Translations under genes and position numbers: made by a program | The notes under the pieces: model-generated | What the model saw: the letters and a program-made list of their open reading frames with translations, nothing else | Database searches by the model: none | What the model was told of the DNA's origin: nothing | In this document: in pieces, positions 1-64,000 of the stretch | How the letters are laid out: every line of letters starts with the position of its first letter | Numbering within the stretch: the stretch's first letter is position 1 | Source: Bdellovibrionales bacterium | GTDB lineage: Bacteria; Bdellovibrionota; Bdellovibrionia; Bdellovibrionales; UBA1609 | Direction of reading: 5' to 3' | Length of the DNA stretch: 64,000 nucleotides | Assembly: GCA_019637855.1 (NCBI GenBank) | Contig: JAHBUX010000006.1 | Location: 1-64,000 of the forward strand

Positions 1-455
1 TCTTTGACCAGCTTCGGCTCTCTGAGAGCAAGTCCCGCGAGTGCCGTGACTAGAAGTCCCCATAAGATCCATATGCTAAGGTGGGCGCTAAAAGCGAAGG
101 CTGTGATCACTTGTAGAGGTTGCGGTGAGCGGATCAGTGCTAGTGCGTAGATCGCCACCCACAGTCCCGCCAACGGCTTCCAAGAGACATGATGAATACG
201 GTGAACGGCGTAGGGCACAAGCGGCGCGCTGAGCAGGACTTGCACCAGAATCAAGCGCGGAGATGCAAACAACCAAAAACTCAGCTGGGGAAGGACGAAC
301 ACGGCCACCAAACCTGTAAGGCAAACGGTGAGCGCCGGACCTAGCGGATTAGCTCTTAAGTTTTGCGCAGCTTTATCTGCAACAACGAGAACCCGTTGTC
401 CAAGAGGTGAGGCGGAGACGGACCGGCAGAGCGCCAACAGCTTCTGATACCCCAT
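1..455 (-). CDS. Hypothetical multi-pass membrane protein, 3' end outside the window
   Basis: An open frame runs on the minus strand from an ATG at 455 to the left edge, so about 151 N-terminal residues are visible and the C-terminus is missing. A stop codon lies two codons upstream of this ATG, which makes it the most upstream possible start; there is no clear Shine-Dalgarno sequence. After about 35 soluble residues the protein has three to four hydrophobic segments (for example LTVCLTGLVAVFVL, LILVQVLLSAPLVPYAV, AGLWVAIYALALI and IWILWGLLVTALAGLAL), so it is a polytopic membrane protein. I do not recognise the family. Two shorter frames overlapping it have no membrane or codon pattern and look like shadows. 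Confidence 0.6.
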   Translation of the reverse strand, partial: MGYQKLLALCRSVSASPLGQRVLVVADKAAQNLRANPLGPALTVCLTGLVAVFVLPQLSFWLFASPRLILVQVLLSAPLVPYAVHRIHHVSWKPLAGLWVAIYALALIRSPQPLQVITAFAFSAHLSIWILWGLLVTALAGLALREPKLVK

Positions 456-711
456 AACTTAAGATTGTGAAGGCTCGCACCGAAACCGTCAATCGACAGT
501 CTCAACTTGAGACGAGACTTTGAAAAGACGGCAGTCGACACAAAATGGTTCCGCCTTGGCACCTATCGCGATGGCGCCTCAGGCGCCAATCTTTGGTGAA
601 CTAAATAAAGTTAGTTAACTCCGCTGAGGAAAACCCGTGCGTCATTTCGCGGGCGCGTTTGCGTGAGCTCGAGGGAGGCGATATATATTCGACTCATTCC
701 ACGGAGTTTTT

Positions 712-1098
712 GTGAAATACATCTGGCTTGCTCTTTTCCCAATCCTTTGTTCGGCCGCTACACCAAAACAGATATTGGTTCGTCACTTGATGGCTTTGGT
801 GCCGGAAGGCTATAGCAATGGGCGTACGCTGAGCGGGACAAAGTGCAAAGTCATCTTTCACTCGGTAAAAGACATGAATCACACCCAACTCGGATACGCC
901 CGCGCCCAAGTGGTCAAAGCGGGGCAAACGATCGATATAGAATTCTTCTTTGATCTGGAAGAAGCGCAGATTCGCAGGATCGCCCATGGTGTTCAGGCCG
1001 CATTGGGTACTCAATACTTGAGTGCACGGCGCTTGGGCAAAGGGATTGAAATCACCGCCGAGAACACGGACGACACCATTGTTTGCATTCTACGTTAG
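712..1098 (+). CDS. Small secreted protein of unknown function
   Basis: This gene encodes 128 residues from a GTG start with GGAG 6 nt upstream. The first 15-16 residues (a Lys, then a hydrophobic run ending CSAA) form a signal peptide, so the mature protein of about 112 residues should be periplasmic. It has two cysteines, at KCKV and IVCI near the end, that could form a disulfide. I do not recognise the fold; alternating hydrophobic and polar segments suggest a small alpha/beta domain. It stands alone: the upstream gene is divergent and the downstream gene is convergent, with a hexamer repeat between the two stop codons. Confidence 0.7.
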   Translation: MKYIWLALFPILCSAATPKQILVRHLMALVPEGYSNGRTLSGTKCKVIFHSVKDMNHTQLGYARAQVVKAGQTIDIEFFFDLEEAQIRRIAHGVQAALGTQYLSARRLGKGIEITAENTDDTIVCILR

Positions 1099-1161
1099 CA
1101 CTAGCCTGGCAGTAGCAGTAGCAGTAGCAGTAGCAGTAGCAGTAACGCTAACTCTAGTGCT
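1097..1161. terminator. Inverted repeat between convergent stops, possible bidirectional terminator
   Basis: AGCACTAG (1097-1104) and its exact reverse complement CTAGTGCT (1154-1161) bracket the gap between the convergent genes ending at 1098 and 1154. The 49-nt loop is mostly a hexamer repeat. No T-run follows, so a terminator role is only suggested by position. Confidence 0.4.
1109..1144. repeat. GCAGTA hexamer microsatellite, 6 exact copies
   Basis: Six perfect tandem copies of GCAGTA lie between the stop codons of two convergent genes, inside the loop of an 8-bp inverted repeat. It is not coding in any gene I support. Copy number could vary by slippage between strains. Confidence 0.9.
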
Positions 1162-1771
1162 TGCGCAGATCGATGAATTTCTTAAATGACGGGCGCTCTT
1201 TCATCCCACTAAACCAGCGTTCGATGTTCTTATAAGGCGACAGATCAAACTTCATCGCTGCGGCGATATTGACTACTGATGCGACGTTGAAATCCGCCAC
1301 CGTTAGACGTTCGTTCACCAAATAGGTTTTGCCCATCATAGCCTGATCCAAGACGGCCAGCATGGGGGGCACCTTTTCTTTTGAGCGCTCCACCAAGGCC
1401 ATGTCGCGCTTGGGCTCAGGCACAAACATCAGCTGGATAATCATATCGACCAACGGCGGTTGCAGCTCCACCATGCACCAGGTACTCCATTGCTGAATCA
1501 ACCCTTTTTCTTCTGGCGTGCGGCCGAGGAGCTCCGGCTTGTACTTCTCGGCCAGGTAAAAGTTAATGGCCGTGGATTCCCAAATCACAAAGTCGCCGTC
1601 AATCAAACAAGGCACTTTGCCATTGGGATTGAGCTTTAAATACTCGGGCGACTTATGCTCTTTTTTCTCCATCATATCGAGGGGCATGATCTCGTACGGT
1701 TGACCGACCTCTTCGAGCATCATGTAACACCGACCGGCGCTGCCGCGGGGAGTGCCGTAAATTTGAATCAT
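1154..1771 (-). CDS. Glutathione S-transferase family protein
   Basis: This gene encodes 205 residues, the usual length for cytosolic GSTs. Residues 1-80 form the thioredoxin-like glutathione-binding domain, with the conserved NPNGKVPCLIDG segment (cis-Pro) and the WEST motif that holds the gamma-glutamyl part of glutathione; the N-terminal catalytic position lies in PRGSAGR, where Ser is the candidate residue. Residues 90-205 are the all-helical C-terminal domain with the VADF N-capping motif. The ATG at 1771 has a strong GAGGAGG ribosome binding site. The enzyme would conjugate glutathione to electrophiles or isomerise small substrates in the cytoplasm; the substrate cannot be read from sequence. 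It is one of three GST-fold proteins in the window. Confidence 0.9.
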   Translation of the reverse strand: MIQIYGTPRGSAGRCYMMLEEVGQPYEIMPLDMMEKKEHKSPEYLKLNPNGKVPCLIDGDFVIWESTAINFYLAEKYKPELLGRTPEEKGLIQQWSTWCMVELQPPLVDMIIQLMFVPEPKRDMALVERSKEKVPPMLAVLDQAMMGKTYLVNERLTVADFNVASVVNIAAAMKFDLSPYKNIERWFSGMKERPSFKKFIDLRKH

Positions 1772-1811
1772 GTTTCCTCCTCAAAGAAGTCGCCATCCTA
1801 GGCCCACTCTC

Positions 1812-3371
1812 TTAGGAGAACAAGAGGATTTCGGTCAGAAGCTCTTTGCCAAACTTTTCAATTTTCGCATCTCCCAAGCCATAGATATCGTTCAACTGAC
1901 CGAGCTCACTCGGTTGGGCCTGCGCCAAATGGCGTAAAGTACGATCGCTTAAGACCACGAAAGCCGGCACGTCCAGCTCACGCGCCTTTTCGCGCCGCCA
2001 AGTGCGCAGTCCCTCAAACACGCGGGTCTGAGCTTCATTCAACACTTCGCTAGCCGCCGGGCCCGCCTTTTCTTTGCGCCCGCTGCGCGTGGATTTGGTT
2101 TTGCTTTTCGGAATTTCGAAAACGGGTTTGACCACACGCCGCTCGCTCTGCGGCAGGCAAATATCGCAGTGACCGCATTTCTCCAGGCGTTGCGAATCTT
2201 GATAGTAAGTGAGGATCTCGGCGTGGCGGCATTCGCCACCCTCGGCGTAGGCAATCAGATTCTCAAGTCCTCGCCAGCGCGAGCTCTGAATATGCGCCGG
2301 TGCCTTTGAGCGCTGAATAAAGAACGACTGCAGGCCCTTGTCTTTTTTGGCGTATAGAAGGAGGCAAGTGGAGTCACGGCCATCGCGCCCGGCGCGCCCC
2401 ATCTCCTGATAGAGAGAATCAATATTGGCGGGAATTTGAAAGTGCACCACTAGGCGCACATCTGGATGGTCAATGCCCATGCCGAAGGCATTGGTGGCCG
2501 TTAGAATACGGAGCTCTCCGGAAGCAAAAGCGTTTTGAGTGCGGGTGCGCTCGGCCGTTCCAAGGCCGGCGTGGTAAAAACCCACGCCGTGGAACTCTCT
2601 AGAGATCGCGTCGGCCAACTCCTCCGTCACCGAGCGTGTTCCGCAATAAATCAAAATGCGACCTTGCGGTGTTTGCCTTAGCGCCTGGTGTAGCCACTGC
2701 AGCTTGGTCTCATCATTGTGACAGGGCTCGACCTGGTAGTAGAGATTGGGGCGATAAAATCCGTGCACATGACGAGCTGGATTTTTTAATCCCAGCTGCG
2801 TGGCGATATCATTCAACACAAACGGTGTGGCGGAGGCGGTGAGCGCCAGCACCGGAACCTCCGGTCGCAAAGTCTTGAGCACCTTAAGGAGGTTGTAGTC
2901 TTCGCGGAAATCATGCCCCCACTGTGAGACGCAATGGGCTTCATCCACGGCGAACAGGGCCACGCGGCTTTTTTGAATCCAACGCTGAAAGCCGTCCTTT
3001 TGCACGCGCTCGGGTGAAACGTACAACACAAAGGTGCCGCCCACACCTAAGCGGCGAAAGACGTCGAGTTTCTCACCATCGCTCTGGCCAGAGTGAATGC
3101 ATCCGGCCGCTATACCCATGCGGTTCAAACTATCGACCTGATCTTTCATTAAAGCGATCAGCGGCGAGATCACCACCACCAATTCGTTCTTCGCGACGGC
3201 TGGGTATTGGTAACATAAGGACTTGCCCCCGCCGGTAGGTAAAACGGCAAGGACATCCTTACCCGAGAGGACGGAAGAGATGATCTCTTTCTGGCCGCGC
3301 CGAAAATGCGGCAAGCCAAAGTGAGACTGTAGAAGCGGTTCGAATTCGGGGATCGGCATGAGTGCGCTCAT
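1812..3371 (-). CDS. recQ: ATP-dependent DNA helicase RecQ, short form
   Basis: A RecQ-family 3'-5' DNA helicase that acts in recombination and repair. Visible motifs are motif I (TGGGKSLCYQ), the DEAH box (VDEAHCVSQWGHDFR), LTASAT, the family-specific FYRPNL segment, and motif VI (QEMGRAGRDG). A zinc-binding cluster follows (CRHAE, then CGHCDIC, four cysteines), then a basic linker and a C-terminal HRDC domain (about the last 75 residues). The length, about 519 residues, is shorter than E. coli RecQ (609) because little or nothing resembling the RQC winged helix lies between the zinc cluster and HRDC. I chose the ATG at 3371; a TTG at 3398 would add nine unlike residues. It follows the ABC transporter genes on the same strand with a 60-nt gap. 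Confidence 0.92.
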   Translation of the reverse strand: MSALMPIPEFEPLLQSHFGLPHFRRGQKEIISSVLSGKDVLAVLPTGGGKSLCYQYPAVAKNELVVVISPLIALMKDQVDSLNRMGIAAGCIHSGQSDGEKLDVFRRLGVGGTFVLYVSPERVQKDGFQRWIQKSRVALFAVDEAHCVSQWGHDFREDYNLLKVLKTLRPEVPVLALTASATPFVLNDIATQLGLKNPARHVHGFYRPNLYYQVEPCHNDETKLQWLHQALRQTPQGRILIYCGTRSVTEELADAISREFHGVGFYHAGLGTAERTRTQNAFASGELRILTATNAFGMGIDHPDVRLVVHFQIPANIDSLYQEMGRAGRDGRDSTCLLLYAKKDKGLQSFFIQRSKAPAHIQSSRWRGLENLIAYAEGGECRHAEILTYYQDSQRLEKCGHCDICLPQSERRVVKPVFEIPKSKTKSTRSGRKEKAGPAASEVLNEAQTRVFEGLRTWRREKARELDVPAFVVLSDRTLRHLAQAQPSELGQLNDIYGLGDAKIEKFGKELLTEILLFS

Positions 3372-3458
3372 TGTGGATCGGATTCTCTTGCAAGACAAAC
3401 ACTTGGGCCAGAACGGCTTAAACCACCTACGCGCGTTGAAGCCGGTTCGGTTTTCGGA

Positions 3459-4400
3459 CTATTGAGCCAGATATCGGCCCAATTCAGGTAGGCGCGTCAG
3501 AGATTTCTGGGCGAAGAGAAAGCGAGCTTGCCGGTTCATGTGATCGCGAAACTGCGGCGAAATGCTGAGGCTCACATCCTCTAAGGTCTTAGCGCTGTAG
3601 TTGCGATTTAAACGTGAGGCGTCGTCAATGGTCTTCACATCGAGTTTTGCCATTTGACTGAACCAACGATTCACTTGCTCCTTGTTTTGCGCCACATAAA
3701 GCAAAGCCTCTTTGGTGGCTGCGTTCAAGCGCGCCACCGCATCGCCATTGTCGCGAAAGCTTGGGGAAGCGACCGTGATCAAGTCGAAGTCCTTCTGTTG
3801 CAAAATGCGGTATTGCTTCTGATTCACGCCCTGAGTGAGAAACGGATCCCATGTCATGATCGCTTGCACTGCTCCTGACTTAAGCGCTGCATTCATCGCC
3901 CCTTGGCTGGGCATATCCAAAACCTGAATTTGATCTTCAAGGCCCGCAGCCTTGACCCACTCCATCGCCGGTTGGTGAATGCTGGTACCGAAAATGGTGG
4001 CGATTTTTTTACCCTTCAGATCGGCCAGAGATTGCACTGATGAGCCCGGGGGCACCACCAGAGCCATGCGTCCGGCTGAGCCCAAGGAATTGATCGCAAA
4101 GCAGTCAAAACCGTTGCCGACAAGAATAACGAAATTGGTTTCACTGGTCATAATCACGTCGGCCCGACCGGAAACCAAAGCGGTCTTCAGCTCACGCCCC
4201 GTACCCATGGCTACCGCTTTGGCAGAGCTAAAGCCGTGCTTCTTTAAGATGTCGGTTTTCTCAAATACCAGCCCCACCTGAGCGCTTAAGATGGTGCCTT
4301 CGGCGGGGTAGGCCAAGCGCAGTCTGGTGCCGGTCGAGGGGCTGGCCTGAGCTACGGCCGTCAACATTAGACTAAATATAAATAGTAGAGTCTGGTTCAC
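3459..4400 (-). CDS. ABC transporter substrate-binding protein, SsuA/TauA/NMT1-like
   Basis: A 313-residue periplasmic binding protein with an N-terminal signal peptide ending near AQAS. The fold is the type found in aliphatic sulfonate, taurine, nitrate and thiamine-precursor systems: DIIKKHGF-like first helix, GRADVIMTSE, a LKGKKIATIFGTS phosphate-loop-like segment and an AIMTWDPF motif. It delivers its ligand to the permease and ATPase encoded just upstream. The GTG start has AGGAGG 6 nt before it and overlaps the end of the ATPase gene by 29 nt, so the three genes form one operon in the order permease, ATPase, binding protein. The ligand cannot be assigned: sulfonates, taurine or nitrate-like anions are the usual candidates. 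Confidence 0.88.
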   Translation of the reverse strand: MNQTLLFIFSLMLTAVAQASPSTGTRLRLAYPAEGTILSAQVGLVFEKTDILKKHGFSSAKAVAMGTGRELKTALVSGRADVIMTSETNFVILVGNGFDCFAINSLGSAGRMALVVPPGSSVQSLADLKGKKIATIFGTSIHQPAMEWVKAAGLEDQIQVLDMPSQGAMNAALKSGAVQAIMTWDPFLTQGVNQKQYRILQQKDFDLITVASPSFRDNGDAVARLNAATKEALLYVAQNKEQVNRWFSQMAKLDVKTIDDASRLNRNYSAKTLEDVSLSISPQFRDHMNRQARFLFAQKSLTRLPELGRYLAQ

Positions 4401-5145
4401 GTAAGTCCTCCTGGCCCCTGAGCCAGCTGTAGAGACGGGCTTCTAGTTCTAAAAATCCGCTCTGCCGTTTGAATTCAATCAGACGCCGAGGCTTGTCGAA
4501 AGGCGTTTCGAGCACACGTTCGATACGGCCTGGCCGCGGTGACAGACACAGCACGCGGTCGCCGACAAAAAGCGCTTCATCGATACTATGTGTGACAAGG
4601 ATCAGCGTTTTACCCAACGCAGTCAATGCCGGCAGCACCTCTTCTAGCAGGCGGTCGCGAGTGAGCACATCGAGAGAAGAGAAGGGTTCGTCCAGGAGCA
4701 AAATATCGGGATCCGCGGCCAGTGCTCGCGCCAAACCCACCCGCTGCGCCATGCCGCCAGAGAGCTGTTTGGGATAGGTTTCGGCAAAGGGCGTAAGCCC
4801 CATGGTCTCAAGCCAGTGCAAGGCTTCTTCGCGCACGTTTTTGCGGCCACGGGCGCGCAGAGCGAATTCCACATTTTCAAGTGCCGTGGCCCAGGGAAAA
4901 AGGGCGTGATTTTGGAAGATGACCACGCGCTCGCGCGAGGGCGACTCTACGCGCTGACCGCGATGCAGGATTTGCCCCGCGCAGGCCTGTCGCAAGCCTG
5001 CGATCAGACCTATCAGCGTGGATTTGCCGCAGCCGGAGGGGCCGACGAGAGCCAAGCGCTCACGCTCACGCAAAGAGAACGAAATGTCTTTCAATACATG
5101 TAGCGGGCCGTAGTTCAAAGACACATTCTGTACATCTAAGATCAT
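4372..5145 (-). CDS. ABC transporter ATP-binding protein, SsuB/TauB-like
   Basis: The cytoplasmic ATPase of the importer, 257 residues. It shows Walker A (GPSGCGKST), the Q-loop (VIFQNHALFPW), the signature LSGGMAQRVGLARAL, Walker B (ILLLDEPFSSLD) and the H-loop (VTHSIDEAL). The FQ...LFPW and LFVGDRV segments are typical of the nitrate/sulfonate/taurine subfamily. The ATG at 5145 overlaps the permease stop as ATGA, a sign of translational coupling; a TTG at 5160 would extend it by five residues. The 3' end overlaps the binding-protein gene by 29 nt. Together these three genes make a complete importer. Confidence 0.92.
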   Translation of the reverse strand: MILDVQNVSLNYGPLHVLKDISFSLRERERLALVGPSGCGKSTLIGLIAGLRQACAGQILHRGQRVESPSRERVVIFQNHALFPWATALENVEFALRARGRKNVREEALHWLETMGLTPFAETYPKQLSGGMAQRVGLARALAADPDILLLDEPFSSLDVLTRDRLLEEVLPALTALGKTLILVTHSIDEALFVGDRVLCLSPRPGRIERVLETPFDKPRRLIEFKRQSGFLELEARLYSWLRGQEDLREPDSTIYI

Positions 5146-5804
5146 GCCCAGCGTACCCAATGCTCTTGCAGTTTAAGAAAGGCGCGATCGAATAAGAAAC
5201 CGACGAAACCAATGCACACCATCCCGACCAAAACGCGATCGGTGCGCAGCATGTTTTGACTGACCTGGATTAAGTAACCTAATCCTGTATGAGAAGCCAC
5301 CATCTCGGCGGCCATCACAGCCATCCAAGCGGTACCAAAGCCAATGCGATAGCCGGTGAGAATGGAGGGTAGGGCCGCAGGCCAAATCACCTCACGCAAA
5401 CGCTGTCCTGCCGTCGCACCGAAGGCCCGTGCCACATCGAGATGTTGCGGGTCGATACGACTCACGCCAAAATACACGTTGAGCACCACAGGAAAAAACG
5501 AAGCGATCATGGTGAGGCTGTAAGCCGGGCCGTTACCTAAACCAAACCATAGGATGGTTAGCGGAATCCAAGCGATGGGCGGAATCGGTCTCAAGAATTG
5601 CAACAGTGGGTCCACGCTCCAGCGCCAGCGCGGAGAGAGTGCGAGGACTAGACCGAGTGGTGTGCCGATCAAAACGGAAAGTGCAAAACCCGCAAAAACG
5701 CGACTGGAGCTCTCCCAGATATCGAGCAAAAGTTCGCCACTCTTTAGGAGCTCTATAAACGCTATGACAACGGCTGTGGGGCTGGGCAATAAAAATGGAT
5801 TCAC
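5142..5804 (-). CDS. ABC transporter permease, SsuC/TauC-like, true N-terminus probably further upstream
   Basis: A binding-protein-dependent permease (BPD_transp_1) with the EAA loop seen as ARAFGATAGQRLREVIWPAALPSILTGYRIG. From the first standard start, GTG 5804, it has 220 residues and lacks the first membrane helix. In the same frame, without any stop, codons back to about 5882 read PRLYSGAALLLVLLVWDLS then RWQWVNPFLLPSP, which is just the first transmembrane helix expected of this family. No ATG, GTG or TTG occurs between the upstream TGA and 5804; a CTG at 5882 is the only near-start codon. So the real start is probably CTG, or the gene has a mutation. It is the first gene of the ABC operon and is divergent from the rhomboid gene. 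Confidence 0.85.
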   Translation of the reverse strand: MNPFLLPSPTAVVIAFIELLKSGELLLDIWESSSRVFAGFALSVLIGTPLGLVLALSPRWRWSVDPLLQFLRPIPPIAWIPLTILWFGLGNGPAYSLTMIASFFPVVLNVYFGVSRIDPQHLDVARAFGATAGQRLREVIWPAALPSILTGYRIGFGTAWMAVMAAEMVASHTGLGYLIQVSQNMLRTDRVLVGMVCIGFVGFLFDRAFLKLQEHWVRWA

Positions 5805-5931
5805 CCATTGCCAACGGGTGGAAAGATCCCAAACTAATAAGACGAGCAGTAAAGCTGCTCCACTATAAAGTCGCGGCTTCAGAGGTTCAACTTTACGGGC
5901 CTGGTGGCGGCGACGTCAACGGAGCAGACCG

Positions 5932-6627
5932 ATGGAAACAGAAACCTACACTGTCATTCGCAGCACCTGGCTTTCGCGCCGGCCTGCCGCCGAGGCACAA
6001 ACGTGGGTGTTCTGGTCCTTTGTGGTTTTGGCTTTCGCCACATTTTTATACTGGCGCGGTTTTTTCGGCGCGCAACAATGGATGCCGGCTACGGCGCAAC
6101 AGGTGTTTCAACAAAATGAGTACTGGCGTTTGTGGACCACGGTGTTTGCGCACTCGAACATTGGACATTTCGCCGCCAACAGTTTGCTGTTTGTGACCTT
6201 GGGTTATTTTTTAGCTGGGTATTTCGGGCCAGGACTTTTCCCTTTCAGTGCCCTTGTTTTCGGTGGTGTGATCAATGCCTTTTCTCTTTACACCTACGCG
6301 CCCGAAGTGACTCTTATCGGGGCGAGTGGCGTGGTCAGCTGGATGGGTGGCACTTGGCTCACGCTCTATATGGCGTTGAATCGCAAAATCACCGTTTGGC
6401 AGAGGGCGTTGCGTGCGATCGCTGTTTTTCTCGTGATATTTGCGCCATCAGAAACCTTTGATCCGCAGATTAGTTATCGCACTCACTTGATCGGCTTTGT
6501 CTTAGGCCTACTCTGGGGCAGTGTGTATTTTTTGATGCGCAAACGCGAATTTCGCGCGGCGGAAGTGACAGAAACTGTGGTGGAGGAGTTCAACACGGCG
6601 CCACTCGACGAGGTCTCGAACCCCTGA
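5932..6627 (+). CDS. Rhomboid-family intramembrane serine protease
   Basis: A 231-residue polytopic membrane protein. The catalytic serine motif GxSG is present as IGASGVVSW (transmembrane helix 4), and the catalytic histidine sits in THLIGFVLGLLWG (helix 6); HSNIGHFAANSLLF carries the conserved oxyanion-side His/Asn of helix 2. These residues make it a probable active protease that cuts membrane helices, not a pseudoprotease. About 40 residues precede the first helix and a polar tail of about 35 follows the last. The ATG has GGAG 8 nt upstream. It is the first gene of a same-strand run with phosphoglucose isomerase and two secreted glucan-active proteins. Its substrate is unknown. Confidence 0.85.
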   Translation: METETYTVIRSTWLSRRPAAEAQTWVFWSFVVLAFATFLYWRGFFGAQQWMPATAQQVFQQNEYWRLWTTVFAHSNIGHFAANSLLFVTLGYFLAGYFGPGLFPFSALVFGGVINAFSLYTYAPEVTLIGASGVVSWMGGTWLTLYMALNRKITVWQRALRAIAVFLVIFAPSETFDPQISYRTHLIGFVLGLLWGSVYFLMRKREFRAAEVTETVVEEFNTAPLDEVSNP

Positions 6628-6643
6628 TAGTTAATCATCTCAA

Positions 6644-7858
6644 ATGATTGAAATCGCACAGCCTCGTAAGTCTGATCCACTGCTGCGCCAACGCCTCGAA
6701 GAGGCTTGGCAAAAAGTCCTTAACCGCCCGGAAGTGGGCTTTCCACAAATTCCGGAAAGAGACGAAGACTGGAGCGCTCTTGAAGAGCGTCTGGATGCTT
6801 GTCGCAACGCCCGCCGGGTTCTGGTGGTGGGCATTGGTGGATCGAGCCTAGGCACGCAAGTGATCTACGAGTGTTTCCGTACAGAGAGCGCGGCCGAGTT
6901 GGTTTTTCTCGAAGCGCCGTCGCCGCATCAGTGGAATATTCTGCGCGCTCTCGGCCCCGACTGGTTAGATAATCATCTGGTGATCGTGTCGAAGAGCGGG
7001 AACACTTTGGAGACTTTGTCTTGGGTCGAACGCTTAGCCGCGCAAGAGCCGAGCTGGCTCAATCCCGCTCAGACCACAGTGATCGCCAGTCCCGGCGAGG
7101 GGCCGCTGCAAACTTGGGCTAAGCAGCAGGACATACCGACGTTGTGGATTCCCAAAAATGTAGGCGGTCGTTTTTCCGTACTGACGGCAGTGAGCATGTT
7201 CCCGGCCGGTCTTATGGGACTGAGCTTGCATGAGTTTCGTGAAGGCGCCAACTGGGCGTTGGAGCGTCCGGCCCTGGCCACTCAGCTGAGCACAGAAATT
7301 CTAGCTTCGTGGGAGCGTGGTCAATGGATCACGCAGATGTGGACCTATTCGGAAAGTTTGAAATTTTTCGGTGAGTGGTGGCAGCAGCTGTGGGGCGAAT
7401 CGCTAGGTAAGAAACTGACCCGTGACGGGAAGCCGGCCCCGCGCGTGAGCACGCCGATGTCTTGTCGCGGTCCTCGCGATCAGCATTCTTTGGTGCAACA
7501 GCTGATTGACGGCACGCCTGACAAATTCGCTTTTGTGAATCGCGTGCGCGCCGTGGAGGAGGCCGATGAAAGCTTTAAACCGCGCCTGTTCCCGCAGATG
7601 CCATTCTTCGGTAAGGAGATGTCACTTGGTCATATCATGGGCGCTGAAGCCGAAGCGTTCGAAAAGTCGCTGTATGACGCGAAAATTGATTTTGTTTCGC
7701 TCGGTATTGAGGGTTTAGGCGAGCGCACCTTGGGCGCGATGTTTATGATTTGGCAGATGACCATCGCTCAATTGGGTGAGCATCTGGGCATTGATGCCTT
7801 TGACCAACCGGGCGTGGAATTGGGCAAACGCCACGCTTCACAGATCCTGCGTCAGTGA
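6644..7858 (+). CDS. pgi: Phosphoglucose isomerase family enzyme
   Basis: This enzyme interconverts glucose-6-phosphate and fructose-6-phosphate in the cytoplasm. The SIS sugar-isomerase fold is clear: VGIGGSSLGT near residue 64-73, the phosphate-binding SKSGNT(LET) segment near 114, then GGRFSVLTAVSMFPA, DQHSLVQQLIDGTPD and the C-terminal FDQPGVELGK signature that carries the catalytic lysine region. At 404 residues it is of the compact type rather than the 550-residue E. coli form. There is no clear ribosome binding site. Its last codons overlap the start of the glucoamylase gene by 4 nt (GTGA), linking intracellular hexose-phosphate use to extracytoplasmic glucan breakdown. Confidence 0.93.
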   Translation: MIEIAQPRKSDPLLRQRLEEAWQKVLNRPEVGFPQIPERDEDWSALEERLDACRNARRVLVVGIGGSSLGTQVIYECFRTESAAELVFLEAPSPHQWNILRALGPDWLDNHLVIVSKSGNTLETLSWVERLAAQEPSWLNPAQTTVIASPGEGPLQTWAKQQDIPTLWIPKNVGGRFSVLTAVSMFPAGLMGLSLHEFREGANWALERPALATQLSTEILASWERGQWITQMWTYSESLKFFGEWWQQLWGESLGKKLTRDGKPAPRVSTPMSCRGPRDQHSLVQQLIDGTPDKFAFVNRVRAVEEADESFKPRLFPQMPFFGKEMSLGHIMGAEAEAFEKSLYDAKIDFVSLGIEGLGERTLGAMFMIWQMTIAQLGEHLGIDAFDQPGVELGKRHASQILRQ

Positions 7859-9336
7859 GACTCCTGGCGCTCTGTCTTCTTGTGCTCCTGGTGGGTTGTA
7901 AAACCGCGCCCCCGGTGCAACCGCAAAAGTCGTGGTTGGTGTGGGCGGCCGAGCAGGAGCAACGTTCCTGGGACTACATGCAAGAGAACATTTCACCCGT
8001 GGAGCCCAAACGCCCCGGCGAAGCGCGCCCGCTTAAAGGCATCGTGGTGGCGGCTCTGCATAAGAAGGATCCTGACTACTACTTCCATTGGGTGCGTGAC
8101 TCGGCTCATGTGATGTCGGTGGTGGCCGAAGCTCTGCGTGTGCGCCGCCCCTATGCCACGAACGACTTGGTCGATCGCGAGTTCAAGGATTTTTTGCTCC
8201 TGTCACGCGACCTGCAGAAAACAAAGAGCCCGTTTGGGTTGGGAGAGCCGCGCTTCACTGTCCAAGGTCAGGCCGACACTCTGCCATGGTCACGCCCGCA
8301 ATATGACGGCCCGGCGCTGCGCGCGTTGGCGGTTTTGGATTATGTGGACGCGCGCCCGGAGATGACTTCCTCGGCAAAAGCACTAGTTAAACAAGTACTA
8401 TTTAAAGACATCGATTTTATCGTCTCTGTAAAAGATCAGCAGAGCTTCGACATTTGGGAAGAGCTCGATGCGGAAAACTATCACACTCGATTGGTGCAAC
8501 TGGCTGCCCTTGAGCGCGCCGCTGCCTGGCTGGAGAACGATGGTCCGCACAACTCGGCTCGCGTCGTGCGCTGGCGTGCGGCCGCGCGCCGTCTGCAAGA
8601 GGCGTTAGACAAGCATTGGACGAACGAGGGCGGCTATCTGCGCTCACAACTGCAGATCACGCGCACGGATGGCTACACGGCTAAGAAAACCGACCTGGAT
8701 TCGGCGGTCGTGGTCGCGGTGATGGAGGCCGGGCGCAGTGCCGGGGCGCACTCGGTGTTGGATGATCGTGTTCAGGCGACCGTGGCTAAACTAGAAGCTC
8801 TATTTCGCCAGAGCTTTCCCATCAATGCGCGCGCTGACTTGGGGTTGGGTTATGGTCGTTATCAGGGGGACGTCTATTATGGCGGCAACCCTTGGTACCT
8901 GGTGACCGCCTATTACGCGGAGTTCTACTACCGTTTGGCGCGCCGTCTCCAAGAAGGTGCACCGTTCCAAGTGACGCCGCGAAACATTTCCTTTCTGGCC
9001 TTTTCGCGCATTGCACCCACGGTGCAAGCAGGACAGATTTTGGTGGCCGGTGCAGCGGCGCACAAGAGCCTGATTGAGGATCTGATTGCAAAAGGAGACT
9101 TAATATTACAGCGATTTCAGCTGCACACGCCGAGCGATGGTCAGCTGTACGAGCAGTTTGATAAGACGTCGGGAAAACCTGCCTCTTCTCGCGGCATTGG
9201 CTGGAGCCACGCGGCCTTTTTGCGCGCCCTTTTTGAAAGGCAAAAGTTAAGATTCGTTGACGATTCTGTCAGGGCCGGCTTGAATCAGGGCCACTTGAAA
9301 CTAGAACAGAGTCGTAGTGTTGGAGGGGCAACATGA
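7855..9336 (+). CDS. GH15 glucan 1,4-alpha-glucosidase (glucoamylase), lipoprotein
   Basis: This 493-residue protein would release glucose from the non-reducing ends of alpha-glucans. It starts with a lipoprotein signal peptide (lipobox LLVGC, Cys15), so it is membrane anchored and faces the periplasm or cell surface. Family motifs appear in order: YYFHWVRDSAHVM, FDIWEELDAENYHTRLVQLAAL (first catalytic Glu, the proton donor, in the WEE motif), a YGGNPWYLVTAYYAEFYYRLA segment, and LYEQFDKTSGKPASSRGIGWSHAAFLRALFER, whose EQFD glutamate is the second catalytic residue. It lacks a starch-binding domain. The GTG start overlaps the pgi stop, and the 3' end overlaps the next gene as ATGA, so the three genes are translationally coupled. 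Confidence 0.88.
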   Translation: MRLLALCLLVLLVGCKTAPPVQPQKSWLVWAAEQEQRSWDYMQENISPVEPKRPGEARPLKGIVVAALHKKDPDYYFHWVRDSAHVMSVVAEALRVRRPYATNDLVDREFKDFLLLSRDLQKTKSPFGLGEPRFTVQGQADTLPWSRPQYDGPALRALAVLDYVDARPEMTSSAKALVKQVLFKDIDFIVSVKDQQSFDIWEELDAENYHTRLVQLAALERAAAWLENDGPHNSARVVRWRAAARRLQEALDKHWTNEGGYLRSQLQITRTDGYTAKKTDLDSAVVVAVMEAGRSAGAHSVLDDRVQATVAKLEALFRQSFPINARADLGLGYGRYQGDVYYGGNPWYLVTAYYAEFYYRLARRLQEGAPFQVTPRNISFLAFSRIAPTVQAGQILVAGAAAHKSLIEDLIAKGDLILQRFQLHTPSDGQLYEQFDKTSGKPASSRGIGWSHAAFLRALFERQKLRFVDDSVRAGLNQGHLKLEQSRSVGGAT

Positions 9337-10649
9337 GTCTTCGTCTTCTTTTTAAGGTGGTTTTGCTGAGCGCCGCATTCGTGTCCGGACTGCATGCGCA
9401 AGCCGCCACAAGCAAAGCTCAGATCAAAGCTGAACTTGAACGCACGGCTGTTCAATTCTTTCTTGAAAATACTCATCCGGTAACCGGACTTGTGCGCGAT
9501 CGCGCCGAAAACTTTGTACAAACACCAGAATGGAACCGGGTTGCATCGATTGCGGCTACTGGTTTTGGTATGGCGGTTTTGGCCAATGCGGCCAAACGTG
9601 GCATGGTCGATCCTAAGAAAGCCGAAGACTTGGTGGTGCGCGCTCTTCGTTTTAGCCGCGATCATGTGGGCCGCCACAATGGTTGGTTCTATCATTTTAT
9701 CGATTGGGAAACCGGAGCGCGCATGTGGCGTTCGGAATTCTCCACTATCGATACCGCTTTATTCATGGGTGGAGCGCTCTATGCGGCTGAGATCTTTAAG
9801 CACAATAGCGAGATCCACCAGATCACCTATCAGCTGTATCGCGATTTGGACTTTTTCGATTACATGACCGATGGCGGAACACAGCCTCAGAAGCGCACTA
9901 TCAGCATGGCCTACAGTGTTGAGGACGGTTACACGCCGGCTCAATGGGATATGTATGCGGAGCAAAAAATCTTACTGCTCTTGGGTCTTGGTCACCCCAC
10001 TCATCCGCTGCCCGCAGAGGTGTGGCTGAATATGAATCGCAAACTCACGCCTCTGCCCAATGGCACCAGCGTGATGGGTGTGGAAGCGGCCATTTTTATT
10101 CATCAGTACTCGTTGATGTTCGTGGATTTCCGTCAGTTTCAAGACGGCTTTACCAACTATCACGACAATGCCAAGTGGATGAGCGATTGGCATCGCCTGA
10201 TCGGTCAAACGGACAAGCGCTACAAGAGTTTGCGCGAGGGTTTCTGGGGCTTTAGTGCCGGTGAAGCGCCTGTCGGTTATCGCGTTTGGGATGCTTTGAA
10301 CTATCAGGGCATCATTTGTATCGGTTGTACGGTGGCGTCGTCGGTTTATGATCCAAACACATACTTGGAAGATTTCGCCAAGTGGTACGATTCGCCTTAC
10401 CACAAACAGCTTTGGGGTCGTTACGGCTTTGTTGACTCTCTCGACCTGGATCAGAACTGGTTCTCTTCGGGTGTGCTCGGGATCACCGTTGGCCCGGCGT
10501 ATATGTCGCTCGCCAATATGGAAGAGAAAACCTCGGTCTGGAAAGACTTTATGAATATCCCTGAGATCAAAACCGCCATGACCCGTGCCGCAACTGCTGC
10601 TCAAGGTATGGCTATGGGCCACGACGAAACAATGCCGGTCGCTCGCTAA
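9333..10649 (+). CDS. Secreted PF10091/GH144-like putative glucanase (copy 1)
   Basis: A 438-residue protein with a signal peptide (cut near LHAQAA). It follows the pattern of the glycoamylase-like PF10091 domain, which includes GH144 endo-beta-1,2-glucanases and the C-terminal part of cyclic beta-1,2-glucan synthases: HPVTGLVRDRA, ASIAATGFGMAVLANAAKRG, HNGWFYHFIDWETG, STIDTALFMGGALYAAEIF, LLLGLGHPTHPLP, IFIHQYSLMFVDFR and GFWGFSAGEAPVGY. Where many family members have an APTA segment, this one reads GIICIGCTVASSV. Linkage type cannot be told from sequence. The ATG has GGAGG upstream and overlaps the glucoamylase stop. A paralogue lies at 58110-59441. It probably generates short glucans for the glucoamylase or works on a beta-glucan. 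Confidence 0.8.
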   Translation: MSLRLLFKVVLLSAAFVSGLHAQAATSKAQIKAELERTAVQFFLENTHPVTGLVRDRAENFVQTPEWNRVASIAATGFGMAVLANAAKRGMVDPKKAEDLVVRALRFSRDHVGRHNGWFYHFIDWETGARMWRSEFSTIDTALFMGGALYAAEIFKHNSEIHQITYQLYRDLDFFDYMTDGGTQPQKRTISMAYSVEDGYTPAQWDMYAEQKILLLLGLGHPTHPLPAEVWLNMNRKLTPLPNGTSVMGVEAAIFIHQYSLMFVDFRQFQDGFTNYHDNAKWMSDWHRLIGQTDKRYKSLREGFWGFSAGEAPVGYRVWDALNYQGIICIGCTVASSVYDPNTYLEDFAKWYDSPYHKQLWGRYGFVDSLDLDQNWFSSGVLGITVGPAYMSLANMEEKTSVWKDFMNIPEIKTAMTRAATAAQGMAMGHDETMPVAR

Positions 10650-10721
10650 AGGGCGGCCAGTCTCGTCTAGTCTTCCGTGCAGCTTCTTTGTTCAAACCAG
10701 AGTTCAAGTTAAACTGGATGA

Positions 10722-11168
10722 ATGAAAGCGTGTGTCTTTACCGCCCTGTTCTTGTTCACTCTTAACGGATTCGCCGCTCAGCATTCGCAATCGGCGAGTT
10801 TGAAGCTGGTCTCGTTAAAGCCGAAGAAGGTAGCCCCGCGCCAATTGGGTCGCGTGTCGGCCACTCTGATCAAGACTAGCGATGACGAAGTGGTTGATCG
10901 CATCAGCACCACCTTCGGCGATTGCGCGAATTGCGCCCGTGGCATCGCCGTTCGCGGCGTGCTCGGCATCCGCTTGGAAGGCAAGTCGATAACGACGTTA
11001 CAGATCACCAAAAAAAGCACGCCGGGCGTGCGCTATCATGACTGCAAACAACTCGAGCTACCCAAGGGCGGCGAGTATCAGTGCACCTTTTCCTTCCGCG
11101 AAACGATGTACACGGTGAAACTAAAAGGTACCAGCTTCCTTTCTGGCATGCGACGCGACATCGAATAG
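10722..11168 (+). CDS. Small secreted protein of unknown function
   Basis: This gene encodes 148 residues with a signal peptide (KACVFTALFLFTLNGFAA). The mature part is basic and has four cysteines, two of them in a CANC pattern and two later (HDCKQ, YQCTF), suggesting two disulfides in the periplasm. I do not recognise the family; the repeated short strands suggest a beta-rich domain. It follows the GH144-like gene by 72 nt on the same strand and may be in the same operon, but it has no clear ribosome binding site. A hairpin follows its stop. Confidence 0.65.
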   Translation: MKACVFTALFLFTLNGFAAQHSQSASLKLVSLKPKKVAPRQLGRVSATLIKTSDDEVVDRISTTFGDCANCARGIAVRGVLGIRLEGKSITTLQITKKSTPGVRYHDCKQLELPKGGEYQCTFSFRETMYTVKLKGTSFLSGMRRDIE

Positions 11169-11174
11169 CGTTTA

Positions 11175-11206
11175 CATCCGTGCGCAGGAAACTCGCGCAC
11201 GGGATG
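11175..11206. terminator. Hairpin between convergent genes
   Basis: CATCCGTGCGC (11175-11185) pairs with GCGCACGGGATG (11195-11206), with one bulged base and a 9-nt loop. It lies between the convergent ends of the small secreted gene (11168) and ptsG (11217), so it can serve both. The downstream T content is modest. Confidence 0.6.
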
Positions 11207-11216
11207 CGTTTATCCG

Positions 11217-13037
11217 TTAGATGGGTGAGAGGAGTGTTGCCACTTCGGCCGCTTTGTCGCCGATTATGACGTGATAAATTCCGGGACGTATCTCTTGGGA
11301 TTCCCCTAGGTCGGCTGTGTTTAAACGGCTTGGATCCTTCAGCTCCACACGCACCCGTGTAAATGCGACGGCCTTTGAAGAGGAGATATTCTCCTTGCCA
11401 CCAAGAGCTTTCAACAAACGTTCGGCTAAAGTTTTGGCGTCGGATGCGGCCGCTTTAAGTCCGCTGGTGAGATCGGTCTTGGACTGAGGGGCCGCATAAT
11501 CTGTTGCCGCGGACGCGAAGACCAGAGGTGTTCCCGACGAGCTTGCAGCTTTGCCTGAGCTGCCGCTCATAAGGGCCGCAGGCGGAGCGGAGACGGTAGC
11601 GCCGCTTGCCATGTACTTTTCCATGTCCGTTTTTAAATTCTCAGATGCCGTACCGAAGATGGCCTGAACTCCGTCGGCCACCATCATCACACCGGCTGCA
11701 CCAAGCGCTTTTAAACGATCACTATCGACTTTGCTTTTGTCTGCGACTTGCACACGCAGGCGCGTGATGCAGGCATCTAGGTTGCGAATATTGTCGGCGC
11801 CACCAAAGGCAGCCACAAGGTCAGCGGCTTTCTGCGCGCCGGGTTCTCTGGCAGCGCTCGTGACACTCTCGCTCTCCACCTCGCGTCCTGGGGTGGCGAT
11901 TTTAAAGCGCTTGATGGCGAACGTGAAGACCGAATAGTACACGAGGGCCCAGATCGGACCGAGCACAAAGAGCCAAAGCGCGTGTTGGGATTTCGGGAAC
12001 AGCACTACGAAATCGATAAGGCCATGCGAGAAGGTCATCCCGTGCTTCACACCTAAGACGATGCACAACAAAAAGCTCGCTGCACACAAGAAGGCGTGCA
12101 CGAGATAAAGCAAGGGCGCCACAAACATGAATGAAAATTCGATAGGCTCCGTGATGCCGGTTAAAAAGGATGTCAACGCGGCGGAGATCATAATGCCGCC
12201 CACGCGCGCACGATGTTCGGGGCGCGCCGCGCGCCAAATGGCGATGGCTGCGGCCGGTAAGCCCCACATTTTAAACAGATAGCCACCGGCCAGATTGCCT
12301 GCGGTCGGATCGCCGCCGATGTAGCGGGCGATCTCACCGGTGAGGGTTTTGCCGCTGACCGGGTCCACATAGCTGCCGGTTTCGAAGAAGAACGGCACAT
12401 TCCAGATGTGATGTAGTCCGAAGGGAATCAAAAGACGCTCGACAAATCCGTAAAGCGTAAATGCAGCGGCCGGGTTTTCACTGGCGGCCCACAAAGAGAA
12501 ACTTTTGATCGCGCCACCGATGGGCGGCCACAGAACACTCAAAGCCACGCCAAGAACGATGGCCGCTCCGGCTGTGAGAATGGGAACGGAGCGCTTGCCG
12601 GCAAAAAATCCCAGGTAGGGAGGCAGTTGCAAGCGATAGTAGCGGTTAAATAAAAAACCCGCGATCATACCAATCGCGATCCCGCCAAAAACTCCGGTGT
12701 CGATGGACTCGATGCCCATCACGGGTTTGACGTCCGTGCCCATCAATTTCGACATTGCACCCATGGTGGCCAACATGACCACAAAGCCCACCACCGCGCT
12801 GAGGGCAGACACGCCGTCGTTGCCGGCCAGACCTAAAGCTGTACCGATCGCAAAGATAATAGGAAGATTGCTGAAGATCGCGCCGCCTGCTTGCGCCATG
12901 ATATCGCTGAGCGAGGCAGGAAGAAACGCGAAGTGCGCACTGCCGATGCCGAGCAGCAGTCCTGCCACCGGCAGCACCGCCACGGGCAGCATCAAGGCTT
13001 TACCGATCTTCTGCAGGAACGAGAACAGATTCTTCAT
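11217..13037 (-). CDS. ptsG: PTS glucose transporter PtsG, EIICB with an extra degenerate EIIB-like domain
   Basis: This membrane enzyme takes up glucose and releases it inside as glucose-6-phosphate. Residues 1-390 are the EIIC membrane domain and follow E. coli PtsG nearly segment by segment: [59 protein letters not shown], and [20 protein letters not shown] linker with TPGRE leads to EIIB with the phosphorylated cysteine in [11 protein letters not shown]. After an Ala/Ser-rich linker, residues of about 530-606 form a second EIIB-like domain ([24 protein letters not shown]) without that cysteine. The ATG has AAGGA 8 nt upstream and overlaps the 3' end of the IIA-HPr-EI gene by 38 nt. Total length is 606 residues versus 477 in E. 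coli. Confidence 0.92.
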
Positions 13038-15552
13038 CTACAAATCCTTGCGAGGGGTTCAAAACTTTCAGTTCACGGACTTCAGTGGCGGTCGCCGCAC
13101 CGACCGCGCGCTTGGCTAAAGATTCACATTCGCTGACGCGACATTCGCGCACGGTCGACTTCACCATGGGCACGCTGGGGATGCTAACGGACAGTTCATC
13201 CACTCCCAGTCCCAGTAAGATGGGGACGGCCTTCAGATCGCTGGCCAGGCCGCCACAGATGCCGACCCATTTGCCATGCGCATGCGCGGCTTGGATGGAC
13301 ATCTCGATGAGTTTCAGAACACTGGGGTGAAGGGCGTCGACCTGTTTGGCCAAACCCGTATGCCCGCGATCCATTGCCAGAGTGTACTGAGTCAAATCGT
13401 TGGTGCCGACCGAGAAGAAATCCACTTCGCGCGCGAAGGCCTCTGCGGTCAAGGCCACCGAGGGCACCTCCACCATAATACCCACTTGCACAGGTGCGGC
13501 CTTAAGCTTGGCGCGCTCTTCCTCGAGCATCTGCTTGGCTTTGCGGAACTCCTCGAGACTGGAGATCATGGGAAACATCACGCACAGTTTGCCGCGTGTG
13601 CGTACGCGCAAAATGGCGCGCAGTTGCTGGCGCAAAATTTCGGGGTGCAAAAAGCCCACGCGGATTCCACGTACGCCGAGAAACGGATTCTCTTCGGCTT
13701 CAATCGGCAAGTAACGCAACGGCTTATCGCCGCCCACGTCCAAGGTGCGAATGACCAAAACACGCTCGCCTAAAACATCGGCGATCTCTTGATACACGCG
13801 ATACTGCTCTTCTTCCGAAGGGGCGGTGTCGCGCTCTAAAAATAAAAATTCCGAGCGTAGGAGGCCGACACCGTCTGCTCCCATCTCGACCGCCTGCCTA
13901 GCATCGGCCACGCTGCCGATATTGGCCGCCACTTCAACACTGCGCCCGTCACGACTGACCGCCGGTTTGTGCGCCATAGTCAGCGCGGCTTCACGTTTAC
14001 TGGCGTGCTCCGCCTGCATCTTTTGCGCGGCCTGTTTGTCCGCGGCCTTCGGATTCAAACGCAACTCACCTAAGTCGCCATCGAGGATCACCTCGCTGCC
14101 TTCAGCGATCTCCAGAGCCTTAGGATCAATGCCGGCGATGGCTGGCAGGCCCAAAGAGCGAGCCAGGATGGCCACGTGCGAAGTGGCGCCACCGCTTGTG
14201 GTGCAAAACCCCAAAACTTTCGAGCGATCCAAAGCGACGGTTTCGCTGGGAGTGAGGTTTTCCGCAATCAAGATGGCATTGTCTGGGAGCGGGTTGGGAC
14301 GCGACTTACCGCCGCTCACAAGACGCAAGACACGACGACCCACATCGCGCAAATCGTTGGCGCGATTGGCCATCAGTTCGTTGTTCAAACTGGCCAAGCG
14401 ACTGGCGTGAGTCTCAATGGCCTTGTTCCAGGCGTAAGCGGCACTTTTACCTTTGGCCATCAGTTTGTCGGCTTCAAACACGATGTCAGGATCGGCCAAG
14501 AGTTCGCGATGCGCGGCGAAGATTGCCGCCTGCGTGCCGTCGGTCTTGGCTTTCACTTGACGCCCCAGCTCGCTCAACTCGTCCGCGGCCGCAGTAAGCG
14601 CGCGTTCTAAACGCGCCTTTTCTTCTTCCGCCGAGGCGCTCGCCTCTTCAGCAAAATCAAAGGTCTCACCACGCACTTGATGCACAAAACCGATGGCCAG
14701 CCCCGGCGAAACGCCAACGCCCCCTAGAGAGTCCGCGCTCGACGCGCGCCGCACGGAGGCTGCGGGTTTTGCAGTTGCGGCTTCAGGTTGCTCTTCAAGG
14801 TCATGCAGGAATTCAGTCAGCTCAGCAACCGCTTGCGCAGCGTCGGCACCGGCGGCCCGAAAACGCACGCGATCGCCATTCGCAATCTCTAAACCCATAA
14901 TGCCCACCACACTCTTGGCGTTGGCGGACTTTTCGCCTTTCAGCAATTCGACATTCGAACGATAGGACTTGGCCATCCCGACCAACAAGGCGGCGGGACG
15001 CGCGTGCAGTCCGGTGGGCAGTTCAATGCGGATCTCTTGAGATTCGGCCTGCCCATCGCCGCTCGCACTTTGAGCCGTGGCTTCGGCTTCACTGACGCTG
15101 ACAAGCACATCCATGCCCGCATCGGCAAAAGGAATGCGATTAAAATGCAGACGCTTTTCCGAGACCTCTGTCACCACCATGATGGTGATCAGACTTTTGG
15201 CTTTTTGCGCGATCAGATCGGCATCGAACTCGATCAAGGCTTGTCCGGCCAGCACGTAGTCGCCCAGTTTCACAACTGGCTTAAAGCCTTCGCCGTTCAA
15301 CTTCACCGTATCTAGACCAATATGCAGGAGTACCTGCACGCCACCGGTCTCGATGGTGATGGCGTGATGGGCACGGTGAAGTTGTACAACCTTGCCGTCG
15401 GCAGGCGAGAGCAGGACCTGAGTTGTGGGGTCCACGGCCACGCCAGGCCCCACGATCTTTTGCGCAAAAACCGGGTCGGGCACGCCCCCAATGGGGAGCA
15501 CTGGACCGCTGACCGGCGCCAGCAATTCAATGGCGGAGTTGGTAGAGTTCAA
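13000..15552 (-). CDS. Fused PTS phosphoryl-transfer protein: EIIA(Glc)-HPr-Enzyme I
   Basis: One 850-residue cytoplasmic protein holds all soluble steps of the glucose PTS. Residues 1-150 are an EIIA(Glc)/Crr domain ([20 protein letters not shown] with His62; [10 protein letters not shown] with the phosphorylated His77). Residues about 170-258 are HPr with GLHARPA and its histidine, plus [15 protein letters not shown]. Residues about 275-835 are Enzyme I, with the phospho-His in [22 protein letters not shown] and the PEP-binding barrel motifs [38 protein letters not shown] and GICGG. It takes phosphate from PEP and passes it to PtsG, whose gene overlaps the 3' end by 38 nt. The start is a TTG with GGAG 5 nt upstream. 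Confidence 0.93.
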
Positions 15553-15705
15553 CGGGGCTCCATCTGCGTTAGGGTACGGTCATGTTTATGTTGGCTATTT
15601 GTCGGTGGCAAGCCTGACGGCCAGAAAATATTTACTATTTTAGGACCGTTCCTAGTGCTCAACCGGAAGTATCATTTGTCCGAGGAGCTTTGGTTGGAGG
15701 ACACC

Positions 15706-16950
15706 GTGAAAGCACTCTTAATCTGCCTCACTTTCTGTTCCCTTAACGCTGGCGCTCAGGACTTTTCGGCAATGGAGATTCACGAGCGTCCTCTGAACGG
15801 TGGAATGGAAAGAGGGATTCCGGGTCTTATGCCCGATGCCCGTCCAAACAGCACAGTTCTGTATTACGTCGCTGTTTGGGGGCGCCCTGCTTTGGATCGC
15901 AATCTTCCCACCCATGTGATCGTGACGGGACACGGCGGAAAAGCCGGGACCTTGTTTCAAAATGTCTCTGCCGCGCGCGCGCAAAAATATGCCGAGGTAT
16001 TTCCTGATCATCAGGTGATGCTGATCACCGTCAACGAGTTGGATGACGACGACAACGCCCGCAAGCTTGAGAGCTGGGGCTTCACTATCCTGCATGGTCG
16101 CTCGAGCATGCTCAGCGTGAGTTACATGGTCGATGAGATGCGCGTGTTGAAAAAAGTGGCGTCCTTTGATCTTTACTCCCACGCCAATGAAGCCAATGGC
16201 GCTTCTCTCGACGCGGATTACTTGTCTAAAAACAGTCGCGAAGTGCGCGTGTTGAAAGGGCTCTTCACGGCCAATGCCTGGGCCGCCATTCATGGATGCA
16301 ATTCAGGATGGTCGGTGGCACCGGCGCTGGCGGATATGTGGGGCATTCCGGTTTCAGGCTCTTTTACTGGCACTCATTTTGAGCGTTTGCACACAGCGGG
16401 CGATTTTTATCCCTACGATTTAGCTTTGGCGCCTCCGGGGCCATTTGCTGTCGAAAACCCACTGTCTTACAACCAACCCATCAGTTGTGCGGGCGGCGGC
16501 TGTATGCGCATGCATCCAGATCCCTATCGCTATTGGGGTGAGTGGGGAGTGGCGACGCACGGTTTGGGCTTTATGCGTTTTTTCTGTGGACCGGTGCGCT
16601 CGCCGGATTGTGAACGTCGTATGGCGCTGTCTTTGGTGGGTTACATTGGCAAAACCAATTTGAACTTGCAGAGCACGGCGGCTGAGTTTACGTCAGTGCT
16701 GAAAGAGTATATGTGCCCGATCCATCGCGACCAGCCGGTGCGCAACGCTTGTGAACAGGGCATCGATCGCGCCTTGGCTTCGGGCGATATGCAGTACACG
16801 CCGTTCATCGGCAAATCTTCGGTGTGCAACGCGACTCTGTGCTGGGAACCGCAGGCGGGCGAAGTCTCGATTGCCTTTATGGAGGCCGTGCAGGCTTTCT
16901 TGCGCGGCATTCAGGCCATCACAGTGCCAAATGCCATAGCCATACGGTAA
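15706..16950 (+). CDS. Secreted protein of unknown family with a caspase-like His/Cys arrangement
   Basis: I place the start at the GTG at 15706, with GGAGG 5 nt upstream and a signal peptide (KALLICLTFCSLNAGAQ); the open frame extends 128 codons upstream, but that part is antisense to the PTS gene. The 414-residue protein is not one I recognise. A strand-like THVIVTGHGG segment is followed by a helix and QVMLITV, then FDLYSHANEANGASLD (His159) and AWAAIHGCNSGWSVAPALADMWGIPVSGSFTG (Cys198). A His after one strand and a Cys after the next, followed by a helix and a PVSG strand, is the layout of clan CD (caspase/CHAT-like) peptidases. The C-terminal half is cysteine-rich. Function as a protease is inference. 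It is divergent from the PTS genes. Confidence 0.75.
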   Translation: MKALLICLTFCSLNAGAQDFSAMEIHERPLNGGMERGIPGLMPDARPNSTVLYYVAVWGRPALDRNLPTHVIVTGHGGKAGTLFQNVSAARAQKYAEVFPDHQVMLITVNELDDDDNARKLESWGFTILHGRSSMLSVSYMVDEMRVLKKVASFDLYSHANEANGASLDADYLSKNSREVRVLKGLFTANAWAAIHGCNSGWSVAPALADMWGIPVSGSFTGTHFERLHTAGDFYPYDLALAPPGPFAVENPLSYNQPISCAGGGCMRMHPDPYRYWGEWGVATHGLGFMRFFCGPVRSPDCERRMALSLVGYIGKTNLNLQSTAAEFTSVLKEYMCPIHRDQPVRNACEQGIDRALASGDMQYTPFIGKSSVCNATLCWEPQAGEVSIAFMEAVQAFLRGIQAITVPNAIAIR

Positions 16951-17830
16951 GAATCGACAGCGGAGTTCCAACGCCGACCATCAGGTTGGCGATCTCAGAA
17001 TCCAAACGAAAAGCGCCGGCCACAATGGCGGCGGTGATCATCGGTCCCATAGCCATTTCCAGCACGCTGATTTTTCCTGCCAGGCTAGATCCACCAGCCA
17101 GCCAAAGTCCCAGTGCCAAAACCGCAGGGACGGCAAAAAGTTTCACGGCCAAGCCGAGGGTGAGTTCCTCCAGACGGCGCGTAAGTGTCTCGCGTTTAAA
17201 GTGCAATTGACAGCCCACGGAGACGAGTGCGAGCGGCACGAGTGTCGAACTTAAACGCTCCAATAGCGGAGCAAAACTTTGCAACGCGTTTGTGCGGGCA
17301 AGAGTCAAAGCCAGCAGCGCGGCGATAAAGGGTGGGAAAGTGACGATGCCTTTAACGACGCTAGCGGCACTAACCTTGGAACCGGAATAAATTCCGGCCA
17401 CCAACATTCCTAAAGTTGAGAGCACGAGAAACGATCCCGCCTGGTCGACAATCAGCGCGTATTGCAAACCACGGTTGCCGTACAGCGCTTCAATCAAGGG
17501 AAAACCCACAAAGCTGGTGTTGCCCAGGCCGGCGGTGAGGATCAGTGCGCCGGTGGTCGCGCGATTCCAGTTCCTTTTGCGGGCAAGGGTAAGGATCATC
17601 ACCGCCGCCAAAGCGAAACCAATCCACGCCGCGAGGGCAGGGATAAAAAGCTCGCGCGTGAATTCAATCTTGCGCAGCATATTCGGCACCTGCGTCAGCA
17701 TAAGCGCGGGAAACGAAATCCAAATCACATAGGTGTTCAAAACCACCGAGGCGTTGTCAGGCCATACCCGTCGGCGTTGCAGTAAAAATCCCGCCAGCAA
17801 ACAGACGGGGAGAAGAAGCAGGTAAGTCAT
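16919..17830 (-). CDS. AEC (auxin efflux carrier) family transporter
   Basis: A membrane protein of about 303 residues with ten predicted helices in two sets of five. It shows AEC-family features: NTYVIWISFPALMLTQ in helix 2, TAGLGNTSFVGFPLIEALYG in helix 4 and PMITAAIVAGAF near the end. Members export or import carboxylates such as malate or malonate; the substrate here is not known. I prefer the ATG at 17830; a GTG at 17845 would add MYCGD. The 3' end overlaps the convergent secreted-protein gene by 32 nt, so the two transcripts must run into each other. Confidence 0.85.
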   Translation of the reverse strand: MTYLLLLPVCLLAGFLLQRRRVWPDNASVVLNTYVIWISFPALMLTQVPNMLRKIEFTRELFIPALAAWIGFALAAVMILTLARKRNWNRATTGALILTAGLGNTSFVGFPLIEALYGNRGLQYALIVDQAGSFLVLSTLGMLVAGIYSGSKVSAASVVKGIVTFPPFIAALLALTLARTNALQSFAPLLERLSSTLVPLALVSVGCQLHFKRETLTRRLEELTLGLAVKLFAVPAVLALGLWLAGGSSLAGKISVLEMAMGPMITAAIVAGAFRLDSEIANLMVGVGTPLSILTVWLWHLAL

Positions 17831-17887
17831 ATCGCCACAATACACGAGGATGGCGGTCCATGTAAGCTGTCCCGCATGCAGCAGTCT

Positions 17888-19237
17888 TTATAAGGGCTTT
17901 TGCCAAATGCGAATGTAATCGACGTCCAAGGCTTGCGGGAAAGCGGTCGAGCCGTCAGGGCTGCCGGCCTCATCGCCCCCTACAGCCAGATTCAAGATCA
18001 GATAGGCTGGGTCACGCAGGATGAAGTCGCCGCGATATACGCCCACCAAAACGCCGTCGATGTAGTACGACATGGCGTCGGGCAACCATTGCAGGGTGTA
18101 GGTGTGGAAATCGGCACTGTAGTCGGTTTGCGCCGCGCTCATCGGTTGCGCATGTGCCACGCCGTTGTCGTCCATATAGGCATAGTTGAAGCGGGCCACA
18201 TTGGGTTGGTGCCCTAGTGATTCCAAGATATCGATCTGCGGAGGCGAGCGTTTGCCATTGGGCAAAAGCCAGAAGGCCGTGTGTAGCCCGCGCCCTTTTG
18301 GCAACTTCATGCGCGCTTCCACAACGCCGAAAGTGAAAGTGAACTTGTTGCGCGTGGTGACGGCGCCCGAGGCGTAGTTCATGCCCTCTCCCCAAGTGGT
18401 GGTGGTGGCGCGACGCTCAGCCAACAGACGCATGGTGCCGGTACCGACTTGAACGTTTTCAGGGCGGTAGGCTTGCAGTTCATTATTGATGGTGTAGTTG
18501 AACCAGTAACCCACGTTCCAAATGCCGGCGTTCAATGAGGCGGCAGTGAACTCCTCGTTCATCACCAGGGTCCAACCATTGCCGGGACTGAGCGGCTGAT
18601 AGCCATTTGGATTGGCCACAGCCGAACGCATCGGCGGATTGACCGGCGCTTCAACCATGGTCAGTGTGAAGTCATCTGCATCCACCGGAGTGGCCGAGGC
18701 GGAATCCTTGTATACGTAGATTTTGGCGCTGGAGACGGAGAGCGGAACTTGAAAGCGCACACTGTATTCAGTGAAAGCGGTCGTGTTGATACGCACGCGC
18801 TGATCACCCATGGTGGCGTTGCCGGCGTCGAAATAGCGAACGCCCACATAGGCGGAATCGCTGGTTGAAGCGACGCGCGCGAACACTTTCAAAACATAAG
18901 TGCCACCGGTTTGGAGTCGATAGATGACCTCTTGGCCGCGACCACCGGTGCCAGTGATACGCACGGCTTTATTGCCCGAGTTTTTGCCAACGGTGGTGAT
19001 CGTGCTCGAACCCCAATCTTCCCAACCGGCAAAATCCGCTTCAAAGCCGCTGTTATCTACGAGATTGGCGCGGGGAGCTGCGCTAGGGCCACCGCCGCCT
19101 CCGCCATAAACGCAGCAATACCCTGAACTCGAATTGAATTCGCTGGCAGGGCGAATCTTGCCCTGAAAACCTTGGCCGCAACCTATAAGAGCCGCGGAGG
19201 CTAAAACAAAGATGAACCAAACAGATGCATGGGACAT
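17888..19237 (-). CDS. GH16-family lipoprotein with CBM4/9-like domain, nucleophile Glu replaced by Gln
   Basis: A 449-residue protein. The start is the ATG at 19237 (GGAGG 9 nt upstream), which gives a lipoprotein signal ending ALIGC (Cys20); the open frame reaches 19342 but the extra residues are not signal-like. After a Gly-rich linker, residues 56-196 resemble a CBM4/9 sugar-binding jelly roll (NLVDNSGFEADFAGWEDW). Residues 218-449 are a GH16 laminarinase/lichenase-type domain: MNEEF, NNELQAYRPENV, GVVEARMKLPKGRGLHTAFWLLP and NLAVGGDEAG. The catalytic ExDxxE motif reads QIDILES (Q334, D336, E339), read from a clear CAG codon. Loss of the nucleophile suggests a sugar-binding role or a changed mechanism. 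It likely sits on the outer or inner membrane. Confidence 0.88.
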   Translation of the reverse strand: MSHASVWFIFVLASAALIGCGQGFQGKIRPASEFNSSSGYCCVYGGGGGGPSAAPRANLVDNSGFEADFAGWEDWGSSTITTVGKNSGNKAVRITGTGGRGQEVIYRLQTGGTYVLKVFARVASTSDSAYVGVRYFDAGNATMGDQRVRINTTAFTEYSVRFQVPLSVSSAKIYVYKDSASATPVDADDFTLTMVEAPVNPPMRSAVANPNGYQPLSPGNGWTLVMNEEFTAASLNAGIWNVGYWFNYTINNELQAYRPENVQVGTGTMRLLAERRATTTTWGEGMNYASGAVTTRNKFTFTFGVVEARMKLPKGRGLHTAFWLLPNGKRSPPQIDILESLGHQPNVARFNYAYMDDNGVAHAQPMSAAQTDYSADFHTYTLQWLPDAMSYYIDGVLVGVYRGDFILRDPAYLILNLAVGGDEAGSPDGSTAFPQALDVDYIRIWQKPL

Positions 19238-19496
19238 AGCGGTAAGCCTCCAGAAGTACCTATTATCAATACCGAGGCCAGGAAGCGGCTTAGGTAGTCC
19301 CCGCCGTTTTATGAGAGTGTGTACGCGACATTCGCTGATCAATCATTGTTCATAAGGCGATACTTCTCGCTTCGGGGCAGGCGGCGGCAAACCTAGGGGC
19401 TTGCCGCACTATCGACGATAGGCGTAACGATAACAAAACTGAGGGGAATAGACAAAACAGGCCAAACTCACTTAAACCATATCAATTTGATACAGT

Positions 19497-21467
19497 TCAA
19501 AAACTAGCCTGTAAGCCGATCACGAACGAGCGGCCCATCAAAGGGGCGACATCTTTCTTCAAGGACACGTGATTGCGCGCCTGCGCATCGAAGACGTTGT
19601 TCACACGGCCGAAGGCACTGAAGGCGGCAAAGGGTACCTCAGCTCCGAGATTCACCAGAGTGTAGGCGGCCGTTGCCTCCTCACCGGGTGCGGTGTCACT
19701 TTGTCTTGCGGCATGCTGCACTTGCACGTCGGCTTGCCAAGCGTCGCGCTTATAAACCATTCCAATAGAGGCGCGCACGGGGCTGATGCGCGGAAGCGAG
19801 TGGCCCGAGCGCCGATCGATCCCACGCAGCGAATCCAATTTCAATTCCATATTCCATTGCCCACCTAGCGCCATTCCGAGCGAGCTTTCGTCTTCGAACT
19901 CGAACCCATACAGACGGGCATCGGTAGCGCGAAAGGCATAAATATCAAATCCGCTATCCATATCCGGCGCTTCGCCAGTGGGATTGAGCGTGATGTAGTC
20001 GCGATAGTCCTGCACAAATACACTCACGCGCTTGTGCCCTGCGCTGCTATCGCCACGCAGGGAGAGCTCTAGAGATTGTCCGCGCTCTTTGCGTAGGGAC
20101 GAATCACCCCGTTCGAAAATCCCAGTGGCCGCATGCGGACCATTGGCAAAAAGCTCCTGGTAGTTGGGCGCGCGCTCTGTGTAGGCGCCGGTCAGAACCA
20201 AGGCATATTGCGGGTGAAACTGGTAGAGGAGGCCGACAGAAGCGCTATTGCCGGAGAACGTTTTGTCTTGGCCCGCGCCGAACGTTGGATCGCTCTTTGA
20301 GCGGACAGCCGCGTTCTCGGTGCGCAGAGCGAAGGATGGACGCCATGTTCCCTCGGCGCGCTCTTCAAACAAGAAGGCCGAGTAGGATTCATTGCGCGTG
20401 CTGGGCAAAAACGACTCTTCGCCTTTGGCAGAAAAGGTAAAGGCGGTGCCTTGGGCGCCGAAGGTGCCTGTGAAGCCAGCCGTCGGTCGGTGGCGCAATT
20501 CGACGCGTGTCTCGTTGCCGTCGTTCTTGAAAGTGGTGCCGAGTTCCGCACCTTCCATTTCGTCATGTTTGTAGTGCGAGTACGAATTTTTAGCGCGTAC
20601 CGATTTGACCCAACCGTCGGGGCGCACTTCGCCGCTCACATCCCAGCGCTGCTGCAAGAGATTGATATGCACGTCGCGCTCGGGTGGAGATCCGTAGCTG
20701 GTCTCGAAGTTTGTAAATGAAGTCCCCACGAAGCCTTTGTCCCACACGTAAGATCCGCCCAGGCTCTGAGTGCCGGTGCGATTGAACGTGTTATACACGC
20801 GCCCCTTTGTCTCGGGATCGAGTGGTTCTCGGGTGCGCTCTTCTTGTGTGCGCGCATAGCCGGGTACATGATAATCATCGGCGGCGCGTACGGCACCGTC
20901 AGCATGAAGGACCCAATTTGAACCTATCGGTGCGTCCACGCTGGCGCCCAAAGAGCGGCCGCCTTCGTTGCTGCTGCCGCGCACTTCCGCGCGCCCGGTG
21001 AAACTGTCGGGACGTTTTTCTGGGATGCGATTGGTGACGATATTCACGGCGCCTCCGGCCACACTGCTGCCGTAGAGCAAGGCTCCCGCGCCGCGCACGA
21101 TCTCAAAACGCTCTACCACCAAGGGATCGACGGCCACAGCATGATCGGGACTTGCGGCCGAGGCGTCGAGCACGCCGGTGCCGTTTTGCAAGATGCGGAT
21201 GCGGTCACCCTCTTGGCCGCGAATCACCGGACGACTGGCATTGGGGCCAAATTGACTCGAGCTCACTCCGGCTTCGTGAGAGAGAGTTTCGCCCACGGTG
21301 GATTGCCGTTGACGTTGCAGTTTTTTACCTCCGATGACAGTGCTCGCCGGCGCGCCGCTAAAGTCACCAGCGCCGGCGCCGAGGACGGAGATTTCCGGGG
21401 TTGTGAGTTCTTGCGCGTGAGCATTGGAGACGAGAAAAGAGCCGGTCAAGAGTAGGGACAAAAACAT
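19497..21467 (-). CDS. TonB-dependent outer-membrane receptor, ZnuD-like
   Basis: A 656-residue outer-membrane transporter with a signal peptide (SNAHAQ), a TonB box region near TPEISVLG, a plug domain (VGETLSHEAGVSSSQFGPNASRPVIRGQEGDRIRILQNG, SPDHAVAVDPLVVERFEIVRGAGALLYGSSVAGGAVNIV) and a 22-strand barrel ending in LQASF with the usual terminal Phe. The SRPVIRGQ and SPDHAVAVDP segments are close to those of ZnuD zinc receptors. It would import a metal or metal complex using the TonB encoded nearby. It is divergent from a Fur-family regulator, and a 29-bp palindrome lies between them, so zinc- or iron-dependent repression is likely. The ATG has GAAAGG upstream. Confidence 0.9.
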   Translation of the reverse strand: MFLSLLLTGSFLVSNAHAQELTTPEISVLGAGAGDFSGAPASTVIGGKKLQRQRQSTVGETLSHEAGVSSSQFGPNASRPVIRGQEGDRIRILQNGTGVLDASAASPDHAVAVDPLVVERFEIVRGAGALLYGSSVAGGAVNIVTNRIPEKRPDSFTGRAEVRGSSNEGGRSLGASVDAPIGSNWVLHADGAVRAADDYHVPGYARTQEERTREPLDPETKGRVYNTFNRTGTQSLGGSYVWDKGFVGTSFTNFETSYGSPPERDVHINLLQQRWDVSGEVRPDGWVKSVRAKNSYSHYKHDEMEGAELGTTFKNDGNETRVELRHRPTAGFTGTFGAQGTAFTFSAKGEESFLPSTRNESYSAFLFEERAEGTWRPSFALRTENAAVRSKSDPTFGAGQDKTFSGNSASVGLLYQFHPQYALVLTGAYTERAPNYQELFANGPHAATGIFERGDSSLRKERGQSLELSLRGDSSAGHKRVSVFVQDYRDYITLNPTGEAPDMDSGFDIYAFRATDARLYGFEFEDESSLGMALGGQWNMELKLDSLRGIDRRSGHSLPRISPVRASIGMVYKRDAWQADVQVQHAARQSDTAPGEEATAAYTLVNLGAEVPFAAFSAFGRVNNVFDAQARNHVSLKKDVAPLMGRSFVIGLQASF

Positions 21468-21509
21468 AACGATAGGCCTTTCGTGAGAGGCTCTAACTAC
21501 CGCACTGAT

Positions 21510-21538
21510 TTATTATTGCAAGTCACTTGCATTAATAA
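21510..21538. promoter_or_regulatory. 29-bp palindrome, probable Fur/Zur operator
   Basis: The core TGCAAGT-C-ACTTGCA (21517-21531) is a perfect 7-1-7 inverted repeat, and the arms continue as TTATTA and TAATAA with only one mismatched pair (21516/21532). The 7-1-7 symmetry is that of Fur-family operators. It lies 43 nt upstream of the receptor start and 27 nt upstream of the regulator start, so it can control both divergent genes. Confidence 0.8.
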
Positions 21539-21564
21539 TGCAGTGCTGTCATAAGGGTTATCCT

Positions 21565-21993
21565 ATGAATGAGGAAAAAGCTCTTTCTCTTCTTTCTGAC
21601 TCCGGTTTGCGCATCACGCGCCCGCGGCGTTTGTTGCTGAAAGCCGTTTTGGCCATGCAGACACACTTTTCCGCCGGCGATGTTTTGGCGGCGCTGACCA
21701 AGATGGAGAAAGGCCATGGTTTTGACCTGGTCACTCTGTACCGCAATCTGCCGGTGTTTGAAGAGGTCGGTATCATCTGCCGCGCCGATTTCTCTGACGA
21801 TATGATTCGCTACACACTGGCGCATGCCGGCCATGATCATCACCATCATCACATCGTATGCCGCTCGTGTCAGAAGGTGGCGCCGGTGGACTTGTGTTTG
21901 CTAGAGGTGCAACAAAAGGCGCTGGTGAAAATGGGTTTCAAAGATGTACGTCATCGTCTTGAATTTTCGGGCATCTGCCGGGCCTGCTCTTAG
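21565..21993 (+). CDS. Fur-family metal regulator, probably Zur-like
   Basis: A 142-residue transcription repressor from the ATG at 21565 (AAGGG upstream); the frame is open from 21538 but that would run into the operator. The N-terminal winged helix (LRITRPRRLLLKAVL, DLVTLYRNLPVFEEVGII) binds DNA. The dimerisation domain has the metal sites: HAGHDHHHHHIVCRSC with a run of histidines, then VDLCLLE, and a second cysteine pair in GICRAC for structural zinc. It is divergent from a ZnuD-like receptor and shares the palindrome at 21510-21538, so it likely represses that gene and itself when its metal is plentiful. Zinc is the best guess from the receptor; iron or manganese cannot be excluded. Confidence 0.9.
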   Translation: MNEEKALSLLSDSGLRITRPRRLLLKAVLAMQTHFSAGDVLAALTKMEKGHGFDLVTLYRNLPVFEEVGIICRADFSDDMIRYTLAHAGHDHHHHHIVCRSCQKVAPVDLCLLEVQQKALVKMGFKDVRHRLEFSGICRACS

Positions 21994-22571
21994 GGGCGTT
22001 GCAAGCGAAAGCTCAAAGGCACGTGCACATGCAGAGGCACGGGGATCTCGAGGGGCACTTCTGGAAAACGACCGATCGCGGCCACGGTCTTTAAAGCCGC
22101 TTCGTTTAAAGCGCTGAATGGGCAGGGTTGCTCAAGCTTGACGTCGGCCACACTGCCGTCGCGATTTAAACTAACGCCAATCACGACCTTGCCTTCCTCT
22201 TCTCGGCGCAAAGACTCGCGAGGATAGACTTTGTTGCGATCAATCAATCGAGCGACGTTTTGCAAGAATGCGTCGGTCGCGAGAGCTATGGCCGCCGGAT
22301 CACCGGCAAAAGAACTCGCCGGTTTTTGCTCAGCGGGTTCTGTCGCTTTTTCATCGGGCTGCGCGGCCCGCGGCGGCGCCATTCGTGGCGATGTATGCCG
22401 GTGCGCGGCTGCTTCCGTAGCGTGCGAGATCGGCTGGATAAAATCCACGTCGACCACGCCCTTTACGGCCGGCGCCAGTTGGTTAGACGTGTAGGTGAGC
22501 CAGAAAACAACGCCGGCGTGAACAAGCACGCTGGCGGCAATAAAAAGGGAAAGTTTGGAAAACGGCTGCAT
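21990..22571 (-). CDS. tonB: TonB energy transducer
   Basis: A 193-residue inner-membrane protein. An N-terminal signal anchor (LSLFIAASVLVHAGVVFWLTY) with the family's SxxxH pattern as SVLVH is followed by a periplasmic spacer rich in Pro, Ala and Glu and a C-terminal TonB domain (YPRESLRREEEGKVVIGVSLNRDGSVADVKLEQPCPFSALNEAALKTV). It would pass the proton-motive force from ExbB/ExbD to outer-membrane receptors, most obviously the ZnuD-like one at 19.5-21.5 kb. It is the last gene of a run with a TIGR02147 regulator and a lipoprotein (13-nt gap) and overlaps the 3' end of the Fur-family gene by 4 nt. No exbBD genes are in this window. Confidence 0.88.
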   Translation of the reverse strand: MQPFSKLSLFIAASVLVHAGVVFWLTYTSNQLAPAVKGVVDVDFIQPISHATEAAAHRHTSPRMAPPRAAQPDEKATEPAEQKPASSFAGDPAAIALATDAFLQNVARLIDRNKVYPRESLRREEEGKVVIGVSLNRDGSVADVKLEQPCPFSALNEAALKTVAAIGRFPEVPLEIPVPLHVHVPLSFRLQRP

Positions 22572-22584
22572 TTAGCCGCAGAGC

Positions 22585-23355
22585 TTACATGCCCCCGGCG
22601 GCGGACTCAAGTACGCGTTCGACATCCGCACTCGTGCGGGCCGAGCGCAGAGCGGTCATCACCGGCGCCACCGTCAGGGTGAGGCTGGGATCGGCGGCGG
22701 TGATTTTGGCGTGACCCACAAAGTGCATAGTGACCGCTTGGCGTACGCTGATGCGGGCATAGGAGTTCATCATGGCAAAGCTATTGCCGCCGTTGCAATT
22801 GGTAGAGAGTTCCAGATCGACCTGCTGATATTCACCCGCCGGCAATTGCACGGCTTGCATATAAGTGCCTGAGGGAGACAAGATGATTCGTTGATTGTTC
22901 AAGCTCTCTTGCAGGTAGGTATTGCTGCTGCTCCCGTAACCCGCGAGCGCCATAAAGTCCTGCCATAGCTGAATGGTGTCGTAGGGGTTTGTTTGCGGCT
23001 GACCACTGCTGCTGCTGCCTTGAATCGCGGCGATCGTGCCATCGGCGGCATAAAGCTTGATTTGGCCCAAGCAGAGCTCGGCACTTTGCACATCGCGCGT
23101 GTTATAGCCACCCATGGTCAGATCGATGGTGGGTTTTGGATTGTCCGTGGTGGTGCCGCCGTTGTTTTGCGCCGGCGGAAGGCCCGGAGGTTTGCCATCG
23201 TCAGGCAAGATCGGTGTGCCCAAGGTGCTGTTATTGATGTTTTCAGAGGCCGGACCACGGCCGCCGAAACTATTCTGCGAACAAGCCTGGTAACCCATGG
23301 TGAGACCCGTCACCACCAGCACTAGCGCCAGCTTGATAAACCCCGTTTGCTTCAT
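22585..23355 (-). CDS. Lipoprotein of unknown function, partner of a TIGR02147 regulator
   Basis: This gene encodes 256 residues with a lipoprotein signal peptide; the lipobox is GYQACSQNSF, so the mature protein begins at Cys25. A Pro/Gly/Asn-rich linker of about 50 residues follows. The domain after it (IDLTMGGYNTRDVQSAELCLGQIKLYAADG; LPAGEYQQVDLELSTNC; ISVRQAVTMHFVGHAKI) has the feel of DUF4382-like beta-sandwich proteins, but I am not sure. Its ATG overlaps the stop of the TIGR02147 gene as TAATG, a sign of strong translational coupling, and tonB follows after 13 nt. It is probably surface or periplasmic. Confidence 0.75.
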   Translation of the reverse strand: MKQTGFIKLALVLVVTGLTMGYQACSQNSFGGRGPASENINNSTLGTPILPDDGKPPGLPPAQNNGGTTTDNPKPTIDLTMGGYNTRDVQSAELCLGQIKLYAADGTIAAIQGSSSSGQPQTNPYDTIQLWQDFMALAGYGSSSNTYLQESLNNQRIILSPSGTYMQAVQLPAGEYQQVDLELSTNCNGGNSFAMMNSYARISVRQAVTMHFVGHAKITAADPSLTLTVAPVMTALRSARTSADVERVLESAAGGM

Positions 23356-24224
23356 TACTCCCCCAGTTTCGTCGTCAACGGAAATGCCAAGAACCCAAAA
23401 TGATAGACCGTATTCGAGTCGGCACCTTCCGTTTGCGCCAGTTCAATAATTTTGCGCCTTGCCTCTTCCAAAATGGCGCGCGCTTCTTCGACCTTGTCCG
23501 ACGGAATTGCGCCCGTATAGGCGCTGATGTTGCGTTCTTGGCTGGGAATTTCAGAGATGCTTTGTGCTGCGAGGTGAAGCATTTCCGTGTGGAACTTTGT
23601 GAGAGCCGGTTTTAGAACACCAGTTTTACACTGAATGAGCTTTTCAGGTTTAACGAACTCGCCATTGGCGTCTTTGCGTAAGAAGCCGTGGTCAAACAAA
23701 AAGCTTAGTGCTTGTTTGATCTCGGGCAATCCTACCTTGTAGCGCAGATTGTCCTGAATCCACTTCGGGTCCGGTACGAAGCCGGGCAGTTGCGCCAGCT
23801 CGCGAATAGCGATGTGGTACCAGTGCTCGAGATATTTATAAGTCTCGATCTCAAGCGGATTCATATTTTGATATTGGCGAAAGCGTTGGATTTTTTTAAG
23901 GGCTTCAAACTGCTCTTCCGGAGAAGCGGCTTCGACTACGGTGATCAGCCACTCAAGATAAGAAGCTTCCGAGCGTTCGAGCCCCAAGGCCGGCGCCAAT
24001 TTGCGCAAACGATCCTCAGACAAACGCCGTTGACCAGAAACCACCATCGACAAATAGCTTTCCGACACACCGCTGGCTTTGGCCACTTGGCGGGTGGAGA
24101 CGCGTTCGTGCTGTTTCAGGTATTGCAGAAGCTCACGCAAGAAAAGGCGATAGTCGTGGTGCGTGTACACCTCGGGACGGGCGGAATGGGCGCTAATTTT
24201 TTTCGCGGCGGCCGAGGAATCCAC
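23355..24224 (-). CDS. TIGR02147 family protein, HTH regulator-like
   Basis: A 289-residue protein of the TIGR02147 family, which I know as paralogous sets in Bdellovibrio and Fibrobacter. The N-terminus has the family opening YTHHDYRLFLRELLQYLKQ, then a helix-turn-helix like Cro/CI repressors (STRQVAKASGVSESYLSMVVSGQRRLSEDRLRKLAPALGL). The C-terminal part (HWYHIAIRELAQLPGF, ALSFLFDHGFLRKD, ERNISAYTGAIPSDKVEEARAILEEARRKIIEL) is the family domain of unknown role. It likely controls its own operon, which encodes a lipoprotein and TonB. The gene ends 1 nt into the lipoprotein start. The leader upstream holds a strong hairpin at 24309-24337. Confidence 0.88.
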   Translation of the reverse strand: MDSSAAAKKISAHSARPEVYTHHDYRLFLRELLQYLKQHERVSTRQVAKASGVSESYLSMVVSGQRRLSEDRLRKLAPALGLERSEASYLEWLITVVEAASPEEQFEALKKIQRFRQYQNMNPLEIETYKYLEHWYHIAIRELAQLPGFVPDPKWIQDNLRYKVGLPEIKQALSFLFDHGFLRKDANGEFVKPEKLIQCKTGVLKPALTKFHTEMLHLAAQSISEIPSQERNISAYTGAIPSDKVEEARAILEEARRKIIELAQTEGADSNTVYHFGFLAFPLTTKLGE

Positions 24225-24776
24225 TCTAACCTCTATGTATTTAGTGTAGCCGAACCTTCAATGGCGGCGGCCATTTATCCGCGAAGTGTCTCAATGTGAG
24301 AAAGGGTTTGAGGGCCACCTGGGTGGGGTGGCCCTCACTTGGGCTAGGTTCTTAGGGTTTCGATATCTGGGTATTGGGTGTCGAAGCAAAGGTGTTTAGC
24401 GTTTCCGAGTTCCCCCTCCAGAGTTCTCAGTCTCGCGGGGTCACCCCCTCTTCTGAATACAGAATATCGCGCACTGCAGCATTCGTCCACATGAGAAATT
24501 TTGAATCTGTGAAGTGAAAAAGACCCGTGTGAAGGGGTAAATCTTATGAAATCAACAGGTTAAGGTGTTGATGGGGCACGATCTGTGAATAAAAAAATCT
24601 GTATTTGTGAAGTTTTTCGACCCATATTGAGACAGTTTAGTTGGCAATTCTACGCTAAATCCGTGGGGCAGGAATACCCGCTTCGTTCGACTTTACCGCG
24701 CTGCAAAATATTCCCGAGACAGACCTGAATTCCCTCTATAAACCCTTGTTAGGGCAGGGGATTGAGGAATTCGTTC
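24225..24776. other. 552-bp divergent intergenic region without a gene
   Basis: This gap separates the TIGR02147 gene from the sensor kinase gene. I see no open frame with a ribosome binding site in it. It contains a perfect 11-bp hairpin (24309-24337), a small GGGG-TCA-CCCC hairpin near 24438, and an A/T-rich stretch (24580-24650) with repeated TCTGTGAA-like words that probably holds the kinase promoter. Its length is unusual for this dense window. Confidence 0.6.
24309..24337. other. Perfect 11-bp hairpin in the leader of the TIGR02147 gene
   Basis: TGAGGGCCACC (24309-24319) and GGTGGCCCTCA (24327-24337) form a GC-rich stem with a 7-nt loop. No gene ends near it on either strand and no T-run follows, so it is not an ordinary terminator. 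It sits 85 bp before the TIGR02147 start and could be a leader structure or an operator. Confidence 0.6.
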
Positions 24777-27326
24777 GTGCGCCGTTTATTTTTGCTTCTG
24801 CAAAGCCGGATCATTCGTACTCCGCCTGTGGCGGTGTTGATTCTAACGCTATCGTTGACGGCCACAGCCACCTACTACTCTTACCACATTCGTCAAATTC
24901 AACGTGAAAACAAGGCTCGCGAACTGGCGCTGATTTTGTCAAACGCCATCGGCGATCGTTTGATCTCCTACCAAAGTGCTCTGGTCGACACTCGCAGCTT
25001 TTTGACCGCCGTTCCGCGCCTGGGACGTCAGGAGTTTTCTCGTTACATAGGCGGCTTGGACTTAAACCGCAACTACCCATCTTTGCAGTGCATCGGATAC
25101 GCCAGCAGCGTTCCTACCTCACATGGTCAATCAACAAAAATTGTTTATGTTGAACCATGGGATAAGGATCGCCTGCGCTTTCTCGGTAAGGACGTGATGT
25201 TGGACGAACCTTCACGCCGGCTGACTTTGGATCAGGCCCGCGACAGTGGGGAAGCCACCCTTTCTACCGGTTTGGATTGGGCTGGCGACAATCATCCACG
25301 CACTTCGTTCATCCTGCTTTTGCCAGTCTACGATCCCAGTGTGGCTCTTTCGGATGTGGCCAGTCGCCGGCGTGCGGTTCGCGGTTTTGTTTTTGCCCCT
25401 TTTCATTCCAGCGATCTTTTTGCCGACATCTTCCATAAGGAATTCTCGACCTTTCGCTTGGCTGGAGTTGAGGTTTTCGACGGCTCTTCAAGTGTCGAAG
25501 GGAACATGATCTTTGAAGCCGAAGGGGATGTGGCCTTGACCGGCGTTACCAAAGCGCAGGTGCCCGTGCTGGTGGCCGGCCGCGAATGGACCATTCGAGT
25601 GACGGCGACGCCGCGTGCTTTGGGAGAAACCGGTTGGCCCAATTTCACCTGGGTTTTTGTGCTGGGCTTTTTTATCAGTTTCCTGATTTACATTTATGGA
25701 ATGGCAGCCCGCCGCTACGCTGAATCCTTAGAGCAGAGTCAAAGTTTGATTAGCCTGATCGCCAACAGTCTGCCGGCGTTGGTTGCCTACGTGGGTCGCG
25801 ATCATCGTTATCGCTATGTGAATCGCGCCTATCAAGAGTGGTATCAGCTGAAACAGGGCGAGCTTTTAGGTGAAAGCGTGGAGAGCTTCTTGGGCCCACG
25901 TTATGAAAAATTCTTTCGCCCGTTGATTGACCGCGCCTTGAGCGGTGAGCGTTTGGAATTTGAATATTCGGTCGAGCAGCAGGGGCAAATTCGAGCCATG
26001 CGTAGCCAGTACATTCCCGACTTCAGCAGCAGCGATGGGCATGTCGAAGGTTATGTCGCCCTCGTCGCCGACGTCACCGAACAAAAAGCTTTTCAAGATC
26101 GCTTGCGGGATGAACGCCGTATTTCCGAACTGGTCAACGAAGTCGGATTGTCACTTCAGGCCGAATTGGATCTGGATAAACTCACTCAACGTATCACCGA
26201 TGTGGCTACGGAGCTTACTGGCGCGGAAGTGGGCGCGTTTGTGGCGTACGAACGCAATGATCGCGGCGAAGAAGAGCTGGAATATACGGTGTCCGGTCCC
26301 TTGGCCGGCCGCTTTCAAGAGTTGGTGGAAAAGGAAGATGTCAGTGCTTTTGCTCCGGCTCTTGCTCGTGCTGAGCACATCGTGCGCATTGACGATATTT
26401 CGGAGTCCCTCGAGTTTGATTCTTTAAGCATCTTTGATGCGCGCAGCTACTTGGCTGTGCCCGTGGTGTCGCGTTCAGGGGCTGTGTTGGGTGGACTGTT
26501 TTTTGTCCACTCGCGCACGCGTATGTTCACCGAGCGCGCCGAAAAGCTTGTGGCCGGTATCGCCGCCCAAGCCGCGGTGGCCATCGACAACGCCAAGCTT
26601 TATAGCGAGTCGCAGTCGGTGAATCGCGTGAAGGACGAGTTCCTGGCCACGCTATCGCATGAGTTGCGCACGCCGATGAATGTGATCCTGGGCTATTCCG
26701 AGCTTCTGCAAGATGAGAGTCTTCCGGAGCATGTGCGCGAACATGTCGACGCCATTCACCGCAATGCCCGCGCGCAAAACCAGCTCATCGCTGATCTCTT
26801 GGACATCTCGGCTATCATTACCGGCAAGCTGAACTTTCAACCGCAGCGCATGAGCAGCGCCGATGCAGTCACGGCGGCTGTCGCCAATATTCGCTTTTCG
26901 GCGGAAGCCAAGGGCGTTCATCTCGACACCGGCATCGAAGAGCGTGGCTGCACGATTTACGGAGACCCCACCCGCATTCAGCAGATCATTTGGAATTTGC
27001 TATCGAACGCGGTGAAGTTCACGCCTTCGGGCGGAACGGTTAAGGTGCGTACCTCGGCTCACGCCGGCCAATGCATCATTATGGTCAGTGATACCGGCAT
27101 TGGTATCGTTTCCGAATTTATCCCTTACGTATTTGACCGCTTTCGCCAAGAGGACTCGGGGCGCAGTCGTCGCTTCGGCGGTTTAGGGCTTGGATTGAAT
27201 ATCGTGCGTCAGTTGGTCGAGTTGCATGGCGGATCTATACGGGTGGAGAGTGGCGGCAAGAACATGGGTGCCACTTTTACGGTCACATTTCCTCTGGCTA
27301 CTGCCGATCAACACGCCGAGCTTTAG
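24777..27326 (+). CDS. Membrane sensor histidine kinase with CHASE, PAS and GAF domains
   Basis: About 849 residues. A first membrane helix (VAVLILTLSLTATATYYSY), a periplasmic CHASE domain (residues of about 40-290) and a second helix (FTWVFVLGFFISFLIYIYGM) form the external sensor. Inside are a PAS domain (SLPALVAYVGRDHRYRYVNRAYQEWYQ), a GAF domain (LTGAEVGAFVAYERND ... SYLAVPVVSRSGAVLGGLFF), the dimerisation domain with the phospho-His (FLATLSHELRTPMNVILGY) and the ATPase domain (WNLLSNAVKFTPSGG, DTGIGI, FGGLGLGLNIV). There is no receiver domain and no response regulator next door, so its partner is elsewhere. I chose GTG 24777 (GAGGA 8 nt upstream); TTG 24762 is also possible. The signal is unknown. 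It converges on pldA with a 4-nt overlap. Confidence 0.9.
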   Translation: MRRLFLLLQSRIIRTPPVAVLILTLSLTATATYYSYHIRQIQRENKARELALILSNAIGDRLISYQSALVDTRSFLTAVPRLGRQEFSRYIGGLDLNRNYPSLQCIGYASSVPTSHGQSTKIVYVEPWDKDRLRFLGKDVMLDEPSRRLTLDQARDSGEATLSTGLDWAGDNHPRTSFILLLPVYDPSVALSDVASRRRAVRGFVFAPFHSSDLFADIFHKEFSTFRLAGVEVFDGSSSVEGNMIFEAEGDVALTGVTKAQVPVLVAGREWTIRVTATPRALGETGWPNFTWVFVLGFFISFLIYIYGMAARRYAESLEQSQSLISLIANSLPALVAYVGRDHRYRYVNRAYQEWYQLKQGELLGESVESFLGPRYEKFFRPLIDRALSGERLEFEYSVEQQGQIRAMRSQYIPDFSSSDGHVEGYVALVADVTEQKAFQDRLRDERRISELVNEVGLSLQAELDLDKLTQRITDVATELTGAEVGAFVAYERNDRGEEELEYTVSGPLAGRFQELVEKEDVSAFAPALARAEHIVRIDDISESLEFDSLSIFDARSYLAVPVVSRSGAVLGGLFFVHSRTRMFTERAEKLVAGIAAQAAVAIDNAKLYSESQSVNRVKDEFLATLSHELRTPMNVILGYSELLQDESLPEHVREHVDAIHRNARAQNQLIADLLDISAIITGKLNFQPQRMSSADAVTAAVANIRFSAEAKGVHLDTGIEERGCTIYGDPTRIQQIIWNLLSNAVKFTPSGGTVKVRTSAHAGQCIIMVSDTGIGIVSEFIPYVFDRFRQEDSGRSRRFGGLGLGLNIVRQLVELHGGSIRVESGGKNMGATFTVTFPLATADQHAEL

Positions 27327-28135
27327 AAGATCACGCCGCCGCGGAACTGATTCACTTCTTGATTGTAGTTGAGCAGATTCTCGGCATAGCCGCGGTAGTA
27401 CTGCAGATAGAAGGCCGGGATCATATCCATGCGACCGATGCGAAACGACCAGGAGATCTGATAGCCTCCGCGCTGCCACTGATCGGCGAATTTGCCGCCG
27501 GGGCTGGCTTGCAGAGAGATCTCGCTCTTATCCACCCAAGAGTCGAACAGCTGAATAAACGAAAGATGCAGCGAGAGCGGGCTGATGTAGTTTTGAATAT
27601 CGCGATTGGAGTCATCAAAGCCATGCAAGTAAGACAGTTGTACGGTTGCGCGCGTGGTCCAGCGGGTGCCGGCCTTTTCAAGATTGAAGCGCACGTAATT
27701 TGTATCATAGGAGCGGGATTCGGCGCCCGCACGCCCGTTGGAGTTGTGTTCCCAACCGCCTAGATCAATGGACTTCAAAACCCCGGCTTGACCAAGATGC
27801 CAACGGTAAAACAGCTCGGGGTTGTAGTTGATGTCGCGAAAGGGGTAGGAGCGCTCGCGCAGCGACCAAAACATAAACTGGGTGTAGCCGAAGTACAGCG
27901 GTACCTCGCGTATCAGAGGCGTTTTGAAGCTGAGCTGCAGTTTTGAAAGTCCGCTGCCATAGGCGAAATAAAACGGATGATGTCGTTGTAAGAGGGAGTT
28001 CTCTTCTTCGTAGAGGTCCTCGACTGTTTTTTGCGGTTGAGGAGTCGACTCTTCTTTGGTCTCTACCTTGGAGCGATCGGCGGTTTCGGCTAGGACATTC
28101 AAACTTAAAAAGAGTAAAGCGAGGACAATCTTCAT
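27323..28135 (-). CDS. pldA: Outer-membrane phospholipase A (OMPLA)
   Basis: A beta-barrel enzyme of about 270 residues that hydrolyses phospholipids in the outer membrane. It has a signal peptide (MKIVLALLFLSLNVLA, from the ATG at 28135), a charged linker and then the PldA barrel (NSLLQRHHPFYFAYGSG, KLQLSFKTPL, YFGYTQFMFWSL). The catalytic region reads GGWEHNSNGRAGAESRSYDTNYVRF: the His and Ser of the HxSNG motif are intact, but the position matching E. coli Asn156 carries Asp. The barrel ends in a terminal Phe. OMPLA dimers are activated by calcium and membrane damage in enterobacteria. It overlaps the convergent sensor kinase gene by 4 nt and is divergent from the pseudouridine synthase gene. 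Confidence 0.88.
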   Translation of the reverse strand: MKIVLALLFLSLNVLAETADRSKVETKEESTPQPQKTVEDLYEEENSLLQRHHPFYFAYGSGLSKLQLSFKTPLIREVPLYFGYTQFMFWSLRERSYPFRDINYNPELFYRWHLGQAGVLKSIDLGGWEHNSNGRAGAESRSYDTNYVRFNLEKAGTRWTTRATVQLSYLHGFDDSNRDIQNYISPLSLHLSFIQLFDSWVDKSEISLQASPGGKFADQWQRGGYQISWSFRIGRMDMIPAFYLQYYRGYAENLLNYNQEVNQFRGGVIF

Positions 28136-28212
28136 AGAGCGAAATTTGCCCGCTCGGAGAAAGGCCCGCAAGGGAGAATTTTTCTGGATTCCGTTGCGAT
28201 TCGGTCGGCCGA

Positions 28213-28851
28213 ATGTTAGCCAGCCCTGTGCATATCGTTTTTGACAATGAAAATCTGGTTGCCGTCGACAAGTCGGCGTGCTGGCTCACAACGCCGGCCC
28301 GAGAAAGGGACGACCCGCGTCCATGTTTGGGACGTGACCTACAAGCCTTGTTGAAGCAGCAAATCTATCCGGTGCACCGTTTGGACTTCGAGGTGAGTGG
28401 TTTGGTTTTGTTTGCCAAGACGCCAAGCGCCCATCGTTCGGCGCAAAAATGGTTCGAACAGCAGATGGTCGACAAAACCTATCAGGCAGTTTGTGAACGG
28501 ACCGGTGGTACAAGCGAGTGGAGCGAGTGGCGCTCGCACTTGGTGCGTGGCAAGCGTCGCAGCTTCGAGGCGCCGCATGGCAGCCTCTCGATCACGCGTG
28601 CTCGTTTGGCAGATCCCGTCCGTCGCTTGTGGGAATTGATGCCGGTGACTGGTCGGCCCCATCAGCTGCGCGTAGAGATGGCTCGCCATCCGGGGCCTAT
28701 CGAAGGTGACGTGCTCTACGGCGCTACAGTCGAAGCGACTGACAGCGCCCGCGGTATTGCATTGCGTGCGGTGGCTCTGGATTTCTCGCGCATCGAGGAA
28801 CGCTTAGGCTTGCCCCAGCGCCTCGAAGTCTCGGCGCTGGTCTGGCCATAA
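28213..28851 (+). CDS. RluA-family RNA pseudouridine synthase
   Basis: A 212-residue cytoplasmic enzyme that converts uridine to pseudouridine in RNA. The catalytic motif is YPVHRLDFEVSGLVLFAKT, with the aspartate of HRLD as nucleophile. VAVDKSACWLTTP opens the domain and PVTGRPHQLRVEMARHPGPIEGDVLYG is the conserved C-terminal segment. It lacks the N-terminal S4 RNA-binding domain, like E. coli RluA (219 residues) and TruC. The target, rRNA or tRNA, cannot be told from sequence. Its stop lies 2 nt from that of the convergent NlpC/P60 lipoprotein gene, so no separate terminators fit between them. Confidence 0.9.
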   Translation: MLASPVHIVFDNENLVAVDKSACWLTTPARERDDPRPCLGRDLQALLKQQIYPVHRLDFEVSGLVLFAKTPSAHRSAQKWFEQQMVDKTYQAVCERTGGTSEWSEWRSHLVRGKRRSFEAPHGSLSITRARLADPVRRLWELMPVTGRPHQLRVEMARHPGPIEGDVLYGATVEATDSARGIALRAVALDFSRIEERLGLPQRLEVSALVWP

Positions 28852-28853
28852 AA

Positions 28854-30365
28854 TTAAAGCGGGCGGCAAGAGTCGACGCACTCCTGTTTGCTCAAAGTCA
28901 GTGCAGGACTCAAGCACTCAGCCGTTTTTTTATGTGCCACAATCGAGAGATCGGGCGAGCTTAGATTCGGGGACAAACCGAATTTGTCGCGACAGGCCGC
29001 TATGGCATAGCGAACAAAGCCGTTGCGGTAGGTGCTCGATTCGTACTTTGAGTAGTCCTTCGCCGAATACAAATTGATTCCAGTACCGCCCTTGGATGGC
29101 GAGCTCTGTGCGATCACAAAATTGAAATTGTCGGGCACGATATAGGCATCCGTGCATTTCGCGGCCGATGTGATTTTATTTAAACCAAACGGATCGGCAC
29201 CCACGCTGTCGATCATCACGATATGACCTTTGATGGCGACCACATCGCCCGGTTCAACGGTGCGAGTCTTCGACGGTTTGATTTTCTCCAAACACCTGAG
29301 GCCATTGGAGGACGGTTCTTTGAAGGCGGCGGCCGGTATGCCGCTCACTAAAGTGGATTTCAGTGGTTTGGAAGGGTCGGGAGTGATCATGCGCAATCCG
29401 GCTGAGGCCAATGCAGAGAACACGTAGCCCGAACAATCAATGCCCATGACCTCGCTGCCGGTGCCGCCATTTTTGAACATATTCAAAACGGTCGGCGCAC
29501 TGGAGCTGGCGTAGGGTTTGCCGCCGTAGTCATAGATTGGCGGCGTGTTGCGCACTTCATAGCAACTGCTCTTGGGCAGAGTTTGGTTCTTAATATAAAA
29601 GTGCGTTGAGTTGATCTTCGCGACGCTGGCGTAGTGGCGCAAAATGCCGCCGTTTTGCGGATTGGGTTTTGGGTCTTTAGAGATGCCTTCAACCGAAGGA
29701 GTAGAGGCGTTCATCGGAGGCAGACTCAAAACCCCGCAGCTTTGATAGGCAGTGGCAAGCACCAGGCGCGAACCGTAGACTTCAGGTTTCTCATTGGCCT
29801 TGAGCTGCTCCCAAACGGTTGCAAAAGCCGTTGGATTGGAGTTCGGCAGGGGTTGGGGTGTGGTGGGCACAAAACTCAGTGGTTCTTCGGGCTTTGGGCA
29901 GGTGGCAGCTAAATCTTTTTCCGCCATCTTTAACTTCTGTAGGGAGGCTTCAATCTCCTCCGCCAGTTTGGCGTGCACTTCCGTGACCTTTACACCCACT
30001 TCCATCTCGGCCAGTGCCTTTTGCCAGGCGGCCTGTGACGACGGCGCGAATTTTTCCTGAATGCCGCCGATAGTGAGCTCATAGTTGGACACGAAGGCGT
30101 CCACGTAGCGATCATAAACGGGCCCGGCAAAGCCCTTCACCGCGCCCAAATCGAGCAGCGCTTGTCGTAGTTCTGTTGAGGATGGATAGGTGTCTCCATC
30201 CTCCGTGATCTTACTTAGGCTATTCCACATCTCACTGTGTGCAACTTTGCAGCCTAGGTTGTCCACCGAGGTTTGAGCCACGCCGTGCGCGGCTTTTCCT
30301 ACGCTGCACGCAGGGAGTGCGGCGCAGGCGCTTATCAAAATGAGGGTTTTAGTCCAGTTTTTCAT
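28854..30365 (-). CDS. NlpC/P60-like lipoprotein, putative cell-wall peptidase
   Basis: A 503-residue protein from the ATG at 30365 (AAGG upstream); the open frame continues to 30476 without signal-like sequence. The signal peptide ends in ALPAC (Cys20), so it is lipid-anchored. Residues 30-200 are helical and unknown to me, with conserved-looking cysteines, followed by a Pro-rich linker. The C-terminal domain has the NlpC/P60 hallmarks: MGIDCSGYVFSALASAG with the candidate nucleophile Cys311, and PGDVVAIKGHIVMIDSVG with His380. Such enzymes cut peptidoglycan stem peptides. The domain is longer than usual, with a 60-residue stretch between the Cys and His motifs. It converges on the pseudouridine synthase gene. 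Confidence 0.8.
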   Translation of the reverse strand: MKNWTKTLILISACAALPACSVGKAAHGVAQTSVDNLGCKVAHSEMWNSLSKITEDGDTYPSSTELRQALLDLGAVKGFAGPVYDRYVDAFVSNYELTIGGIQEKFAPSSQAAWQKALAEMEVGVKVTEVHAKLAEEIEASLQKLKMAEKDLAATCPKPEEPLSFVPTTPQPLPNSNPTAFATVWEQLKANEKPEVYGSRLVLATAYQSCGVLSLPPMNASTPSVEGISKDPKPNPQNGGILRHYASVAKINSTHFYIKNQTLPKSSCYEVRNTPPIYDYGGKPYASSSAPTVLNMFKNGGTGSEVMGIDCSGYVFSALASAGLRMITPDPSKPLKSTLVSGIPAAAFKEPSSNGLRCLEKIKPSKTRTVEPGDVVAIKGHIVMIDSVGADPFGLNKITSAAKCTDAYIVPDNFNFVIAQSSPSKGGTGINLYSAKDYSKYESSTYRNGFVRYAIAACRDKFGLSPNLSSPDLSIVAHKKTAECLSPALTLSKQECVDSCRPL

Positions 30366-30564
30366 AGGACCTTCATCGGGAATGACGAAGGTCGAGTTGA
30401 GTCTAGTTCTCAAGATCAACGGAACCTTGTTTTCAGAGGGAGAATTGGAGATTCTTGTCGGTGGGATAGACAGCACGAGGCGTTAAGCGCGAGCGGTATT
30501 TCCCTTTAAAGCGTCAAAGAGTTAAGCGTAAAGAAAGCAGTACTTAAGACCAGAAAGGCCACTT

Positions 30565-33336
30565 ATGAATTCCTTCGGTACACTCTCTACAATCACCATC
30601 GGCGGAAAAACTCTTCACTATCATTCGTTGCCACTGCTTGAAAAAAAGCTCGGCATCGATCTCTCGCGCATGCCTTACGGTTTGAAAATCTTGTTGGAAA
30701 ACCTGCTGCGTTTTGAAGATGGCGAGATCGTGAAGAAGGCCGACATCGAAGCCCTGCTGAATCAAGATCCGAAAAAAGAATCCGATCATGAGATTCAATT
30801 CACTCCCGGTCGCGTGCTGTTGCAAGATTTCACTGGTGTTCCCGTGGTGGCCGACTTGGCCTCGATGCGCGCGGCGATGATCGCGCGCAAGGGCAATGCG
30901 GACAAAGTCAATCCGCTGCAGCCGGTGGACTTGGTGATCGATCACTCCGTACAGGTGGATTACTTCGCGGAAAACGATGCGCTAGATAAAAACCTAAAGC
31001 TTGAGTTTGAGCGTAACGGTGAACGCTACGAGTTCCTGAAGTGGGGACAAAAATCCCTGCGCAACTTCCAAGTGGTTCCTCCGGGCACTGGCATCTGCCA
31101 CCAGGTGAATATCGAGTACCTGGCGCACGTGGCGATGCTCGGCGAGCTGCGCGGTCAGACGTTTGTTTATCCCGACACCGTTGTTGGTACTGACTCGCAC
31201 ACGCCGATGGTGAATGCACTAGGTGTTGTGGGCTGGGGCGTGGGCGGTATCGAGGCGGAAGCTGCGATGCTTGGTCAGCCGTGCACCATGCTGATCCCGC
31301 AGGTGGTGGGTTTTGAAATGACTGGCCGCTTGCCTGTGGGCGCGACCGCGACCGATCTGGTTTTGACGGTGACTCAAATGCTACGCAAAAAAGGCGTGGT
31401 CGGAAAATTTGTCGAGTATTTCGGAGAAGGCGTAAGTACTCTGACGGTGGCGGATCGTGCGACCATTTCCAATATGGCACCCGAGTACGGTGCCACCATC
31501 GGTATCTTCCCGCCGGATGCAAAGACCATCGAATACTTGAAGACCACCGGCCGTACGGAGCGCGCGGAACGGGCCGAGAAGTACTATCGCGAGCAAGGTC
31601 TGTTCGTGGATGGTCCGCGCAAGAATGTGAATTTCTCCGATGTGCTAACGTTGGATCTATCGACGGTCGAACCGTCCATGGCAGGTCCGAGCAAGCCGCA
31701 TGATCGCGTGACGTTGAAGACTGTGCGTAATTCTTTCCGCAAATTCGCAGTGACGCGCTACCCGGAAGAAGTGAAGAAGATCCCGTCTGAGCAAATTCAG
31801 GCATGGCTGGATGATGGCGGCGCTCTCAAATGTAAAACGATGGAGACCGATTCTTGCCATCCTGACGCCCACCTCGGGCCTTTGGGACACACGGTTGCGG
31901 TCAGTGACCCTAAAGGTCACAAATACAATCTGGCGCAAGGTTCGATTGTGATTGCCGCGATCACCTCGTGCACCAACACTTCGAATCCGGATTTGATGGT
32001 GGGTGCGGCCTTGCTTGCGCGCAACGCTGTGGCCAAAGGTTTGAAACCGAAGCCTTGGGTCAAAACAAGTTTTGCTCCCGGTTCTAAGGTGGTGACGGAT
32101 TATTTGACCGCCGCCGGTCTGTGGAAGGGTTTGGATGCGATCGGTTTCAATCTGGTTGGTTACGGTTGCACCACGTGCATTGGTAACTCGGGCCCGTTGC
32201 CGCCGCATATTCAAGCGGCGATCGACAAGGGTGGCTTAGCGACAGCGGCGGTGCTCTCGGGTAACCGCAACTTTGAAGCGCGCATTCACCCCAGCGTTCT
32301 CGGCAACTATTTGGCCTCACCGCCGCTTGTTGTGGCTTACGCGTTGGCAGGCAATATCAACATGAACTTGACGGTCGATCCGCTGGGTTACAACGATAAG
32401 GGTGAAGCGGTTTATCTCAAAGACGTGTGGCCCGATCGCGAAGAGATCTCGGCCATTGTGATGAGACACGTGACCTCATCACAATTCGGCAAGGCCTATT
32501 CGACGGTCGATACGGGTGATGAGAACTGGCAAAAAACCAAAGCTTCGGGTGGCGCGACCTATGTGTGGTCCGACGCCTCCACTTACATCAAGCAACCGCC
32601 GTTCTTTGATCAGCGTTTGATCGAAGAAGCGAAAGCCAAAGAGATCAAAGGTGCGCGTATCCTCGGTTGGTTTGGTGACTTTATCACCACCGATCACATC
32701 TCTCCGGCGGGCAACATTGGTAAGAGCACACCGGCGGGCCAATATTTGGTGAAGCACGGGGTGCAGCCGGCCGACTTCAACTCTTACGGTGCTCGTCGCG
32801 GGAACCATGAGGTTATGATCCGCGGCACTTTTGCCAACGTCCGTATCAAAAACAAAATGGTCGGCAAAGAGGGTGGATTTACACTCGGCCCTGATGGCAA
32901 AGAAACCACGATTTTTGACGCGTCTGAAACCTACGCGAAGTCGAACACTCCGCTAGTGATCTTTGCGGGCAAAGAGTATGGCTCGGGCTCCTCACGCGAT
33001 TGGGCGGCTAAGGGCACACGCTTATTGGGCGTGCGCGCGGTCGTTGCCGAAAGCTACGAGCGCATCCATCGTTCGAACTTGGTCGGCATGGGCGTGCTCC
33101 CGCTACAATTCGCCGACGGCACCAAGGCGGAAAACTTGGGTCTGAAAGGCGACGAGATTATCGAGATCTCAGGCTTGGACAGCATCCAGCCGAAGAGCGA
33201 CGTTGAAGTGGTGATTCGCTCGGGCGGTGAAACGCGCAAGATCAAAGCTAAAGTCCGCATCGACACCCCCAACGAGCTGAAGTACTTCCGCAGCGGCGGT
33301 ATTCTCCCGTTCGTGTTGGATCGATTGGCGAAGTAG
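30565..33336 (+). CDS. acnA: Aconitate hydratase A
   Basis: A TCA-cycle enzyme that interconverts citrate and isocitrate through cis-aconitate using a [4Fe-4S] cluster. The 923-residue length and segment order match AcnA/IRP-type aconitases: RMPYGLKILLENLLRFEDG, the QDFTGVP substrate segment, VVGTDSHTPMVNALGVVGWGVGGIEAEA, the first cluster cysteine in TSCTNTSNP, the other two in GYGCTTCIGNSGPL, and the swivel domain (GDFITTDHISPAGNI, YGSGSSRDWAAKG). The ATG has AAGG upstream. It is monocistronic: divergent from the lipoprotein gene and followed by a strong hairpin. It supports an aerobic, full-TCA metabolism. Confidence 0.97.
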   Translation: MNSFGTLSTITIGGKTLHYHSLPLLEKKLGIDLSRMPYGLKILLENLLRFEDGEIVKKADIEALLNQDPKKESDHEIQFTPGRVLLQDFTGVPVVADLASMRAAMIARKGNADKVNPLQPVDLVIDHSVQVDYFAENDALDKNLKLEFERNGERYEFLKWGQKSLRNFQVVPPGTGICHQVNIEYLAHVAMLGELRGQTFVYPDTVVGTDSHTPMVNALGVVGWGVGGIEAEAAMLGQPCTMLIPQVVGFEMTGRLPVGATATDLVLTVTQMLRKKGVVGKFVEYFGEGVSTLTVADRATISNMAPEYGATIGIFPPDAKTIEYLKTTGRTERAERAEKYYREQGLFVDGPRKNVNFSDVLTLDLSTVEPSMAGPSKPHDRVTLKTVRNSFRKFAVTRYPEEVKKIPSEQIQAWLDDGGALKCKTMETDSCHPDAHLGPLGHTVAVSDPKGHKYNLAQGSIVIAAITSCTNTSNPDLMVGAALLARNAVAKGLKPKPWVKTSFAPGSKVVTDYLTAAGLWKGLDAIGFNLVGYGCTTCIGNSGPLPPHIQAAIDKGGLATAAVLSGNRNFEARIHPSVLGNYLASPPLVVAYALAGNINMNLTVDPLGYNDKGEAVYLKDVWPDREEISAIVMRHVTSSQFGKAYSTVDTGDENWQKTKASGGATYVWSDASTYIKQPPFFDQRLIEEAKAKEIKGARILGWFGDFITTDHISPAGNIGKSTPAGQYLVKHGVQPADFNSYGARRGNHEVMIRGTFANVRIKNKMVGKEGGFTLGPDGKETTIFDASETYAKSNTPLVIFAGKEYGSGSSRDWAAKGTRLLGVRAVVAESYERIHRSNLVGMGVLPLQFADGTKAENLGLKGDEIIEISGLDSIQPKSDVEVVIRSGGETRKIKAKVRIDTPNELKYFRSGGILPFVLDRLAK

Positions 33337-33349
33337 TTGAGACCTTCTT

Positions 33350-33373
33350 CGCACCCGTTTTGCAACGGGTGCG
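33350..33373. terminator. Rho-independent-like hairpin after acnA
   Basis: CGCACCCGTT (33350-33359), loop TTGC, AACGGGTGCG (33364-33373): a perfect 10-bp stem starting 14 nt after the acnA stop. The following sequence is only mildly T-rich. A related ACGGGTG hairpin occurs at 46382-46405. Confidence 0.75.
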
Positions 33374-33477
33374 ATGTGGGATATTTTCCAGATCCTCTCG
33401 ATCAAAATCAGTATCGGGTCTCAGCCCAATCGGGTGTTTTCAAATAACCTAAGTTAGGGATCTTGCTTGGTGTGTGA

Positions 33478-33499
33478 GGGCCGTCGTCACCGACGGCCC
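33478..33499 (-). terminator. Hairpin after kup
   Basis: GGGCCGTCG (33478-33486) and CGACGGCCC (33491-33499) form a perfect 9-bp stem with a 4-nt loop, 2 nt beyond the kup stop on the minus strand. No T-run follows, so termination may be factor-assisted. Confidence 0.65.
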
Positions 33500-33501
33500 G
33501 A

Positions 33502-35388
33502 CTACAACTCGATCTGCGATCCGATCTCAATCACCTGATCGGCGGGAATATGGAAGAACTGCGTGGCGCGGTAGGCGTTACGTGACATAAACGCAAATAG
33601 GTGTTCGCGCCACACCGCCATGCCTCCGGGCTTACGGGCGGCGATCAAAGTTTCTCGGCCCAAGAAGAACGTCACATCGGGCAAATGCACGGACAAACCC
33701 TTTAAGCTCATGGCATCCAGCACTTCTTGGATCGCCGGCGTTTCCATAAAGCCGAAGTAACAGGTTACGCGGAACATATTGCCTGGATACTCTTCAACTT
33801 TGCAGCGATCCGCGCGTTGGATGCGCGGGACGTCTCGGGTGATCAAACTCAACATCACCACGCGCTCATGGATCACGTGGTTGTGTTTAAGGTTGCGCGC
33901 CATCGCCGGCGGAATCATCTCAGGGTCTGAGGTCATGAACAAAGCGGTGCCTGGCACTTGGCGGACGTCTTCGGGAAGTTTGTGGCGAACAAAGTCGCTG
34001 AAGCGTTCGCTCTGTGTGCGCAAGCGAATGGCCAGAATACGCCGGCCCCGCTTCCACGTGGTCATTAAGGCGAACACGACACCGGCAGCCACCAGAGGGA
34101 ACCAGCCGCCGTGGGGGATCTTGATTAAATTGGCGCCCACGAAAACCGCGTCGATCACAAAAAACGCCGTACCTAAAATCAGCAGGCGACCCGAGCGCCA
34201 GTGCCAACGCTGGTGGGCCACGATGATGGTCATCAATGTGGTGATAAACATCGTCAAAGCCACGGCTATACCATAAGCGCCCACCAGGTTGCTGGAGCTG
34301 CGGAACTCCAGTACCAACCAAATGGTGATCAACATCAGCGCCCAATTGACCGAGGGAATGTAGATCTGACCGATCTCTTGGCTAGAGGTGTGCACGATCT
34401 GTAAGCGCGGGCAAAAGCCCATCGAGATCGCCTGGCGGGTGAGTGAAAACACTCCTGAAATCAAAGCTTGCGAGGCGATACACGCGGCCAAAGTGGCGAT
34501 CACCACAACTGGAATCAAAGCCCAATCCGGTGCCAATAAGAAGAAGGGGTTCGAGACTGCTTCAGGTGTGGCGATCAGCAGAGCACCTTGGCCGAGATAA
34601 TTCATCACCAGCGCCGGAAAGACCACATAGCTCCAACCGATGCGGATCGGCAGCCGACCGAAGTGCCCCATATCCGCATAAAGCGCTTCGCAACCCGTGA
34701 CCGCCAAGAACACCGAACCCAACGCCCAAAACACATGCGCGCCGTGATGTTCGAATAAAGTGATGGCGTACATGGGATTGAAGGCGTGCAAAACATAAGG
34801 CGCCGAAATAATCTTAGGCAGGCCCAAGATGGCCAGCATAGCGAAGTACAAGAGAATAATCGGGCCGAACACAAATCCGATGCGGCTCGTGCCTAAGCTT
34901 TGAATGTAAAAGATCGCGGCCAAGATAACTACGGTCACGGGGAGCACGTAGGGTGTGAACACCGGTGTCGCGATCGAAAGACCTTCCACCGCCGACAAAA
35001 CCGTAATGGCTGGTGTGATCATGCCATCTCCGTAGAGCAGGGCCGCACCAAACAGGGCGAGGAAGATCAGCCACTTCTTGCGCCCGCCCGAGGTTTTCCC
35101 CGGTGGCACGGCCAACGCGAGCAGCGAGAGAATCCCGCCTTCACCCTTGTTGTCGGCCCGCATGACGAACAGCATGTACTTGATCGAAACAATGATGATC
35201 AATGACCAGATGATGAGCGACAAAATGCCGAGCACGTTGTCGGTGGTGACCGGAATGCCATAGTGTTCGGAGAAACACTCGCGTAGCGAATAGAGGGGTG
35301 ATGTTCCGATGTCGCCGAAGACGACGCCGAGGGCTCCCAGTGTTAGCGCCCACAGCCGAGAGCTATCGTGTTGCTTTTCATCTATCAT
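33502..35388 (-). CDS. kup: Low-affinity potassium uptake protein Kup
   Basis: A 628-residue K+/H+ symporter of the Kup/HAK/KT family. The opening LTLGALGVVFGDIGTSPLYSLREC is the family signature; RADNKGEGGILSLLAL, GAALLYGDGMITPAITVLSAVEG, EALYADMGHFG and a TRDVPRI-containing cytoplasmic tail follow. Twelve membrane helices occupy residues 10-430 and the remaining 200 residues form the cytoplasmic domain. Length matches E. coli Kup (622). The gene starts 12 nt from the likely ATG of the divergent Gcr-type gene, so the two promoters must overlap with the opposite coding regions. Confidence 0.95.
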   Translation of the reverse strand: MIDEKQHDSSRLWALTLGALGVVFGDIGTSPLYSLRECFSEHYGIPVTTDNVLGILSLIIWSLIIIVSIKYMLFVMRADNKGEGGILSLLALAVPPGKTSGGRKKWLIFLALFGAALLYGDGMITPAITVLSAVEGLSIATPVFTPYVLPVTVVILAAIFYIQSLGTSRIGFVFGPIILLYFAMLAILGLPKIISAPYVLHAFNPMYAITLFEHHGAHVFWALGSVFLAVTGCEALYADMGHFGRLPIRIGWSYVVFPALVMNYLGQGALLIATPEAVSNPFFLLAPDWALIPVVVIATLAACIASQALISGVFSLTRQAISMGFCPRLQIVHTSSQEIGQIYIPSVNWALMLITIWLVLEFRSSSNLVGAYGIAVALTMFITTLMTIIVAHQRWHWRSGRLLILGTAFFVIDAVFVGANLIKIPHGGWFPLVAAGVVFALMTTWKRGRRILAIRLRTQSERFSDFVRHKLPEDVRQVPGTALFMTSDPEMIPPAMARNLKHNHVIHERVVMLSLITRDVPRIQRADRCKVEEYPGNMFRVTCYFGFMETPAIQEVLDAMSLKGLSVHLPDVTFFLGRETLIAARKPGGMAVWREHLFAFMSRNAYRATQFFHIPADQVIEIGSQIEL

Positions 35389-35400
35389 TCAGCCAATATT

Positions 35401-37341
35401 ATGCTAGGGAGTTCTCTTGATAGCAACAGCGAGTCGCCAAGCGTGAATTTGGAACGCGAACTAAAACGTTTTGTCCGTCAAATTCGGCCTGGTTTGATTG
35501 GGGCGACGTCTAATCCCAACGTGAACCTGGCCCTGCTGATTGAAGAGATCAAGGCTTCGCCGGCCTTGCGCGAGCAACTCATCGCGGCTCTGCAAAATTT
35601 CCTAGTGACACGCGACTTTACGACGGCATTGACCGAAACCGGCCTGACTTTAGAGGCCGGGATGTTCAGCGAAATCTACAAGCGCCTGGAGTACAAACTC
35701 TTGCCCAAACCGGTCGAGAGTTTGGATATCCTTAGCTTCCTGCGCCGCGTGTTCGATGCACAAAGCGACGCCAGCTGGCTCGAGAGTATTGATCGCGAGC
35801 AGTTCGGTGAGTTTCTAACGCTAATTTTACCCGACCACGAAAAGATCGTTGAGCAGATCTCTCCACAACTCTTTATGAGCCTAGAGATTTTAAGTCTGCG
35901 TTTAGCCGGTCTTGGCTATGAGCCGGTGGTCACCCATCGTTTGAAGGCTCGCCGTGAGTATCAGCATGCGTTTATGGATGTGGTTCGCCATGTTCATACG
36001 ATGTTGGAGAAGGGAGAAGAGGCGGTCCCGGCATTGCGCGATTCTCTCGATCGTTGCAGCCAAGCGGTGCGCTGGGTGCGTTCGCGGCGCAGTGTGGAAG
36101 GCGTGTCCTTGGCCCTGACCTACCGCTTGATCAAAATCCAGCAAGTGGTCGAACGCATGCAGCAATTGCTGGATTTGCTCGAGTCCATCTTGGGCCGTTG
36201 GGATGCCAAGCCCGCGCAGAACCTGTTTTTCGAAATCATGCTTTCCGAACTGCGCCGCTTTGAGTTGCGCCGCTTCTTAGGCGACAACCTTGAGTTGTTG
36301 GCCTTTCAGATCACTGAACATACCGGTAAGACCGGCGAGCATTACATCACCCGCACGCGTTCGGAGTGGGCATGGATGTTTCGCTCGGCGGCGGTGGGCG
36401 GAGCGGTTGTTGCCGTCCTAGCCGTGCTAAAATTTTTGGCTGCGATGCTGCATCTGCCGACGGGGCCGGAGGCTTTGCTTTTCGGCACGATCTACGCGGT
36501 GGGTTTCCTGGTGATTCACACATTGGGTGGCACTTTGGCCACGAAGCAGCCGGCCATGACTGCCAGCACATTGGCTGCCTCTTTGGATGAAGCTACGGCC
36601 TCGCACTCGGCGATGGAGGGCTTGGCAGAAGTTATCGTCCGTACGATTCGCAGTCAGTTGATTGCGATGTTCGGCAACGTTTTTGCTGCCATTCCGGTAG
36701 CGATTTTACTGTGTGCTCCGTTGGTCTATTTGAATCACCCGTTGCTGTCGCAAGAAAAGGCCCTGTCAACTTTGGCCTCTTTCCATCCGTTCAAGAGTTT
36801 GTCTTTCCTCTACGCCGCTCAGGCGGGGGTCTTGCTCTTTGTTAGCGGCTTGCTCGCCGGCTTTGCCGACAACTGGTTTGTGTTCAATCACGTGGGCAGC
36901 CGTTTGCGCCAATCGGAATTGCTAAAGAAGATGGTGGGAGCGCCCAATTTGGATCGCGCCATTCAAGTCATCGATCACAACCTGGGGGCTTGGGTCGGAA
37001 ACGCGACGTTGGGTTACTTTCTGGCGTTCCTGCCGGCGCTTGGAATTCTGTTCGGTTTGCCCTTAGACGTGCGTCACGTGACATTCTCTTCGGGTCAGTT
37101 CGGTGCGGCGTTGATGAGTTTGAAGTTTGACGTTTCACTTTTGACGGCAGTGACTATCATGCTGACGATCTTGGGTATCGGACTGCTCAATCTGGCAGTC
37201 AGTTTCTCGCTCACGCTGTTTGTCGTCGTGAAGTCGCGCAAGATCCGCTTTTCACAAACGCCTTTACTGCTGCGCATGTTGAGCCGGCGTTTACGCCGCC
37301 AGCCGCTTGAGCTCTTGTTCCCGCTTAGGGACCCGCCGTGA
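35401..37341 (+). CDS. Gcr-type membrane protein (PF10136, named site-specific recombinase)
   Basis: A 646-residue protein from the ATG at 35401; an upstream start at 35368 would overlap kup. The N-terminal half (to about residue 310) is soluble and helical (NLERELKRFVRQIRPGLIGATSNPN, ALREQLIAALQNFL); the C-terminal half holds about six membrane helices. The pattern DRAIQVIDHNLGAWVGNATLGYFLAFLPALGILFGLPLDVRHVTFSSGQFGAAL is typical of the proteins annotated as site-specific recombinase Gcr in Neisseria and others. I see no recombinase catalytic motif and the membrane location argues against that name; its true function is unknown. It overlaps the next gene, an rRNA methyltransferase, by 4 nt. 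Confidence 0.8.
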   Translation: MLGSSLDSNSESPSVNLERELKRFVRQIRPGLIGATSNPNVNLALLIEEIKASPALREQLIAALQNFLVTRDFTTALTETGLTLEAGMFSEIYKRLEYKLLPKPVESLDILSFLRRVFDAQSDASWLESIDREQFGEFLTLILPDHEKIVEQISPQLFMSLEILSLRLAGLGYEPVVTHRLKARREYQHAFMDVVRHVHTMLEKGEEAVPALRDSLDRCSQAVRWVRSRRSVEGVSLALTYRLIKIQQVVERMQQLLDLLESILGRWDAKPAQNLFFEIMLSELRRFELRRFLGDNLELLAFQITEHTGKTGEHYITRTRSEWAWMFRSAAVGGAVVAVLAVLKFLAAMLHLPTGPEALLFGTIYAVGFLVIHTLGGTLATKQPAMTASTLAASLDEATASHSAMEGLAEVIVRTIRSQLIAMFGNVFAAIPVAILLCAPLVYLNHPLLSQEKALSTLASFHPFKSLSFLYAAQAGVLLFVSGLLAGFADNWFVFNHVGSRLRQSELLKKMVGAPNLDRAIQVIDHNLGAWVGNATLGYFLAFLPALGILFGLPLDVRHVTFSSGQFGAALMSLKFDVSLLTAVTIMLTILGIGLLNLAVSFSLTLFVVVKSRKIRFSQTPLLLRMLSRRLRRQPLELLFPLRDPP

Positions 37342-38591
37342 CCATTTGGCGTTTAAAGAAAGGCGCCGACCGTCGTCTGCGCCAGGGGCACCCGTGGGCC
37401 TTCGCTTCGGAATTAGCCCACTCGGCCAAAGAGATTGTCCCCGGTGAGGTGATTGAGCTGCGCGACGGTTCGGATCATTTTCTCGCCTACGGGTACGGTC
37501 ACCCCACTTCACAGATTTGCTTTCGCAAACTTTCTTCGCGCAGCAAAGAATCGGATGTTTTAACGGCAGAGTTTTTTGTGCGTCGCTTGCGCACGGCTCG
37601 CGATTTGCGAGTGGCGGCCGGGTGGACCGAATTCAGTCATCGCTGGTTGTACGCGGAGGCCGACGGTGTTCCGGGACTGATTGTCGACGCCTTCAATATC
37701 GCACCTCAACGTTGGCGCATTGTCGTGCAAGCCTCAACGGCGGGGGCGGATCGCGCTTTGCCGGCGGTTTACGAAGCCATTGCCACGTTCACAAAAGAGT
37801 TTGGCGAGATCAGCGTGATTGAAGCGCCAAGCAGCCGTTCGCGTGCGCTTGAGGGACTTGCGATCTTGGAAAAGAAAGTGGTGCAGGGGAGTGCCGACGC
37901 TCTTTCGGACGCCACGATTCTATTGGCCGACGGGATGAAGCTGCGTTGCGATCTTCTGAAGGGACAGAAGACCGGATTCTTTTTGGATCAGCAGTGGAAT
38001 GCCACTTTGTTAAAGCGAATTCTACGCGCTCGTTTCAAGGGTGGCGACAGCGTTCGCGTCTTAGATATCTGTTGTTATGTCGGGCAGTGGGCGGCCCACG
38101 CCACAGAGGCTTTGCGCGAGGTGGGTGCGACGGTCGAAGTCAGTTTGGTCGATAGCTCGCGTGCGGCACTAGATTTGGCTGTGGCCAATGTGCGGGCCCT
38201 TGGCGCTAGCCGTGTTGAGGCGATCGAAGGAGATGCGCTCAAAGTTTTGGGTGATCTTGCGCCGGAAAGTTTTGACGTCGTGATCTGTGATCCACCGGCC
38301 TTCGTAAAGAAAAAGGCCGATTTAGAATCGGGCTTGCGTGCCTACACCAAGCTGAATCGCGACGCGCTCAAAGCGATCAAGCCGGGTGGGATCTATGTGG
38401 CTAGCTCGTGTTCAGGTTTGGTGAAGCCTGCGGATTTCAGTCGTGCGTTACTTGAGGCCGGACAGAAGAGCGGTCGTTGTTTCAAGCAACTGGCTCAGGG
38501 CGGCCATGGCCCTGATCACCCGGTGCGTCCTGAATTTCCTGAGGGCGAGTATCTGAAGTGTCTGATCGGCCGTGCCGACCTGCCGTTTTAA
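37338..38591 (+). CDS. rlmI: RlmI-like 23S rRNA methyltransferase (PUA + class I SAM domain)
   Basis: This enzyme should methylate an rRNA cytosine using S-adenosylmethionine. An N-terminal PUA domain (LKKGADRRLRQGHPWAFASELAH) binds RNA. The family segments WLYAEADGVPGLIVDAF and GQKTGFFLDQQWNATLL follow. The methyltransferase fold has VLDICCYVGQWAAHA for SAM binding, the CDPPAFVKKK motif and the SSCSG motif with the likely catalytic cysteine. At 417 residues it is near E. coli RlmI (396). FDICCYVG-like wording instead of the usual DxFxYxG is a small variation. The GTG start overlaps the upstream stop as GTGA. The exact target base is inferred by similarity. Confidence 0.87.
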   Translation: MTIWRLKKGADRRLRQGHPWAFASELAHSAKEIVPGEVIELRDGSDHFLAYGYGHPTSQICFRKLSSRSKESDVLTAEFFVRRLRTARDLRVAAGWTEFSHRWLYAEADGVPGLIVDAFNIAPQRWRIVVQASTAGADRALPAVYEAIATFTKEFGEISVIEAPSSRSRALEGLAILEKKVVQGSADALSDATILLADGMKLRCDLLKGQKTGFFLDQQWNATLLKRILRARFKGGDSVRVLDICCYVGQWAAHATEALREVGATVEVSLVDSSRAALDLAVANVRALGASRVEAIEGDALKVLGDLAPESFDVVICDPPAFVKKKADLESGLRAYTKLNRDALKAIKPGGIYVASSCSGLVKPADFSRALLEAGQKSGRCFKQLAQGGHGPDHPVRPEFPEGEYLKCLIGRADLPF

Positions 38592-38648
38592 AAGATCGCC
38601 GCGCGTTGCCGGTGGCGGGCATCGGTGAATTGATTTAACTTCCTCCAG

Positions 38649-39032
38649 ATGTTGATTTGGCTTTTGACCTTCTCGTTAAATACCTATGCCGCCACTGCGG
38701 GTTCGCTCAAAACCACTTTACCTACGGTGCAAGTTCTGAAGCGGGCCGTGGTTGAAGATCGGCTTGAAAATCTGCCGTCGGTGTTGATGGAGGCTCGCTT
38801 GGAGTCGCGACTGCCGGCTGGTTATGAATTCACCGATATCGACAAGGGCAGCATCTACGATGTGCTCGGTTTTAAAGTCGGGGATATCTTGATGGAGATC
38901 AATGGTGAGAAGGTGGACTCCTCGCTCAAGGCCGCGCAGCTGATCGTCGCTTTAAAAACAGAGACTCGTTTTAACGTAAAGATCAAACGCGGCACCAAGG
39001 TGTCGAGCCTTGCGTATCGAATTGAAGACTAA
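38649..39032 (+). CDS. Small exported PDZ-domain protein, GspC-like
   Basis: A 127-residue protein with a short signal peptide or anchor (IWLLTFSLNTYAATA). The rest is one PDZ-like domain: GYEFTDIDKGSIYDVLGFKVGDILMEINGEKVDSSLKAAQLIVALKTETRFNVKIKRGTK, the arrangement seen at the C-terminus of type II secretion protein GspC. There are no other secretion genes here, so it is either a stand-alone adaptor or a diverged GspC fragment. It lies 57 nt after the methyltransferase gene with a weak ribosome binding site and is followed by two small genes on the same strand. Confidence 0.75.
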   Translation: MLIWLLTFSLNTYAATAGSLKTTLPTVQVLKRAVVEDRLENLPSVLMEARLESRLPAGYEFTDIDKGSIYDVLGFKVGDILMEINGEKVDSSLKAAQLIVALKTETRFNVKIKRGTKVSSLAYRIED

Positions 39033-39062
39033 AATTTAAGCCGTTCTTTGAAAGGACAAAAC

Positions 39063-39569
39063 ATGCTTCATGATCTCACGGTTCCTCAGTTCCAAAAGAT
39101 GCTGACCAATCTGCAAAAGATCTTAGACAAGGGTGCGGCCTATGCGGACGCAAAGAAGTTCGACGTCAATGTGCTGATGCATTCGCGCTTGGCACCGGAT
39201 CAGTTTCCTCTGATCAAGCAAATCCAAATCGCTTGTGATACGGCCAAACTGGCTTGTGCGCGCCTGACTGGCAAAGATGGCCCGGTCAACGAGGACAAAG
39301 AGCAAACTTTCCAAGAGATTCGTGCGCGCATTGACAGCACGTTGGCTTATCTGAAGACGCTTAAGCCTGCCGATTTCAATGGCGCTGAGGAGAAAAAAAT
39401 TTCGCAGCCGCGCTGGGAAGGCAAGTGGTTGACCGGTAGTGAGTACGTGTTGCATCACGCTTTGCCGAACATTTATTTTCATATCACCACGGCTTACTCG
39501 ATCTTGCGCCACAACGGTGTGGATGTGGGTAAAAAAGACTACTTGGGTGAGATGCCCTACAAACACTAG
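39063..39569 (+). CDS. DUF1993 family protein
   Basis: A 168-residue soluble protein from the ATG at 39063, which has AAAGGA 6 nt upstream. It matches the DUF1993 pattern: LTVPQFQKMLTNLQKILDKGAAYADAKKFDVNVLMHSRLAPDQFPLIKQIQIACDTAK near the start, and the conserved LTGSEYVLHHALPNIYFHITTAYSILRHNGVDVGKKDYLG at the end. The fold is thought to be a DinB-like four-helix bundle; the HH and H residues could bind a metal. The function is unknown. It is in a run of three short same-strand genes before tRNA-Pro. Confidence 0.88.
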   Translation: MLHDLTVPQFQKMLTNLQKILDKGAAYADAKKFDVNVLMHSRLAPDQFPLIKQIQIACDTAKLACARLTGKDGPVNEDKEQTFQEIRARIDSTLAYLKTLKPADFNGAEEKKISQPRWEGKWLTGSEYVLHHALPNIYFHITTAYSILRHNGVDVGKKDYLGEMPYKH

Positions 39570-39577
39570 GAGATCTT

Positions 39578-39979
39578 ATGCGCAGGATTTTCGCTCTTTT
39601 GCTTCTCGCGCTGGCTGTTCCTACGGCGGGTGCGGAGACGATCAAAGGTTTTGTTAAAGTCGCAGATGCGATGGCCAAGAAGGTGACGCCGCAGGCGGTT
39701 TTGTTTGTGATCGCGCGTCCGCAGGGTGTGAAGGCAGGGCCACCACTGGCGGTGGTGCGGATTGCTTCCCCTAAGTTTCCGCAGGCCTTTGAGTTGGGGC
39801 CGAACAATGTGATGGCGGGTGGCGAGTTTAAGGGGGCGATGACATTGACCGCTAAGCTTTCAAAGACGGGCGACCCGATGACGGCCAGTGGAGATCTGCT
39901 GGGCGAGACGGCCAATAAGCAGCCCGTGGTCCCTGGCGCCAAGGAAGTGCAGGTCGTCTTAGACAAGGCCGCCCCTTAA
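39578..39979 (+). CDS. Exported single-domain protein like the C-terminal domain of CcmH/CycH
   Basis: A 133-residue protein with a signal peptide (RRIFALLLLALAVPTAGA) and AGGAG before the ATG. The mature part reads IKGFVKVADAMAKKVTPQAVLFVIARPQG then GPPLAVVRIASPKFPQAFELGPNNVMAGGEFKGAMTLTAKLSKTGDPMTASGDLLGE, the same order of segments as the Ig-like periplasmic domain at the end of cytochrome c biogenesis protein CcmH/CycH (VFVFARA, PLAVVR, ARISKSG, GDL). No TPR part and no ccm genes are present, so this is a free-standing version. Its role may be separate from cytochrome maturation. It starts 9 nt after the DUF1993 gene. Confidence 0.78.
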   Translation: MRRIFALLLLALAVPTAGAETIKGFVKVADAMAKKVTPQAVLFVIARPQGVKAGPPLAVVRIASPKFPQAFELGPNNVMAGGEFKGAMTLTAKLSKTGDPMTASGDLLGETANKQPVVPGAKEVQVVLDKAAP

Positions 39980-40025
39980 ACGGGCCGCACCGTTAAGTTT
40001 TTCACCAATTGATGCGGAGCCTCCT

Positions 40026-40054
40026 TTGACCGAGGCCCGCAAACCATGTACATC
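40026..40054 (+). promoter_or_regulatory. Candidate promoter of tRNA-Pro
   Basis: A TTGACC -35 hexamer (40026-40031) and a TACATC -10 hexamer (40049-40054) are separated by 17 bp, about 20 nt before the tRNA. Only the -35 box is close to consensus. Confidence 0.4.
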
Positions 40055-40074
40055 TTTGTCTTTCCCATCAAAGT

Positions 40075-40151
40075 CGGGGCGTGGCGCAGCTTGGTAGCGC
40101 GTTTGCTTCGGGAGCAAAAGGTCGCTGGTTCGAATCCAGTCGCCCCGACCA
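40075..40151 (+). tRNA. tRNA-Pro (anticodon CGG)
   Basis: The 77-nt sequence folds into a standard cloverleaf. The acceptor arms CGGGGCG and CGCCCCG pair fully; the D arm is GCGCAGCTTGGTAGCGC; the anticodon stem TTTGC/GCAAA holds the loop TTCGGGA with anticodon CGG; the T arm is CTGG-TTCGAAT-CCAG. The CCA end is encoded in the DNA (40149-40151). No other tRNA is nearby. Confidence 0.95.
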
Positions 40152-40212
40152 GTTAATATAAAAAGACCACTTTTCTTCTCTCTGCGTCCAACGACTAGTG
40201 GAGGAATCTATA

Positions 40213-40439
40213 TTGAAATCCGCTCTCGCCGTTCTTACCCTGACCTTTGGTTTTTCTGCATTCGCTGTGGAAATCAACACCTGCGAAGCCAGCTCTCTAA
40301 GCCTGAACTGTTGACAGTCAAAGTTCCAGTTCGCAGTTACGACAGTGTGACCGGTGATTTCAAGGGTGGAACTCTAACCTTGGTGATCAACAAAGGTGCC
40401 TCCACCGAAGACGGCTTGGTCCGCGCGACACTTCGCTAG
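40213..40439 (+). pseudogene. Frameshifted small secreted protein gene
   Basis: A TTG start at 40213 with a strong GGAGG (40200-40204, 8 nt spacing) opens a clear signal peptide ([17 protein letters not shown]) followed by [10 protein letters not shown], but the frame hits TGA at 40312. Shifted by one base, the sequence goes on as [24 protein letters not shown] to TAG at 40437-40439. A single-base deletion near 40290-40305 explains both halves, giving an original protein of about 75 residues. It is either a pseudogene or a sequencing error. The product is unknown. It lies 62 nt after tRNA-Pro. Confidence 0.65.
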
Positions 40440-40466
40440 CTGGGAAAAAAGCCTGAACTTCTCAGC

Positions 40467-41471
40467 TCATCCGTAAGCGATAGATATCCAATTGGCTAAT
40501 GAGGGCATTGTTTGCGCTGTCCAAGTTGTGCCATTGGTTGAAGTTGCCGAGGTCGCGCTGCCGCCCACCGCACAGTAGGTGGTGCCGTTCCAAGCAACAC
40601 CCCTCCATGTGATCGTAGAAGGCATAGTGCCTGTTGTCCACGATGTGCCGTTGGAGGAAATCGCCACTTGATTTGAGCTTGGACCTGAGACCACGCAAAA
40701 GTTAGTCCCGTTGCTGGTGGCCACTGTCGGTGTCGTATTCGGGAAAAGAGTCGTCGGCGTCCATGTCGTTCCGTTCGTCGAAATATAACTTTCACCTGAG
40801 CCGGTGCTTAAGTGAAATGTAGAACCTTTGGCGCTGACGGAAAAAGACCTGAAGTCAATGGCATCAGTGCCACCGTTGGCGGGTAACGAGACCGCTGTCC
40901 AGGACGAACCATTGGAAGATGTTAAAACCTTCCCATGACTGGCAAAGGGACTGCTGTCGGCGGCCACGAATAGGGAACCATTCCAAGCCACCGATTCCCA
41001 TGTGCCAGCTTGAGGTAACGTCGCAGCGGTCCAATTCACACCATCAGAGGAAACCAATGCGCTCGTGCCTGTGGAAAGAATGCAAAACACAGTTCCATTG
41101 GAATAGACCGTGGTCCAACTGGCCGAGCTCGGCAGGGTTTGTGCTGTCCATGTTATGCCGTTAGGAGAGGTCGCCGCAATAGTGCCTCCACCTGTGACGG
41201 CACAGAACGTCGAAGAGTTGCGCGCAATAGCAACCCAGGCGCTAGATGAGGGCAGAGTCTGCGCCGTCCACGTGACGCCGTCGGGAGAAGTTGCCGCCTT
41301 GTTACTCGAAAGGGCTACTGCACAAAACACAGGCACCGAAGCGGTCGCAGGCTTCTTCCAAAAACCAAAAGGTATCAGCTGTGCGTGCGCCTTTGCGGAG
41401 ATTAAAGCTCCCCAAAATGCCAATATCCGACGAAGTAACCTTCTTCTTCCGCTATCGGTACTCATGCCCAT
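40467..41471 (-). CDS. Exported seven-repeat beta-propeller-like protein
   Basis: A 334-residue protein built from seven repeats of about 40 residues, each with a core like S-N-G-x-x-W-T followed by a TLP or TMP turn and, in most, a strand with FCAV or YCAV. The seven cores are SPDGVTW, SPNGITW, SSDGVNW, SSNGSSW, STNGTTW, SSNGTSW and STNGTTW. Seven blades suit a closed propeller related to BNR/sialidase-type folds. The N-terminus (RRRLLRRILAFWGALISAKAHA) is a signal peptide with twin arginines, so export by Tat is possible. I see no catalytic residues. Composition is rich in Ser and Thr. It lies in the accessory-looking stretch after tRNA-Pro. Confidence 0.78.
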   Translation of the reverse strand: MGMSTDSGRRRLLRRILAFWGALISAKAHAQLIPFGFWKKPATASVPVFCAVALSSNKAATSPDGVTWTAQTLPSSSAWVAIARNSSTFCAVTGGGTIAATSPNGITWTAQTLPSSASWTTVYSNGTVFCILSTGTSALVSSDGVNWTAATLPQAGTWESVAWNGSLFVAADSSPFASHGKVLTSSNGSSWTAVSLPANGGTDAIDFRSFSVSAKGSTFHLSTGSGESYISTNGTTWTPTTLFPNTTPTVATSNGTNFCVVSGPSSNQVAISSNGTSWTTGTMPSTITWRGVAWNGTTYCAVGGSATSATSTNGTTWTAQTMPSLANWISIAYG

Positions 41472-41636
41472 ATATCTGTTCCGTCCTTAGTAATCCTGTT
41501 CTTGTTTATAACTTTAACTGCTACCGGAATGTGTATAAACAAAAAAATGAATAAGTTGGAGGGACAGGAAAGTAAGGTCGGCTGGAAAGCTCAAGATAGG
41601 AGTATCGCCCGCCAGCAGCGCTGGCGGTATTTGCCT

Positions 41637-42407
41637 CTACTGCATCGTTTTGAGGTGGGATTCGCAGTTCGACGTCAGCATTGTGAGCTGACTTTCAATT
41701 TTAGCCACGTCGGCGGGTTCGAGTGGGACTACCTCGCCGCGTCCCATGTACATTTTGCGGTTACGTACGGTCTTTCCCCGCTCTTCATAGTTGAGAACTG
41801 CGTAAGCAACCTGAACTTGCATACTAAAAGTTCCGCCCGGTTCGGCATAAACACCCTCGGGAATTCCCACAATCATTGCGAGGGTGGCGGCTCCGCCTTC
41901 GCCTTTAAGCTGAGCGTGCTGAGGTTTGGTGTCTATCAGCAGAAAATTAGCTTGATGAGGCAAGATCTCCAAAACCGTCGGCTCTAATCCGAAACGAGTT
42001 CCCGATGCTTCCATGGCCTCGCGGTAGTTGGTCTGTTGCGTGGCATTGACCTCATCACTGCTCACCGGCCCCTGAAGCAAATGATTCAGGTGGACCTGAA
42101 CCCATCTGTGATTTTCGCTTCGGGCATTGAATGAGCCTTCGACAAACTTCGGTGCGACTGGATACTCGGCGGAAAAGTAGAGATCAAAGGGAATTTTAAA
42201 CTGAGTCTTGTCGATTCTGACGGAGGATGGGGCGGCACTCCCGATCGGTTTATTTGGCATATCTTGGATCGTTTCAGGGATAAAGCGAATCTTGACGTAG
42301 CTTTTCGCCACGATCGACGCAGGTTTGTCGCCAGTTGCAGCAAATACTGGAAGAGAAATGGGCACGAGCAAAAGGGCGAGGAATCTAGCTTTTTGTAGAT
42401 GAGTCAT
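41637..42407 (-). CDS. Secreted protein of unknown function
   Basis: From the ATG at 42407 the protein has 256 residues and a signal peptide (FLALLLVPISLPVFAA); the frame is open to 42458. The mature part is about 230 residues, with beta-strand-like segments (SYVKIRFIPETIQDM, FKIPFDLYFSAEYPVAPKFVEGSF, FSMQVQVAYAVLNYEERGK). I do not recognise the family. No ribosome binding site is visible, so the start is uncertain. Base composition is more A/T-rich than in the metabolic genes of this window. It is alone, 140 nt from the next upstream gene. Confidence 0.65.
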   Translation of the reverse strand: MTHLQKARFLALLLVPISLPVFAATGDKPASIVAKSYVKIRFIPETIQDMPNKPIGSAAPSSVRIDKTQFKIPFDLYFSAEYPVAPKFVEGSFNARSENHRWVQVHLNHLLQGPVSSDEVNATQQTNYREAMEASGTRFGLEPTVLEILPHQANFLLIDTKPQHAQLKGEGGAATLAMIVGIPEGVYAEPGGTFSMQVQVAYAVLNYEERGKTVRNRKMYMGRGEVVPLEPADVAKIESQLTMLTSNCESHLKTMQ

Positions 42408-42547
42408 TAAGTTTGAGATCATGCCGCGGAAATTAACATTAACGATGAGAGATATCAAAACGTCTCAACCATAAAAGTGAAGCAGCTCCTACGGACGCTC
42501 AGCTCGTCGTGAGTTGGCAATTTCTGAAAAGCCTACATGGGTGTCAC

Positions 42548-43213
42548 CTACCGGGCACTTCCTCGCGTGCTGCCGAGGCGGTCTTCGTAAGCATTGAGGA
42601 CCTTTACGAACGCCGGCCGCTCTTCGCACCGCTGGCGGTATTTCTCGATATGCGGATAGTTGCCTAAAATCTCCGTCTTGCGAATTTCACGTAAGACACA
42701 TGTCAGAGCAATGTCCGCAACCGTGAAATCAGCGCCGGTCACAAACGGCTGAGTCTTCAGTATTTGGTCGATCGTTGGAAAGAAGCGGCCAAGGATTTCA
42801 ACGTGCCACGGACGTAGGGCTTTCATATGGGGATTAGAATTGCCCTGCAGATCGGCAAAGAAGACTGGCAGCGCAAACGGCTCAATGTTGTTCAGCGCTG
42901 TGATCAGCCAGCGATAAACTTGTGCGCGCGCTTGCAGATCGCGAGGAATTAACTTTCCCGCCTTCTCCGCGATGTAGAGAAGAATCGCTCCTGACTCGGT
43001 CAAAATGTATCCGTCATCATCGATCGCCGGGACCTGTTTGAAGGGCGAAATCGCTTCAAACCAGGTCTCCTCCTGTAAGCCATTCGGCCCGCAGTCAAGT
43101 CCGATCGGTTCATATGCAATGCCACATTCTTCTAGTGCCCACATGGCGCGAAGGTCGCGTGTGTAGCCCCAAAGAAAGGGCGGTAATGATTTGAAAACGT
43201 AGACTTTTATCAT
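42548..43213 (-). CDS. Glutathione S-transferase family protein
   Basis: A 221-residue GST-fold protein from the ATG at 43213, which overlaps the stop of the NTF2-like gene as ATGA; a longer start at 43234 is less likely. The N-terminal thioredoxin-like domain has the LWGYTRDLRAMWALEECG helix, the cis-Pro segment FKQVPAIDDDGYILTESGAILLYIAEK, and the helical C-terminal domain has TGADFTVADIALTCVLREIRK. The substrate is unknown. The 4-nt overlap with a SnoaL/NTF2-like protein suggests the two act together in the handling of a small molecule. Confidence 0.88.
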   Translation of the reverse strand: MIKVYVFKSLPPFLWGYTRDLRAMWALEECGIAYEPIGLDCGPNGLQEETWFEAISPFKQVPAIDDDGYILTESGAILLYIAEKAGKLIPRDLQARAQVYRWLITALNNIEPFALPVFFADLQGNSNPHMKALRPWHVEILGRFFPTIDQILKTQPFVTGADFTVADIALTCVLREIRKTEILGNYPHIEKYRQRCEERPAFVKVLNAYEDRLGSTRGSAR

Positions 43214-43632
43214 TTGTCCATCACTCCCGCCCATTCAAGAGCCTGTTGCCTTTGGGCGAAGGTGCGCATCTCGATGACTTTGCCGTCCCGGAAGGTGAAG
43301 GCATCGGCGAAACGCCCTTCGACCCATTCTAGGTTGTCTTTTAATCTCACTCGCACATGCAGGAACACGACGACCTTATCGCCTGCGGCAACAAACCGTT
43401 CTGGATCGCAGCCTCCTTCTGCCCAGGTCTCGCGCCCCTGTGATAGGTGCGCTTTCATCTCTGCATGCCCGCGATATGTGCCAGCTGATGGGAATCCCGC
43501 AGGCTCGATCCGCTCAATCTGCGGGTCAAAGAATTTGAGAGCGGCCGGTATATCGTTGCGGTTGATGGCAGCGTAGACTTCTTTTAGGGTTTCTATTTCG
43601 GCTGTAAGATTTGAACTTTGATTTTTCAGCAT
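43210..43632 (-). CDS. SnoaL/NTF2-like protein
   Basis: A 140-residue protein with the cone-shaped NTF2-like fold: LKEVYAAINRNDIPAALKFFDPQIERIEP, the YRGHAEMKAHL segment, VVVFLHVRVRLKDNLEWVEGRFADAFTFRDGKVIEMRTFAQRQQALEWAGV. Members with this wording are often annotated as ketosteroid isomerase-like or nuclear transport factor 2 family. The ATG has GGAG 6 nt upstream. Its stop overlaps the start of a GST gene. Function cannot be set from sequence alone. Confidence 0.85.
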   Translation of the reverse strand: MLKNQSSNLTAEIETLKEVYAAINRNDIPAALKFFDPQIERIEPAGFPSAGTYRGHAEMKAHLSQGRETWAEGGCDPERFVAAGDKVVVFLHVRVRLKDNLEWVEGRFADAFTFRDGKVIEMRTFAQRQQALEWAGVMDK

Positions 43633-43964
43633 GAAATCTCCGGCGGGGAGGAGGTTGTTTCCATAACGCGTTTATTTAAAAACGTTTTTGTATTTGCCTG
43701 AGAAATTGTGCGTACAAAGTTGCCTTTTTGCAAGGTTCTGCAGGCGTTCATCAAGCGTCGCGCACTTTTACCCAATAAGAAAAGGCGCCTGGATCTTTGC
43801 CCGGCTTGGCCCAGAGCTACGACTTGTCCCTCATGCCTGACTAGTGTTTGCTCCAACATCAAAATGTTCAAGATCTGGACTGGCCCAGTAGTCGCATTAC
43901 TTCTTCCGTGAAGGGGAATGCGGATATGATGGGATACAAATATTTTTTTCTTCATGGGGGCCGG
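43633..43964. other. 332-bp intergenic region with one copy of a duplicated sequence
   Basis: This gap between the NTF2-like gene and the divergent metalloprotease gene holds copy A of a 46-bp repeat (43678-43723). Small open frames on both strands lack ribosome binding sites and recognisable protein content. The segment after the repeat could be decayed coding sequence. Confidence 0.5.
43678..43723 (+). repeat. 46-bp dispersed repeat, copy A
   Basis: The sequence from AAAACGTTTTTGTATTTG to GTACAAAGTTGCC is repeated at 45348-45393 in the same orientation with four substitutions. A shorter match (CGTTTAT) extends further upstream in both copies after a small gap. Each copy precedes a gene region in the accessory stretch. 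Confidence 0.8.
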
Positions 43965-45095
43965 ATGAAAATGAAGTTGTGGGGCGTAGCTTTGGGAGTG
44001 GTTTGCGCCGTAGTGGTTTTTCAGAACTGTTCAAACCACAATTTTTACGAGCTGAATGAGCCCTCAGATTCCAACGAAATCGACACGGCCAAACTAGGCC
44101 CGGAAGATGATAGCGTGGAGATCGAGTTACAGCAAAAAGCCAGCGCCTCCGGAGTCAGACCGTGTTTGGTGTTAAAAACGGCCTACGTAACCAAGCTTGA
44201 TAAGGTTTATAAATTAGGAAGTGTGCGGGTGTTCTATACAGTCACCGCAAATAACCCCGACGCGGTCCTTGATCAAACAGATCGCAATAAAAATAAAGTG
44301 CCTGACTACGTCGAAGACCTTGCTAGGCAGATCACGGCAACACGAATGGCGTTAAATAGCTTGGGCTTTGTAGATCCCTTAAACAGTCCTCGTTATCGTG
44401 CTTACGGGGTTAAATATATTGATGTGCATGTTCGTAATATGGCGGAGAATGGTTTAGCGTACGACGAAGCGAACGTGTACCCTAACAACGCTCTCAAAGA
44501 GAATGCCTGTACGGTGCAGATTGATGTTTCTAATAAACTCGCTGTTTTCCCAGGAACATGGAGTGTCGGGGCGCACGAACTTTTTCATATATACCAGTAC
44601 GGTATGACCATGTTCAAACGCAGCTGGTTCTTAGAGGGCACAGCCGCGTGGGGCGAAAGAGTGATCCGACTTGGAGGACTGCGTGGATCGGGACTAACTC
44701 CATTGCCGTCGACCCCACTTGCGCTCCAACAAAAAGTGTTTGCGGTTCCCTATAATGAACTTTGGGATCGGTTGGCGACACTATCAGATCGTACACAAGG
44801 TGAATTTGCACTGTCTTCGAATTTAATGTCAGAAACCTACGTCGACGGCAGCAGAATTTTTAAAGACCAAAAGCTTGTGGGCATCGCCTTTATGAAAACG
44901 GTCCTAAAACATCTTGCGCAAGAATCTGATGACATTTCTGCGCAAAATAACTGGGATAAGTATTCTTGGAAAGAGGCTGATCAGACAGATCCTCGGCACG
45001 AAGGACGAATGATTGATGCTGTCCAAAGAGCCATGATGGAGCTGGGTATGGATAGGGCGGCTTCCAGCGAGATATCTTCATTTCTACGGCTTTAG
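43965..45095 (+). CDS. Lipoprotein with HExxH zinc-metallopeptidase motif
   Basis: A 376-residue protein from the ATG at 43965. The signal peptide ends VVVFQNC, giving a lipid-anchored Cys22. A calcium-loop-like DQTDRNKNKVPDYVEDLA segment (residues 103-120) precedes a peptidase core: SVGAHELFHIYQYG (His204, Glu205, His208) and, 15 residues on, WFLEGTAAWGE with Glu224 as a likely third zinc ligand. That is a gluzincin-type layout, similar to proteins annotated as MXAN_6640-family metalloproteases. Peptidase activity is inferred from these motifs only. The codon usage and base composition are more A/T-rich than in most of the window. It probably sits on the cell surface or in the periplasm. Confidence 0.8.
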   Translation: MKMKLWGVALGVVCAVVVFQNCSNHNFYELNEPSDSNEIDTAKLGPEDDSVEIELQQKASASGVRPCLVLKTAYVTKLDKVYKLGSVRVFYTVTANNPDAVLDQTDRNKNKVPDYVEDLARQITATRMALNSLGFVDPLNSPRYRAYGVKYIDVHVRNMAENGLAYDEANVYPNNALKENACTVQIDVSNKLAVFPGTWSVGAHELFHIYQYGMTMFKRSWFLEGTAAWGERVIRLGGLRGSGLTPLPSTPLALQQKVFAVPYNELWDRLATLSDRTQGEFALSSNLMSETYVDGSRIFKDQKLVGIAFMKTVLKHLAQESDDISAQNNWDKYSWKEADQTDPRHEGRMIDAVQRAMMELGMDRAASSEISSFLRL

Positions 45096-45403
45096 CAGGA
45101 TCATATTTAAGTGAGGCTCCGTCGCTAATGCACTCAAAATAGTCCAGGGCGCTGTACTCCATATGTAACCCGATGTCGAAACTTATCAGGGTAAATCGTG
45201 TAGGTTACAGTGCGCAGGCCTGATCAGGTGCGGGGAACGCTCCCAATCCCTGCAGCCGCAAAGTAACCGGCAGGGCGCCGGCCTCTAAATGTCGCGCAAC
45301 GGATGTTCAGTTTGGGCTGTCGCTCTCCACAGCACGTTTATCTAGAGAAAAACGTTTTTGTATTTGACTGAGAAATTGCGCGTACAAAGCTACCACCCAA
45401 GAC
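45096..45403. other. 308-bp intergenic region with the second copy of the duplicated sequence
   Basis: No gene is supported here. The gap contains copy B of the 46-bp repeat just before the degenerate HNH-like frame, and a stretch around 45225-45290 (GGTGCGGGGAACGCTCCCAATCC and following) with short GC-rich inverted repeats that could fold. I see no riboswitch I can name. Confidence 0.5.
45348..45393 (+). repeat. 46-bp dispersed repeat, copy B
   Basis: Same-orientation copy of 43678-43723, from AAAACGTTTTTGTATTTG to GTACAAAGCTACC, 1670 bp away. It ends 10 nt before the GTG of the HNH-like frame, so it may be part of that element's 5' region. Confidence 0.8.
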
Positions 45404-45961
45404 GTGCGCAAACTCAGTAACGAAATGCTCATTGCGATTTTAGATAAACATGTTGAATGCGAATCCGCAAATGAGGCGGAGATGATCGACTTTATTCGCG
45501 AGATTCTGTCACGGCGCTTATGGCTTGGATACGGTTCCGATAGTATGTTCGATTTTATGACTCGCTCCCCCATGCGCGGGCAGACCATTAGAAATACGCA
45601 AGCCATCCTAAACGAGGCGCTGGACTTTGAGGTGAAGACACGTCCCAAAATTCGCGTGCAGCGCGATGGTTCGGTTCGCGTTGAAATGACGTTTTCAAAA
45701 GAAGACTGGGAGGTTATCGCTCGTGCTAAAGATGTGGTGTCACATTCCGTTCCAAGCGGCGAACTGACCGCAGTGCTTTCTTACTGCGCCCGCTTTACGC
45801 TGGCGAAAAAGGACCCATCTACTTCCCTCAGGGAAGTTAAGGTGCGTCAAAGCCAGGGAGTCAGTCGCTCCAGTCGGCGCTATGTTTTTCAGCGTGATAA
45901 ATCCTGCCGGCATTTTATGCCTTACCCGCGCCCCGTCCCGCAACGGGTGAGGAGTCCGTAG
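45404..45961 (+). pseudogene. Degenerate HNH-endonuclease-family gene
   Basis: The 185-codon frame begins KLSNEMLIAILDKHVECESANEAEMIDFIREILSRRLWLGYGSDSMFDFM, like the N-terminal helical domain of the HNH proteins that occur in many copies in Bdellovibrio. The middle (FSKEDWEVIARAKDVVSHSVPSGELTAVLSYCARFTLAKKDP) also fits. But the C-terminal nuclease is cut short: SRSSRRYVFQRDKSCRHF matches only the start of the HNH module, and the frame then runs into terminator-like sequence. The helical domain also seems shortened. No ribosome binding site is visible. I read this as a remnant; a small functional protein is possible. Identification rests on remembered family patterns. Confidence 0.55.
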
Positions 45962-46036
45962 GCGTTCGATGTAAACGTCGGCGGACTCGGCCACTGAATT
46001 GCAGTGCCTCCTACATAAGAACTGTTGAGGTATAAA

Positions 46037-46351
46037 ATGAATTTGGTGAAGGAGTTGGGTCTTAGAGGTGCGTCAATGGTGCTTTTCGTCACGAACATGG
46101 CGTTCGCCTCGAATCTGACCATTGTTGACGGAACCAAGGTGACGACGGCGAGGATCACAGATGTGAAAATTACGGCGTCCGGGATGGTTCTCGGCAATGG
46201 CCACGGTGACTGTATGATTTCAAGAGAAAGGGCCTTTGAGCTACAGATCGATTTCTCAGTCGTCGCGGGGCAGATCGTTCAGGACATCGTCGATATTAAA
46301 TGCACCTCGGGTAGGCTGCCTGAGATCATCTACAAAATCCCACCAAACTAA
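46037..46351 (+). CDS. Small exported protein of unknown function
   Basis: A 104-residue protein from the ATG at 46037 (TGAGG 7 nt upstream); the frame is open from 46025. The N-terminus (LVKELGLRGASMVLFVTNMAFAS) is a signal peptide. The mature part of about 80 residues has two cysteines (HGDCMIS and DIKCTSG) that may pair. Short strands (KITASGMVLGNGHG, QIDFSVVAGQIVQDIVDIKC) suggest a beta-rich fold. I do not recognise it. A strong hairpin follows its stop. Confidence 0.6.
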   Translation: MNLVKELGLRGASMVLFVTNMAFASNLTIVDGTKVTTARITDVKITASGMVLGNGHGDCMISRERAFELQIDFSVVAGQIVQDIVDIKCTSGRLPEIIYKIPPN

Positions 46352-46381
46352 GAAAAAAGTATGAGGTCGCTCGTGGTTTTA

Positions 46382-46405
46382 GTCACCCGTCGCGCAACGG
46401 GTGAC
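46382..46405. terminator. Hairpin between convergent genes
   Basis: GTCACCCGT (46382-46390) and ACGGGTGAC (46397-46405) form a perfect 9-bp stem with a 6-nt loop, between a plus-strand gene ending at 46351 and a minus-strand gene ending at 46419. It likely serves both. Confidence 0.7.
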
Positions 46406-46418
46406 GGCGGGTATTTAA

Positions 46419-47498
46419 CTACAGCGGAAACACAAACCCCAAACGCAATCCATAGCCCGTTCCATGCTGGTCGATGAAGTCCGATTTCTGTGCGGTGGGT
46501 TGGTATCTGACATCGACGCGGTAGTTGACCTGATCGGCGCCGTTCTCAGATTGCCAATACAGCGTTGCCGCCGGTTCGAAGCCGGTTTTGTACTTCACGC
46601 CCGCATCTTTGCCGGGGAATACATATTCAGCCGCCGCTCCTAAGCCCAAAACGGAAGACGACATGTGCAAAAAGCTCCATCCCAGCGCCACTTCAGCCAC
46701 CGGCATCTGAACGCTGCGCACGGCATAGACCGAGGCCACCGAAGTCGGAACGAGGATCAGGTAATCGTTGAGCTGCGCCACCACATGCAAATGTAGCGAA
46801 TGAGTCAGTCGGGTCTCGTAACCAAACGAGAAGTTCTTCAGCCACAACTCTTTTTTCTGAATGCTGTAGTCATGATGCGAGGTCGCTTTCACGCCGGCGT
46901 AGTTGGCCCCCACTTCGAACAACAAATGCGAATGATCACCCAAGGCCCATCCATAACCTAAACCGAGACCGGTGAAGAGCTGCGAATGTAGCTCCACTTT
47001 CTCATGCGTCGTGCGATCCTTGGTGTGGAAATCCACCATCTGCACACGCGGTTGAAGAGTCCAAAAGTCAGGATGTTGGCCATGAGCCACGGAAGTGGAG
47101 TGCTCTTGGTGAACCGGGGGCGCAGCTTCGGCCGAAGCCGCAGCCACCGGATGGGCCGCCTCAGCAACCACTGCTTTTTCTGCCGGTTCAGTCGTTGGTG
47201 CTTGAGCGACCGTGGCAGGCGGCGCGGCTGTGACAGCGGCAGCTTCTTTTGTCGGCATTCCGGGAATCACCAACGTTTGCCCAATTGTCAGGGCATTGCC
47301 ATCTTTGACATCCGGGTTCTTAGCCAAAATCTGTCGCGCCAATGCGTAACGGCGAGGGTCTTTTGCGCCAGTGGTATCGCCCAATTGGCGATCGGCGATC
47401 TTTAAGACCGTGTCGCCACGACGAACCACGTAAGTCGTGTCAGCTAAAGTGAGGGAGGAGTGCAGACAAAGGAGTAAAAGCAGGAAGTATTTTTTCAT
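46419..47498 (-). CDS. LysM-domain outer-membrane protein
   Basis: A 359-residue protein. After a signal peptide (KKYFLLLLLCLHSSLTLA) comes one LysM peptidoglycan-binding domain (TTYVVRRGDTVLKIADRQLGD ... LARQILAKNPDVKDGNALTIGQTLVIPG), somewhat extended in the middle. An Ala/Pro/Glu-rich spacer of about 70 residues leads to a C-terminal region of alternating strands with aromatic girdles and a last residue pair typical of barrels (GLRLGFVFPL), so it is probably an outer-membrane beta barrel tethered to the cell wall. Histidines are frequent (HSTSVAHGQHPDF, SHHDY). No ribosome binding site is obvious. The function is unknown; a structural or porin-like role is possible. Confidence 0.78.
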   Translation of the reverse strand: MKKYFLLLLLCLHSSLTLADTTYVVRRGDTVLKIADRQLGDTTGAKDPRRYALARQILAKNPDVKDGNALTIGQTLVIPGMPTKEAAAVTAAPPATVAQAPTTEPAEKAVVAEAAHPVAAASAEAAPPVHQEHSTSVAHGQHPDFWTLQPRVQMVDFHTKDRTTHEKVELHSQLFTGLGLGYGWALGDHSHLLFEVGANYAGVKATSHHDYSIQKKELWLKNFSFGYETRLTHSLHLHVVAQLNDYLILVPTSVASVYAVRSVQMPVAEVALGWSFLHMSSSVLGLGAAAEYVFPGKDAGVKYKTGFEPAATLYWQSENGADQVNYRVDVRYQPTAQKSDFIDQHGTGYGLRLGFVFPL

Positions 47499-47618
47499 GC
47501 ACTTATGCTAGCAAGTGTGCCGCAAGCGAACAAGAACTGGAGAAGGGATAGTGCTGACATCTAGACCTCGTGAGCGCGAACCACTATAGTTAAACACTGT
47601 AACTATGCCGGAGGAACC

Positions 47619-48155
47619 GTGATCACTGGACATGTCTTTATCGCCACAAGTCTCGATGGATTTATCGCAAAAGAAGATGGAGATATCGAATGGCTGCTCC
47701 GTCGAGATGACCCCTCCGAGGATCACGGCTATAACAGCTTTATAAAAGACATCGATGGCATAGTTATGGGACGCGGAAGTTTTGAGAAAGTCCTTACCTT
47801 CGACACCTGGCCCTACAACAAACCTGTGCTTGTTCTCTCGAAATCGCTGACGCAAACACCGATTCCGGAAGCACTCAAAGGTCGCGTTCGTTTTGCGGAC
47901 CTTGCCCCTCAGTCCGCCATGAGCTTGTTGGCTACCGAAGGCTTGCGCCGAGTCTATGTCGATGGTGGGCAGATTATTCAGGCATTTTTACGCGAGCGTT
48001 TGATCGCCGATATGGTCATCACAAAAATTCCCGTGTTGATCGGTGAAGGTCGCCCGCTTTTTGGTCCCTTGGGTGAGGACATCTCACTCACCCATATCGG
48101 GACCAAAGCGTTTCCTTCAGGCCTTGTGCAATCCCACTATCGTGTCGACAGATGA
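47619..48155 (+). CDS. Dihydrofolate-reductase-like / RibD C-terminal domain protein
   Basis: A 178-residue cytoplasmic protein with the RibD C-terminal fold, a relative of DHFR: GHVFIATSLDGFIAKEDGDIEWL at the start, DGIVMGRGSFEKVLTF, NKPVLVLSKS, and the nucleotide-binding LRRVYVDGGQIIQAFLRERLIADMVITKIPVLIGEGRPLFG. Such stand-alone proteins (YyaP/YwjB group) are thought to be NADPH-dependent reductases; the substrate is unknown. The GTG has GGAGG upstream. It is flanked by a convergent esterase gene and is alone on this strand. Confidence 0.88.
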   Translation: MITGHVFIATSLDGFIAKEDGDIEWLLRRDDPSEDHGYNSFIKDIDGIVMGRGSFEKVLTFDTWPYNKPVLVLSKSLTQTPIPEALKGRVRFADLAPQSAMSLLATEGLRRVYVDGGQIIQAFLRERLIADMVITKIPVLIGEGRPLFGPLGEDISLTHIGTKAFPSGLVQSHYRVDR

Positions 48156-48166
48156 GGCCGCAAAAG

Positions 48167-48191
48167 GGGTATTCCTCAGTTGCGAATACCC
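48167..48191. terminator. Hairpin at the convergent ends of the reductase and esterase genes
   Basis: GGGTATTC (48167-48174) and GAATACCC (48184-48191) form an 8-bp stem with a 9-nt loop. On the minus strand it is followed by CTTTTG and overlaps the last codons of the esterase gene, so it can end that transcript; it can also serve the plus strand. Confidence 0.6.
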
Positions 48192-49789
48192 TTGCTGGCG
48201 CAGACGCTTTTGAACTCTTCCGAGCCTAAAAAGGTTTGATCCAAGTCGCTGACTGAAAATCCGCGGCTGAGCTCATCCACCCAGAAGTTAAGTCCACCGG
48301 TGTCGGGTGCTCGCCAGAAGGAGGTTTCATACAGTCGCGTGACATAAGTCGTCTGCGCCGCGCGCCCACCGTTAATGGCTTGTACGCGCAAAACGTTCTC
48401 GGGACTGGTCATCACTGCTCTTGTCAAGCTAATGCAGGTTTCGCGACCCGCATTGTACTGCTCGATCCAAAATGCCAAGCCACCTTGATCGGGCTGTCGA
48501 TTCAAAGCCGAGAGATAAAGATGCGTGAGGAAGGCTGTGATCTGCACGTCTTTGGTTGGCGGCGGATTTTCAGCGAGATAGTCTTTCAAGTTCTGCAGAC
48601 TCCATGTGCTGGCGAGCAGATCCTGTGATTGTTGTAGTTCAGAGGCCGTCGGCAAACGTCTGGCCTGCTTCTGATACAATTCGTTGATGCGCGCTTTGGC
48701 CTCTTCACTGCGAGCCATCTGGCCGCGCAATTCCGAAATGGTCAGGTGACGATGTAGCGCAATCACGCTGTAGTGCAGGCCCCCGGAGTCGGCTTCGCGG
48801 CCCAGGACGGCAACGTATAGAGCGTTGATACGCTGTTCGAGATCTTCATCCAAGAGTCCCTGAGGCCCACTCTGTTTTTGGTTGAAAACGGTGAAGTAAC
48901 GTTTGCCGAAGTCGATACCGGCTTGCGCCGAAAAGTGAATGGATTGAATGACCTCGTTGCTAGTGTTCGCTTCATAGTTGGAAAGCAAGCCGTAGGAAGA
49001 GACATAGTAGGCTTGGGTATTTCTGCCGAGAACCGATCGGGTCGTCTCGCGCACGTCAAACTTGGATTGGTGATCCGCATACCACGAAGGAACAAAGTCG
49101 CCGGCCAAAAACGGAAACGGTGTTGCTCCCCCAGCAAAGTCAGTGCGGACAGAGTTGATCAAAGTCTGCAGCCGGGTTCCGTAAACCGCCGCATTCGGCA
49201 TGGCGGGGTTGTTTCTATCGATAAAGTCCACATCCGTCTCGCCTTGGTGCCAGAGAAAGGCGACCACGCGATTTTCGCGGTTGAGTGAAAGCGCATGCTT
49301 AACGCGCATCTTCATATCGGCATAAAGTTCACCTGAATTTTCCCATTCCAAAATGGACGTGGAGCCTTTGGCCGCGGGAACAATCAAAACCTTGCGGCCA
49401 GGTTTGCTCTTCACGTACTCGCGCGCGAAGGAGGTGGCAAAACCGGCGGAGGGCACACCTGGATAATAGTGCCAGTTTTGCAGGGCATCCGTTGCCGGCA
49501 GCACTTTGAGGTTGTCTTCATTGTAGCGGCCGAGTTGAAAGATCCGGCCGTCTTGGGAGTGGTCGTCCGTGAACGCGCCGGCGCCGGCGCCCTCTGCATT
49601 GGACTGACCAGCGATGACAATGATGTCGTAGACCTCGCTGGCAGCTACTGATTGGCTGCTATAGTGGATGGTGTTTGGTGTTCCTACCAGAGCTCCCACT
49701 GTGCCGGACTGAGACGAGAATTTTGAGCAATTCTGAAAGGCGAAGAGTAAGCAGGTTGCCGTCGCAATTTGAAACAATGTGTGTCGCAT
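48176..49789 (-). CDS. SASA/CE6-like carbohydrate esterase lipoprotein with DUF4214 repeats
   Basis: A 537-residue protein from the ATG at 49789 (GGGGG run upstream). The signal ends LLFAFQNC, so it is anchored through Cys21. Residues 50-290 form an SGNH-type sialate O-acetylesterase/acetylxylan esterase domain: DIIVIAGQSNAEG with nucleophile Ser63, VAFLWHQGETD, and SIHFSAQAGIDFGKRY with the catalytic His. The C-terminal half holds two to three DUF4214 units (INALYVAVLGREADSGGLHY, LTHLYLSALNRQPDQGGLAFWIEQYNAG, VTRLYETSFWRAPDTGGLNFWVDEL), modules often found in secreted surface proteins. It probably removes acetyl groups from plant or microbial polysaccharides and joins the glucan-degrading enzymes of the window. 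Confidence 0.87.
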   Translation of the reverse strand: MRHTLFQIATATCLLFAFQNCSKFSSQSGTVGALVGTPNTIHYSSQSVAASEVYDIIVIAGQSNAEGAGAGAFTDDHSQDGRIFQLGRYNEDNLKVLPATDALQNWHYYPGVPSAGFATSFAREYVKSKPGRKVLIVPAAKGSTSILEWENSGELYADMKMRVKHALSLNRENRVVAFLWHQGETDVDFIDRNNPAMPNAAVYGTRLQTLINSVRTDFAGGATPFPFLAGDFVPSWYADHQSKFDVRETTRSVLGRNTQAYYVSSYGLLSNYEANTSNEVIQSIHFSAQAGIDFGKRYFTVFNQKQSGPQGLLDEDLEQRINALYVAVLGREADSGGLHYSVIALHRHLTISELRGQMARSEEAKARINELYQKQARRLPTASELQQSQDLLASTWSLQNLKDYLAENPPPTKDVQITAFLTHLYLSALNRQPDQGGLAFWIEQYNAGRETCISLTRAVMTSPENVLRVQAINGGRAAQTTYVTRLYETSFWRAPDTGGLNFWVDELSRGFSVSDLDQTFLGSEEFKSVCASKGIRN

Positions 49790-49899
49790 AGATGATCCCC
49801 CCGCGGTTACAGAACTGCAAAGCAAAGACCCCGAGGGGAAGGCTTTAAGCCAGTCTGGACAGTTTGCCCCGTAAACCAAATAGACAGCCTGCTACGTCG

Positions 49900-50142
49900 T
49901 TAGATATCGTTCAAAATCCTAGCCAGGGTGGTGGAGAGTTCTGGATGTCCCAAAGTGGACTCCCATTGCCCCCGGGGGGCGAAGATAATTGATATGTTTT
50001 CAACCTCTTCCCGGCTAAGGCGGCGCAGTTTTGCGACTTTGCTTAACATTTCAAGAAACTGAGCCACTTCGCCCAGATTCTTCTGACGAAAGTGTTCGCT
50101 GGCTTGAATTAACAAGGGATGAAGGGCGGCGTCTGTTCTCAT
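49900..50142 (-). CDS. Small hypothetical protein
   Basis: An 80-residue open frame (MRTDAALHPLLIQASEHFRQKNLGEV as the opening pattern, shown only in part here) with regular amphipathic helices, FLEMLSKVAKLRRL and LSREEVENISIIFAP. Codon use resembles coding sequence, and a weak AAAGA precedes the ATG. No signal peptide and no recognised family. It could be a small cytoplasmic regulator, but a chance open frame cannot be excluded. Confidence 0.45.
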   Translation of the reverse strand: MRTDAALHPLLIQASEHFRQKNLGEVAQFLEMLSKVAKLRRLSREEVENISIIFAPRGQWESTLGHPELSTTLARILNDI

Positions 50143-50285
50143 TCTTTAATGGTAAACCGCAAAATGGCGAATTGGCAAGAAAGGGGGGAGTGAAGCCGCG
50201 TGTGCGCCTGTCCTCAAGCCTGTAAAGAATGGATATTTAGTGAGTACTGCTCGCTTCTTGTAAAGGCTATGCTACGGTTCGCTTT

Positions 50286-51533
50286 ATGCGTTTGTCGGTT
50301 CTTTTTTGTTTTTTAGCTCTTTGCACTCTTGCCCAAGCCCAGCCCAAGAAGCCGTGTGAGCAAGAGCTTTTGTTGGAGTCCATTCAAGTTTCCCCTGATG
50401 TGTCGCGCGTACCCCTTTCCGCTGTTCGGTCAAATCCCTATTCCTTGCTGTTGCCGCCACCGGCCCCTGCGGCCCAGGTGGTCGAGCGCCACCATGTCGA
50501 CTATCTGATCATCGCGGACATGGACGTGCTCTTAGAAGGAGGGGCGCAGACTTTTGCCGAGCGAAGGTTGGGGCTGAAAGATTCGGTGGTTCGGCGAAAC
50601 TGGATCAAGCAAGTCGATGCGGCCTTAAAGTATCGACGCCCCAATCAGAGTAGCTACATCGGTCTGGCTAAACTGTGGTTGGAAGGGGAGAGGTTGAACG
50701 ATATCGCGACACGAACGTTCATTGGTTTTTTTGATACACGACTTGAGCGGCAAGATTTGAAATTGCCAGGATGGGCCAAGCTGCGCCGGCTTGCCGTGAT
50801 CTCCGTTCGTCCGCGTAGTACAGAGGTATCTTATCCGTCGGTTTCGCCGTTTAGGCCACCGCCTCAGCAAAAGGTTAAAACCGCGGCTGTTGAAGTCAAG
50901 GTGAGCAGCCATCCGGACCTGCTCTATCAATACATGACAAAGAAACGTCAGCTGGTCGTAGTTTCACAGGAAGCGGCGAGCAGTGAGGAGATCGGTCCTC
51001 TTAGTGGCAAAACCATGAAGAGATTTGTCACGGACGCGATCGAGGCGGATGAAATTCCACCCGACAATAAACCTATACGTCTAGTTCGTTGTTCATTCGG
51101 GCGCGGGCACGGGAGTACGCGCTACTTCGAGTTTTTCATTCGTCACTTCGTCGATGAAAAAGGAGTGCATCAGTTCGTCATTGAGGGCGTGTCTGAACTC
51201 TCCCGCCCAGAGGTGCATAAAGAGCAGGCACGCTTTGTGATGGAGGACATGTCGCGCGGCGAGATCTTGTACGGCATTTGGGTACCCGCACGTCTTTTCG
51301 CCACCGACTTCAACGTTTTTATAGGTGTGGTTAAGAACGCACTTATGTATCTGGAATGGAATGAAGAGGCACAAAAAGAATTGAGAAGTATGGCCGTAGG
51401 CGAGACGCGGTTTTTGGCGCCAGCTCTTTTTGCGGAGAACGGGGTGGATTCCTCTGATCTGTTTGAGCGCAGAAGCCCGGTGTTCCAATTCCTGAGGACC
51501 GAGTCGGGATGGACGCTCATTTCGTTTTTCTGA
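50286..51533 (+). CDS. Secreted protein of unknown function
   Basis: A 415-residue protein with a signal peptide (MRLSVLFCFLALCTLAQAQ). The mature part has a Pro-rich stretch (LLLPPPAPAAQ) and then no feature I recognise. Segments such as HHVDYLIIADMDVLLEGG, IRLVRCSFGRGHGSTRYFEFFIRHFVDEKG and FNVFIGVVKNALMYLEWNEEAQKELRSMAVGE suggest an alpha/beta domain. No ribosome binding site is clear. The DUF-like small secreted gene after it is on the same strand. Length and codon pattern make it a real gene. Confidence 0.75.
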   Translation: MRLSVLFCFLALCTLAQAQPKKPCEQELLLESIQVSPDVSRVPLSAVRSNPYSLLLPPPAPAAQVVERHHVDYLIIADMDVLLEGGAQTFAERRLGLKDSVVRRNWIKQVDAALKYRRPNQSSYIGLAKLWLEGERLNDIATRTFIGFFDTRLERQDLKLPGWAKLRRLAVISVRPRSTEVSYPSVSPFRPPPQQKVKTAAVEVKVSSHPDLLYQYMTKKRQLVVVSQEAASSEEIGPLSGKTMKRFVTDAIEADEIPPDNKPIRLVRCSFGRGHGSTRYFEFFIRHFVDEKGVHQFVIEGVSELSRPEVHKEQARFVMEDMSRGEILYGIWVPARLFATDFNVFIGVVKNALMYLEWNEEAQKELRSMAVGETRFLAPALFAENGVDSSDLFERRSPVFQFLRTESGWTLISFF

Positions 51534-51591
51534 AGAGACGTTGTTGGTAGGGGTTAGACTTCGTGCCAGCGGCGGGGTAGTAAAGCCTTCC

Positions 51592-51978
51592 ATGAAAACT
51601 TATATCATCACTCTAGTTCTAACAGTTCTAACGTTGATCACTACCAGTGCCCCTGCATTCGCCGTGACTGAAGGTTTGCGCTGCACGGCCGGCGAGGTCG
51701 GTGAAGACAACTTCTTGGAAATTTCTATTGGCAGAAATCAGGTCACGTTTAATCTGTATGAATCGTCGTTCGCAGTGCCGCGCTCACGGGTTCAGTATCG
51801 TGGGGATACCTTCGCCATTTTAAGTGAAGAGGTGGTGGTGAACGTTGAGGGCGGGCGAACCAAGTCAAAGATCGATGCCTTGGCCGTGTATCAACCGGGC
51901 AGTGGGATCCTCATATTGACGTTGTTAGTTGATAACTACTCGAGCCTTCCCGCAGTGCAAATGCAGTGTAGCAGTTAG
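51592..51978 (+). CDS. Small secreted protein of unknown function
   Basis: A 128-residue protein from the ATG at 51592; the frame is open from 51541. The signal peptide is KTYIITLVLTVLTLITTSAPAFA. The mature part of about 105 residues starts TEGLRCTAGEVGEDNFLEISIGRNQVTFNLY and ends VQMQCSS, so its two cysteines could close the domain with a disulfide. It looks like a short beta sandwich. No family recognised. A strong hairpin lies 17 nt after the stop. Confidence 0.65.
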   Translation: MKTYIITLVLTVLTLITTSAPAFAVTEGLRCTAGEVGEDNFLEISIGRNQVTFNLYESSFAVPRSRVQYRGDTFAILSEEVVVNVEGGRTKSKIDALAVYQPGSGILILTLLVDNYSSLPAVQMQCSS

Positions 51979-51994
51979 GGCTTTCAATGCAAAA

Positions 51995-52021
51995 AGGCCA
52001 CAGTCTTCTGAACTGTGGCCT
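51995..52021. terminator. Bidirectional Rho-independent terminator
   Basis: AGGCCACAGT (51995-52004) and ACTGTGGCCT (52012-52021) form a perfect 10-bp stem with a 7-nt loop, between convergent genes. On the minus strand it is followed by TTTT, a classic terminator for the GH16 gene; on the plus strand CTACATTTT follows. Confidence 0.88.
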
Positions 52022-52048
52022 CTACATTTTAACGAGATAGAGCTAGTT

Positions 52049-54802
52049 TTAAGGCGTGAACACCACATCTACGAAGTAGTTGCTGTTCTGGTAGGTCTGA
52101 GTCGGGCGTGTACCACCTGCGGAACCATAGCGGTAGACGCCATTGCCGCCGTTGCTACTGCCGGCCAGGAACGACAGCGTGCTGTTGCTGATCGCATTTA
52201 CCATGGCGTTGAGCTCGTAAGCGTAACGGCCGTTCGACGCGAAGTAGGACGCGGTGTACGTCGTATTGGCCGCAATCGCGATCGGCGTCGCAAAGTTCAC
52301 CTGCACGTATCCCGGTAGCACCACCGCGCTGGCCGCAATGGAAGCGGTACCCATGCGTGTGCCGCTTGAGTTGTACAAGTAAACGCTGAACCCACTGCTC
52401 GAAGCCGCGCTTCGATAAAAACGGATGCCTTTGATCTTACCTGCCACCGTACTGCGGAATTTGACTCCGAGTTCAACGGCGTTCGGATCTGTATCGGCCG
52501 GATTGGCGGGAATACGAGATCCCAGAACCGTCAATTCACTCGGTGCGGGAGCGGGTGTTTGCGTGACCGCTGAGACCGCACTCGATTTTGCCGACTCGTT
52601 CCCAGCCGCATCGATAGCCGAGATCTGATAGCTGTACGAAGTGCTTGCGGCAAGACCTGTGTCATTCGAGCTCAGGCTTGTCACCAGTTTCAACAGGCTG
52701 CCATCACGATAGATCCGATAGCCTGTCACGCCGACGTTGTCGCTGGCCGCAGACCAGGAGAGGTTGATCTGCGAGGTAGATGCGGCGGAGGCCACAAGAC
52801 CTGCGGGCACGGACGGTGCCTGCGTGTCAGGTGCTGGCGGTGCCAAAGTGCTGACCGAGATGGCGCTCGAGCTCTGAGACTCATTCCCGGCAGCGTCGAT
52901 GGCCGAGACTTGGTAACTGTAGCTCACGCCGGCGGCAAGGCCGCTGTCACTGCTGCTGGTCGTGGTGACTTGCTTCAACAGGCTGCCGTTGCGATAGATC
53001 TTGTATCCGGTCACGCCGACATTGTCTGAGGACGCGGACCAGGACAGATTGATCTGCGCCGTCGAAACCGCCGTACCCGCGAGATTTGCAGGCACCGAAG
53101 GTGCTTGCGTGTCAGGCGCAGGTGGCGCCGGCGTGGTTGCAGAGACAGCGCTAGAGTTCAGCGACTCATTGCCGGCGGCATCGATGGCCGAGATTTGATA
53201 ACTATAGGTCATACCCGCCGCAAGGCCGGTGTCGCTGGTGCTGGTGCCGGTAACTTGCTTGAGCAAATTACCATTGCGATAGATCTTATACCCAGTCACG
53301 CCGACGTTGTCTGAGGACGCGGACCAAGACAGGTTGATCTGTGAACCGGAGATCGCTGTTGCGGCAAGTCCAGCTGGTACAGATGGTGACTGCGTGTCAG
53401 GAGCGGGCGCTGTGGCTGACGAAAAGCGCACGTCGACGTAATAGTTGCTGCCTTGATAGCTTTGATTAGGAAATCCTCCGCCGTACAAATAGACGCCGTT
53501 ACCGCCACTCGCCTGATTGCCGAGGGCAGTTAGAGGGCCATTGCTGACCGCATTGGCGAAGCCGTTGGTCTGATAAGGATACTGACCGTTGCTTGAATAG
53601 TAGGAGGCGACGTAAGTCGTCCCGGCAGAGATTTGCACTGGCTGCGCAAAAGTGGCCTCCAGCCATCCGGGCATCGCCTTTCCGGCGGGAACAGTGGCTG
53701 TGCCCATCAGTGTTCCGTTAGCAGAATAGAGTCGTGCCACGAATCCATTCGGATTGTCCACAGCGCGATAAAAACGAATTCCAGTGATGGTTCCAGCTTG
53801 TGAGCTTTGGAACTTCATGCCGAGTTCAACTGCATTGCGATCGCTCAGCTCAGCGGCCACGGCAGGAACCGCATTGTTGAAAATCGTCTGACCTTGCACG
53901 GCGGGCGGCGGTTCTTGCGGCTCTTCCGGCTCAGGTTGAGGATTCGGATTTTGCGGATTCGGCGTGGGAATTGGATCGCTGGGTCGCGGAATGCTTGTGT
54001 ATCCGCCCGACGAAACTTTTTTGTAAGCGCGAATATAATCGATATCCATGTAGTTCGGGAAGACCGTTGAGGCATCCGGCGCTCCCACCCAGCTCCCACC
54101 TACGGCCAAATTGGCCACCATATACATGGGTTCGCGCGGTACAAAGCTGGCGGCTGAGCTCGGCGTGCGGAACACTTCAATGCCGTCGAGGTACCAAATG
54201 ATCAGGCCCTGCTGCCAGTCCACCCCATAGGTATGATAGCCGGCGGTGAGATCGGCGACCACTTTGTAACTGCCGCTGATGTCATGCGCTCCGTTACGTA
54301 AGAAGTGTAGGGTGGTGTAAAGACCCGTCGGATCGCGGCCTTGATGTTCAAGGATATCGATCTCGGGCGGCCAGGCGCCGGTTGCGGGCAAGAGCCAGAA
54401 GGCCGGCCAGAAGCCGTTGCCTTTCGGCAGCTTGGCGCGCATTTCAAAGTACCCGTAGGTCTGTGAAAACACCTTCGACGAGTTGATTAAACCCGACGTG
54501 TAGTTGTAGGTGCGGCCATCGGATAAGGTCATCGTGCGTTTGCGCGCGATCAGGCGAAGATCGGTGCCGGTCGATGCAAACGAATCGGCGGTGTAGCCTT
54601 CCAGCTCATCATTATTGGTGAGCATGCCGTCTATATAATGTGTTTGCCAGGTATTCGTATCGAGTGACGAGCCATTGAACTCGTCGCTAAAGGTCAGCTC
54701 CCAATTCGCGTGAGCTGAGTTGGTGGATAGCAGACATAGGGTCAAGAACAGTGATGAAACAATGCTGCGTAGACTCGCAGAACAGTGTTGATACCGTGAC
54801 AT
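52049..54802 (-). CDS. Secreted multidomain GH16 glucanase with three FN3 and two DUF4082 modules
   Basis: A 917-residue secreted enzyme. A signal peptide (residues 12-32) precedes a GH16 domain (about 33-270) with the intact catalytic motif PPEIDILEHQG: Glu147 nucleophile, Asp149 and Glu152 acid/base. NNDELEGYTADS, EMRAKLPKGNGFWPAFWLLP and NLAVGGSWVG are typical of laminarinase/beta-1,3-glucanase members. A Pro/Asn/Glu linker leads to a first DUF4082 module (NAVELGMKFQSSQAGTITGIRFYR), three fibronectin type III repeats of 95 residues, and a second DUF4082 at the end (NAVELGVKFRSTVAGKIKGIRFYR), probably sugar-binding. The ATG has GGGAG 8 nt upstream. No anchor is present, so it is released or bound through its modules. 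It probably starts beta-glucan breakdown. Confidence 0.93.
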   Translation of the reverse strand: MSRYQHCSASLRSIVSSLFLTLCLLSTNSAHANWELTFSDEFNGSSLDTNTWQTHYIDGMLTNNDELEGYTADSFASTGTDLRLIARKRTMTLSDGRTYNYTSGLINSSKVFSQTYGYFEMRAKLPKGNGFWPAFWLLPATGAWPPEIDILEHQGRDPTGLYTTLHFLRNGAHDISGSYKVVADLTAGYHTYGVDWQQGLIIWYLDGIEVFRTPSSAASFVPREPMYMVANLAVGGSWVGAPDASTVFPNYMDIDYIRAYKKVSSGGYTSIPRPSDPIPTPNPQNPNPQPEPEEPQEPPPAVQGQTIFNNAVPAVAAELSDRNAVELGMKFQSSQAGTITGIRFYRAVDNPNGFVARLYSANGTLMGTATVPAGKAMPGWLEATFAQPVQISAGTTYVASYYSSNGQYPYQTNGFANAVSNGPLTALGNQASGGNGVYLYGGGFPNQSYQGSNYYVDVRFSSATAPAPDTQSPSVPAGLAATAISGSQINLSWSASSDNVGVTGYKIYRNGNLLKQVTGTSTSDTGLAAGMTYSYQISAIDAAGNESLNSSAVSATTPAPPAPDTQAPSVPANLAGTAVSTAQINLSWSASSDNVGVTGYKIYRNGSLLKQVTTTSSSDSGLAAGVSYSYQVSAIDAAGNESQSSSAISVSTLAPPAPDTQAPSVPAGLVASAASTSQINLSWSAASDNVGVTGYRIYRDGSLLKLVTSLSSNDTGLAASTSYSYQISAIDAAGNESAKSSAVSAVTQTPAPAPSELTVLGSRIPANPADTDPNAVELGVKFRSTVAGKIKGIRFYRSAASSSGFSVYLYNSSGTRMGTASIAASAVVLPGYVQVNFATPIAIAANTTYTASYFASNGRYAYELNAMVNAISNSTLSFLAGSSNGGNGVYRYGSAGGTRPTQTYQNSNYFVDVVFTP
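52532..53386 (-). repeat. Three tandem 285-bp repeats encoding FN3 domains
   Basis: Three units of 95 codons lie head to tail inside the GH16 gene. The cores (LSWSASSDNVGVTGYKIYRNG or near it, and YSYQISAIDAAGNES) are nearly the same in all three, and the matching DNA words recur at exactly 285-bp steps (for example near 52756, 53041 and 53326). Recent duplication or gene conversion is likely. Confidence 0.85.
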
Positions 54803-55056
54803 GAATTTATCTCCCCAGTTCCCTCCCTCTTCCCTTCAAGAGAATAACAGAGCACGGTGGTCCTCTCCATGGTTTCACTCTTTCAGCCGTCGGCATTGCC
54901 GAAAATTCGAATTAGCTCACTGTTCAGGTGGGTTTACAAAATATCGAAAATGAGACGTCGTAAAGTTAGGCAGTGATCGTTTGTGCGTTTCTGAAACAGA
55001 TTCGCCACTGATGTTTGGTTTTCACAAACTTACAAGCGCATAGTAATGTCGTTCAT

Positions 55057-55434
55057 ATGATCGATAAAGATCGCCCCTCAAGTTGGGTGCCATTCCGAGC
55101 GAGTCTGTGCCGCGGCTGCAACGCTGACTGTTGCGCCATGCTTTTGGAAGTGACTATCGGGGACCTGGTGCGTTTGGGAGTTTGTTCGCAGGATGAAGCG
55201 CAAGGATCGCACAAAAAGCTGTTCAAACGCCTGCGCCGCGAAAAGATCGCGATGAGTTATCGCGAGGGGACGGGGTTGTTTATGCTGCAGTCCAAAAGCA
55301 ATGGCGACTGCCAGTTTCTCAATTCGACAACGCGACTCTGCACCGTCTACGAAAAACGCCCTGACGTATGCCGCAAATTCCCATCGATCGGCCCACGCCC
55401 AACCTACTGCCCCGCCAGTCGCCAGCGCGCTTGA
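55057..55434 (+). CDS. YkgJ-type cysteine-cluster protein
   Basis: A 125-residue protein from the ATG at 55057 (the frame is open from 55015). The cysteines follow the zinc/iron-chelating YkgJ/UPF0153 pattern: SLCRGCNADCCAML near the start, GDCQFLNSTTRLCTVYEKRPDVCRKFP, and a last one in PTYCPA. Members bind a metal or an Fe-S cluster; in related proteins the cluster serves maturation or oxidative roles that are poorly known. It stands 43 nt before a GST-like gene on the same strand. Confidence 0.85.
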   Translation: MIDKDRPSSWVPFRASLCRGCNADCCAMLLEVTIGDLVRLGVCSQDEAQGSHKKLFKRLRREKIAMSYREGTGLFMLQSKSNGDCQFLNSTTRLCTVYEKRPDVCRKFPSIGPRPTYCPASRQRA

Positions 55435-55477
55435 AACGCGCTTGCCGAACGCCGCGCGGCGGGCGCATATTTAGCCC

Positions 55478-56068
55478 ATGTCTTACACCCTGATTGGCTC
55501 GCTTCGCTCTCCGTTTGTTCGTACCTGTCGCCTGTTGATGTTGCAGCATGGGCTTGATTTTCATTTCCGTGTACTTAACTTCGTCGATGATGAGAAAGAC
55601 GCGGCGGCGTTGGCCAAAGAGACGCCCATTAACAAAGTGCCGGTTCTTGTCGATGGCGAGCAAAAGGTTTTCGATTCGCGCGTGATCGTGAGTTACCTGG
55701 CGAAGAAGCACGCTTGGCCTGAGCTTTCGATCGACGACGAAAATCGCATTTCGGTGATCTACAGCTGCATGGACGCGTCGGTGATCCTATTTTTGATGAG
55801 ACACGATAAATACGATATGCAACGGTCGGGATTTTTCCTTAGTCGTCAGCGGGCGCGGATTGTGAGCAACATCGAATATCTCTCGCCCTGGATTGAAGCT
55901 CTAGATCCTAGGAACCCCAAACATTGGAACTATCCCACGATGAGTTTGTTCAGCTACATATTCTGGGCCGAAAAGCGTGAGCTTTTGGTGGTGGGCGAAT
56001 ATCCGGTGCTCGAAAGATTTATGAACCGTTTTGCACAGGCGCCTGGAGTCAGGGAGACGACCTTTTGA
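55478..56068 (+). CDS. Glutathione S-transferase-like protein
   Basis: A 196-residue protein with a GST N-terminal domain: YTLIGSLRSPFVRTCRLLMLQHGLDFHFRVLNF, then INKVPVLVDGEQKVFDSRVIVSYLAKKH, with SPFVR at the active-site position (Ser). The C-terminal domain is helical but atypical: it lacks the usual VADF motif and reads ASVILFLMRHDKYDM and WNYPTMSLFSYIFWAEKRELL instead. It may have lost or changed catalysis. Its stop overlaps the start of the ATL gene as TTGA, so the two are translationally coupled. Confidence 0.83.
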   Translation: MSYTLIGSLRSPFVRTCRLLMLQHGLDFHFRVLNFVDDEKDAAALAKETPINKVPVLVDGEQKVFDSRVIVSYLAKKHAWPELSIDDENRISVIYSCMDASVILFLMRHDKYDMQRSGFFLSRQRARIVSNIEYLSPWIEALDPRNPKHWNYPTMSLFSYIFWAEKRELLVVGEYPVLERFMNRFAQAPGVRETTF

Positions 56069-56427
56069 AAACCGCACCGACCGAGTTTACCACACGCGTG
56101 ATTGCGACTATCGCCAAAATTCCCAGAGGAAAGGTGGCGACCTACAAACAGATCGCGGCCTTGAGTGGAAAGCCGCATGGCAGTCGGGGAGTGGCCTGGA
56201 TTCTGAACTCCTCATCTCAAAAACACAAACTGCCCTGGTATCGGGTACTGAGTTCGCGGGGAAGAATCTCATTTCCGCTTAAGTCCAAACACTATGTTCT
56301 GCAGATGGCGAAGCTTAAACGCGAAGGCGTTCGTTTCAAAGACAATGGCGATATCGATATGGCCAAATACCAATGGAAAAAGAAGGTGGCCAAACCCGCA
56401 CGCCTGCAGCCGCGAATGTTTTCCTAA
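56065..56427 (+). CDS. Alkyltransferase-like (ATL) DNA-damage protein, MGMT fold without the active Cys
   Basis: A 120-residue protein of the O6-alkylguanine-DNA alkyltransferase family: FTTRVIATIAKIPRGKVATYKQIAALSGKPHGSRGVAWIL is the DNA-binding helix-turn-helix part with the arginine finger. Where true MGMT has PCHR, this one has LPWYRVLSSRGRIS, so the methyl-accepting cysteine is Trp, the mark of ATL proteins. These bind O6-alkylguanine and direct it to nucleotide excision repair. It starts at a TTG overlapping the GST-like stop, without its own strong ribosome binding site. A basic C-terminal tail (WKKKVAKPARLQPRMFS) extends it. Confidence 0.88.
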   Translation: MKTAPTEFTTRVIATIAKIPRGKVATYKQIAALSGKPHGSRGVAWILNSSSQKHKLPWYRVLSSRGRISFPLKSKHYVLQMAKLKREGVRFKDNGDIDMAKYQWKKKVAKPARLQPRMFS

Positions 56428-56487
56428 CCTTTCGGCGCGCAGCACACGCTTGCCTGTGCCCCAATCCTCTGTCAAAGTGAGCCATCT

Positions 56488-57594
56488 ATGCAAGAGCAGT
56501 GTCGTGAGTGGCTGAAGCCCACCTTAAGATTATGGTTAGAGCGAGGCATCGACCCTCGCGGTGGATTTATTGAAAACCTCAATCTCGAAGGTAAAGCGCA
56601 ACCCGGCTCGCAGCGGGCCATGGTGCAAGCGCGCCAGATTTACAGTCTACGGGTGGCCAAGGACCTTGAGGTTGCTGACTCTGCACTCGCCAAAAAAGCC
56701 ATAGCCGACGGCACCAGCTTTATGATCAAGAGCTTTGCGTTGCCTTCGGGCGGTTTTGCTCACTCGGTACAACCGAATGGCCAGCTGGCCAATTCAACTC
56801 CTGAACTCTACACCCAAGCCTTTGTGCTCTTTGGTCTAGCCAACGCGTACTCCGTTAAACCGGAAGCTCAGTACAAAGACGTTGCTATTAAACTGGTCGA
56901 CTACCTTAAGCGTGAACGTCGTGTTGCCAAAGGTGGATTCAGCGAGTTGGTGAACGGCAAAAGCGAATATCAGTCCAACCCTCATATGCATTTGTTCGAA
57001 GCGGCCGTGGCTTGGATGGAAGTCGATCCAGATCCCGAGTGGCGAGCGCTTGCGGATGAGGTTTTAAATTTAGCGCTCACATGCTTTATCGACCCTGACA
57101 CCGGCGCCTTAGCTGAGTTCTTCACGGCGGATTGGGTTGCGCTCAAAGAAAACGGTCGGTTTGTTTTTGAACCCGGTCATCAATACGAATGGGCATGGCT
57201 AATGGGGCGCTATCAAAGACTCAGCGGCCGCGATCTGCTCAGTGTGCGGCAAAAGCTCTTCACGCTCAGTGAGAAGCATGGGATCTGCAAAGATCGCTTT
57301 ACGGCTCACGATCAAGTGTGGAGTGACTTCCATCCCAAACTCACGTCCTCTCGTTTTTGGCCGCAAACCGAGCGCATCAAAGCCGCTTGCCAGTTGCAGG
57401 CCTCAGCCAGTGCTGATGAAGCGATGAAGGTATTGTTCCGTTACTTGCCTCAACCGGGCATTTGGTACGACCGTTGGGAAGTGGACGGCAGCTTCACCCA
57501 GGGCCCCGTAAAGGGTAGCTCGCTGTATCATATCATCGGCGCCATGAACGAGTATTTGACAAGCACGGTGCATGATCGATGCGCGCGCGGCTAA
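56488..57594 (+). CDS. AGE-family sugar epimerase/isomerase
   Basis: A 368-residue (alpha/alpha)6-barrel enzyme of the N-acylglucosamine 2-epimerase / mannose isomerase family. Typical segments are DPRGGFIENLNLEGK, RAMVQARQIYSLRVA, PSGGFAHSV, LYTQAFVLFGLANAY, QSNPHMHLFEAAVAWME, FEPGHQYEWAWLMGRYQRLSG (with the catalytic His region) and a final SSLYHIIGAMNEYL. Members act on N-acetylglucosamine, mannose, cellobiose or phosphorylated mannose. Given the glucan enzymes nearby, a glucose/mannose or cellobiose 2-epimerase is a fair guess, but the substrate is not readable. It has no signal peptide and is cytoplasmic. Confidence 0.87.
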   Translation: MQEQCREWLKPTLRLWLERGIDPRGGFIENLNLEGKAQPGSQRAMVQARQIYSLRVAKDLEVADSALAKKAIADGTSFMIKSFALPSGGFAHSVQPNGQLANSTPELYTQAFVLFGLANAYSVKPEAQYKDVAIKLVDYLKRERRVAKGGFSELVNGKSEYQSNPHMHLFEAAVAWMEVDPDPEWRALADEVLNLALTCFIDPDTGALAEFFTADWVALKENGRFVFEPGHQYEWAWLMGRYQRLSGRDLLSVRQKLFTLSEKHGICKDRFTAHDQVWSDFHPKLTSSRFWPQTERIKAACQLQASASADEAMKVLFRYLPQPGIWYDRWEVDGSFTQGPVKGSSLYHIIGAMNEYLTSTVHDRCARG

Positions 57595-57679
57595 GAAGTC
57601 GGCAAGAATTTCAAATGGCTTAGCTATCTTTGCGTGACTGTCAAGGTTGGCATATCCAAGGCGCAACAAGGAGTTGCTC

Positions 57680-58069
57680 ATGCGCGCACTTTTACTTCCC
57701 TTAACATTCTTCATAGCGTTTGTGGCCAAAGCGGAGCCGTTAAACGATCCCCTTTTGCAAAAGAGCATCGCCGAGGCGGTCGAGCATTTTGCGGAAAAAT
57801 GGAGGACACGAGAGCTCGGTGAGGTATGGATCACGCCGTACTTCGATAGACGCGGTCGCGCAGGTGAGTTGATCGAAGGCGAGCCGGATAGCTTTGAGTT
57901 TGAAGTGATCGCGCGCAATGCGGATCGATCGATGGATGTGGAGGTTGGTTTTGTTTGTGGTTCGGAGTTAAATTATACGGAGTTGATCGGTAGCTGCCGC
58001 GTGCATGGTGAGTTGGGTAACGGGCATAGACCGTGGATTGTGGAGATTAAGTCTTGTAGTTGTGAGTAA
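57680..58069 (+). CDS. Small secreted protein of unknown function
   Basis: A 129-residue protein from the ATG at 57680 (AAGGAG 7 nt upstream); the frame is open from 57647. The signal peptide is RALLLPLTFFIAFVAKA. The mature part has four cysteines near the end (FVCGSELN, GSCRVHGE and SCSCE), likely disulfide-bonded. It has the mixed strand pattern WITPYFDRRG, SFEFEVIARNADRSMDVEVGFVCG and PWIVEIKSCSCE. I do not recognise the family. It converges on the PF10091 gene at 58110. Confidence 0.7.
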   Translation: MRALLLPLTFFIAFVAKAEPLNDPLLQKSIAEAVEHFAEKWRTRELGEVWITPYFDRRGRAGELIEGEPDSFEFEVIARNADRSMDVEVGFVCGSELNYTELIGSCRVHGELGNGHRPWIVEIKSCSCE

Positions 58070-58109
58070 CGTTCGATCGGCAACACATCGCCGTCTCAGA
58101 GCGTCCCGG

Positions 58110-59441
58110 TTATTTAGAGATTCGCTCCAACGCCCGCTCAATCGCGGGGATCTTGTTGAACACCGACCAGATCGTGTTCTCCGCATGCGTGTTCGCCAGG
58201 CTTAAATACGTCGTGCCCACAGTGATGCCCAAAGTCTTGGTGGAGATCCAATTCTCATCCAAATCCACACTATCCGTTAAGCCATACAATCCCCAGATCA
58301 CCTGCCCATGCGGGCCCGAGCGCCAAGCGGCGGTGTCGTCCAACACCACCTGCGGCATAAACATGGCCGAACCGGGCATGCAGCCGATGCACACCACGCC
58401 GGCGTGACGGTTGTACGGATTCCACACATCATAGATTTCAGGTCGATCTTCGTTGGCGTCCTTCATGCCGGTATTTTGCAAAAGTGGCATCGGTCCTGGC
58501 GCCTGCCCGGCGCTAAATCCCCAAAAGCCGGCGCGGGTGCTGGCGAAGCTTGGATCATTCAGAGCCACTGAGCGATTGTAAGCGCTGGCCGTGCGGCTGG
58601 TCTCAAATACATTGGGATGGCCATCATCGACGCTGCGGAAATCCACAAACATCATCGAATATTGGTGGATAAATAGCGGCATATCCAAAGCCACTCCGCG
58701 CAGCGAATGTCCCTCATACTCGCGTCGTTCCCAAGCGTGCCAGGTCTCAAGCGGCAGCGGGTGAGTCGGGTGGCCTAGGCCCAAAAGAATCAAAAGCATC
58801 TGCTCGGCATAAATTGAAAGTTGATACTTATTAAAACCGATGCCGTCGCGATAACTAAGATTCAATGTACGGCGATCGGGAAACTGCCCTCCATCGGTCA
58901 TCATCCATTCGAAATCCAGATCGCGATAGAACTGTTGCGCAATTTTGGCGCCTTCGCTGTCGGGGAAGATGGAGGCGGCATAAAGAGCGCCCGCAATAAA
59001 GAAGGACGTGTCCAAAGTGGAGTAGCCGTCAAACCACACCTCCTTGCCCGTCTTCCAATCCACCCAATGCATAAACCAGCCGTGCTTGCGCTCGAGATGA
59101 TCTCTGCTAAATATCATAAGTTTATTAAAATAATTTAGCGCATATTCGCGCGTCACCAGCCCCCGCAAAGAAGCGTGGGTGATAATGGCCAGCCCCATTC
59201 CTGTGGCCGCGGTCGAAGCCTCGGTGTACGCGTTGTCAGGTGTAGGGCCAAAACTATTGGCCTTATCGCGCACCAGACCGGTGTCGGGATGAGCGTGATC
59301 GATAAAGTAGCGCAGAGCGGTCATTTCCAGCTCGTTACGCGTGCGCTGTTGTTCAGGAGTGAGGTTGGCTCCGGCGGCGAGGACAGAGAGGCTAAAAAGC
59401 GCGGCAAGACATAAAACGGTTGAACGAATGAAGAATGGCAA
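58110..59441 (-). CDS. Secreted PF10091/GH144-like putative glucanase (copy 2)
   Basis: A 443-residue paralogue of the protein at 9333-10649, with a signal peptide (FIRSTVLCLAALFSLSVLAAGA) and a TTG start (GGAG 10 nt upstream). The two share the motif order HPDTGLVRDKANSFG, ASTAATGMGLAIITHA, HGWFMHWVDWKTGKEVW, LLILLGLGHPTHPLPLETW, LFIHQYSMMFVDFRSVDDG and GFWGFSAGQAP, and both carry a VCIGC segment where many family members have an APTA segment. Both belong to the glycoamylase-like PF10091 group that includes GH144 endo-beta-1,2-glucanases. It stands alone here. Two diverged copies may differ in linkage or site. Confidence 0.8.
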   Translation of the reverse strand: MPFFIRSTVLCLAALFSLSVLAAGANLTPEQQRTRNELEMTALRYFIDHAHPDTGLVRDKANSFGPTPDNAYTEASTAATGMGLAIITHASLRGLVTREYALNYFNKLMIFSRDHLERKHGWFMHWVDWKTGKEVWFDGYSTLDTSFFIAGALYAASIFPDSEGAKIAQQFYRDLDFEWMMTDGGQFPDRRTLNLSYRDGIGFNKYQLSIYAEQMLLILLGLGHPTHPLPLETWHAWERREYEGHSLRGVALDMPLFIHQYSMMFVDFRSVDDGHPNVFETSRTASAYNRSVALNDPSFASTRAGFWGFSAGQAPGPMPLLQNTGMKDANEDRPEIYDVWNPYNRHAGVVCIGCMPGSAMFMPQVVLDDTAAWRSGPHGQVIWGLYGLTDSVDLDENWISTKTLGITVGTTYLSLANTHAENTIWSVFNKIPAIERALERISK

Positions 59442-59571
59442 GCGCGGTCACTCCAAAAAATGTAATGATTCCCGCGCTGAATAGCGAAGTCGCGGCGCGA
59501 GCGCAACCTTTAAGGTGTAAAGAGTTTACAGGGGAGGGCTCTATTCGCCCAGGTTCCGCGGGGCCTGCCTC

Positions 59572-59811
59572 TCAGCGCACGCGGACGAGTGTTACGCTCT
59601 CGCTCTCCGGATCGAAGTAGAGTTTGGTGTGGCCTTTTTCCAGCTGCTTGATAATCTGTGCGACCTTGGTTTCCAAACTCACTTCGACGGCGCCATAGTC
59701 GGTGCCTTCGCGCAAGACGAACTCCTCGATGATGCGTCTGAGGGTCTCGCTGTCAACCGCTGTCAGCGGAATTTCAAGCGGCGGTGGCGGCGTTTCTTTT
59801 TCCATGCCCAT
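59572..59811 (-). CDS. YheU/UPF0270-like small protein
   Basis: A 79-residue protein from the ATG at 59811 (an ATG at 59805 is equally good; the frame is open to 59892). The core VDSETLRRIIEEFVLREGTDYGAVEVSLETKVAQIIKQLEKGHTKLYFDPESESVTLV matches YheU of enterobacteria in order and length: the FVLREGTDYG motif is nearly invariant in that family. The function of YheU is unknown; the structure is a small alpha/beta domain. It is divergent from the Rep helicase gene and its longer open frame would overlap it. Confidence 0.85.
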   Translation of the reverse strand: MGMEKETPPPPLEIPLTAVDSETLRRIIEEFVLREGTDYGAVEVSLETKVAQIIKQLEKGHTKLYFDPESESVTLVRVR

Positions 59812-59883
59812 CAAGCTAGCACGATGATGCGGGAAGTGAAAGGTGGACATGGCAGGCGTGTCGGTCGATAGTTTTCCCATCGC

Positions 59884-61890
59884 ATGAGTCATTGGTTGTC
59901 CGGCCTAAATCCTGAGCAACAGGAAGCGGTCTCGCATTCTCACGGCCCTTTGTTGATCCTGGCCGGGGCCGGGTCGGGCAAAACTACGGTGTTGGTTTCG
60001 CGCACGGGTCGTTTGATCGCCGAGCGATTGACGACGCCGGAGCGCCTTTGCGTTTTAACTTTCACAAATAAGGCCGCCAACGAACTCAAACATCGCGTCG
60101 CTAAAAAACTCGGTGAACCGGCTAAGAAAGTTTGGGCCGGCACGTTTCATGGTTTTGGACTGCGTTTTTTGAAAGAGCATTGGCGCGAGGCCGGTCTGCC
60201 TCAGCGTTTCGGCATTATCGATGGCAATGATGCGCTGGCGATTTTAAAGGATCTGCTGCGTGATCATAAGGCTATGGAGAAAGAGCGTTTTGATCCCGAG
60301 AACTTGATGAACAAAATTGGCGATCTGCGCGCTCACGGTCGCGAGGGCAAACTGGACGATACTATCGAGAGTGCGATGGCCGTGGTGTTGGCGCCGAAGT
60401 ATCAAAAACGTTTGCGTCACTTGGGCGTGGTCGACTTCGAAGATCTTTTGCTGCGTCCGCTGAACATGATGAAGGAAAACCCGGCGCTGGCTCAGAAAAC
60501 GCAGGGCAGTTACGACTTTGTTATGGTGGATGAGTTCCAAGACACCAATGCGGTACAGATGCGTCTGGTCGATGAGCTCACGGCCACTCATCGCAATATA
60601 GCGGTGGTCGGCGATGACGATCAGTCGATCTACGGTTGGCGAGGGGCCGAGATCCGCAATATTTTGGATTTTCCAAAGCGCTATAAGAACTGTCATGTGA
60701 TTCGTTTGGAGCGCAATTACCGCTCTTCCAGCAATATTTTGAATATGGCCAACGCCATCATCGCGACCAATAAGGACCGTCACACAAAGGTTTTGCGGGC
60801 GGGCAAAGATCAAGCCGGGCAAACTCCTGAACTTTTTGTTTATGAGAACGAGGACATGGAGGTCGAGCAGCTGATTCAGGAGCTCGGCAATTTCCATCGT
60901 CAGGGTTATCGTTGGCGCGATATGGCTGTGCTCTATCGTTCGAACTCCCAAGGTGGTTTGGTTGAAGGTGGGCTGCGGTTTGCGCAAATTCCGTATAAGC
61001 TCACCGGGGGCACGGCTCTCTTTGATCGCAAAGAGGTCAAGGACACTCTGGCTTACATCCGCTGTTCGGTGTTCCCGTCAGAAGTGGCCTTTCGCCGCAT
61101 CGTGAATGTGCCGGCCCGTGGAGTGGGTGAGAAGACCATCGAGGATATCGAAGCGGTTGTCGGCAATTCGCCGTTTTTTATCAAGGCCAAGACGTGGGCG
61201 AAAGACAATCCGGAAGAGCGCGCTACCGCGGGCATCAACGCGTTGTTTGAGTTTTTGGACAGTTTGAAGAAGCAGTTGGTCAACTCTACGGCTACGGCCG
61301 AAGAGGTGTTGACGGGAGAGATGCGCAATATTGGCTATCGTGATCTGGTCAACCAGAGTTACCGTGATCCGCAGGTGGCGGATCGACGTTGGCTGACGAT
61401 TGCGATCCTAGGCCGCATCTTGGATGGCATGTTCACCCGTCATGGACGTACATTGGACACGCTCGAGCGCTTTATTGATCTGATGGAGTTGCGCGATCCG
61501 GTTGAAGAGCCGGGAGAGGCCGCGGACGAAGTGCAGATGATGACCTTGCATGCCTGTAAAGGTTTGGAATTCCCGTTGGTATTTTTATTGGGTTTGGAAG
61601 AGGACCTTTTGCCGCACGCGCGATTGGGACAAAATGTGGATGAGGAGCGCCGGTTGTTTTATGTCGGGGTGACTCGTGCACAAAAGCACTTGGTCCTGAC
61701 GCGTGTGCGTGAGCGCAAGCGTTACGGTCGTATGCATCCAGTGGCACCTTCGCGTTTTTTATTGGAGCTAGATTCTAAATTGTACATCGAGTTTCAAAAC
61801 GGGCGGCCGCTGGTGGCTGGCGCTAGGGAGTCCATGCTAGCTGACCTGATGAAGAAGCTAGACAAGAAAATCGCCTCTCGCGAAACGTGA
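59884..61890 (+). CDS. rep: ATP-dependent DNA helicase Rep (UvrD/PcrA superfamily 1A)
   Basis: A 668-residue 3'-5' helicase. Motifs in order: Q-motif LNPEQQEAV, Walker A LAGAGSGKT, TFTNKAANELKHRV, GTFHGFGLRFL, Walker B VDEFQDTN, GDDDQSIYGWRGA, LERNYRSSSNIL, the 2B-region, and MMTLHACKGLEF with EERRLFYVGVTRAQKHLVLT. Length and the end (APSRFLLELDSKLYIEF) resemble E. coli Rep (673) more than UvrD (720). It probably helps replication forks pass protein roadblocks. There is no clear ribosome binding site. A small CGCCTC/GAGGCG inverted repeat overlaps the stop. Confidence 0.93.
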   Translation: MSHWLSGLNPEQQEAVSHSHGPLLILAGAGSGKTTVLVSRTGRLIAERLTTPERLCVLTFTNKAANELKHRVAKKLGEPAKKVWAGTFHGFGLRFLKEHWREAGLPQRFGIIDGNDALAILKDLLRDHKAMEKERFDPENLMNKIGDLRAHGREGKLDDTIESAMAVVLAPKYQKRLRHLGVVDFEDLLLRPLNMMKENPALAQKTQGSYDFVMVDEFQDTNAVQMRLVDELTATHRNIAVVGDDDQSIYGWRGAEIRNILDFPKRYKNCHVIRLERNYRSSSNILNMANAIIATNKDRHTKVLRAGKDQAGQTPELFVYENEDMEVEQLIQELGNFHRQGYRWRDMAVLYRSNSQGGLVEGGLRFAQIPYKLTGGTALFDRKEVKDTLAYIRCSVFPSEVAFRRIVNVPARGVGEKTIEDIEAVVGNSPFFIKAKTWAKDNPEERATAGINALFEFLDSLKKQLVNSTATAEEVLTGEMRNIGYRDLVNQSYRDPQVADRRWLTIAILGRILDGMFTRHGRTLDTLERFIDLMELRDPVEEPGEAADEVQMMTLHACKGLEFPLVFLLGLEEDLLPHARLGQNVDEERRLFYVGVTRAQKHLVLTRVRERKRYGRMHPVAPSRFLLELDSKLYIEFQNGRPLVAGARESMLADLMKKLDKKIASRET

Positions 61891-62077
61891 GGCGAGATCG
61901 GTTAGATATCCTCTGCTAAATCGAGCCGATGGCGGTCTTCGAAACGAGGAGGGGCGAGGGGACGCCCTTCAATCTGCACGATTTCCGGGGGAGGCACGTT
62001 CTACGCCGTCGTCGGCGCCCATCCCCGCCCTCAGTCTCCGGTTGACGCCGTCTGGGGCCTCGTCTAAACACCAGCCC

Positions 62078-62485
62078 ATGAACTTAAAAGTCGGTCGCGA
62101 ACTCGACATCATTATTGCCCGCGATGTGCTCGGTCACGCTGTGGAAAAGAACAAAAAATTCGGTTTCGTGGAGACCACTCCCAAAGGCACGCGCCCAATG
62201 AAGAAGTATTCCAAAGATATCGAAGCAGCCTGGGAAGTGGCGCTGCACCTGGGGGTGACGCTGTTGCCGATTCAAGACGGCACTTGGTTTGCGCTGATCG
62301 GCCCCGATGTGGGATGGGAAAGCCCGGCTCAGTTCTATAAATATATGCAAGACGCCGAGTTTATGAAGGCCGGAGCGGCCGTCGCGGACAGTGCTCCATT
62401 GGCCATTTGCTTGGCCGCTTATCGTGCGACTCAGCGTCGACAGCTCGAGGAGCAGCCGCAGTCCGAAACGGACACGCTCAATTAA
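62078..62485 (+). CDS. Phage-ABA-sandwich-like small protein
   Basis: A 135-residue protein from the ATG at 62078; the open frame begins at 62042. The segment [37 protein letters not shown] and the end [21 protein letters not shown] match the pattern of the phage ABA sandwich domain: a YSTDIxAAW-like strand-helix and an AICLAA helix. Such proteins are mostly phage-encoded and have no known function. No other phage genes are near. Its 3' end overlaps the convergent pstB by 4 nt, and the start lacks a ribosome binding site. Confidence 0.72.
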
Positions 62486-63258
62486 CCGAAATTTCCGGTA
62501 ATGTACTCTTCTGTGAGCTGCACTTGCGGCTTGGTGAATACGCGGCCTGTCTCATTGAACTCGACCAGATCACCCATATACATAAACGCGGTGTAGTCTG
62601 AAATGCGCGCCGCTTGCTGCATATTGTGAGTCACGATGGTGACGCAGTAGTCTTTCTTCAGTTCGTTGATCAACTCTTCAATCTGTGCGGTCGAGATCGG
62701 ATCAAGCGCCGAAGTGGGCTCGTCCATCAACAGAACTTCGGGGCGCACCGCAATGGCGCGGGCGATGCATAGCCGCTGCTGTTGACCACCGGAAAGGCTG
62801 GCACCACTTTGCTTCAGCTTGTCTTTCACTTCGTTCCACAGGGCTGCTTTTTCCAAAGCCCACTGCACGCGCGCGATCAACTGTTCGCGATCTAAGTTTT
62901 GGTAGAGCTTTGCACCGAAGGCCACGTTGTCAAAGATCGACATCGGAAACGGTGTGGGTTTTTGAAACACCATGCCGATTTTGGCCCGGATCTTATTGGT
63001 GTCCTGTCTACGATCCAGAATATTGACCCCATTTAACAAGACCTCACCGGTCACGGTTTGCTTGGGGTACAGTTCAAAAATACGGTTAAAGGTGCGCAAT
63101 AAAGTGGATTTGCCACACCCGCTGGGCCCGATAAAAGCCACCACCCGCTTGTCGGGAATGGACATGTTGATGTTCTTGATGGCGTGAAACTTCCCATAGT
63201 GGAAGTTCAGGTCTTTTACGATCAGCTTGGCGCTCGGCGCAGGTGTTACAGTCGACAT
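62482..63258 (-). CDS. pstB: Phosphate ABC transporter ATP-binding protein PstB
   Basis: The ATPase of the high-affinity phosphate importer, 258 residues. It has Walker A ([22 protein letters not shown]), the PstB Q-loop [21 protein letters not shown], the signature [17 protein letters not shown], Walker B ([23 protein letters not shown]), [25 protein letters not shown] and the terminal EYITGNFG. This is close to the E. coli protein throughout. It starts 3 nt after pstA, in the order pstA-pstB. Expression is usually under phosphate control; I saw no pho box in the window. Confidence 0.96.
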
Positions 63259-63261
63259 CGA

Positions 63262-64000
63262 TTATCCCATAGCCTTACGGCGCAATAACGTGCGCGCGAT
63301 GATATTCAAAAGTAAAACTCCAGAGGTGATCAAAAGAGCACCGGCCCATGCCAGACTTTGCCAGTCTTCATAGGGACTCATGGCGAACTGAAAGATCGTG
63401 ACGGGCAAGTTGGCCATAGCCGAGGACAGATTGGTGCTCCAAAATTGATTGTTCAAAGCGGTGAACAAAAGGGGTGCGGACTCTCCACCGATACGAGCCA
63501 CACCGAGTAAAACGCCCGTAAGAATTCCCGCCTTGGCCGCACGATAAGTCACCATCACCGTGATCTTCCACTGTGGCGCGCCCAATGCGGCTGCAGCTTC
63601 ACGCAGAGAGTTCGGCACTAAACGCAGCATGTTCTCCGTGCTGTTGACCACGACCGGAATCAAGATAATGGCCAGGGCACAAGCGCCCGCATAGGCGGAG
63701 AAGTGCTTCATGCGAGCCACCACCAACGCGTAAACGAAAAAGCCGATAATCACCGACGGTGCCGAGAGCAAGATGCCATTGATAAAGCGAACGGTTGACG
63801 CGATCCAGCTGCCGCGCCCAAATTCGGCGAGGTAGGTGCCGATCAGAATACCAATCGGAGTGCCGATCAAAGTGCCAAGCCCTGTGATTACAATGCTGCC
63901 GAAGATGGCATTGAGTAAACCGCCGCTCTCGCCTGGTGGCGGAGTGATTTCCGTGAAGACGCGTTTGCTGATGGCCGGCATTCCGTTTTTCAGCAACGTC
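63262..64000 (-). CDS. pstA: Phosphate ABC transporter permease PstA, 5' end outside the window
   Basis: The visible part is about 245 residues, open to the right edge. It carries the PstA features: [74 protein letters not shown] (the EAA loop that contacts PstB), [18 protein letters not shown] and [12 protein letters not shown]. The family has about 280-300 residues, so roughly the first 50, including the first helix, lie beyond position 64000. It forms the phosphate channel with PstC and is followed by pstB after 3 nt. Confidence 0.93.

Follow-up and report, generated by a model that had tools for sequence, protein, structure and literature searches.

A probable exported cysteine endopeptidase family with a clan CD fold in Bdellovibrionota, distantly related to DUF4347 and Tce1

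An exported protein with a candidate His/Cys dyad

The gene at positions 15706 to 16950 (+ strand) of the window, i.e., the whole 64,000-nucleotide stretch of Bdellovibrionales DNA analyzed here, raises the question of whether its product is a secreted protein with the fold and the His/Cys dyad of caspases and their relatives, as an earlier note had proposed. The analysis largely supports that interpretation. The product is probably an exported cysteine endopeptidase of the caspase/hemoglobinase (clan CD) fold, which belongs to a Bdellovibrionota family and is a distant cousin of DUF4347/Tce1. Bacteria related to the predator Bdellovibrio probably export, with this family, an unrecognized kind of cysteine protease.

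The gene was read from the sequence as an open reading frame of 414 amino acids plus a stop codon, for which homologs exist. It starts with GTG, behind a ribosome-binding-site-like GGAGG (15696..15700, +) that was read directly from the sequence. The frame is open further upstream, where it overlaps the start of a divergent PTS gene; the GTG was taken as the start because it is favored by both the signal peptide and the ribosome-binding site. Residues 1 to 17 (VKALLICLTFCSLNAGA; 15706..15756, +) form a predicted Sec-type signal peptide, which was judged by eye and ends before the residues QD (i.e., the break falls between VKALLICLTFCSLNAGA and QD). The leaders of the relatives are similarly hydrophobic. 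The suggestion that the protein is secreted agrees with the Sec-like signal peptide, and we infer that the 414-aa protein sits outside the cytoplasm. The GC content of the gene (about 0.53 to 0.56) is close to that of the flanking DNA.

Two parts can be distinguished in the protein: a putative catalytic domain at about residues 49 to 312 (15850..16641, +), delimited by the AlphaFold model and by structure alignments over model residues 65 to 312, and a cysteine-rich C-terminal half (residues 240 to 414; 16423..16947, +), of which the last part (about residues 313 to 414) is helical.

Predicted fold and structural neighbors

The AlphaFold model, which was built from 19 family members, has a mean pLDDT of 83 and a pTM of 0.83. 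Its elements are, in order, strand 69-74, helix 83-98, strand 103-109, helix 114-123, strand 126-132, helix 138-145, strand 151-157 (followed by His159), helix 178-186, strand 187-196 (followed by Cys198), helix 204-212, and strand 216-219. In the VIA-align ranking, the top 39 rows are all clan CD structures, and the first other fold, a prephenate dehydrogenase, appears at a Z score of 7.6. The matches include (i) the legumain family structure 6l4y_B (Z, 10.5; 210 residues; rmsd, 4.3), (ii) SAVED-CHAT 8tl0_B (Z, 9.5), (iii) Tce1 9qpe_G (Z, 9.3; 151 residues; rmsd, 3.1), (iv) GPI transamidase (Z, 8.8), (v) the C11 structure 6n9j_A (Z, 8.5), and (vi) procaspase-6 8f96_A (Z, 8.0). The top rows of a Foldseek search were C11 and legumain structures, with weak E values (best, 1.7e-3) and low TM-scores (0.25 to 0.30 of the query). 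C25 and C80 are absent among the best 50 structural rows listed, an absence that excludes nothing. The model and the structural ranking agree on an alpha/beta fold like that of known clan CD structures, and the caspase-like fold that had been anticipated for this protein was recovered, since its best solved matches (legumain, CHAT, Tce1, C11, and caspases) are clan CD proteins.

Legumain (C13), which has the highest structural Z score and aligns with model residues 66 to 346, likewise carries its dyad at the ends of two neighboring strands; however, no Pfam C13 match was found in 18 family members, the identity is 8 to 14%, and no sequence relation was found. The clostripain-like C11 proteins of Bacteroidales, represented by the top Foldseek row (6mzo) and by 6n9j, are also secreted bacterial enzymes, but they differ in that no sequence profile match was obtained with the 18 members and in their internal cleavage, of which the exported family gives no sign. 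Caspases and metacaspases (C14) and CHAT proteins have the fold class in common with the exported family (SAVED-CHAT and procaspase-6, as ranked above).

The clan CD fold is also found in proteins that are not necessarily general proteases. The protein might process itself, work as a transpeptidase or ligase, or act on one specific partner protein, a reading that we consider unlikely, although less so than the other alternatives. It is consistent with the presence of plant asparaginyl ligases and legumain zymogens among the best structural neighbors and with the surroundings of the gene in one genus (g72), in which a 1011-aa exported protein without a Pfam match and a subtilase (S8) are encoded downstream of the homolog and represent possible partners. 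This arrangement is conserved in 10 loci (e.g., L036, 7336-12986, and nine others of the same genus). Against it, the g72 neighborhood is not common to the window or to other genera, and no sequence feature singles out transpeptidation. We do not claim an operon partner for the window gene, as the conserved downstream pair is confined to that one genus and is absent from the window.

Conservation of His159 and Cys198

As read in the translation, His159 lies in FDLYSHANEANG and Cys198 in AWAAIHGCNSGWSVAPALADMWGIPVSG, each after a strand, as the earlier note had stated. Strand 151-157 and His159, the predicted general base (codon 16180-16182), span 16156..16182 (+); strand 187-196 and the motif HGCNSG with Cys198, the predicted nucleophile (codon 16297-16299), span 16264..16308 (+). 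The alignment of the model to the caspase-2 large subunit (3r7b_A) stops with model residue 199 opposite chain residue 321, so that Cys198 would fall on residue 320, the catalytic cysteine of caspase-2. In the model, the strand ends at residues 157 and 196 are two residues ahead of His159 and Cys198, respectively, so that a His and then a Cys follow the C termini of two successive strands of the core; a review of clan CD locates the dyad where strands beta3 and beta4 end (PMC4357240). Fold alignment and sequence register together suggest that the two residues face each other.

Both residues are present in every homolog aligned (30 and then 38 sequences, with about 25 to 40% identity; 38/38 for each), and His159 is the sole invariant histidine among the 12 in the protein across the 38 aligned homologs. 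Judged from these alignments, the His/Cys pattern is more than chance. The family motifs, [SGAT]-H-[SNA] and G-C-N-x-G, are kept throughout the alignment of 30 sequences. After His159, 29 of the 30 members have Ser, Asn, or Ala and one has His; Gly never occurs there. Most clan CD families have HG at the catalytic His; the exported family differs from them, and from DUF4347, in having Ser, Asn, or Ala at this position. The partial nature of the motif match that had been pointed out earlier (SHAN and GCN versus HG and AC) reflects the family's own pattern, which is kept throughout the alignment.

The remaining conserved cysteines, all in the C-terminal half, behave differently from Cys198. Cys261 and Cys266 are both absent in one member of the 38 aligned, Cys374 and Cys379 are both absent in another single member, and an extra cysteine pair, which the window protein does not have, is gone together in exactly 7 members; Cys294, Cys302, Cys337, and Cys349 are constant in all aligned members. 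Because the pairs, where they vary, vanish jointly, as partners would, these cysteines (i.e., 261/266, 294/302, 337/349, and 374/379) likely form disulfides, and such a pattern would fit an exported protein. Cys198 has no joint-loss partner in the same 38 sequences, as is expected of a nucleophile. A model of the C-terminal half by itself was weak (pLDDT, 71), and none of its structural matches exceeded a Z score of 2.0.

The same observations bear on a less probable alternative, in which the protein has no catalytic activity and serves in structure or binding, with the caspase-like fold maintained and with His159 and Cys198 retained for structure. The non-Gly residue after the His and the fact that no activity is known would agree with a dead protein. 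We nevertheless regard it as quite improbable, given that His159 and Cys198 are conserved in all 38 sequences at this level of divergence, that the DUF4347-like relatives keep both the His and the Cys, and that joint-loss pairing leaves Cys198 without a disulfide partner.

DUF4347 and Tce1 as the nearest known kin

The 414-aa protein has no match in Pfam (PF14252 included), NCBIfam, or PDB sequences, even at an E value of 10. In a Pfam scan of 18 family members, 4 matched DUF4347 (PF14252) weakly (best E value, 0.0012), and the members of the exported family, with at most 22.8 bits, do not reach the gathering cut-off of PF14252 (24.6 bits). A profile-profile comparison with hhalign of the exported family and DUF4347-like proteins yielded an E value of 9e-5, with His159 placed on the His of the HG motif and Cys198 on the DUF4347 Cys; the score was 44.9, whereas none of 200 column-shuffled controls exceeded 18.3 and the reversed profile reached 26.9. 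The HG motif and the Cys are kept in all 13 aligned DUF4347-like proteins of the phylum. The only PDB match of the DUF4347 profile is 9qpe_G (E value, 0.0011), which is Tce1 (PA0256). Tce1 of Pseudomonas aeruginosa (PDB 9qpe) is a putative cysteine protease effector with the dyad His186/Cys240, which is loaded into Hcp3 of a type VI secretion system and bears an extension at its N terminus (Nat Microbiol 2026, PMC13323088); the presence of a DUF4347 domain in PA0256 is given in an earlier paper (PMC8262886). As the sequence profile and the fold comparison agree on the same relative, DUF4347/Tce1 represents the nearest known kin.

Kinship to C14, C25, C80, or CHAT, the families that the earlier note had named for a profile search, was not recovered: Pfam Peptidase_C14 matched neither the window protein (E ≤ 10) nor 18 relatives (E ≤ 1), and the Pfam CHAT, C25, C80, C11, and C13 families likewise had no match in the window protein or the 18 relatives. 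On the evidence of these profiles, the exported family is a distant cousin of DUF4347/Tce1 and not a member of C14, C25, C80, or CHAT. The idea of a new secreted branch of clan CD that has a His/Cys dyad was right in kind, with respect to the fold and the invariant dyad, and is refined in that the nearest kin are DUF4347 (PF14252) and Tce1. Of 192 genomes of the phylum, 15 contain ordinary C14 proteins, which are distinct from the exported family.

With DUF4347/Tce1, the exported family has in common the fold class and a His and a Cys in register by hhalign. The differences are the SHA or SHS of the exported family in place of HG at the catalytic His, the signal peptide, cysteine-rich C-terminal half, and lack of a PF14252 match of the window protein, and, on the part of Tce1, the N-terminal extension and the transport as type VI cargo in Hcp3. 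That the protein has an unrelated alpha/beta fold and a dyad by chance is most improbable, since the low TM-scores and middling Z scores (a Z score below 8 may reflect no more than a shared arrangement) stand against a ranking in which 39 clan CD rows precede prephenate dehydrogenase (Z, 7.6) and against sequence profiles that independently indicate DUF4347, whose solved member Tce1 is itself in that ranking.

A second, diverse set of DUF4347-like proteins was observed in Bdellovibrionota (L032, L033, L054 to L061, L064, L067, L070, L073, and L074), many of which start with N-terminal leader sequences.

Distribution and origin of the family

Homologs of the exported protein were identified in 71 of 369 Bdellovibrionota genomes and 26 of 182 genera, with E values down to 1e-78 and one to four copies per homolog-bearing genome. 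The gene is absent from the three other genomes of the genus to which the window belongs, and in the family, only one additional genome contains a match, which is partial. A search of genome contigs with the single sequence yielded no homolog, and a search with an alignment of close relatives yielded 18 loci, all from Bdellovibrionota. All publicly named loci are from Bacteriovoracaceae, Halobacteriovoraceae, Bacteriovoracia, or Bdellovibrionaceae/Bdellovibrio. No description of the family was found in the open-access literature; it is uncharacterized and unannotated and is covered by no domain library.

The viral contigs, plasmids, and phages searched contained zero homologs, and a phage or plasmid origin is thus unsupported; PHROGs matches were scattered and single and were disregarded. 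In a phylogeny built from 35 proteins, the window protein pairs, with a support of 96/87, with L005, which is from a different family within that order; the branches of both are long. A recent transfer from Bacteriovoracaceae had been considered in view of the genus-mates without the gene and the best BLAST matches, which are in Bacteriovoracaceae. It is not preferred, because the window protein groups with the same-order L005 on long branches, and ancient paralogs with patchy loss explain the distribution at least as well as transfer.

Proposed mechanism and role

As an exported cysteine endopeptidase, the protein would be directed out of the cytoplasm through Sec by its signal peptide and would be stabilized there by the disulfides of its C-terminal half. 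His159, which lies where one strand ends, would activate Cys198, which lies where the next one ends, and the Cys198 thiolate would attack the peptide bond. We infer that the protein is catalytically active, that the reaction is proteolysis, and that extracellular or prey proteins are digested or processed by it. Prey or scavenged proteins appear to be a plausible target in light of the export, the several paralogs, and a distribution restricted to a predator-rich phylum. The more specific proposal, i.e., that this is a lineage-specific exported caspase-like protease family used by Bdellovibrionota predators on prey or scavenged proteins and expanded to several paralogs per genome, is tentative, and we hold it to be possible rather than probable.

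If the proteins are active, an unannotated secreted family, so far found in one predator-rich phylum only, joins clan CD, and the newly recognized DUF4347/Tce1 lineage of putative proteases would extend from type VI cargo to exported enzymes. The family also supplies one to four candidate enzymes per genome for the breakdown of prey proteins in Bdellovibrio-like bacteria.

Nearby loci in the window

Several other loci of the window were identified near the gene. A PTS sugar uptake pair (11217-15552, -), comprising EIIC-EIIB and a fused EIIA-HPr-enzyme I, was recognized by Pfam. A glycoside hydrolase of family 16 with CBM_4_9 is encoded at 17888-19342 (-) and is probably an exported lipoprotein, as it contains the lipobox-like LIGCGQG. 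The region at 19497-22571 resembles a locus for the uptake of a metal, perhaps zinc, and encodes a TonB-dependent receptor (-), a regulator of the Fur family that contains the His-rich stretch HDHHHHH (+), and a TonB-like protein (-).
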